27,189 nucleotides of DNA from a virus. Below are positions 1 through 27,189 of the stretch, in pieces. The notes under the pieces were generated by a model. The model made no database searches. It was not told the DNA's origin and saw only the letters and a list, made by a program, of their open reading frames with translations. The translations under genes were made by a program, and so were the position numbers. The DNA is taken from the IMG/VR virus record IMGVR_UViG_3300023295_000009, positions 1 through 27,189 of that record. One strand, given 5' to 3'. Position 1 is the first letter of the stretch. Each line of letters opens with the position of its first letter.

Positions 1-426
1 GCTCCACTAGATTATGATAGTGTCACATATAATAGAATATATTTCCATAGGTTTGATGATACATATCCAGAATATTTACAAGGAACATTTGCAGTACCAA
101 CAGATTGGAATAATGGTTCAGTTATAGTTGAGGTTATAGGGTATTCAACATATTCTACATCTGGAAATGTAAAGTTTGATTTATATCATAGTCCATATAA
201 TAGCACAACTGCATTAACAACTAATTATTCAGCAACTGTAAACTCTTCCAGTGCAACTACTATTAATTCAACTAATTATAAAACAACTAAAATAACAATA
301 ACATTTACTCCATCATGGGCAGATGGTGATGATATCCAGTTTAGATTGAGAAGAGACCCAGCTACAGATACAATGCCTGGTGATTTTAAATTAACTTCAA
401 TGAGAGTAAGACTTGGGAGGAATTAA
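1..426 (+). CDS. C-terminal part of a tail or adhesin-type protein (5' end outside window)
   Basis: The frame is open from base 1 and ends at TAA 424-426, giving the last 141 residues of a protein that begins to the left of the window. The visible part is rich in Thr, Ser, Asn and aromatic residues, with alternating beta-strand-like stretches and no cysteines, which suits a beta-sandwich domain of a tail fibre, spike or other surface structure. It ends one base before the start of the next gene, whose Shine-Dalgarno GGGAGG lies inside this reading frame, so the two genes are in one operon. The exact family is not recognised. The neighbouring hub protein and the fold-type composition support a virion role by inference only. 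Confidence 0.6.
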   Translation, partial: APLDYDSVTYNRIYFHRFDDTYPEYLQGTFAVPTDWNNGSVIVEVIGYSTYSTSGNVKFDLYHSPYNSTTALTTNYSATVNSSSATTINSTNYKTTKITITFTPSWADGDDIQFRLRRDPATDTMPGDFKLTSMRVRLGRN

Positions 427-427
427 T

Positions 428-1435
428 ATGAAATATATAATAATTTTTATATTATTATTTAGTTTAAGTCCATGTATTGCAGAATATGAATACACTGCAA
501 CTACTGCTGTTACTGATAAAATAACTCTAACTGATACACAAGGTGCAGCACAATATTATCAATATGGTGCATTAGGGTTAGGTAGGAGTAAAACATTATT
601 TATGTATTGTAAGTTTAGATTGGATAGTGTATATAGTGGTTCCAGTATTTATGGTCATATATTATTAAATACTTATGGTTATCAAAGTTACACATACCAA
701 AGATTAGCAATATCATCAGTTGCTGGTACTCACGGTGCTGAAGGTCATTTTATGACAACAATAGATACGCAAGATTCTGCATTACAAAGTTATGAATCAG
801 ATAATAAAATTACTCTTGGTGATGGTAAATCCCATGATTTCGCAATTGCATTTGAATTACATCAAGCATCTTCTAACGTTAAATGTACCATGTATATGGA
901 TAATTATACCCCAGAAGTATTCTATCATACACTTACATCTTCAACTTATAATGTTTTATGTAGAAATAATATTACATTTTTAAATTTATTTCAGGGAGTT
1001 CAATCTTGTAATTTTTCAGGCGCAATGAAAGAATGGGTTATACTTGGCTCATCAAATGAAGATGGAATTAAAAACCATGATTCATTATATAGAATGTTAA
1101 GGGCTGGTCATGGTAGTCAAGTTCCATTTTTAACATTAGCAACTCCAATTGCTGACCAAAATGTATGGGGTGGTAGTACTCCTGAGTTTTCTGTTGGTGG
1201 ATTAAGTGCAGAAACACAATATAAAAGAAGAAAGGTAACATCTAATTCATCATGGACAAATATAATTCCACCATATTCATCAACTACACCTTTAACTTTT
1301 AATAACTTCACATCACCAACAACTCAAAGAACTAACCCATATAAACCTGATTTTATTAGAGCTTATGAAGGAAAAACAATAACATATAATGCTCATGACA
1401 CATATTTTAATAATGGTCAAAAGAGGAGACGATAA
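428..1435 (+). CDS. Exported LamG/jelly-roll-like protein with signal peptide
   Basis: A protein of 335 residues. The ATG at 428 is chosen over an upstream in-frame TTG because GGGAGG sits 7 bases before it. Residues 1 to about 19 form a Sec-type signal peptide: a short Lys-containing start, a hydrophobic Ile/Leu/Phe core, then SPCIA before EY as a plausible cleavage site. A conventional lipobox is absent because Pro precedes the Cys. The next roughly 200 residues alternate strands and include FRLDS, RLAISS and a late MKEWVIL strand, resembling LamG/concanavalin-type sandwiches. The C-terminus ends in KRRR. It lies in a tail gene cluster, so it may be an adhesin, a tail-associated protein or a secreted host-surface factor. 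A signal peptide is unusual for a virion protein. Family assignment is by fold impression only. Confidence 0.6.
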   Translation: MKYIIIFILLFSLSPCIAEYEYTATTAVTDKITLTDTQGAAQYYQYGALGLGRSKTLFMYCKFRLDSVYSGSSIYGHILLNTYGYQSYTYQRLAISSVAGTHGAEGHFMTTIDTQDSALQSYESDNKITLGDGKSHDFAIAFELHQASSNVKCTMYMDNYTPEVFYHTLTSSTYNVLCRNNITFLNLFQGVQSCNFSGAMKEWVILGSSNEDGIKNHDSLYRMLRAGHGSQVPFLTLATPIADQNVWGGSTPEFSVGGLSAETQYKRRKVTSNSSWTNIIPPYSSTTPLTFNNFTSPTTQRTNPYKPDFIRAYEGKTITYNAHDTYFNNGQKRRR

Positions 1436-1475
1436 TGTATAAAATAATATTAATAAAAAGCCTTGGAGGTGTAAA

Positions 1476-1856
1476 TTGAGTAACATAGCATATCCCGAAG
1501 TAAATGGTGTAGTTTCCAGTGTAGTAATCATTCATTCAGCAGATACTCCAAAATATACAAATATTCCAGGAGTATTAATTAACCCGGTAATCTCAGATGA
1601 AGTTAACAATGCACCAGCTAATCATAGAAAGATAGTTGATTCAGAGATAGTATTGAAGACAGCTGAAGAGATAGAAGAAATGGATGTAAGGACCCCAGCA
1701 GAGAAGAGAGCAGATGCTTATATGGTAGAATGCGACCCAATGCTTACTGTATTATCTTCTTATGAGTTTTCCAATGATCCAAAACTAGAAGCATTAAAGG
1801 CATCATGGTTAGCTAAAAGAGTAGCAATACAAGAATTATATCCTGATGTAGAGTAA
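1476..1856 (+). CDS. Small tail-region protein, tail-fibre-assembly-like
   Basis: A protein of 126 residues starting at TTG 1476, supported by GGAGG six bases upstream; no better ATG exists. The C-terminal 50 residues (AEKRADAYMVECDP, later SWLAKR and a final ELYPDVE) resemble the short domain at the end of many phage tail-fibre assembly or tail-adjacent proteins, where a Tyr-x-x-Glu-x-Asp-Pro segment is followed by a Trp-Leu-x-Lys helix and ends in Tyr-Pro. The N-terminal half is hydrophobic and beta-rich, without a recognised motif. It lies 40 bases after the signal-peptide protein and 17 bases before the hub gene, so it is probably cotranscribed with both. A role in tail or fibre assembly is an inference from this resemblance and from position. 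Confidence 0.6.
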   Translation: MSNIAYPEVNGVVSSVVIIHSADTPKYTNIPGVLINPVISDEVNNAPANHRKIVDSEIVLKTAEEIEEMDVRTPAEKRADAYMVECDPMLTVLSSYEFSNDPKLEALKASWLAKRVAIQELYPDVE

Positions 1857-1873
1857 ATAACAGAGGAGTTATC

Positions 1874-3925
1874 ATGAGAAAAACAGTTCAAATACCTATC
1901 AATGGTTATTTACTAGAAAATACCGATGATAAAGCAAATAAAGGTGCTTATGTATCATCTGCATTTGATATTATTATAGATATTTTAAAGGTAAATACAA
2001 ATAGACCAGCTTTGCAATGTAAATATTATGATACCTCCTCTGGAATTATCAATGGATTATATTATTGGGAAGCTAAAGATATAGTAATTGGTGTTATAAA
2101 TGGAGTTGCATATCAATTTGATAAAATTAATGATGAGGAATATGAAATAACAGATATATCAGGTGGTATAACATTAAATGTTACTAATAAAGTTTATTTT
2201 GCAAGTAATTCTACATATGTAAACATGGCAAATGGTGGAAGGATGTTAAACTGGGCCGGTTCAACTGGTGTTCCTAGTGCATATATAACCGATGCTGATG
2301 CTCCAACTACAGTGGATGTACTTGCATATATAGATAATTATATATTGGCACTGGATAAAACAAATAACAAATGGTACTTTTCAGATGCTACTGCCGGTAT
2401 AAATTCACCGATCACATGGTCTGGAGATTATTATTCATTTGAAGGTAAACCCGATAATGTAACATCTATAATAGTTTCAAACTCTATGATATATGGATTC
2501 TGTACTTCCAGTGTAGAACTTTGGTATAATGATGCCACACCATTTTCAAGAATATCTGGGGGAGTTTTAAATACTGGATGTACTTATACAGATACTATCC
2601 AGGAATTAGATGGGATTATTTATTATCTTGGTTCTGATAAACATGTATATGCCATTGCTAACACTAATTTCAAATCATTATCACTATTAATAGATAATGA
2701 ATTATCATCATTGGATTTTACAGATTCATATGCAGATATAATTAATATTAATGGATTAAAGTTTTATATACTCACCATTCCAAATGAAGACACCACATAT
2801 GTATATGCTATAAATGATAATGGATGGTTAAAATGGTCCAATTATTCTAATGGTGTAAGAACTGAGTTTGGTGGTAGATATTTCATTTCGGAACCTGATA
2901 TCTTGGGCGTAAGTAATTCATCCATTGCTTTATATAAACTAAATCCAGATGGTGAAGTAGATGACAATATTGAAATAGAAACACCAACTGTACAATATTA
3001 TGATGAAGATGATATGGAAGCTGGTATTGAACCATGGGATGGTATTGATTTATCTATGGTTAATGGAAAGAATCATACATATCAAGGTAATGCAATATTC
3101 AGGGCAGATCAATCAGAGACTACATTTGATGTAAGTTATAATGATTTTGGTTCTGATAATTTAGTAACAGAAAGAACTTCAACAGATGCTAGTTCCAATT
3201 TCAATAAAAGATATGAAGTTGAATGCGTTAGTGGCGGTACTGGTACAGATGTTGGTGAGATTAAGTTTAATATTAATGGTGGTGCTATTAATAAACTATT
3301 TGAAGTATGGTATGAAAAGACTAGCCCGCCTGCCGAGAATTATTTTCCATATTATTATTATGGTACACCATCTGCATATAATTTTAAATTAGAATTATAT
3401 AACCCATATACTGGTCCAATCGGTTCTACATGTACATTAACTAGAGCTGGTGGAATCGTATCATCAGCAGGTGGGTTCATAACGGCAAATATTAAATCAC
3501 ATGAGTTTGATGTTGCAGGTGTTGATACTATACTCATAACAGTAACTGCTGAATCACAAAAGAATGCTTTTAGAATTAATAGATTGAGTTCATATCCAAT
3601 AGTATTTAATAAGGTAACATCTTGGTTAGATCATGGAACGCCAAATTATAAAGTATCAAGGTTATTAAAAATTAAACTGGATAGAGATTATGTAAATTAT
3701 ATAAACCCAGGAGCTGATTTTGAATTAAGATTCCGTAATAATGGTTCCGATTGGTCTAACTGGATATCAATGGAGATACAACAGGATTCAGATGGATTCT
3801 ATTCATATTTAAGAAACTTGGGTAGATATAGTTCCAGACAATATGAGATCAGATGTTTATATCCAATTAAGTTTTCCATTGATAAAATATATGAAACAAT
3901 AGATATAACTAACAGACAATTATAA
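1874..3925 (+). CDS. P22 gp10-like head-closure / tail hub protein
   Basis: A protein of 683 residues with GGAG before the ATG. Residues roughly 185-265 match the central block of P22 packaged-DNA stabilisation protein gp10: a FEGKPDN segment, then a SSVELWYN strand, PFSRISGG, a GC step, and a YYLGSDKHVYAI strand. In P22 this protein plugs the portal after packaging and carries the tail needle and spikes. The P22 protein is about 470 residues, so this one carries an extra C-terminal region of about 200 residues, beta-rich, with a late YEIRCLYP block close to the end. That extension may be a second platform for receptor-binding proteins. The stop codon overlaps the first copy of the 23-bp late element. 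The family call is by recalled motif pattern. Confidence 0.75.
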   Translation: MRKTVQIPINGYLLENTDDKANKGAYVSSAFDIIIDILKVNTNRPALQCKYYDTSSGIINGLYYWEAKDIVIGVINGVAYQFDKINDEEYEITDISGGITLNVTNKVYFASNSTYVNMANGGRMLNWAGSTGVPSAYITDADAPTTVDVLAYIDNYILALDKTNNKWYFSDATAGINSPITWSGDYYSFEGKPDNVTSIIVSNSMIYGFCTSSVELWYNDATPFSRISGGVLNTGCTYTDTIQELDGIIYYLGSDKHVYAIANTNFKSLSLLIDNELSSLDFTDSYADIININGLKFYILTIPNEDTTYVYAINDNGWLKWSNYSNGVRTEFGGRYFISEPDILGVSNSSIALYKLNPDGEVDDNIEIETPTVQYYDEDDMEAGIEPWDGIDLSMVNGKNHTYQGNAIFRADQSETTFDVSYNDFGSDNLVTERTSTDASSNFNKRYEVECVSGGTGTDVGEIKFNINGGAINKLFEVWYEKTSPPAENYFPYYYYGTPSAYNFKLELYNPYTGPIGSTCTLTRAGGIVSSAGGFITANIKSHEFDVAGVDTILITVTAESQKNAFRINRLSSYPIVFNKVTSWLDHGTPNYKVSRLLKIKLDRDYVNYINPGADFELRFRNNGSDWSNWISMEIQQDSDGFYSYLRNLGRYSSRQYEIRCLYPIKFSIDKIYETIDITNRQL

Positions 3926-3946
3926 AATAACTTGGAACAAAATATG
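3924..3946 (+). promoter_or_regulatory. 23-bp late element, copy 1 (putative phage promoter)
   Basis: AAAA followed by TAACTTGGAACAAAATATG. The identical 23 bases occur at 11615, 19217 and 24208, always on the plus strand and ahead of virion or lysis genes. This copy overlaps the TAA stop of the hub gene and lies 104 bases upstream of the next start codon. Its last base is also the first base of a long RNA stem (3946-4029), which suggests that transcription starts at or very near that G. No consistent -10 box follows at host sigma70 spacing. Promoter function is inferred from repetition and position. Confidence 0.7.
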
Positions 3947-4029
3947 ACGTGGATGCCATATATATAAATATATGTTACAATTAAGTAATAGGATACTACA
4001 TCCAAATAGGTAATATGGTATTTCACGTC
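3946..4029 (+). promoter_or_regulatory. Structured RNA leader (16-bp closing stem with two inner hairpins)
   Basis: Bases 3946-3961 (GACGTGGATGCCATAT) pair with 4013-4029 (ATATGGTATTTCACGTC), giving 16 pairs with one bulged U and two G-U pairs. Inside are two short hairpins: 3971-3989 (TTAC/GTAA core with an AATTAA loop) and 3991-4003 (GGAT/ATCC with a five-base loop). The stem begins exactly at the last base of the 23-bp element. The gene after it begins 20 bases past the closing strand, with AGAGG outside the fold. It could be a mRNA-stabilising 5' structure, a regulatory leader or a small RNA. It is not a tRNA: there is no GTTCRA T-loop. Confidence 0.6.
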
Positions 4030-4049
4030 TATTTAAAAGAGGTAAAAAT

Positions 4050-4259
4050 ATGATATTAAATATACCAGATGAGTTTAAGAAGAATAATCAGGTAAATATC
4101 TTTATGAATAATCTAATTAATTTATTTTATTCAGATACAAAGTATTATGGTAATCCTTCAGAAGATGGGTCGTATAAAGTAAATGTAGATGGTGCAGATT
4201 TAAAGACTTATAGAAAAGAGTCTGGGGTCTGGGTTTTAAAAGATACTATTTCCGGATAA
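4050..4259 (+). CDS. Small virion-region protein, function unknown
   Basis: A protein of 69 residues with AGAGG before the ATG. It is acidic to neutral with no cysteines: an amphipathic N-terminal helix (residues 5-30) and then a strand-rich, Gly/Tyr/Asp-containing second half ending in a WVLKDTISG segment. It is the first gene after the 23-bp element and the structured leader, and stops 14 bases before the next gene, so it heads an operon with the ejection-type proteins. The short size and position fit a small tail or neck accessory protein or a chaperone. No family is recognised. Confidence 0.6.
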   Translation: MILNIPDEFKKNNQVNIFMNNLINLFYSDTKYYGNPSEDGSYKVNVDGADLKTYRKESGVWVLKDTISG

Positions 4260-4273
4260 TAAGGAGGATTAAT

Positions 4274-5506
4274 ATGAGTTTAGCATGGGTACCAACAGCA
4301 ATAAGTGCAATAGGTTCTATATTTGGTAGTAAAAAGGCAGATAGAGCAGCCGAAAATGCAGCAGCAGCTAATGCAGCAGCTCAACAGCAAGCATATAATG
4401 ATGCGAAGGCATACATGAATCAGGGAGTTAATGCTGTAAATATTGCAAGAGATTATAGATTAAATAATTCCAGTGATATTTTTAATTACCAAAGAAATTT
4501 AGAATCACAAAGGAATCAAGCATATAATGATGCATATGCTGATCCAGCAAATCAAATAACAGATCAATTTGAAGGTTATTATAAAGATGCTCAAGGTCAA
4601 TTAACTGATCAATATGGAAATGCTTTAAATACACAAGATAGTTCTTTACAAAATGCTTTATCATCATTAAGGAATAATTTTGATACGGGTATAAATGATA
4701 ATACTGGTAATGCAGTTAATCCATATAGAGATGCCATACAGAATAGAATAGGTAATTTATCAAATCCAGTATTGAATTATGATAATGATGCAGCATATGC
4801 CGAAAGAGAAAGACAAGCACAAGAACAGATGAATAGACAGTTACTTGCAAGGGGTGAGTTTAATTCCAGTGAAGGATTGAATCAGAATAGAGAGATATCA
4901 ACCGCATTAGCACTTCAGAATGAACAAGATGATTATAATAGAGCTTTACAACTTGCTGAATTAGAAAGGGCTAGGAGTGGCGAATTAAGCGGTTTAGTTG
5001 GTTCTGGATTAAACACCGAACAAGTTGGTAACAATTTAAATCAGAATACATTGGATAATTATAATAGATTAGGAACTCAAGAAGCAGACTTATATATGAA
5101 TCAAGGTAGAAATGTATCTGGTATTTATACTGGTTTAGGTGATAAAACTGCCGGATCTACACAATCTATGGGTCAAGATATTACTAATTTAAACACTAAT
5201 AATTTAAATAGCCTAATTAATAATGATCAAAATTATTATAAAAATATATCAAATATTTATGGTAATCAACTTACTAATAATCAGGATGTTCAAAATGATT
5301 GGTCTAATCAATTATTAACAACTGCAATAAGTCAACCTGTAACAGGTGCCGGTCAGAAGATGGGTAATACCATATATGATAATGCTGGAAATACTGCAGG
5401 TGCTAATTCATATAACAATACCAATATGTTCAGTAATCTTGGTACTATATTTGGTGCTGCTAATAATGAATGGAATAAAAATCAAAATCAATATCTGGGT
5501 GCATAA
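4274..5506 (+). CDS. Internal virion / DNA-ejection protein (Ala-Asn-Gln-rich)
   Basis: A protein of 410 residues with AAGGAGG before the ATG. The N-terminus (SAIGSIFGSKKADRAAENA) is of the type seen on short-tailed phage internal or DNA-transfer proteins: a short Gly-containing hydrophobic segment followed by a long Ala/Gln-rich helix. The rest is low in hydrophobic residues and very rich in Asn, Gln, Asp and Tyr, with predicted helical stretches around 150-240 and Gly/Asn-rich linkers towards the end. In P22 and T7-like phages such proteins sit inside the capsid or portal and are ejected ahead of the DNA to build a channel through the host envelope. Two similar large proteins follow directly, as in other ejection gene sets. 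Confidence 0.6.
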   Translation: MSLAWVPTAISAIGSIFGSKKADRAAENAAAANAAAQQQAYNDAKAYMNQGVNAVNIARDYRLNNSSDIFNYQRNLESQRNQAYNDAYADPANQITDQFEGYYKDAQGQLTDQYGNALNTQDSSLQNALSSLRNNFDTGINDNTGNAVNPYRDAIQNRIGNLSNPVLNYDNDAAYAERERQAQEQMNRQLLARGEFNSSEGLNQNREISTALALQNEQDDYNRALQLAELERARSGELSGLVGSGLNTEQVGNNLNQNTLDNYNRLGTQEADLYMNQGRNVSGIYTGLGDKTAGSTQSMGQDITNLNTNNLNSLINNDQNYYKNISNIYGNQLTNNQDVQNDWSNQLLTTAISQPVTGAGQKMGNTIYDNAGNTAGANSYNNTNMFSNLGTIFGAANNEWNKNQNQYLGA

Positions 5507-5520
5507 GGGAGGATTTAAAC

Positions 5521-7125
5521 ATGGGTTGGAATAATTATTTTGATGCGCTCAGAGATGCTGGGATAAGACTATCACCACAGGCTATAAATGAAGCCATATA
5601 TAAAAACCAATTAGCTAAAGCAAACACTAGAAATGTTTCAGTATTGGAAGAAGAAGATAGGAATAGTTCTATATATAAAAGTCAACTTGCAAAGGCAAAC
5701 ACTAGAAACTTACCAACATTGGAAGAATTGAATAGATTAAAAGGTGAATCTAGTATTAGAAGAATGCCATCAGATGAAGCAGCTGTAATATCTGGTAACC
5801 AATTAAAGGATACTACCAATAGATATGAAATTGATAGAGCCCCAATGGATAATACTGATAAAATGTTGAAACTGGATAATAGTATTAAGAATGCTCCTGC
5901 ACAGTTTATATCAGATAATTCTAAATTGAGATCAGATGCATTAGTAAATGAAGGCAAAATAGCTAATAATCCATATCAACAGGCATATGATAAATCAAGA
6001 TTACAATCAGGTGCATTATCAAATGAAGGTAAAATAGCTAATAATCCATATCAACAGGCATATGATAGATCAAGATTACAATCAGACACATTATCAAATA
6101 ACTCTGATATAAGTACAATGAAAAATCCAAACTATCAGACGTATAAAGATAATAAATTATCTTTGGGTGTAGCAGAACAGGAAGAAAAAGAAAAGGTAAA
6201 CAAGATCACTGCATTAATGGACCCAATGGATGCAATGGCTTATAAAAGTATTATAAGTGGTAAAGGTGATACAGAATCTAATCTTTTATATTTGAATCAA
6301 TTAAGTGATAAATATCCAGATCTAACCAATGATATAATTAGTAATTTAAAAAATACATTTAACATACCAACTCCATTAGAGAATATTACCATTCAGGATA
6401 TTAGAAAAGCATTAGAGAAGAAGGATGTAAATGTTTCATCTTTGATATATATGGATAAAGATGGTAATGAAAGATATGGTACCAAGGATCCTAACACTGG
6501 ACAACCAATTGAAAAAGATACTGATGCAATCCGTAGACGTGCCGATAATAAAAATAATATAAAACCTAAAATATCAGAAAAAACATTTAAAAAACTAGAA
6601 GAATTAAAAACTGAGATAAATTATTATAAGAAAAAGATTAATGATGATACTGATAATTTTATAGATATTGATAAAAATATTAAAATGTATTTAGTTGCAA
6701 ATGGATATGATATAAAAAATAAGAAGTCTATTATAGAAGGATTGACCAAATATTATGATTCAGAATTGGCTGATAATGGAATCGTTATGTATAAAAAGGG
6801 AAGCCAAGGACCATCACAACCAAATAATATAAATGGGAATACACCTGGAATAGATGGTAAACCAGTTGGTGCTTTTGAGCCCGGACGTGGTAAAAATGTA
6901 AGACCACAATATGATCCACCAAAAGAAAGGGATTATTCTGTTGTTGAAGATCAGGTAATGATTAGATTAAATGAACCAGATAAAAAATTATTACAGAGAT
7001 TAAAAAGTACAATGGACGGTTTTAAGTTTAGGGAATTATTAGATAGGGCAGCAAAAGGTTTAATTGATAAAAAAGAAACTAAAAGTCTTTGGAATATTAT
7101 GAAAAAAGAAGATGGATGGATTTAA
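5521..7125 (+). CDS. Putative internal virion / ejection protein with internal repeats
   Basis: A protein of 534 residues starting 15 bases after the previous stop with GGGAGG before the ATG. It is hydrophilic and mostly helical, rich in Asn, Lys, Asp and Ser. The N-terminal 60 residues hold two copies of a Y-K-x-Q-L-A-K-A-N-T-R-N unit. Residues 132-206 hold about three copies of a 25-residue unit (SRLQSGALSNEGKIANNPYQ type), almost identical in DNA as well as protein. A helical segment follows (about 350-400), then a Pro/Gly/Asn-rich linker (about 430-480) and a helical, charged C-terminus. No catalytic motif is visible. The position between two ejection-type proteins suggests the same role. 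The repeats look recently amplified. Confidence 0.55.
   Translation: MGWNNYFDALRDAGIRLSPQAINEAIYKNQLAKANTRNVSVLEEEDRNSSIYKSQLAKANTRNLPTLEELNRLKGESSIRRMPSDEAAVISGNQLKDTTNRYEIDRAPMDNTDKMLKLDNSIKNAPAQFISDNSKLRSDALVNEGKIANNPYQQAYDKSRLQSGALSNEGKIANNPYQQAYDRSRLQSDTLSNNSDISTMKNPNYQTYKDNKLSLGVAEQEEKEKVNKITALMDPMDAMAYKSIISGKGDTESNLLYLNQLSDKYPDLTNDIISNLKNTFNIPTPLENITIQDIRKALEKKDVNVSSLIYMDKDGNERYGTKDPNTGQPIEKDTDAIRRRADNKNNIKPKISEKTFKKLEELKTEINYYKKKINDDTDNFIDIDKNIKMYLVANGYDIKNKKSIIEGLTKYYDSELADNGIVMYKKGSQGPSQPNNINGNTPGIDGKPVGAFEPGRGKNVRPQYDPPKERDYSVVEDQVMIRLNEPDKKLLQRLKSTMDGFKFRELLDRAAKGLIDKKETKSLWNIMKKEDGWI
5914..6138 (+). repeat. In-frame tandem repeat, 75-bp (25-residue) unit, about 3 copies
   Basis: Three consecutive 75-bp units inside the preceding gene encode D-x-S-x-L-x-S-x-x-L-x-N-E-G-K-I-A-N-N-P-Y-Q-Q-A-Y. 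Units one and two end in an almost identical DNA stretch (at about 5955-5990 and 6030-6065); the third has diverged and contains a small insertion. The reading frame is kept, so copy number could vary without breaking the protein. Confidence 0.75.
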
Positions 7126-7161
7126 CTTTATTACCAGATAGACCAAAATAGGAGTTGTAAT

Positions 7162-10100
7162 ATGAAAGATAACCTCTTTGACATTAATAGTCTTAGATTA
7201 GATGATGATTATATTATTGAACATAAATCCGATAATGAATCAGTTGATAATGGTTTTGATATGAATAGATTGAGTTTAGATGATGAGTACGTTACTGAAT
7301 ATAAATCTGATGACAATTCTAGATATCAAAATGATGAAAATAGATTAAAACCCAATTCAGATATTAAGTTTGATAATTTAATGACATTTATAAAAGACAA
7401 ATCAGAACATGAACAATATAGCATATTAAAACAAGTTGAGAAGTCTAATAAAGATGATATTGATTTCGTATCCAGAGTGAAAGATGTATCCGATAAATTA
7501 GAATCAGGATATCTAGATACTATAGGATCTGGTCTATTACAAGGTGGTAATAGAATTGTAAAAGGATTAAAAGGTTTATATAATGTAGCTGTTCCAGATT
7601 TTAAAGAATATGATACCAGAGAAGATGATGTAAATATTCAGAGAAATGCTCCTAATATTGAGGAAGGGTTTAATGCAAAAAGTATATTAAATACAACAGC
7701 ACAATCACTTCCTGCTTTAGGTCTTGGGATGATTACTGGTGGAGCTGCTTATGGTGCTTATGGTGGTGGTATAGCCACTGCTCTTGGTGCGGGAGTTCCT
7801 GGAGCATTACAGTATGGTGAAGCAAAAGAAGATGCTTATAACGATGGTGTTACAAATGATTTTACTGCGCATATATCTGGATTAGTACAGGCTGGATTAG
7901 AATCAGCTGGGTCATTAATTCCAATAGCCAGGATATTCAATAAATTACCAGTGAGTAAAAGTATTGGTAGAAGAATATTACAAGCAATGGCAGAAGGTAC
8001 GGTTGGTGAAGGTGTAGAGGAATATTTACAAGGTCTAGCAAAACCATTAATAGAAAATGGAAATATATCATCTGATGATTGGAAAAATGCATGGGAATCT
8101 GCAAAAATGGGTGCGGCATCTGGATTATTACTTGGTGGTACACTTGGTTCAGCTCAGAGATTTGATCCTAATATAGAAATTCAACGTGAAGATTTTGGTC
8201 CGGTTAATGTTAATGATATACGGATTAATGACATTCAAAATTATAATGATATACAACAAGTTCCTCCATCTACCGATAATATATCAAATGAAAAATTAAT
8301 AAACCAAGGAACCATATATGATGAAGATATTCAGAAATCAAATGAACAAAAGGATAGAATTAGGAATAAAATACCACAAGATAATTTAGATGTAACACAG
8401 GTTAATGATGATACAGATGTTGAAAGAATTAGTAACAGACAAAATCTATATGAATTATTTAATGATAGATATACTGATGAAGAACTATCTGATGCTGATA
8501 CATCTGATTTTAATACTCTTAGAGGTAATTTCCAGAAGAGTTTATATGATAATGGCATAACATCACCAATATCTGAAAATATTACTCCATTACGCCGTGA
8601 TGGTAATAAACAATTATCATTTGATTTCGCCGAGGATGAACCAGGTGGTGTTGATGTTGGTGAAGGAGTAACACTTGGTACTGAATCATATGTAGGTGAT
8701 GGTTCTGATGTTGAAGCTATGATACATGAAACAGTGCATACAATTTTAAATACTAATGAAGATACTAAGCTACTATCAAATGAAGAAAAGGAACAAATAG
8801 TTTTAGATTCAATTAACCATTTCTTCGTTAAAGAGGACCCATATATAAAGGATAAATTAGGCAAATTTAATGATATAATTGAAGATTTTACTAAAGGTAT
8901 TGTTAAACAGCATAAAGAAAAAATACCAACAACTCTATCCAAAGATTCTGGTAGATCTACTCACTCCGGTGGTTATAATCCAGGATTTTCCCCTCTTGTT
9001 AAATTATCACAGAATATATATAGAGATTCATCGAAGGCACTTAGTTTAATAAAGAAACTTATAGGTATGGGTAAGGATAGACAGGTAAAAAATAATATAT
9101 CTGATGAAAATATACAGTCCCAAATAGATGCTATGGATATTGTTGGTCTAGAAACTAGGATAAATCAACTTAGTAAATCAGAGGGTAGGGCAGAAGCAGC
9201 AATGAATAATTCAAGTTATTCAGATGCTCTAGCCGGGCTAAAAGATATGGGATTGAGTTATCACCAAATAGCAGAAATTTCTTTAGAGACTAGTAATATG
9301 ATTTTTGGTGAAAAGTTTTGGGCTGCATGGGATCTTGGTCAAAAAAAACAAGGAGAGGGTAATTATAAAATGTTGAACCCACGTTTAAAATATAAACCAG
9401 ATAATGTATCCAGGTCAGATTGGGATAGAGCTGTTGTAGATCTAATGTTATCTTTTAATTTTTTTTCAGCAGAAATTGGAACAAAATTAAGAAATAATAA
9501 TTTAATTGGTGAATATAATGGTGAAATCATTCTTCCATTTTTAATTGGTTTTGAAGGGGGTAATATCAATTCAACCGAAGATCTTATTAACTCAATTAAA
9601 AAAGAAAAAAATAATTTACCTGAAGGTGATATATTAGACCCATCTGTTTATATAATGAACGCATTGATATCAGTTGAAAAAGCAATAGGTAAAAATACAT
9701 TTTATACAGATTTTATAAACAGTATTGAAACTGCCAAAAATGTTGGTGTTGATGTATCCAATTTAATCAGGAGAGTTGCAAGTAAACCTAATAGTGGTAA
9801 TAGTATAACTATATATGACAGAGTAATTGATAAGAATGGAAAACCAACATCAGCCATTGAAGAGAAGATATATTGGATTTCAGAAGATGTTAAAGAATCA
9901 TTAGAAGGAATGCAAGTACTCAATGAAAATAAATTCATAAAGAGTAAAGAAGAGTTTGGTACTCTTATGAAACCTATATTATGGACATCACGCATGGTTA
10001 GAAGTTTAATTACATCTACTGGATCATTTGGTATTGGTAATGTTATCAAAGATATTCAGACATCATTATTTTCATCATCTGGAACTACTATGGGACAATA

Positions 10101-11562
10101 TGGTTCTGTTGATGGTTCATTACAAGCTAAAGAAATTGATAAAATATTAAATAATTCTGGTATAACTGGTAATAGAAGTATGGTATCAGATAAACAAGAT
10201 TATTATAAAACTCAGATGGAATTATCAAAAGATATAATATCAAAGGGTAATGTTATAATTAATAAAAAAGATTCAGCTGGATTCTTTAGTAACTTAAAAA
10301 AGAAATGGAATGATTCTATTGAGTATGGAGAAGTAATAGGTAGAACAAGGGAGTTTAAACGTAATCATCAATTTGCTATTGAAAAACTTGGATATACTGG
10401 TCAAAAGGCAATTGATTATGCTGTAAATAAGACGCAAGAGATACTAAACTTTGAAGCTGGTGGTGAAATTATAAGAACACTTGGATCGGTAATACCATTT
10501 TTAACATCTAATATCCAGGGATCAGGTCAGTTCTGGAGCCCTAAGAAGAATGCTATTAAAATGATTTGGGGTAAATATTCCGGTAAAGGAACTACATTAT
10601 CAACAGTTCAACAGGAAGAGGCCAGACAGAATGTTAAAAATACAGTAAAAGGTACTATATTACTTGGAATTACAACAGTAACACTAGACTTATTACGAAG
10701 GGCTCTTGGTGATGATGATGAATATTCGGATGATTTTTTAAATAAATATTGGGTATTACCATTTGGTATTTATATACCTAAAGGTTTTGATGAATCAATA
10801 ATATCTAATTTAATAAGAAATCTATATGATCTTACAAGGGGCGAGAACTCTGGATCTAGAACTATATCATCCATGGGTAAATCAGTTGGAGAAGCAGCCA
10901 GAGGAACTATCCCAGGCATTACTACCGGATATGATACATTAATGGATGTTAAAGGTATTTTACTTGATGGAGTAAAGAAGGATTTTAGATCTGGTCAATC
11001 GTATTCTATTAATAATAAATGGGATTCACCTGTATCAATTGCTACAAAAAGAGGTGATGCTGCACTTAGAAAAGTTTCAGGTGGATGGTATAATGTAGTC
11101 AAAAATATAGTAGATATTGGTGAACAGGTTTATGGATATGATATAAATAAAGGTTTAAAAGATTCCATTGGAGTTGATATTCCTATATTAAAAGGGCATC
11201 GTAATGATTTCCCAAAAGAAGGTCTAGAGCAGATCCTTAGAGATATAGGTGATACATTTAGGTTAAAATCAGTTAATTCTAGGTGGTCACTAAAAAAATA
11301 TTCAGATGCTAAAGATATTGTTAGTAATGAAATAATTGAGGATAGATTTATTAATAATTATAAGAAGTCATTCAATGCTAATATTAAAGCTGTTAATTCA
11401 GCTAAAAATAAATATTATGAAGAAAAAAATGCTAAAAATGCTTCAACATTATTGAAAAGGATAAAGAAGTTAGAGAAATCTGGTGCTAAATTGGTTACTA
11501 AGTATCATGAAAGAAAGGAAAATAATGATAGATTAGTAAATAAGAAGCGTAATAGCAAATAA
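7162..11562 (+). CDS. Polyvalent ejection protein with HExxH zincin motif and LPD38-like domain
   Basis: A protein of 1466 residues with GGAG before the ATG. Visible order: two related acidic motifs at the start (DINSLRLDDDYIIEHKSD and MNRLSLDDEYVTEYKSD); a Gly/Ala-rich hydrophobic stretch at about 175-220 (GMITGGAAYGAYGGG) suited to membrane insertion; a second Gly-rich hydrophobic region to about 330; an acidic linker; an HETVH zinc-metallopeptidase motif at residue 522; a long helical region; a block from about 930 to 1190 resembling large-polyvalent-protein domain LPD38 (FGIGNVIKD, then a tail ending SVIPFLTSNIQGSGQFW); and a very basic Lys/Asn-rich C-terminus. Such giant proteins are packaged in short-tailed phage capsids and injected with the DNA. 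It is followed by a strong terminator, so it ends a transcription unit. The domain names are from recalled patterns. Confidence 0.75.
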   Translation: MKDNLFDINSLRLDDDYIIEHKSDNESVDNGFDMNRLSLDDEYVTEYKSDDNSRYQNDENRLKPNSDIKFDNLMTFIKDKSEHEQYSILKQVEKSNKDDIDFVSRVKDVSDKLESGYLDTIGSGLLQGGNRIVKGLKGLYNVAVPDFKEYDTREDDVNIQRNAPNIEEGFNAKSILNTTAQSLPALGLGMITGGAAYGAYGGGIATALGAGVPGALQYGEAKEDAYNDGVTNDFTAHISGLVQAGLESAGSLIPIARIFNKLPVSKSIGRRILQAMAEGTVGEGVEEYLQGLAKPLIENGNISSDDWKNAWESAKMGAASGLLLGGTLGSAQRFDPNIEIQREDFGPVNVNDIRINDIQNYNDIQQVPPSTDNISNEKLINQGTIYDEDIQKSNEQKDRIRNKIPQDNLDVTQVNDDTDVERISNRQNLYELFNDRYTDEELSDADTSDFNTLRGNFQKSLYDNGITSPISENITPLRRDGNKQLSFDFAEDEPGGVDVGEGVTLGTESYVGDGSDVEAMIHETVHTILNTNEDTKLLSNEEKEQIVLDSINHFFVKEDPYIKDKLGKFNDIIEDFTKGIVKQHKEKIPTTLSKDSGRSTHSGGYNPGFSPLVKLSQNIYRDSSKALSLIKKLIGMGKDRQVKNNISDENIQSQIDAMDIVGLETRINQLSKSEGRAEAAMNNSSYSDALAGLKDMGLSYHQIAEISLETSNMIFGEKFWAAWDLGQKKQGEGNYKMLNPRLKYKPDNVSRSDWDRAVVDLMLSFNFFSAEIGTKLRNNNLIGEYNGEIILPFLIGFEGGNINSTEDLINSIKKEKNNLPEGDILDPSVYIMNALISVEKAIGKNTFYTDFINSIETAKNVGVDVSNLIRRVASKPNSGNSITIYDRVIDKNGKPTSAIEEKIYWISEDVKESLEGMQVLNENKFIKSKEEFGTLMKPILWTSRMVRSLITSTGSFGIGNVIKDIQTSLFSSSGTTMGQYGSVDGSLQAKEIDKILNNSGITGNRSMVSDKQDYYKTQMELSKDIISKGNVIINKKDSAGFFSNLKKKWNDSIEYGEVIGRTREFKRNHQFAIEKLGYTGQKAIDYAVNKTQEILNFEAGGEIIRTLGSVIPFLTSNIQGSGQFWSPKKNAIKMIWGKYSGKGTTLSTVQQEEARQNVKNTVKGTILLGITTVTLDLLRRALGDDDEYSDDFLNKYWVLPFGIYIPKGFDESIISNLIRNLYDLTRGENSGSRTISSMGKSVGEAARGTIPGITTGYDTLMDVKGILLDGVKKDFRSGQSYSINNKWDSPVSIATKRGDAALRKVSGGWYNVVKNIVDIGEQVYGYDINKGLKDSIGVDIPILKGHRNDFPKEGLEQILRDIGDTFRLKSVNSRWSLKKYSDAKDIVSNEIIEDRFINNYKKSFNANIKAVNSAKNKYYEEKNAKNASTLLKRIKKLEKSGAKLVTKYHERKENNDRLVNKKRNSK

Positions 11563-11572
11563 ACATCATATG

Positions 11573-11606
11573 ACCTTATGGGAGATATTTCCCATAAGGT
11601 TTTTTT
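11573..11606 (+). terminator. Rho-independent terminator after the ejection operon
   Basis: A perfect 11-bp stem, ACCTTATGGGA with TCCCATAAGGT, closes a six-base loop (GATATT) and runs straight into seven T residues. It lies 11 bases after the stop of the 1466-residue gene and 9 bases before the second copy of the 23-bp element, so it marks a clear transcription boundary. Confidence 0.93.
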
Positions 11607-11614
11607 AAATATGT

Positions 11615-11637
11615 AAAATAACTTGGAACAAAATATG
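11615..11637 (+). promoter_or_regulatory. 23-bp late element, copy 2 (putative phage promoter)
   Basis: Identical to copies at 3924, 19217 and 24208. It sits immediately after the terminator and ends only 13 bases before the ATG of the metallophosphoesterase gene; the Shine-Dalgarno GGAGG begins at the last base of the element. If it is a promoter, transcription must start within the last few bases of the element for the ribosome site to be included, which gives a leader of roughly 14 bases. Confidence 0.75.
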
Positions 11638-11650
11638 GAGGGTTTATAAT

Positions 11651-12364
11651 ATGGCAATTAAAAATAATATTTTACTTCCAGTCCATATATTATCTGAAAA
11701 TAGAAATGTATTAGTTATAGGTGACGTGCATCTACCGTATGACCATGGTGATTATTTGGAGTTCTGTTTAGAGACCTATATAAAATATAATTGTAATGTA
11801 GTTATTCAGATAGGTGATTTAATAGATCATAATTCTATATCATACCATGAGAAGGACGGAGACTTACCATCAGCTAAAGATGAAATGTTTTATACCAAGC
11901 ATGAATTGAAGAAATGGTATAAGGTATTTCCAGATATGGCATTAATAGATGGAAACCATACACGTCTAATCGCTCGTAAAATCAAATCTGCCGGACTTTC
12001 ATCTGATGTTATGAAAAGCATTGAGACCATATATGAAATGCCACCAGGATGGAAACTGTACAACAATATCCAGTTAGATAACGTTTTATATATCCATGGA
12101 GATGGATTCTCCGGTATTCATCCAAATTATAATGCAATGCTTACTAAAAGATGTAATGTAGTTCTTGGTCATCTACATTCTGTTCTATCACTTCAATATC
12201 ATAATAATGGAAATAGTACCATCTGGGGTATGAGTGTTGGTGCAGGTGTTGATAATGATTCATTAGCAATGGCATATGCCAAATACCATAGAAACAAACC
12301 ATGTTTAGGATGCGGTGTTGTTTTGAATAATGGCAAGGAACCTCATATCATACATATGGGATAA
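11651..12364 (+). CDS. Calcineurin-like metallophosphoesterase
   Basis: A protein of 237 residues with all the metal-binding motifs of the family in order: VIGDVH (about residue 25), QIGDLIDH (about 55), IDGNH (about 100), YIHGDG (about 150) and LGHLHS (about 177). These hold a di-metal centre that hydrolyses phosphomonoesters, phosphodiesters or nucleotides. The substrate cannot be told from sequence. A Cys-rich LGCGVV segment lies near the C-terminus. The gene is the first after terminator and late element copy 2, and stops 12 bases before the candidate holin, so it heads the lysis operon. Phages often carry such enzymes; roles in nucleic acid processing or host control are possible. Confidence 0.85.
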   Translation: MAIKNNILLPVHILSENRNVLVIGDVHLPYDHGDYLEFCLETYIKYNCNVVIQIGDLIDHNSISYHEKDGDLPSAKDEMFYTKHELKKWYKVFPDMALIDGNHTRLIARKIKSAGLSSDVMKSIETIYEMPPGWKLYNNIQLDNVLYIHGDGFSGIHPNYNAMLTKRCNVVLGHLHSVLSLQYHNNGNSTIWGMSVGAGVDNDSLAMAYAKYHRNKPCLGCGVVLNNGKEPHIIHMG

Positions 12365-12376
12365 AGGAGTATTAAC

Positions 12377-12580
12377 ATGAAAAAAAGTATTAAAATAATG
12401 GATTTGATATTCGTCTCTCTAGTACTGATCAATCTGTATATTTTATTGGATGGTGTATTGAGTCATGGTAACTATATATTTGCATCTGCGATGGGAATGC
12501 TGATCATATTGAGTATATTATTTCATGCTCAATCAGATAACATAGCTGAAAGGATTAATAATGACAAAACATACAAGTAA
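12377..12580 (+). CDS. Two-transmembrane small membrane protein, candidate holin
   Basis: A protein of 67 residues with AAAGGAG before the ATG. It has a short basic N-terminus (KKSIKI), a first membrane helix at about 8-26, a short turn with Asp/His/Gly (DGVLSHG), a second helix at about 31-50, and a charged tail with Lys and Asp. This is the class II holin plan: two helices, small size and charged ends. The next genes include a cell-wall peptidase, which is the usual holin-endolysin neighbourhood. Its end overlaps the following gene by 20 bases. The assignment rests on topology and context, since holins share little sequence. Confidence 0.55.
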   Translation: MKKSIKIMDLIFVSLVLINLYILLDGVLSHGNYIFASAMGMLIILSILFHAQSDNIAERINNDKTYK

Positions 12581-12755
12581 TAATTATGCATGTGTAAGGT
12601 GTAATAATAAACATATGGAAGAAGTTGGTAAAGATTTTATTATATGTGGTCCATGTGGTTTTGCTTGTAAGATAAAAGATCATAATAAGGCAGATATATT
12701 TTATAAGAAATATGGATACGTGGAGATTAACGATGTACATACCCAAATATTTTAG
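12561..12755 (+). CDS. Small zinc-ribbon protein
   Basis: A protein of 64 residues. The start ATG lies inside the 3' end of the previous gene with AAAGG just upstream, implying translational coupling. Two Cys-x-x-Cys knuckles, YACVRC near residue 10 and ICGPCGF near residue 29, are 16 residues apart, as in a single zinc ribbon. The C-terminal half is charged and helical with no further cysteines. No catalytic motif is visible. It could bind nucleic acid or a protein partner. Its 3' end overlaps the peptidase start by 23 bases, so three genes are packed in a coupled set. Confidence 0.6.
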   Translation: MTKHTSNNYACVRCNNKHMEEVGKDFIICGPCGFACKIKDHNKADIFYKKYGYVEINDVHTQIF

Positions 12756-13086
12756 TCCAAGGGAGTTCAGATGTGGTAATGATATTGTATTTGATAAAAT
12801 GGATAATAATGTTGTAGTATTAATTGATAAGCTTAGACGACGTATTAATAAACCAATAATAATAACATCCAGTTATAGAACTAAAGAGCATAATGCCAAG
12901 GTTGGTGGATCTACTAATTCGCAACATCTTCTAGGTAAAGCACTGGATATTGTATGTACCGATTCAAATTATAGATTCTTGGTTATTAAAGAAGCATTTA
13001 GACTTGGATTCACCGGTATCGGAGTTGGATCCAATTTTATACATCTAGATATCAGAGATAAAAAATCAGTAATGTGGACCTATTAA
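12733..13086 (+). CDS. M15-type peptidoglycan peptidase (endolysin candidate)
   Basis: A protein of 117 residues. The ATG at 12733 is preferred to one at 12712 because GGAG precedes it and because family members begin directly with a FSPREF-type motif. Visible motifs are SPREFRCG at the start, SSYRTKEHN, the zinc-binding NSQHLLGKALDI (His and Asp ligands) and a final FIHLDIRD with the third ligand His. These match the short Peptidase_M15_3 / D-Ala-D-Ala carboxypeptidase group used by many phages to cut the peptide part of peptidoglycan. No signal peptide is present, so release would depend on a holin; the candidate holin two genes upstream fits that. It overlaps the preceding zinc-ribbon gene. 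Confidence 0.85.
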   Translation: MYIPKYFSPREFRCGNDIVFDKMDNNVVVLIDKLRRRINKPIIITSSYRTKEHNAKVGGSTNSQHLLGKALDIVCTDSNYRFLVIKEAFRLGFTGIGVGSNFIHLDIRDKKSVMWTY

Positions 13087-13102
13087 TATTGGAGGATGTA
13101 AT

Positions 13103-13201
13103 ATGCGTAAATGCCCCAAGTGTGATTCAGAATTAGATGAGCTTAGAGAATATTATATTTGTAATAAATGTGGATTCATCATACCAAAGGAGTGTATATA
13201 A
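13103..13201 (+). CDS. 32-residue zinc-ribbon peptide coupled to the NrdD-like gene
   Basis: The ORF reads ATG at 13103 to TAA at 13199-13201, with GGAGG 9 bases before the ATG. The product has one CPKC knuckle near the N-terminus and one CNKCGF knuckle at residues 20-25, separated by an acidic helix: a minimal zinc ribbon. Its stop codon overlaps the next start (TAATG), so the two are translationally coupled, and the next protein resembles the glycyl-radical end of anaerobic ribonucleotide reductase. In NrdD enzymes a four-cysteine zinc site precedes the glycyl-radical loop, so this peptide could be the detached zinc part. That reading is an inference. Confidence 0.6.
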   Translation: MRKCPKCDSELDELREYYICNKCGFIIPKECI

Positions 13202-13389
13202 TGGCTAAATGTACTGCGGTTACAGAGGTATGGAGTAGAGTAACTGGATTCTATAGACCAACATCATGTTACAATAAATCTAAACAAGAAGAATATAGAC
13301 TAAGGAAAACATTCAATTTTGATAAAGATGTTATTAAAGAAATGGAAGATGAATGGGAGAAACGTAATAAAACAATATGTAAACCATAG
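13201..13389 (+). CDS. Stand-alone NrdD C-terminal (glycyl-radical loop) -like protein
   Basis: A protein of 62 residues. ATG at 13201 is chosen because AAAGGAG precedes it and it overlaps the previous stop; an upstream in-frame start at 13168 would lie inside the zinc-ribbon gene. The segment CTAVTEVWSRVTGFYRP followed by YNKSKQEEY matches the end of class III (anaerobic) ribonucleotide reductase, where the Gly of the R-V-x-G-Y/F loop carries the radical and a N-K-G-K-Q-E-E-F stretch follows. The catalytic body of NrdD is absent. A stand-alone domain could act like GrcA (YfiD), which repairs damaged pyruvate formate-lyase, or could serve another purpose. The gene ends 11 bases before a two-way terminator. 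An anaerobic host is implied. Confidence 0.65.
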   Translation: MAKCTAVTEVWSRVTGFYRPTSCYNKSKQEEYRLRKTFNFDKDVIKEMEDEWEKRNKTICKP

Positions 13390-13400
13390 ATAATAATAAA

Positions 13401-13435
13401 AAGACCCATGATAATTTATAGTTACCATGGGTCTT
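13401..13435. terminator. Two-way terminator between convergent operons
   Basis: AAGACCCATG (13401-13410) pairs perfectly with CATGGGTCTT (13426-13435). The stem can extend inwards by TAA/TTA past one mismatch, leaving a seven-base loop. On the minus strand it is followed by TTTTTATTATTA, a strong terminator tail for the antirepressor genes. On the plus strand the tail is weaker (TTATATT). It sits between the stop codons of the plus-strand NrdD-like gene and the minus-strand gene at 13481. Confidence 0.85.
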
Positions 13436-13480
13436 ATATTAACTTATCCAGAATTTATTGGGAAAGATTCCCGGTTAAAT

Positions 13481-14224
13481 CTATTTCAAACCTTTTGCCA
13501 CGATCAAAGCCAATTTGATACAACCCATTTCCATTATAAGATCAGGTCTTGTTGCATGTTTACCTTTCAATGGCTTACCCTTCTTACCTAATACTGGAGT
13601 ATCTCTAGCCATTTTACCAAGATGTATATCTATATGATCAAACATTTCAGCATCAAACTCACCCCATACCAAACCATGACCAGACTGATCATCAATTGCG
13701 TATCCTCTGCATTTAATAATATCATTAATAATCATATTCAATAATTGTCTTCTTGGGTCTTGTTTGTATTTTTCAATTGCCTGTATTGTTAGAAACTTAA
13801 CCTTACACTTTAATTCTTCAATCTGTTCATCTTTATATTCTATTTCTTTAACATGCGTTTCATATTCATTAGCCCATGCTCGGGCTCTTTCAACTGGGTT
13901 TATAATTTGATATGATGGCAATAATTTAGATTCTAGTGATTTTATATAACCCAGGACCTTACGTCTAACAACCTTGGACTCTCTCATACCGACCAGCATC
14001 ATTTCATCTTTAGTAAGATTAACTACTTGTATATCTTTATTACCTCTGTTGTTTTTAACTGCAAAAGTTTTGCAGTTAGATATATCGAGCTCATCAATAA
14101 CTCTTTCCAAGAATTGGGCATTCCTAGTTTCATTTTCCCCAGCTTCAACTCTAAAACCATTAATCACTTGTAAAAATTCATAACTGTTAATTGCATCATT
14201 GTTCATTGTTGTAAGTTTATTCAT
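13481..14224 (-). CDS. Rha/antirepressor-like regulatory protein 1
   Basis: A protein of 247 residues starting at 14224 with AAAGGAG in front. The N-terminal 100 residues resemble the Rha-type phage regulatory domain: an INGFRV/FLERVIDEL segment, a VVNLTKDEMMLVGM core and a RKVLGYIKSLE helix. A central segment (LPSYQIINPVERARAWANEY and the coiled coil after it) is shared almost identically with the upstream paralogue at 14407. The C-terminal domain (about 150-247) differs and is not recognised; it includes a Gly/His/Trp-containing GHGLVWGEF and a basic loop. Such proteins control phage development, often by opposing a repressor. It is the last gene of the minus-strand operon, ending at the two-way terminator. 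Confidence 0.65.
   Translation of the reverse strand: MNKLTTMNNDAINSYEFLQVINGFRVEAGENETRNAQFLERVIDELDISNCKTFAVKNNRGNKDIQVVNLTKDEMMLVGMRESKVVRRKVLGYIKSLESKLLPSYQIINPVERARAWANEYETHVKEIEYKDEQIEELKCKVKFLTIQAIEKYKQDPRRQLLNMIINDIIKCRGYAIDDQSGHGLVWGEFDAEMFDHIDIHLGKMARDTPVLGKKGKPLKGKHATRPDLIMEMGCIKLALIVAKGLK
13838..13937 (-). repeat. 100-bp direct repeat, copy A (shared antirepressor cassette)
   Basis: These 100 bases match 14755-14854 with a single T/C difference near 13859. On the minus strand they encode the same SKLLPSYQIINPVERARAWA-type segment in both antirepressor-like genes, in the same frame. The flanking coding sequence on both sides is unrelated or much more diverged, so the block looks like a recombined or gene-converted module. 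Confidence 0.92.
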
Positions 14225-14238
14225 TGGTTTATGCTCCT

Positions 14239-14343
14239 TTAATATTTCAGTGGTTTCTTATGACCCAACGTTGTACCTTTGATGCAATCAAGTATCGTGT
14301 ATAGAAAATGTACACCTGAGCCATATCCATGTGTAGTAGCCAT
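14239..14343 (-). CDS. 34-residue small ORF ahead of antirepressor-like gene 1
   Basis: ATG at 14343 has GGAG with six bases of spacing (TTGGAGATAATAATG on the minus strand) and is open to TAA at 14239-14241. The product is a small, Gly/His/Thr/Tyr-containing peptide with no recognised motif. Its stop codon lies 15 bases before the downstream antirepressor ATG, beside that gene's AAAGGAG. It could be a real tiny gene or an upstream ORF affecting translation of the regulator. Confidence 0.4.
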   Translation of the reverse strand: MATTHGYGSGVHFLYTILDCIKGTTLGHKKPLKY

Positions 14344-14406
14344 TATTATCTCCAATTTCAGTGGTGAAACATTCCATCTCACCTGATTATCAGTGGTATT
14401 TACCGG

Positions 14407-15156
14407 TTACAGTACGTCTACAATTCTACCATATATTTCTTTAGCATCTGTTTCAAATAATTTAACTGTGAATCTGAATAATAAATCAGTTAGGTTTAAT
14501 GTATTACACGCATACTGGAGTTTACTTGTTTTATATTTTTTAATAGTACCCTTATCAACTGCATTCTTATATCTTTTCCTGATATCAATATTATATTTAT
14601 TTCTAAACTCAATATATAATAATCTGAATCTATCTTGTTGTGGACTCTTACATTTTACTATTTCAGATATTCTTTTCTGTTTCATTTCCAGGTCAATGTC
14701 CTCGGTTAGTGCTATAATTGTGTCATCCTTATATTCAATCTCTTTATTCTTGTGTTCTATTTCTTTAACATGCGTCTCATATTCATTAGCCCATGCTCGG
14801 GCTCTTTCAACTGGGTTTATAATTTGATATGATGGCAATAATTTAGATTCTAGTTCAGATATATATTTAATAACAGCTTTTCTAACATGTTTACTTTCTC
14901 TTACAAGAACCTGTTTGGCTTGATCATGTGTAAGATTGTACATTGGCATTTTCTTATTCTGTGATGATGTATATGAGGAGACGGAAATATTTCCTTCACC
15001 TATTTCTTCATCAAATTCATCTCTAATAATTTTTAATAAATCATAATGCATTAAATCAGATTTACCTTCAATCTGTTCACGATACATATTAATAGTTCCG
15101 CATAGGTCTTTGCTTGTAATGGTTCCATCATTGGTCATTGTTGTAAGTTCTTTCAT
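14407..15156 (-). CDS. Antirepressor-like regulatory protein 2
   Basis: A protein of 249 residues if started at 15156, where AAAGGAGCATAAACCA precedes ATG exactly as in the downstream paralogue. An alternative in-frame ATG at 15249 overlaps the stop of the ribbon-helix-helix gene (ATGA) and would add 31 residues. The N-terminal domain has a YNLTHDQAKQVLVRESKHVRKAVIKYI core of the Rha/antirepressor kind (written here in part: NLTHDQAK, RESKHVRK). The shared central cassette and a coiled coil follow. The C-terminal part, with a RFRLLYIEFRNKYNIDI segment, recalls ORF6C/KilA-C-type DNA-binding ends of phage antirepressors. Same operon as the ribbon-helix-helix gene. A role in early or lysogeny-type regulation is likely, but no repressor or integrase is visible in the window. 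Confidence 0.65.
   Translation of the reverse strand: MKELTTMTNDGTITSKDLCGTINMYREQIEGKSDLMHYDLLKIIRDEFDEEIGEGNISVSSYTSSQNKKMPMYNLTHDQAKQVLVRESKHVRKAVIKYISELESKLLPSYQIINPVERARAWANEYETHVKEIEHKNKEIEYKDDTIIALTEDIDLEMKQKRISEIVKCKSPQQDRFRLLYIEFRNKYNIDIRKRYKNAVDKGTIKKYKTSKLQYACNTLNLTDLLFRFTVKLFETDAKEIYGRIVDVL
14755..14854 (-). repeat. 100-bp direct repeat, copy B (shared antirepressor cassette)
   Basis: Second copy of the block at 13838-13937, 99 of 100 bases identical. The start regions of the two genes (14205-14240 and 15138-15173) are also close copies, including the ribosome site and the LTTM coding segment, while the domains in between differ. Confidence 0.92.
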
Positions 15157-15245
15157 TGGTTTATGCTCCTTTGATTTTTCTTTGTTATTTAAATTGAATC
15201 TAACTAGTGTACCATGATACTCTGGATTTAAATCTGAAAATGCCA

Positions 15246-15386
15246 TCATTTACCATCCTCATTCATCAAAACCCTTATAGCTCTACGTACTATACTTGTA
15301 ATAGAAACACTGTCATCTGCTGCCTTTTTCTCTAACCATGCACGTTCATCATCTGAAAATCTAATTCCTGACATTTTTTTTGTCAT
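15246..15386 (-). CDS. Ribbon-helix-helix (CopG/Arc-type) regulator
   Basis: A protein of 46 residues from ATG at 15386, chosen because TTAGGAG lies upstream at good spacing; the longer ORF from 15467 would read through a hairpin and overlap the preceding small gene. A basic N-terminus (MTKKMSGIRFSDDERAW) forms the DNA-contacting strand and first helix, and SITSIVRRAIRVLM is the second helix, matching the CopG/Arc/MetJ fold. Such dimers bind short palindromes, often in their own control regions. A perfect 10-bp inverted repeat lies 26 bases upstream of the start. Its stop overlaps a possible start of antirepressor-like gene 2, so the genes are coupled. Confidence 0.75.
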   Translation of the reverse strand: MTKKMSGIRFSDDERAWLEKKAADDSVSITSIVRRAIRVLMNEDGK

Positions 15387-15411
15387 TTTAATACTCCTAA
15401 GTCTGCGTTGA

Positions 15412-15439
15412 TGGGTATCCTTGATATTCAGGATACCCA
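15412..15439. promoter_or_regulatory. Perfect inverted repeat upstream of the ribbon-helix-helix gene
   Basis: TGGGTATCCT (15412-15421) and AGGATACCCA (15430-15439) are exact reverse complements separated by eight bases. There is no T-run on the minus-strand downstream side, so it is a poor terminator. It lies in the 62-base gap between the 39-residue ORF and the ribbon-helix-helix gene. It could be an operator for that regulator or an RNA hairpin controlling its translation. Confidence 0.6.
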
Positions 15440-15448
15440 ATGTGATAC

Positions 15449-15568
15449 CTAGATAAAGTCCATCCATTCAGTATATGTACTGTAGTAGTGTTCTTCTAAT
15501 TCTTCTAATTCATTGATACCAGATTCAAAATACATTTCATTCAATTCCGTGTTTAGCCATGTGTTCAT
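15449..15568 (-). CDS. 39-residue acidic small protein, first gene of the minus-strand operon
   Basis: ATG at 15568 is preceded by CGGAGGATTACA and the frame is open to TAG at 15449-15451. The peptide is strongly acidic (an ELEELEEH run), with several Trp and Tyr residues and a final MDFI. It is the first ORF after the minus-strand promoter at 15616-15644. The good ribosome site, the promoter and the position support a real gene. No family is recognised; small acidic early proteins of phages often bind host enzymes or mimic DNA, which is a guess here. Confidence 0.55.
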   Translation of the reverse strand: MNTWLNTELNEMYFESGINELEELEEHYYSTYTEWMDFI

Positions 15569-15615
15569 TGTAATCCTCCGATTATTTGTTATTTGTTTTT
15601 CATTTCCATAACTAA

Positions 15616-15644
15616 AGTATACCAAAGCGATAAACGTTTGTCAA
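15616..15644 (-). promoter_or_regulatory. Sigma70-type promoter for the minus-strand regulatory operon
   Basis: On the minus strand TTGACA (15639-15644) is followed by exactly 17 bases and TATACT (15616-15621). The first gene of the operon starts at 15568, giving a leader of about 40 bases. It is divergent from the promoter at 15683-15711, with about 38 AT-rich bases between the two -35 boxes, so shared regulation is possible. Confidence 0.85.
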
Positions 15645-15682
15645 TAGTTATTTATAATTTATTTAAAAAAAGTTCAAAACCG

Positions 15683-15711
15683 TTGATACTACATGATTTA
15701 TAATGTATAAT
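15683..15711 (+). promoter_or_regulatory. Sigma70-type early promoter P1
   Basis: TTGATA, 17 bases, TATAAT, then TAATCTATAAATA. The TATAATTAAT block recurs at the promoters at 16500 and 18606, and in similar form at 24266. It drives the first HNH gene, whose ATG is 31 bases past the -10 box. Confidence 0.85.
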
Positions 15712-15742
15712 TAATCTATAAATATAAATAGATGGAGGATGT

Positions 15743-16201
15743 ATGAGTAAAAGGACAGAATGGAAAAATAAGTTTATAATACTATTAAAGAATAATAATT
15801 GTAAAAGAATGATTGAAAAGAGAGCTGAGAAGCTACTAAATAAAATATCCAGTACAAAGGCGAACATTATATCACGGGGAAAAGAAAATGGCTTGGAATC
15901 GAATATAGACATCAATGAACTAAGACAATTAATCTATGATAATATATTTAAACCTGACGTGTATATGAATGAATATGTAATAGATGATAAGAACTTTAAT
16001 ATAGATCATATAATCCCAATTTCAAAAGGTGGGACCAATGATATTAGTAATTTACAAGTACTAGCTGGAACAGTTAATAAGATAAAAGGAACACTATCCG
16101 AAAGTCATATGAAAATATTAACTACCAAATTAAATGAAATGCCAATGGATATGAAAACATATATTATCCAACGCATGACCCTAAATAATAATAAATGGTA
16201 A
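15743..16201 (+). CDS. HNH endonuclease
   Basis: A protein of 152 residues with GGAGG before the ATG. The C-terminal half has the HNH core: FNIDHIIPISKGGTND, where DH are catalytic, then ISNLQVL with the Asn, and a final NKIKG. The cysteine pairs that often hold zinc in HNH domains are missing. The N-terminal 90 residues are Lys-rich and helical and may bind DNA. Phage HNH enzymes either take part in packaging or act as free-standing homing nucleases. Here the gene has its own promoter, is far from the terminase genes and lies beside a second HNH gene family member at 18676, so a homing or moron-type origin is more likely. Confidence 0.85.
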   Translation: MSKRTEWKNKFIILLKNNNCKRMIEKRAEKLLNKISSTKANIISRGKENGLESNIDINELRQLIYDNIFKPDVYMNEYVIDDKNFNIDHIIPISKGGTNDISNLQVLAGTVNKIKGTLSESHMKILTTKLNEMPMDMKTYIIQRMTLNNNKW

Positions 16202-16208
16202 AGGTGAG

Positions 16209-16346
16209 ATGGATGGGAATACATCCAATAATAATAATGGTAATGTATATTTACAGATATTCTTCAGTACAAGTCCCCAATATTTTGTTAAACGTATCCG
16301 TAATTCATATAAATATATAATCCTATCATTTCCCCATTCCAATTAA
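16209..16346 (+). CDS. Possible 45-residue small ORF
   Basis: ATG at 16209, eight bases after the HNH stop, is preceded by AAAGGTGAG, a ribosome site with tight spacing, and is open to TAA at 16344-16346. The product begins Asn-rich and continues with an aromatic, basic segment (VYLQIFFSTSP, KRIRNSYKYIILS). The last codons run into the tandem repeat region. A small hairpin (TGGATG/CATCCA, 16210-16227) covers the start region. No family is recognised; it could be chance. Confidence 0.3.
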   Translation: MDGNTSNNNNGNVYLQIFFSTSPQYFVKRIRNSYKYIILSFPHSN

Positions 16347-16414
16347 TTAATCATGTAAATATATATATCCTATCATTTCCCATTTCCAATTAATTAATCA
16401 TGTAAATATATATA
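16321..16414. repeat. Tandem 47-bp repeat, two copies plus partial flanks (origin candidate)
   Basis: Units 16321-16367 and 16368-16414 each run from TCCTATCATTTCCC through AATTAATTAATCATG to a TAAATATATATA tail and differ at two positions. A third partial unit begins at 16415 (TCCTATATCAT), and 16301-16320 resembles the end of a unit. The gap 16347-16499 holds no convincing gene. The AT-rich, iteron-like layout next to the polymerase gene block makes it a candidate replication origin or regulator-binding array. Confidence 0.8.
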
Positions 16415-16499
16415 TCCTATATCATATACTCCACTAAACGCTGAAAACCCTATACGCATCAATGGATATAGCGAATCACTTGTGTATAAAAAATAGTAT

Positions 16500-16528
16500 T
16501 TGACTTTACCTCATATATAATGTATAAT
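16500..16528 (+). promoter_or_regulatory. Sigma70-type early promoter P2
   Basis: TTGACT, 17 bases, TATAAT, followed by TAATTTATAATTAAAACC. The -10 and its downstream extension copy those at 18629, and in part 15706 and 24289. It drives the zinc-ribbon gene at 16565, which follows after an AAAGAGG ribosome site. Confidence 0.85.
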
Positions 16529-16564
16529 TAATTTATAATTAAAACCAATTGAAAGAGGTATTAT

Positions 16565-16963
16565 ATGAAAAAATTAATAATAAAACGTATTGGTAGAGAA
16601 ACTCATACATTCCAAGTTGAAGGTAAGGATTTATGGGAAGTACAGATGGAATCCCAGAAGCTTAGTTTTTATGATGTTAAAGAATGTGGGTGTTGTAAAT
16701 CTGATGATTTATATCTAAAGGCATATATAACAGAATCTGAAGGATATAAATATATAAAGATAATATGCCGTGGATGTGGTGCATCTTTGAATTTTGGTCA
16801 ACAAAGGCAATCCCCAGATACGTTTTTTCTCACTAGGAATGATGATAAGTCATATAAATGGTTAAAATATGAAAACCAAGATTATACCCCAGATAATAGT
16901 GGTTATGCAAATTTAATGGAAAATAATGGTTATGCAAATATAAAGGAGGATATATATGGTTAA
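16565..16963 (+). CDS. Zinc-ribbon phage protein of the early block
   Basis: A protein of 132 residues. After a beta-rich N-terminus, a GCCKSDDLYLKA knuckle (about residue 42) and a CRGCGASLNFGQ knuckle (about 68-80) form a zinc ribbon, followed by a FFLTRNDDKSYKWLKYE segment. Small phage proteins with a C-x-x-C pair, a Y-x-I-x-C-x-x-C-G-A-x-L-x-F-G-Q block and a basic, Trp-containing end are common beside single-strand annealing proteins and SSB genes, and this one matches that pattern as I recall it. A nucleic acid-related role is therefore likely but unproven. The C-terminal tail has two NSGYAN/NNGYAN repeats. Its end overlaps the start of the following ribbon-helix-helix gene by 8 bases. 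Confidence 0.6.
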   Translation: MKKLIIKRIGRETHTFQVEGKDLWEVQMESQKLSFYDVKECGCCKSDDLYLKAYITESEGYKYIKIICRGCGASLNFGQQRQSPDTFFLTRNDDKSYKWLKYENQDYTPDNSGYANLMENNGYANIKEDIYG

Positions 16964-17102
16964 ACATGAAAGAACATTCACGATGTACATGAAACAAGAT
17001 GAAATGGATTTTCTAAATAAGTTATCAAAGGATAGAGGTCTAAGCAAATCAGTGATCATGAGATTGTTTTTACAGGAAGAAATGAAAAAAGATAATAAAT
17101 AG
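16956..17102 (+). CDS. Ribbon-helix-helix protein
   Basis: A protein of 48 residues from ATG at 16956, preceded by AAAGGAGG, overlapping the end of the zinc-ribbon gene. A basic strand (KHERTFTMYMKQDEM) and two helices (FLNKLSKDRGLSKSVIMRLFL) match the CopG/Arc fold; the Gly-Leu-Ser-Lys-Ser turn is typical. It most likely binds DNA as a dimer. The polymerase promoter begins two bases after its stop codon, which makes that promoter a reasonable target. It is distinct in sequence from the regulator at 15246. Confidence 0.7.
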   Translation: MVKHERTFTMYMKQDEMDFLNKLSKDRGLSKSVIMRLFLQEEMKKDNK

Positions 17103-17103
17103 A

Positions 17104-17132
17104 TTGACAAACATCAAATATAAAGGTATAAC
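17104..17132 (+). promoter_or_regulatory. Sigma70-type promoter of the polymerase-like gene
   Basis: TTGACA, 17 bases, TATAAC. It starts directly after the ribbon-helix-helix stop codon and leaves a leader of about 110 bases before the polymerase-like ATG at 17250. The leader contains a hairpin at 17177-17205. Unlike P1, P2 and P3 the -10 box lacks the AATTAAT extension, so expression may be timed differently. Confidence 0.8.
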
Positions 17133-17176
17133 TATATTAGATATTGTTTGAAGATATTTCATTTTATCCAAAATTG

Positions 17177-17205
17177 AACCAGGTGGGGTTGCTCCCATCT
17201 GGGTT
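17177..17205 (+). terminator. Attenuator-like hairpin in the polymerase leader
   Basis: AACCAGGTGGG (17177-17187) pairs with CCCATCTGGGTT (17194-17205) around a GTTGCT loop, with one bulged C and one G-U pair, and is followed by TCCTTT. It is GC-rich for this genome. The weak T-tract suggests partial termination or an RNA control element between the promoter at 17104 and the ATG at 17250, rather than a full terminator. Confidence 0.5.
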
Positions 17206-17249
17206 TCCTTTAAACTAATATCAGGAAAAACAATTATGGAGCCATAACA

Positions 17250-18596
17250 ATGAAACAATTTTTCAAATCCCATCAAATGAATATATATAAAAGATTAAAA
17301 TCAAATATACACTATGAAGAAATAGTATCTAGCATATCAACAACACTCGACCATAATCATATTAATATAAATTTAAAGGGTAGATCATTAAAGATTGCTG
17401 CCCATATTTTGTATTTAATTAAAAGAGGTGTGGCTGAGAATCCATATTGGTATAAAGAAGGTTACACTCATATATCTTATGATATATTTTCAAACATATC
17501 AAATCATACATTATATTCAAAATTATTAATGGAATTAAAAAAAGCCGGATATATTAACTTCGAAAAAGTATCTAGTGAAAACTCCAAACATAATTATAAT
17601 ATATTCAGTGTGAATGAAACAGCATATTCAATTCCAGAAACAAAAATATTAGATTATAAATTATTAAAAGCTGTTGTTGAAAGTGAGATAATTAATAATT
17701 ATGATAGTGATGTTAGACTTCAAATGGCAATGGATTTAATGGACGTAACAATTGATCCGGTAACTGAAGAAGAATATTGGAAAAGAGTTGATACCCCAAA
17801 ATGTTTTAAAAAATTTAAATTAAAAAATCATAAATCAATTAAAAACTTATCTGATGATGAACAATACGGTGAATTTATAATAAAAAATGTTGCCAACTAT
17901 ACTAAGATGGTCAACTGGAACTCTAAAACACCATATCTAAAGTTAATATCCCCAACTATTAAAGATTCATTTGGATGGAGATATCATTCTATATTATCCA
18001 GTATTCCTTCATGGATGCGTAACAGGGTTAAATTGAATGGAGAGGACCTATCATATTGTTTAGATTTAAAACAATCCCAGCCTACATTATTGGGCCATAT
18101 ATTGAAATGTAAAAAAGGTGATAATGTATTTACAGATAAAATTAATAAACAGGTTAGAATATATGGTGAATGGTTAGATGATAATGGTGAAGAAGATAAA
18201 GGATATGTATTCCAATTATTATATGGGAAGATGTATGGTATTCTTGCTAAAAAACTAGAATATAAATATGATCATAAGTTTAAAAGTTTCATGTATGATA
18301 TTAAAAAGGTCAAAGATGATCCAATTAAAAAAATAGATATTAATGATATTTCTATCCCAGTTGATGTTAATGGTAAGTATGTACTCCCCCAGATAATGCA
18401 AAGATATGAATCATTAATGTTCCAGGATGTTTGGGTATATCTAAAAATAACAGGTATTAGATTTTTAAGTCTACACGATGGGTTATATTTTATTGATAAT
18501 GTATCAGAAGATACTATTAATGATATAAAAAACATAATATCAAAATATATAGATGTATTTTTTTCATTTCATTATGATAAAGTTGAAAATAAATAA
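17250..18596 (+). CDS. Minimal family A polymerase-like protein with winged-helix-like N-terminus
   Basis: A protein of 448 residues, GGAG eight bases before the ATG. Three ordered motifs match the DNA polymerase I/T7 RNA polymerase superfamily. Motif A: Asp272 in CLDLKQSQPTLLGHIL. Motif B, the O-helix: Lys317-x3-Phe321-x3-Tyr325-Gly326, then KMYGILAKKL, with the same spacing as E. coli Pol I Lys758/Phe762/Tyr766. Motif C: LSLHDGLYFI with His409-Asp410, where Pol I has HDE and T7 RNA polymerase has HDS. The Arg four residues before the motif B Lys is missing. No 3'-5' exonuclease domain is present. Residues about 45-122 look like a winged helix (a LLMELKKAGYI recognition-type helix, then a strand pair). 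Motif spacing is shorter than in Pol I or T7 RNA polymerase. It could be a replication polymerase or a phage RNA polymerase; an inactive relative is also possible. Confidence 0.7.
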   Translation: MKQFFKSHQMNIYKRLKSNIHYEEIVSSISTTLDHNHININLKGRSLKIAAHILYLIKRGVAENPYWYKEGYTHISYDIFSNISNHTLYSKLLMELKKAGYINFEKVSSENSKHNYNIFSVNETAYSIPETKILDYKLLKAVVESEIINNYDSDVRLQMAMDLMDVTIDPVTEEEYWKRVDTPKCFKKFKLKNHKSIKNLSDDEQYGEFIIKNVANYTKMVNWNSKTPYLKLISPTIKDSFGWRYHSILSSIPSWMRNRVKLNGEDLSYCLDLKQSQPTLLGHILKCKKGDNVFTDKINKQVRIYGEWLDDNGEEDKGYVFQLLYGKMYGILAKKLEYKYDHKFKSFMYDIKKVKDDPIKKIDINDISIPVDVNGKYVLPQIMQRYESLMFQDVWVYLKITGIRFLSLHDGLYFIDNVSEDTINDIKNIISKYIDVFFSFHYDKVENK

Positions 18597-18605
18597 AATA
18601 TATCA

Positions 18606-18634
18606 TTGACATTAATGTATTGATAATTTATAAT
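18606..18634 (+). promoter_or_regulatory. Sigma70-type early promoter P3
   Basis: TTGACA, 17 bases, TATAAT, followed by TAATTTATAAATC. The -10 extension is the same as at P2. It drives the second HNH gene at 18676, whose ATG lies 42 bases past the -10 box. Confidence 0.88.
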
Positions 18635-18675
18635 TAATTTATAAATCAAATAAATAAAACATTGGAGACTACAAC

Positions 18676-19137
18676 ATGAACGAAATAAACAAAGACGCAA
18701 AGACTTATATGGGTAAGAATATTAATTATGTAAATGGTTATCAATCAATATGTTATAATAATAAATCAACAATGGTTCATCGACTGATATGGGAACATTA
18801 TCATAATGAAAAGATTCCAAAGGGATATCTTATACATCATATAGATGGAAATAAGACTAATAATATAATAGATAATCTTCAGTTGATATCAAAGTCAGAA
18901 CATAGGAAGCTTCATATGCTTGGTGATAACAATCCAAACTTCAAATATTTATATACAATGTTTGATAAAAATAATAATTTAGTTGGTATTAAAGAACCTT
19001 TAAACTATTATATGGATAATATTGGATGGAATATAAATAGTGTTGTTGCAAATTATAGAGTCAAGAATGGTAGAATAAATATTAAGGGTGGAAAGCATAA
19101 AGGTTCGGTTGTAATTATTCATCGTGTTTCATTGTAG
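18676..19137 (+). CDS. HNH homing endonuclease (HNH_3 type)
   Basis: A protein of 153 residues with TTGGAG before the ATG. The central block VHRLIWEHYH, then a PKGYLIHHIDGNKTNN segment and IDNLQLISKSEH is the classic HNH_3 core of phage homing enzymes, with HH as catalytic residues and Asn for metal binding. The C-terminal part (SVVANYRVKNGRINIKGGKH) is basic and likely contacts DNA, as the AP2 or NUMOD regions do in relatives. It has its own promoter and terminator, so it is an autonomous insert between the polymerase-like gene and the packaging operon. No intron structure was recognised around it. Confidence 0.9.
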   Translation: MNEINKDAKTYMGKNINYVNGYQSICYNNKSTMVHRLIWEHYHNEKIPKGYLIHHIDGNKTNNIIDNLQLISKSEHRKLHMLGDNNPNFKYLYTMFDKNNNLVGIKEPLNYYMDNIGWNINSVVANYRVKNGRINIKGGKHKGSVVIIHRVSL

Positions 19138-19175
19138 TACTCCGACTACATTAGTATTTATATTTTAATTAATTT

Positions 19176-19207
19176 GGCCCAGTGATTAATTTCATTGGGT
19201 CTTTTTT
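19176..19207 (+). terminator. Rho-independent terminator after the second HNH gene
   Basis: GGCCCAGTGA (19176-19185) pairs with TCATTGGGTC (19192-19201) over ten pairs including two G-U, with a TTAATT loop, followed by six T residues. It separates the early block from the late element copy 3 at 19217. Confidence 0.9.
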
Positions 19208-19216
19208 ATAAATAGC

Positions 19217-19239
19217 AAAATAACTTGGAACAAAATATG
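19217..19239 (+). promoter_or_regulatory. 23-bp late element, copy 3 (putative promoter of the packaging operon)
   Basis: Identical to the copies at 3924, 11615 and 24208; it lies nine bases after the terminator at 19176-19207. The leader to the ATG at 19293 is 53 bases and contains a weak AT hairpin (TATAC/GTATA) and a CAAAACCCATTT block ahead of GGAAGGA that is shared with the leader of the scaffold gene. The placement behind a terminator makes a promoter role likely. Confidence 0.75.
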
Positions 19240-19292
19240 ATATACTTGTTATATATGTATAAATTCAAAACCCATTTAGGAAGGAATAACAA

Positions 19293-19649
19293 ATGAAAGA
19301 AAAAATACGCATATTAATAACTGAGTTCAATAAAAACCTTACCCATAGCCAAAGATGTAATTTGAAAACTAAATCATCCGGTGGTATATGTGACTTCTGT
19401 TTGAATAAACTAAAGGCAACACTATTTGTACCTACATCTTATAAGTACCTCATCCATCCAGTATATAGCGAATATACAATGATAGGTCCATGTTGTTTAG
19501 ATAGATACCTGGATAGATTAGTTGAAGAGAAAGTTAAATATGAAATAGTTAATCTTATGGTTAAAGAATATAAAGATAAACTTAGGAGTACACGTAAGAT
19601 GGAGGTTAAATCTAATGGTAGCAAAAAAGATAACACCTCCAAAAAATAA
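19293..19649 (+). CDS. Cys-containing small protein at the head of the packaging operon
   Basis: A protein of 118 residues with GGAAGGA before the ATG. It has a CDFC knuckle (about residue 33) and a second cysteine pair PCCLDRYLDR (about residue 68), plus one upstream Cys, so it may bind zinc. The C-terminal 30 residues are Lys/Ser-rich and disordered-looking. The gene overlaps the small terminase gene by 35 bases. The position before terS suggests a packaging, transcription or host-takeover role, but no family is recognised. Confidence 0.6.
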   Translation: MKEKIRILITEFNKNLTHSQRCNLKTKSSGGICDFCLNKLKATLFVPTSYKYLIHPVYSEYTMIGPCCLDRYLDRLVEEKVKYEIVNLMVKEYKDKLRSTRKMEVKSNGSKKDNTSKK

Positions 19650-20121
19650 AAAGGTAACAAAATTAAAGGTAATAAATAAGAAAATATCAAATGAAATAAA
19701 TATAAAGAAGATAAGATCCATATTAAATGCCAAGGGAAAACCCGGTCCAAAGAAGGTTAGTAAAAATATATCTGATAATGAATTAAGATTAATATATAAG
19801 ATGGCATGCGCCGGTATACAGGAAAGAGTTATATTAAACTGTTTACATTTATCTGAAAACATAATGTCCAGTGATAAACCAAATGATATTAAAAGATATG
19901 GTGATATAATTTTAGTAATGGAACTAGCCAAGATGGAAAGATTAACAAATCTATCAGAAACATTATATAGGAAGGCATTATCAGGTGATACTGCATGTTT
20001 AATATTTGCATTAAAGACCCAGGGTAAAGAATATGGTTGGTCTGAAAAAGCTCCAGAAGATAAAGATAAAAATGTAAATGAATCATTAGTTGATTTGATA
20101 AGAGATTTGAGTAAAAAATAA
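19615..20121 (+). CDS. terS: Terminase small subunit (putative)
   Basis: A protein of 168 residues, ATG at 19615 with GGAGG upstream, inside the end of the previous gene. A Lys-rich N-terminal 60 residues is followed by a helix-turn-helix-like segment (ISDNELRLIYKMACAGIQER, then VILNCLHLSE), a helical oligomerisation-type region with TLYRKALSGD-type and FALKTQGKEYGWSEK segments, and an acidic/basic tail. The end of the helical block with a G-K-x-Y-G-W motif resembles small terminases I recall. It would recognise the packaging site and pass DNA to the large subunit. It lies 40 bases before the large terminase, as is usual, which is the main support. Confidence 0.7.
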   Translation: MVAKKITPPKNKKVTKLKVINKKISNEINIKKIRSILNAKGKPGPKKVSKNISDNELRLIYKMACAGIQERVILNCLHLSENIMSSDKPNDIKRYGDIILVMELAKMERLTNLSETLYRKALSGDTACLIFALKTQGKEYGWSEKAPEDKDKNVNESLVDLIRDLSKK

Positions 20122-20161
20122 ATGATTATTAAAAAAGAATCTAATATTTTGGGGGGTTTTG

Positions 20162-21695
20162 GTGGATAAATCAATATTAAAACATATAACAACATTTGAG
20201 GGATACGTAACTAATGTTATGGATATAACCGTATCAGAACAACAGATGACATTTATAAAACATATAGACATGTTAATATCATCTAAGATAAAGAAGAATA
20301 TACTAAAAGTCCCATTAACTGATATAGAAAAAGAATATGCATCAAAGTTGGGCATGTCTGTCAAGTCGGGCAGAGGTTGCGGGTAAAGATTTCATCATAG
20401 CAGTTTATATATTATGGTTTGTTTTGGTATTCCCAAGTACATCAGTATGTACAGCGCCAACAGGAACGCAGTTGAGTACCATTCTTTGGTCTGAAGTTAA
20501 AAAATTAATATCAAAGATAAAATATGATTGCATTAAATCATTATATGTAGTTACTAATGATAAGGTAAAATGTTCAGGTAATGGATATGAATCATTTGTT
20601 ATAGCTAGAGCTTCTGGTAATAAAAATGCATCAGCATTATCAGGTTATCACAATGATTACATGACACTGATAGCCGATGAGGCAACTGGGATATCTGATG
20701 AAGTATTTGAACCTCTAGAAATGACGATGACAGGTAAAATGAACATATTACTATTAATATTCAACCCAGTGGTATTATCTGGATACGCATATGATTCACA
20801 GGAACATCCAGTATTAAGTAAACAGTTCATAAAATTACATTGGCCATCAACTGAATCAAATATAGTATCAAAAGAGAGTATAGAAAGAGCCGAAGAAAGA
20901 TATGGTATAAATTCTAATTACTATAGAACATCTATAGCAGCAAAATGGCCAAAAGAGTCAACTGATTCACTTATACCGATACATATGGCTAGATGGTGTA
21001 TTAATAGACAATATGATGAAGAAACTGCAATAGTACCAAATAAAGATGAACCAATTGTTATAGGGGTAGATCCATCAAGATCAGGTGCTAATGGATGCGA
21101 TACAATTTGTACGGTAAGGCAAGGTAGTTATATATATGAGTTTTATAAACCAGAGAATCAAGTAGATTCAGTTAAAATGGCAGATGAAATAATAGATGTA
21201 TTATTTTCTAGGTATCCAAACTTTACATATTGCTTTGTTGAAACAAACGGACTTGGGGGAGTTTTCTATGATATAATTAAAAAATATGATAAAGATAGAA
21301 TAATACCAGTTAATGTTGCAGATAAAAATGTTGATGAAGAGTTTTTAAATATGAGAGCCCAATTATGGTTTAGATTAAGAGAAGCTATAATAAGTGGTTT
21401 TCTTGGTATCAATCCAGAAATTGAAAGAAATGAAACTGAAATATTTATAAGTCAAATAACAGATATAAAACAAGATAAAGTAAGTGTTCAGAACTCTGGA
21501 AAGTTTAAGGTTAAAATAGAATCAAAGAAAGATATGGCTTCAAGAGGAATAAGTTCCCCAGATTATGGTGATGCTACTATTTTGAGTTTCTATTACACGA
21601 AGGAACAATTGGCGCAAAGGTTGAGTATAGGTAAGTATAAACCAGTAAGTGATGCATATTCAAATGAAGATGACATACCAAGCTGGATGGTATAG
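20162..21695 (+). CDS. terL: Terminase large subunit, split by a +1 frameshift in Walker A
   Basis: Two overlapping frames together give one protein of about 510 residues. The first starts at GTG 20162 (GGGGGG five bases upstream; a TTG at 20159 is also possible) and ends at TAA 20384 after MSVKSGRGCG. The second frame is open from 20337 and continues from AAA 20385 with KDFIIAVYILWF. Joining them by skipping the T at 20384 restores the ATPase Walker A GRGCGKD. Then follow a TAPTGTQLS motif, Walker B with catalytic Glu (LIADEATG), and the RNase H-type nuclease with Asp in GVDPSRSG, Glu in VETNGLG and Asp in SPDYGDA. The motor drives DNA into the head and cuts it. Because all downstream motifs are intact, the break is either a programmed shift or a sequence error rather than an old pseudogene. 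Confidence 0.85.
20372..20386 (+). other. Candidate programmed +1 frameshift site in terL
   Basis: The sequence is AGAGG TTGC GGG TAA A. A P-site GGG codon sits before a UAA stop, and moving one base forward reads GGT (still Gly with a wobble partner) and then AAA. A Shine-Dalgarno-like AGAGG lies four bases upstream of GGG; in the E. coli prfB +1 site an AGGGGG lies three bases upstream of CUU UGA. The similarity suggests recoding. A one-base insertion error or a real mutation gives the same picture. Confidence 0.55.
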
Positions 21696-21745
21696 TAAAG
21701 ATATCAAGTTTAGAATACTTGGTATGATAACTAAGGGAGTTAATA

Positions 21746-23878
21746 ATGCAATTTTTTATTACAGATGATAATTACAACCATGAACACATTATATTAATAT
21801 CAGATAATGGTAAAGCATATGTTAGTACAGATGATGGACATTCCCATTTTCCAGAACTGGTACCGCCATCAGAAATAACAACTGAAGAATCTATGGTTAT
21901 TATAAATGATCAACCTGCTGAATTAATGTTTGATCCAGATATTGAAGAGCACTCACATACATTAATGCCATTAAAAGAATCTAAATTAAAATGGACATTA
22001 GATGATGGTGAAGAGTGGTCACAGCAATTTGAAAAATATCAAGACGCAGATGAGTTAGAGAAAGATTCTATTGAATCCGGTGTTGAATCAGAAGGATTTG
22101 TTATCGGTGGTAACATGCAATGGGATGAAAAAGTTATTAAAGCTAGAACTGATATGGGTAAACCTGTATTATCAATTAATGTAACCCAACCAATGATAGA
22201 TACGTTAATGGGAATGTTCTTACAAGCTGAAACTGATTTCAAAGCATATCCAAGTGAAGAAGGTGATGAATTAATAGCATCAGTTATAACTAGATTATTA
22301 AAACATGTTACAAGTGTTAATAATTTACAGTATCAATCAATGAAAGTATTTAAAGATGGTATTATAGCTGGTAGAGGTTGCTTCATGCCATATATAGATT
22401 ATGGTGATAATATTAAAGGTGATATTAAGATTAAATGGGCTGACTGGAAAACATTTAGATTTGGTCCACATAAAAATGAAGACTTATCAGATTGCCCATA
22501 TTTATTCATACAGAAATGGATAACCAAACAAGAAGCTAAAGATTATTTTGATTTAACTGATGATGAATTATCAGTATCTTCTTCAATATTAAAATCAGAT
22601 AGTACTCATGTTGTACAAGATGGTGGAAGTCTGGAACCTAATTCAGAAATATCAGTTGGTAATAATAATGGTGGTGAGCCCGGATTAAATATATCATTGA
22701 AAGATGGTAATAAATATCTAGTATTAGAAAGAAGAGATAAAGTAGTCAAATCAATTCCAGTTGGTATATTAGATGATGAAGTATTAGAACTTGGTAATTA
22801 TAAGAAATATATATCAAAGATAAAAACCATTGAAGATATAAAGATAGTGAATAAGAAAATAGAAAGAATTAAGATAGTTGTTTCTGTTGGTTCTAAAATA
22901 GTAGCTAAAGAATTAGTATCTGATCAATTCGCTGATTTCTTTGTAACGCCATATTACGTTCATAAGTTCATCAGGAATAATAAAAATATATTTTATGGTA
23001 AGGTTGAACAGTCAAAACTCCCACAACAGGAAATAAATCTAAGACATTGCCAATTATCTCAGAATGTATCCGGATCAAGTAGTAACAAATACTTCTATGA
23101 TAGCAATACATTTATTAATGATAATGATAGACAGAAGTTTATACGTAATGCTCATAGACCAAATGGTGTATTTAGAGTTGATAATATAGCCAATAGACCA
23201 CAATTAGAAATAGGGGCCCCTGCTCCTACTGGTGCTGCTCAAATGTTAGAAACAGATATCCGTTTATTCAGACAGATAACTAATGTAAACCCGGAAATGC
23301 TTGGTACTGGTGGAGATAGTAGTTCCCAATCTGGTGTAGCGATCATGCAAAAGAAACAATCTGCAATGGTTGGAAATGAAATTGTATTTAGTAACTTCAA
23401 TATGGCTAAAGTTAAACTTGGTAATCAACTTATTAAACTAATGCAGGAGGTATATGCCAATGATCCTGAGAGAATAGTAAGGATACTGCAAAATAATTAT
23501 ACAAAGAATAAATTTCAGTTACCAGTAGATGGTCAACAACAAGACTTCAAAGAAATACCAATAGATTATATAGTAGAGAAATTAAAAGATGTAGATCTAT
23601 TAAAGTATGATGTTGTTGTAGATCTATCCCAGCATAGTCAGTCAGCAATGATGCAGAACTATATGTTATTATCAGAATTAGCAGGTAAAGGTATCCCAGT
23701 TCCGATGGAGTTATTAATAAAGAACTTACCTATTCCAGAAAAAGATGAAATAATTATGGGTATACAAAGAAATCAACAAATGCAGATACAGCAACAAATG
23801 CAACAACCCCAACCCAAGCCAAAAGGTCAAAGCCAAAATGTTCCAGGTAATCCTAATAATATGAAACAAGTAAGATAA
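21746..23878 (+). CDS. P22-type portal protein with an extra His-rich N-terminal domain
   Basis: A protein of 710 residues with GGGAG before the ATG. From about residue 85 it matches the P22 portal family: a VIKARTDMGKPVLSINVTQP-type segment, GMFLQAETDF, VFKDGIIAGRGC, a WADWKTFRFGP strand and YLFIQKWITKQEA; later a NVNPEMLGTGGDSSSQSGVA segment corresponds to the channel region. The final 40 residues are Gln/Pro-rich (QQQMQQPQPKPKG), fitting the barrel end. Twelve copies would form the ring through which DNA passes. The first ~85 residues are unusual: hydrophobic strands separated by NHEHI, DDGHSHF and EEHSHTL motifs, suggestive of metal binding. The gene directly follows terL, as is standard. 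Length is close to the P22 portal (about 725). Confidence 0.85.
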   Translation: MQFFITDDNYNHEHIILISDNGKAYVSTDDGHSHFPELVPPSEITTEESMVIINDQPAELMFDPDIEEHSHTLMPLKESKLKWTLDDGEEWSQQFEKYQDADELEKDSIESGVESEGFVIGGNMQWDEKVIKARTDMGKPVLSINVTQPMIDTLMGMFLQAETDFKAYPSEEGDELIASVITRLLKHVTSVNNLQYQSMKVFKDGIIAGRGCFMPYIDYGDNIKGDIKIKWADWKTFRFGPHKNEDLSDCPYLFIQKWITKQEAKDYFDLTDDELSVSSSILKSDSTHVVQDGGSLEPNSEISVGNNNGGEPGLNISLKDGNKYLVLERRDKVVKSIPVGILDDEVLELGNYKKYISKIKTIEDIKIVNKKIERIKIVVSVGSKIVAKELVSDQFADFFVTPYYVHKFIRNNKNIFYGKVEQSKLPQQEINLRHCQLSQNVSGSSSNKYFYDSNTFINDNDRQKFIRNAHRPNGVFRVDNIANRPQLEIGAPAPTGAAQMLETDIRLFRQITNVNPEMLGTGGDSSSQSGVAIMQKKQSAMVGNEIVFSNFNMAKVKLGNQLIKLMQEVYANDPERIVRILQNNYTKNKFQLPVDGQQQDFKEIPIDYIVEKLKDVDLLKYDVVVDLSQHSQSAMMQNYMLLSELAGKGIPVPMELLIKNLPIPEKDEIIMGIQRNQQMQIQQQMQQPQPKPKGQSQNVPGNPNNMKQVR

Positions 23879-23893
23879 TAAAGGAGATCAATC

Positions 23894-24214
23894 ATGCCAT
23901 TATTCAGTTTTAACAAGATCAAGAATAGAGTTATCAACGGTACTATACAAAGTTATATTGAAAAGTATAAGAAAGACCCGAAGCTATTACGTGCATTGCT
24001 AAGGGAAATAGTAGATGGTGCTAATGATTTCATTGATGAACCAGCAGAAAGAGAAGCCATTGCTATAGTTATAAGAGATGAGATAGAAGAAGTTACTGGA
24101 AATGATATTCCATTTTTTGATGATGATGAAGAAGTTAAAATGATAGTTGACTTTATTGAGAAATTAAATGGTATATTACAGAGATATGAAGGTAGATTAA
24201 GAAAAGAAAAATAA
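23894..24214 (+). CDS. Small acidic protein between portal and scaffold
   Basis: A protein of 106 residues with AAAGGAGATCA before the ATG. It has a basic start (MPLFSFNKIKNRV), helical segments throughout (SYIEKYKKDPKLLRALLREI), an acidic stretch (FDDDEEV) and a Lys/Arg end. No membrane segment and no cysteines. The position between portal and scaffold suggests a head-assembly accessory protein. The stop TAA is embedded in the 23-bp late element copy 4. No family is recognised. Confidence 0.6.
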   Translation: MPLFSFNKIKNRVINGTIQSYIEKYKKDPKLLRALLREIVDGANDFIDEPAEREAIAIVIRDEIEEVTGNDIPFFDDDEEVKMIVDFIEKLNGILQRYEGRLRKEK

Positions 24215-24230
24215 CTTGGAACAAAATATG
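24208..24230 (+). promoter_or_regulatory. 23-bp late element, copy 4
   Basis: Identical to the other three copies. As in copy 1 it overlaps the upstream stop codon, so upstream transcripts run through it. It is 111 bases before the scaffold ATG; the leader contains a long hairpin (24236-24278) and a separate sigma70-type promoter (24266-24294). Confidence 0.7.
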
Positions 24231-24235
24231 TAGAT

Positions 24236-24278
24236 GAAGATGTAACATTATATTTAAACATAATGTTACACTTTCTTC
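24236..24278 (+). promoter_or_regulatory. Long hairpin / inverted repeat in the scaffold-gene leader
   Basis: TGTAACATTAT (24241-24251) and ATAATGTTACA (24260-24270) form a perfect 11-bp stem with an eight-base loop. Past a three-base bulge, GAAGA (24236-24240) also pairs with TCTTC (24274-24278), for 16 pairs in all. In RNA it would be a hairpin six bases from the end of the late element. In DNA it is a palindrome covering the -35 box of the next promoter, so it may be an operator. Confidence 0.65.
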
Positions 24279-24294
24279 AAAATTGTAGTATAAT
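24266..24294 (+). promoter_or_regulatory. Sigma70-type promoter upstream of the scaffold gene
   Basis: TTACAC, 17 bases, TATAAT, followed by TAATTAGTAATA. The TATAATTAAT block is shared with P1, P2 and P3. The -35 box lies within the right arm of the 11-bp inverted repeat. A CAAAACCCAAT block (24311-24321) and GGAAGGA precede the ATG at 24342. Confidence 0.65.
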
Positions 24295-24341
24295 TAATTA
24301 GTAATATAATCAAAACCCAATCATTCGGAAGGATTAATAAC

Positions 24342-25223
24342 ATGACAGAAGAAAATAACATTGTAGAGGAAACAAGTGTAGATGATATATTAACGGAATT
24401 TGGTATAGAGAACACTGAAGATAAATCAGTTGATGAAATTATAGCTGAAATTGAAAAAGGTGAATCTAAAGAAAATGATGTTACCAAAGAAAATGATGAT
24501 ACCAAAGAAAATGATGATCAACCTGATACTAAACCAGTTGAAAATACTAAAGATAAAACATATGATGATTATACAAAAGAAGAATTAATAGCACATTTAC
24601 AAAAGAAAGATAAAAGAATAGCAGATAAAGATACATTTATTGGTAAAAGAAGTAGTGAAATAGGTGACTTACGGAAACAATTGGCTGAATTAGAGAAATC
24701 TAAAAATGAAATAGTAGACCCATCTGATGATGATGCTATTGAAAATCCAATTGAATCCATGAAAAAAATACAGGAGAATGTTAATAAACGTCAGGAATTA
24801 GAAAGTAGGATTAGTAATATCAGGAGTCAAGATATAAGCCAAAACAATATTAGGATTATAGAAGAAACTCTTGGTAAAGATTATGATTACAAAACCAATA
24901 TGACTGCCGTTATTGAGATTCTCAAACAGGACGAAGCTGGTGATAAGTTTATTAATGCTTTTATAAATAATCCAGGTTCCTTTGATACATCGGTTACATT
25001 CAATCTATTTAAAAGAGCTGAAGCGTCACTCAAAATAGCTTCACTAGAAAAGAAAATTGAAGACCTAACAAAATCAAAGAAATCCATAACGGATAATTTT
25101 AATAAAGCAGGTAAGAAATCTATTAATGATATTCCTGCAACAGTTGGTAAGGATTATTCAAATATAGATATCGACTCACTAACTCCAGCACAGGTAGACA
25201 AATTACTCAAAACTTTAAAATAA
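24342..25223 (+). CDS. Scaffold-like capsid assembly protein
   Basis: A protein of 293 residues with GGAAGGA before the ATG. The N-terminal 75 residues are strongly acidic and contain three near repeats of a KENDDTKEND-type unit; a coiled coil with Lys/Glu heptads follows (about 90-170), then a helical segment and a Ser/Lys linker; it ends with a short basic/hydrophobic helix (TPAQVDKLLKTLK). This design and the position directly before the major capsid gene are typical of scaffold proteins, which direct coat assembly through a C-terminal helix and then leave the head. No protease motif is seen. Confidence 0.75.
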   Translation: MTEENNIVEETSVDDILTEFGIENTEDKSVDEIIAEIEKGESKENDVTKENDDTKENDDQPDTKPVENTKDKTYDDYTKEELIAHLQKKDKRIADKDTFIGKRSSEIGDLRKQLAELEKSKNEIVDPSDDDAIENPIESMKKIQENVNKRQELESRISNIRSQDISQNNIRIIEETLGKDYDYKTNMTAVIEILKQDEAGDKFINAFINNPGSFDTSVTFNLFKRAEASLKIASLEKKIEDLTKSKKSITDNFNKAGKKSINDIPATVGKDYSNIDIDSLTPAQVDKLLKTLK

Positions 25224-25252
25224 TTAGATAAAATCCATAGGAGGATTAAAAA

Positions 25253-26278
25253 ATGGCTATAACAACTATATCAACATCAAATGAATTGCGTAAGGCTCTC
25301 TGGGAAAAGAAATTATATGACAGAATGATTGCAGATTCCTTTTTTAGTAGATTCTCATCTGACAAAATGAACTCTTTGGTCTGGATTAAAGAAGATCTTA
25401 TGAAAGAACAAGGTGATAAAATTACTTTTGGTCTTACAAGTACTGACCCTGAATCAGAAGAGGGTGTTAGTGGTTCCGATACTTTAGAGAATAATGAAGT
25501 TGCATTAGAAACAGGTAACTTTAAGGTTGAACTCGAAGTATACAGACAGGCTGTAAGAGATAATATTATAACAAGAAAACGTGCATGCTTTGATGTTTCC
25601 GCTGAAGAAGAGGAATGGCTTAGAAAATGGGGAGTTGCTAAATTAGATAGACTTCATTTTTCAGCTGCTTATTCAAGTCCTACAAATGTATGTTACATGA
25701 ACTCTACTGCATTTACAGTTGGTTCTAGTGCTGCTACTGCATTGGCTGCTGTTGATGCAACTAATGGTAAACTTACTCCAGCACTTATTGCTAAAACAAG
25801 AGTAATCGCTAAAACTGGTAACGGTGGAAGCGCATATAGAATGGATCCTATCGTCGTAGATGGTATGGAACTTTATATACTCGTTGTTCCAGAAGATGTA
25901 ATGTATGACCTTAGTCAGAACTCTGCAATGCAACAGGCACAAAGAGATGCATTAGAACGTGGTAAAAAGAATCCTATATTTAGAGCTGGTGATTTACTTT
26001 ATAATGGTGTACTTATTACTGCAAGTTCAAGATGTAATTCTACACTTGGTGGTGCCGGTGGTATTATTCCTGTTGCTGAATGTTTATTCATGGGTAAATC
26101 TGCTATTTGTAGAGCTGATGGTAAAAAGTTTTCTTTGGTATCAAAAGATTTTGATTATGATTTCCAAAAAGGTCTTGCTGCTATGCTTTATACTGGTATT
26201 GAAAAAGCTCAATTCGCTAGTAAGGATTATTCATTGATTGATCTTGTTGTAGCACGTACAGCAATATCTAATTCATAG
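25253..26278 (+). CDS. Major capsid protein, N4 gp56 family
   Basis: A protein of 341 residues with a strong AGGAGG site. The N-terminal half matches the N4 gp56-type coat family as I recall it: ALWEKKLYDRMIADSFFSRF, then VWIKEDLMKEQGDKITFGL, a GSDTLENNEVAL segment, and VYRQAVRDN followed by WGVAKLDRLHFSA. A VVPEDVMYDL strand and a GAGGIIPVAECLFMGKSA region lie in the C-terminal half. The HK97-like fold builds the head shell. The 23 bases from ATAGGAGGATT to ATGGCTA are repeated exactly before the next gene, so both probably share high translation rates. A hairpin follows the stop. Confidence 0.85.
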   Translation: MAITTISTSNELRKALWEKKLYDRMIADSFFSRFSSDKMNSLVWIKEDLMKEQGDKITFGLTSTDPESEEGVSGSDTLENNEVALETGNFKVELEVYRQAVRDNIITRKRACFDVSAEEEEWLRKWGVAKLDRLHFSAAYSSPTNVCYMNSTAFTVGSSAATALAAVDATNGKLTPALIAKTRVIAKTGNGGSAYRMDPIVVDGMELYILVVPEDVMYDLSQNSAMQQAQRDALERGKKNPIFRAGDLLYNGVLITASSRCNSTLGGAGGIIPVAECLFMGKSAICRADGKKFSLVSKDFDYDFQKGLAAMLYTGIEKAQFASKDYSLIDLVVARTAISNS

Positions 26279-26290
26279 TAACTGTTTTTT

Positions 26291-26320
26291 GGGTGGTTGA
26301 AATATATCACCCATTTCTTT
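26291..26320 (+). terminator. Probable (partial) terminator after the major capsid gene
   Basis: GGGTGGT (26291-26297) pairs with ATCACCC (26306-26312) including one G-U pair, followed by ATTTCTTT, with six T residues also just before the stem. The stem is short and the T-tract interrupted, so partial termination that tunes the capsid to decoration-protein ratio is more likely than a full stop. Confidence 0.55.
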
Positions 26321-26353
26321 AAAATTATAACAATCCAATAGGAGGATTAAAAA

Positions 26354-26782
26354 ATGGCTACAGTAAATATTAGTAACGATATAGCAAGAGCAGGTTTAGC
26401 AGGAATTTTACAGAGTGTAACAGCTCAATTTAGTGCAGTATCTAATCCAATGGCAACTGCTGATACCCAGAAACTTATTAAACTTCCACCTTATGCAATT
26501 ATACATAGTTTTCAGTGCGTTATTGATACTGGTGAAGGTGCAACAGCAACTGGTGACTTTGGTATTGTTGGTGATGATATTACTGATGATCCTAATGGTC
26601 TTGACGATGCTGTTAACCTTGCAACGGCAGGTGTAAAATCTTTTGGTGTTGCTGGTACTGACGCTGCAATTGGTTTGGATATGGGTGCTTCTGGTGGTTA
26701 TATAACAATGGGTGTTGATAATGCACTAGATGCTGCTATTTTCACTATTACAGTTGTATATTCCCAGTCTCAGAACGCATAA
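26354..26782 (+). CDS. Putative capsid decoration or minor head protein
   Basis: A protein of 142 residues with the same AGGAGGATTAAAAA leader as the major capsid gene. It is rich in Ala, Gly, Asp and Thr, with alternating beta strands (KLIKLPPYAIIHSFQCVIDT, AIFTITVVYSQ) and no strong charge clusters. A compact beta-rich protein with its own terminator directly after the coat gene suits a decoration or head-stabilising protein. No specific family is recognised. The high Ala/Gly content and strong ribosome site suggest abundant expression. Confidence 0.6.
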   Translation: MATVNISNDIARAGLAGILQSVTAQFSAVSNPMATADTQKLIKLPPYAIIHSFQCVIDTGEGATATGDFGIVGDDITDDPNGLDDAVNLATAGVKSFGVAGTDAAIGLDMGASGGYITMGVDNALDAAIFTITVVYSQSQNA

Positions 26783-26802
26783 CTTATAAATAGGCAATTA
26801 TA

Positions 26803-26837
26803 TGGGTGGATCCATTAACTTGGGTTCATCCATTTTT
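26803..26837 (+). terminator. Rho-independent terminator after the decoration-type gene
   Basis: TGGGTGGATCCA (26803-26814) pairs with TGGGTTCATCCA (26821-26832) over 12 pairs including three G-U, with a TTAACT loop, followed by five T residues. It lies 21 bases after the stop. The ribosome site AGGAG of the next gene starts just behind the T-run. Confidence 0.8.
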
Positions 26838-26847
26838 AGGAGTAATT

Positions 26848-27189
26848 ATGTATAAAAAATTAATTATATTTATATTTATGCTTATGTTATCACTTCCAGT
26901 ATATGCAGGTATCAATGGAGAGGCATTAGCTTTTGATGCTACTAATAATATATGGAGAGTTATTAATATGACCGCAGAAGGTCTTATTGTAGCATCTTCA
27001 AGTGTATCGATAGCAACAGCTCCACCATTTATTAACCTTTCAGCTCCAGTAGGGGCAATGGCTGGTTATGTTTCTGCAAGTGATATGTTTGTACCATTAA
27101 TGTGCGATGCAACTGGTAATTTAATGGTAACAGTTTCTGGTAGTAGTGGTAGTTTACCTTCTGGGACTTCAGGAGATATATTGATATAT
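26848..27189 (+). CDS. Exported protein with signal peptide (3' end outside window)
   Basis: ATG at 26848 has AGGAG upstream and the frame stays open to the end of the window, 114 residues. Residues 1 to about 20 form a clear signal peptide: KK near the start, a long Ile/Phe/Leu/Met core, and LPVYA before GI as a signal peptidase I site. The mature part is Ala/Ser/Thr/Gly-rich and beta-like (EALAFDATNNIWRVIN, then a GLIVASSS strand), with a Gly/Ser-rich SGSSGSLPSG linker near the window edge, as in tail fibre or adhesin proteins. It parallels the signal-peptide protein at 428. Whether it is a virion protein is not clear. Confidence 0.65.
   Translation, partial: MYKKLIIFIFMLMLSLPVYAGINGEALAFDATNNIWRVINMTAEGLIVASSSVSIATAPPFINLSAPVGAMAGYVSASDMFVPLMCDATGNLMVTVSGSSGSLPSGTSGDILIY

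What the first reader, a model, noticed from the sequence alone, without database searches (positions are those of the whole stretch)
7162..11562. Giant ejection protein carrying an HExxH peptidase motif
Residue 522 starts HETVH in a context (AMIHETVHTIL) like zincin metallopeptidases, placed between a membrane-suited Gly/Ala region and an LPD38-like block. An injected peptidase could cut peptidoglycan-linked or envelope proteins, or host defence proteins, at the start of infection. The two short repeats at the extreme N-terminus (RLDDDY.. and SLDDEY..) look like a packaging or docking tag.
Basis: partly seen in the sequence, partly recalled or inferred. Interest (0 to 1): 0.52.

Follow-up and report, generated by a model that had tools for sequence, protein, structure and literature searches.

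The report
Phage ejection protein with metalloprotease-like domain
A short-tailed phage carries a giant protein, probably injected into the bacterium with the DNA, that contains a divergent zinc-protease-like domain; this belongs to an already described class of multi-domain phage proteins, but its metal site looks altered and its activity is untested.

Summary
In detail: the 1466-residue ORF 7162-11562 has exactly one HExxH (HETVH, residues 522-526; 0.7% of shuffles have one). No library names the protein. A profile from distant phage giants matches its C-terminal block clearly (20.8 bits; best of 500 shuffles 7.5) and puts HETVH in register with their zincin domain. In 48 of 48 such giants fetched by a DxExxxHExxH pattern, an EGxA[EQ][FY] helix follows. 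A relative's domain is modelled well and resembles M34-type zincins (lethal-factor/PPEP fold), as published for polyvalent phage proteins in 2017. The window protein keeps D516, E518, H522, E523, H526, but has DIIEDF at the third-ligand helix, and its own model is poor (pLDDT 52). So 'zincin homologue in a gp16-like ejection protein' is likely; 'active peptidase' is plausible but unproven. By analogy with T7 gp16 it would face the host cytoplasm, so cutting itself or a host protein is likelier than attacking peptidoglycan or envelope. The N-terminal repeat is real, and other giants have comparable ones. New member of a known kind.

The parts
7162..11562 (+). Giant gp16-like ejection (polyvalent-type) protein, 1466 aa
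   Evidence: Open frame; RBS AGGAG 7150-7154; synteny after Hc3 and two internal-virion-type genes
7192..7239 (+). N-terminal short repeat, copy 1 (residues 11-26)
   Evidence: 0 of 300 shuffles as good; 35/48 bases shared with copy 2
7270..7317 (+). N-terminal short repeat, copy 2 (residues 37-52)
7699..8211 (+). Gly/Ala-rich region (residues about 180-350), possible counterpart of T7 gp16 TMH I
   Evidence: Hydropathy maximum at residue 238; weak phmmer match of 239-344 to the pre-zincin part of L078
8599..8991 (+). Divergent zincin-like domain (residues about 480-610)
   Evidence: Collinear with zincin of phage giants; HExxH helix and following helix are the only confident part of the model, about 82-89
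8725..8739 (+). HETVH metal-binding/catalytic motif (residues 522-526)
8782..8793 (+). Alternative third-ligand candidates E541/E542/E544 at the start of the next helix
   Evidence: Helix 540-555 in the model
8872..8895 (+). DIIEDFTK (residues 571-578), aligned to the EGFAEFVR third-ligand helix of relatives
   Evidence: only match of [DE]xxx[DE][FYW]x[RK] in the protein
8962..10887 (+). C-terminal block homologous to LPD38-bearing phage giants (residues about 601-1242)
   Evidence: ct.hmm 20.8 bits vs shuffle maximum 7.5; hhalign 97.2% and 95.6%
10474..10929 (+). LPD38-equivalent segment (residues 1105-1256), possible TMH II counterpart
   Evidence: In register in hhalign but not significant alone
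4274..5506 (+). Probable first ejection protein
   Evidence: Position; Ala/Gln/Asn-rich start
5521..7125 (+). Probable second ejection protein
   Evidence: Position; internal 75-base repeats

Best explanation
The gene encodes the large, gp16-like ejection protein of a small P22-like podophage. It is a polyvalent-type protein with three parts: an N-terminal docking region with a duplicated short acidic motif and a Gly/Ala-rich membrane-interacting region; a divergent M34-like zincin domain (HETVH); and a helical C-terminal block related to LPD38-bearing giants. It is packaged in the head, ejected ahead of the DNA, and assembles at the inner membrane with the zincin facing the cytoplasm. There the zincin cuts specific peptide bonds, in the protein itself after delivery or in a host protein. 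Shown: the motif, the distant homology and the collinearity. Inferred: packaging, ejection, topology, zinc binding, cleavage and target.
For: P22-type portal and Hc3 genes in the same phage. C-terminal homology: ct.hmm, built without P0001, gives 20.8 bits; best of 500 shuffles 7.5, best of 274 background ORFs 0.4; hhalign covers residues 601-1213 or 670-1242; the other giants tested (ctwe, KPP25, Skul, ct1fd) do not match. HETVH lies 945 residues from the C-terminus; relatives 987-1149 (32 of 32 with a closed end). The best local alignment of residues 400-640 is SDVEAMIHETVHTI on the HExxH of relatives; D516, E518, H522, E523, H526 are invariant in 25 of 25 (the pattern that fetched the relatives required them). 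The relative L107 zincin models well and matches LF/PPEP-type zincins. The domain sits between the two hydropathy maxima, matching the T7 gp16 layout (PMC8954989 passages). The C-terminus is basic (NKKRNSK), as reported important for T7 gp16.
Against: EGxA[EQ][FY] is present in 48 of 48 giants but not here (DIIEDF). The zincin profile alone gives 3.4 bits, and at least 2 of 500 shuffles score higher. The model of the window domain is poor (mean pLDDT 52). Six of 14 other giants examined lack HExxH altogether, so the domain is dispensable. N4 vRNAP, which has such a domain, is packaged unprocessed (PMC5512222 passages). No close relative of this protein was found, so conservation within its own clade is untested. 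Relatives without HExxH end in acidic or neutral tails, so the basic tail is not a family rule.
Confidence: 0.5

Rival explanations
1. Degenerate zincin: the domain is inherited from a peptidase but now serves only as a structural or packaging module of the ejection protein.
For: Third-ligand motif changed relative to 48 of 48 relatives; HExxH absent from 6 of 14 giants; in N4 vRNAP the MPTase region is needed for encapsidation and the protein is not processed (PMC5512222 passages).
Against: HExxH with the preceding DxE is kept although the domain is only 11-17% identical overall, which drift would not favour (but the locus was picked for its HExxH); an acidic pair at the third-ligand place is kept (D571, D575).
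Confidence: 0.25
2. Self-processing during assembly: the zincin cuts the giant protein in the prohead before release, as proposed for P1 DdrB.
For: Proposed theme for polyvalent proteins (PMC5512222 passages).
Against: No second enzymatic domain to release was found in P0001; N4 precedent is unprocessed.
Confidence: 0.13
3. Envelope opener: the injected peptidase cuts peptidoglycan crosslinks or envelope proteins.
For: No transglycosylase domain detected in the giant, so some other wall-opening activity is conceivable.
Against: Fold of a relative resembles protein-cutting M34 zincins; in Skulduggery an SLT domain and an HExxH occur in the same giant, so HExxH does not simply replace the wall enzyme; topology by analogy is cytoplasmic; a separate M15 endolysin is encoded.
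Confidence: 0.05
4. HETVH is a chance motif and there is no zincin.
Against: It lies at the collinear position of the relatives' zincin, with the same DxE lead-in.
Confidence: 0.07

Closest known systems
Zincin-like MPTase + LPD38 polyvalent proteins of phages (Iyer et al. 2017, PMC5512222); here e.g. Thalassomonas BA3, Vibrio vB_ValP_FGH, IMG/VR contig G002
   Same: Collinear: HExxH with DxE lead-in, C-terminal block; a weakly similar Gly/Ala-rich region before it; place in the structural gene module
   Different: Much shorter N-terminal part without detectable methyltransferase/ART/ParB/RadC domains; EGxAE replaced by DIIED; no Pfam match
N4 virion RNA polymerase gp50, C1 domain with HExxH
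   Same: HExxH domain in a giant ejected protein, followed by a large helical C-terminal part (PMC12633501 passages)
   Different: No RNA polymerase detected here; not compared by sequence here
T7 gp16 / P22 gp16 ejection proteins
   Same: Third ejection gene, similar size to T7 gp16 (1318 aa), two hydropathy maxima, basic C-terminus
   Different: No detectable sequence similarity in library searches; no transglycosylase domain; HExxH added
M34 zincins (anthrax lethal factor catalytic domain, PPEP-1/Zmp1)
   Same: Fold of the relative L107 domain (Z 8.8 and 7.7)
   Different: Comparison made with the relative, not with the window protein; third-ligand glutamate not evident in the window protein. 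The name M34 is recalled, not from a call

Membership tests
Zincin-like MPTase of polyvalent proteins | HExxH in the first C-terminal core helix | tested here: met
   HETVH 522-526, helix 514-531 in the model
Zincin-like MPTase of polyvalent proteins | Zinc-binding glutamate in the second core helix | tested here: inconclusive
   Aligned position is D571; Glu alternatives E541/E542/E544/E574; 48 of 48 relatives have EGxA[EQ][FY]
Zincin-like MPTase of polyvalent proteins | Three-stranded sheet with flanking helices | tested here: inconclusive
   Seen in relative L107; window model pLDDT 52
Pfam MPTase-PolyVal PF18818 | Score over curated cut-off | tested here: not met
   No match at E 10; only 3 of 24 relatives match, weakly
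Pfam LPD38 PF18857 | Score over curated cut-off | tested here: not met
   G002 and four further relatives exceed the cut-off
LPD38-type phage giants (wider family) | Homologous C-terminal block | tested here: met
   20.8 bits vs 7.5 in 500 shuffles; hhalign 97.2%
Podophage ejection proteins (gp16-like) | Gene position in the ejection module | tested here: met
   After Hc3 and two probable internal-virion genes; same order in Pelagibacter phages L037, L038
Podophage ejection proteins (gp16-like) | Presence in virion and ejection into host | not testable with these tools
   needs virion proteomics
M34 peptidases | Fold and catalytic residues in the window protein | tested here: inconclusive
   The window model is too poor for a fold comparison; a relative's domain matches

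The most novel reading that the evidence does not exclude
The window protein represents a divergent clade of phage-injected zincins in which an aspartate-type second helix (DIIED) has replaced the otherwise invariant EGxAE-type helix: an active metalloprotease variant with altered metal coordination, in a minimal polyvalent ejection protein whose only enzyme is that protease.
Probability: 0.3. Interest if true: 0.5.

Novelty: new member of a known kind. Interest (0 to 1): 0.36.

Why it matters
Zincins are described as the most common domain of polyvalent proteins (PMC5512222 passages), and that paper leaves open whether they cut the carrier protein or the host. A minimal carrier with no other detected enzyme makes that easier to test: there is nothing obvious to release, so any activity would point to the host or to entry itself. 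The N-terminal repeats found in several such giants also suggest a packaging or docking signal that can be tested directly.

Tried and rejected
Library names: no Pfam or NCBIfam match and no PHROGs match better than E 0.15 for the giant; PDB sequence hits only at 0.016 to unrelated response regulators. tblastn in 50,697 phage records: none even at E 10. Close-relative scans of viral contigs with the giant and the metallophosphoesterase: none. The near relatives found through the capsid protein (L002-L007) are stretches that do not hold the giant.

HExxH in Skulduggery, MW202615 and KPP25 giants first looked like the same domain; the zincin profile does not support that, so they are not counted as homologues. 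For KPP25 only the part of the giant on one side of the record start was read. Itty13 gp01-gp03 as annotated (+ strand) look like antisense artefacts; its real giant was not examined.

E541-E544 as the third ligand (short spacing as in classic gluzincins, recalled) was considered; alignment favours D571, but neither is proven. The [DE]xxx[DE][FYW]x[RK] chance figure (0.25%) was computed after seeing the alignment. The LPD38 segment alone is not significant. The single genome-contig hit L110 is a chance frame. Foldseek on the relative's model gives no E below 0.001; the M34 match comes from the second-look aligner, supported by a weak profile match (E 0.02) and by Pfam ATLF at best 0.0046 in 4 of 24 members. 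The window model's structure hits are helical coincidences; no zincin is among its 50 listed rows.
Full report
The window (27,189 bases, about 30% G+C) is an IMG/VR record of a small P22-like podophage: P22-type portal (PF16510, E 1.6e-79), Hc3 head closure, capsid-, scaffold- and tail-type genes by position, M15 endolysin and metallophosphoesterase. Contig L004 links the window's right end to its left end through about 5.1 kb, so the genome is probably about 32 kb, circular or permuted. The giant ORF 7162-11562 follows Hc3 and two probable internal-virion genes, the place of T7 gp16; named Pelagibacter phages show the same order (tail tubular B, acetyltransferase, internal virion protein, hypothetical, giant).

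Observation. HETVH begins at residue 522 and is the only HExxH in 1466 residues; 0.7% of 2000 shuffles contain one. The N-terminal repeat is real. The Gly/Ala-rich stretch is there, though no 19-residue window reaches hydropathy 1.2.

Finding relatives. The giant has no match in Pfam or NCBIfam, a best PHROGs E of 0.15, and none by tblastn in 50,697 phage records. A portal-based pattern gave contig G002, whose 1904-aa giant has HExxH at 837 and LPD38 at 1601-1783. tblastn with it found 51 phage records; ten giants (G002 and nine of the named phages) were made into a C-terminal profile. P0001, which is not in that profile, scores 20.8 bits over 855-1210; the best of 500 shuffles scores 7.5 and the best of 274 other ORFs 0.4. 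hhalign extends the match to 601-1213 (97.2%) or 670-1242 (95.6%). Giants of KPP25, Skulduggery, MW202615 and MW202744 do not match.

The zincin. Of the 14 other giants read at that stage, 8 have exactly one HExxH and 6 have none; in the five of these that share the C-terminal block it lies 1000-1068 residues from the C-terminus (945 in P0001) with the lead-in D[VI]EVx. A scan of viral contigs for D[VI]E[AV][MLI]xHExxH gave 43 and 21 loci. Of these 64, 48 match the C-terminal profile; 48 of 48 have EGxA[EQ][FY] 41-63 residues (median 46) after the first histidine, and all 32 with a closed right end have the motif 987-1149 residues from the C-terminus. The other 16 were chance frames, truncated ORFs or other proteins. 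In alignment A3 (25 sequences, P0001 11-17% identical to the rest; 24 picked from the 48 plus neighbours for completeness and diversity) D516, E518, H522, E523 and H526 are invariant; the search pattern required them in the relatives, so the independent points are the collinear place and the register. At the EGxAE column P0001 has D571-I-I-E-D575-F, the only such acidic pair in the protein. The zincin profile alone scores P0001 at 3.4 bits; at least 2 of 500 shuffles score higher, though it aligns exactly at HETVH.

Structure. AlphaFold2 on a relative's domain (L107 with 23 others) gives a good core (pLDDT about 80-97): helix, three strands, HExxH helix, insert, EGFAEF helix. VIA-align ranks the anthrax lethal factor catalytic domain (Z 8.8, rmsd 8.0 over 141; 3.5 over 125 for 1pwp at Z 8.6) and PPEP-1 (Z 7.7, 3.3 over 119) first, with ArdC further down (4.7); Z near 8 is modest by that tool's own note, but the top rows are all zincins. 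This agrees with Iyer et al. 2017, who linked the HEXXH domain of N4 vRNAP to the lethal-factor fold and called zincin MPTases the most common polyvalent-protein domain (PMC5512222, passages). The window domain itself is modelled poorly (mean pLDDT 52); only the HExxH helix and the next helix (540-555) are confident, so the third ligand cannot be settled and the structure hits of that model mean nothing.

Mechanism. In T7 gp16 two putative membrane regions (243-410, 1119-1290) flank a cytoplasmic part (PMC8954989, passages). P0001's two hydropathy maxima lie at about 238 and 1165, with HETVH between them. By analogy the zincin would face the host cytoplasm. No other enzyme is detected in the protein, so 'releasing other domains' has little to act on; a specific cut in the protein itself after delivery or in a host protein is my best reading (0.5). 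A degenerate, structural zincin is the main rival (0.25), because of the changed third-ligand helix and because other giants lack the motif.

N-terminal repeats. In 30 giants examined, 11 (10 different proteins, since L100 and G002 are one contig) have a repeated 12-residue stretch in the first 130 residues that at most 3 of 300 shuffles reach, among them P0001, G002, HTVC204P, vB_ValP_FGH, L069 (ANPFDQFD twice) and L065. Some N-termini were guessed as the first Met. This fits a docking or packaging signal but does not prove one.

Literature. Searches. Passages read: PMC5512222, PMC12633501, PMC8954989; other papers were seen only in listings. Known kind, new divergent member.

Noticed in passing
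window 20159-20386 and 20337-21695: The terminase large subunit is split by a +1 frame change inside its Walker A motif (..KSGRGCG* / ..AGKDFIIA..). The DNA is identical in all three other contigs of this population that cover it (L002, L004, L005), while relative L007 has one intact frame (3141-4677): a programmed frameshift at a stop codon or a fixed lesion.
   Followed up: partly
window 5931-6099: The gene before the giant (5521-7125) contains near-identical tandem repeats of about 75 bases (91.5% self-match).
   Followed up: no
L036, L037, L038, L040, L045 giants: Pelagibacter (Lederberg, HTVC204P), Bacillus (Page, Pascal) and MW202898 giants share the C-terminal block but lack HExxH; the zincin profile matches only its post-zincin part there, so the peptidase domain is a removable module.
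   Followed up: partly
N-termini of G002, HTVC204P, L065, L069, L072, L074, L107, L108: Short, often acidic/aromatic motifs repeated two or three times at the extreme N-terminus of giant ejection proteins with otherwise different N-termini (L107 by eye only, 25 of 300 shuffles reach its score).
   Followed up: partly
window 13481-14224 and 14407-15249, minus strand: Two adjacent minus-strand genes share a stretch (LPSYQIINPVERARAWANEYETHVKEIE), looking like duplicated antirepressor-type genes.
   Followed up: no
L014:161-11419: Phage Itty13 gp01-gp03 as annotated look like antisense readings of its structural module.
   Followed up: no
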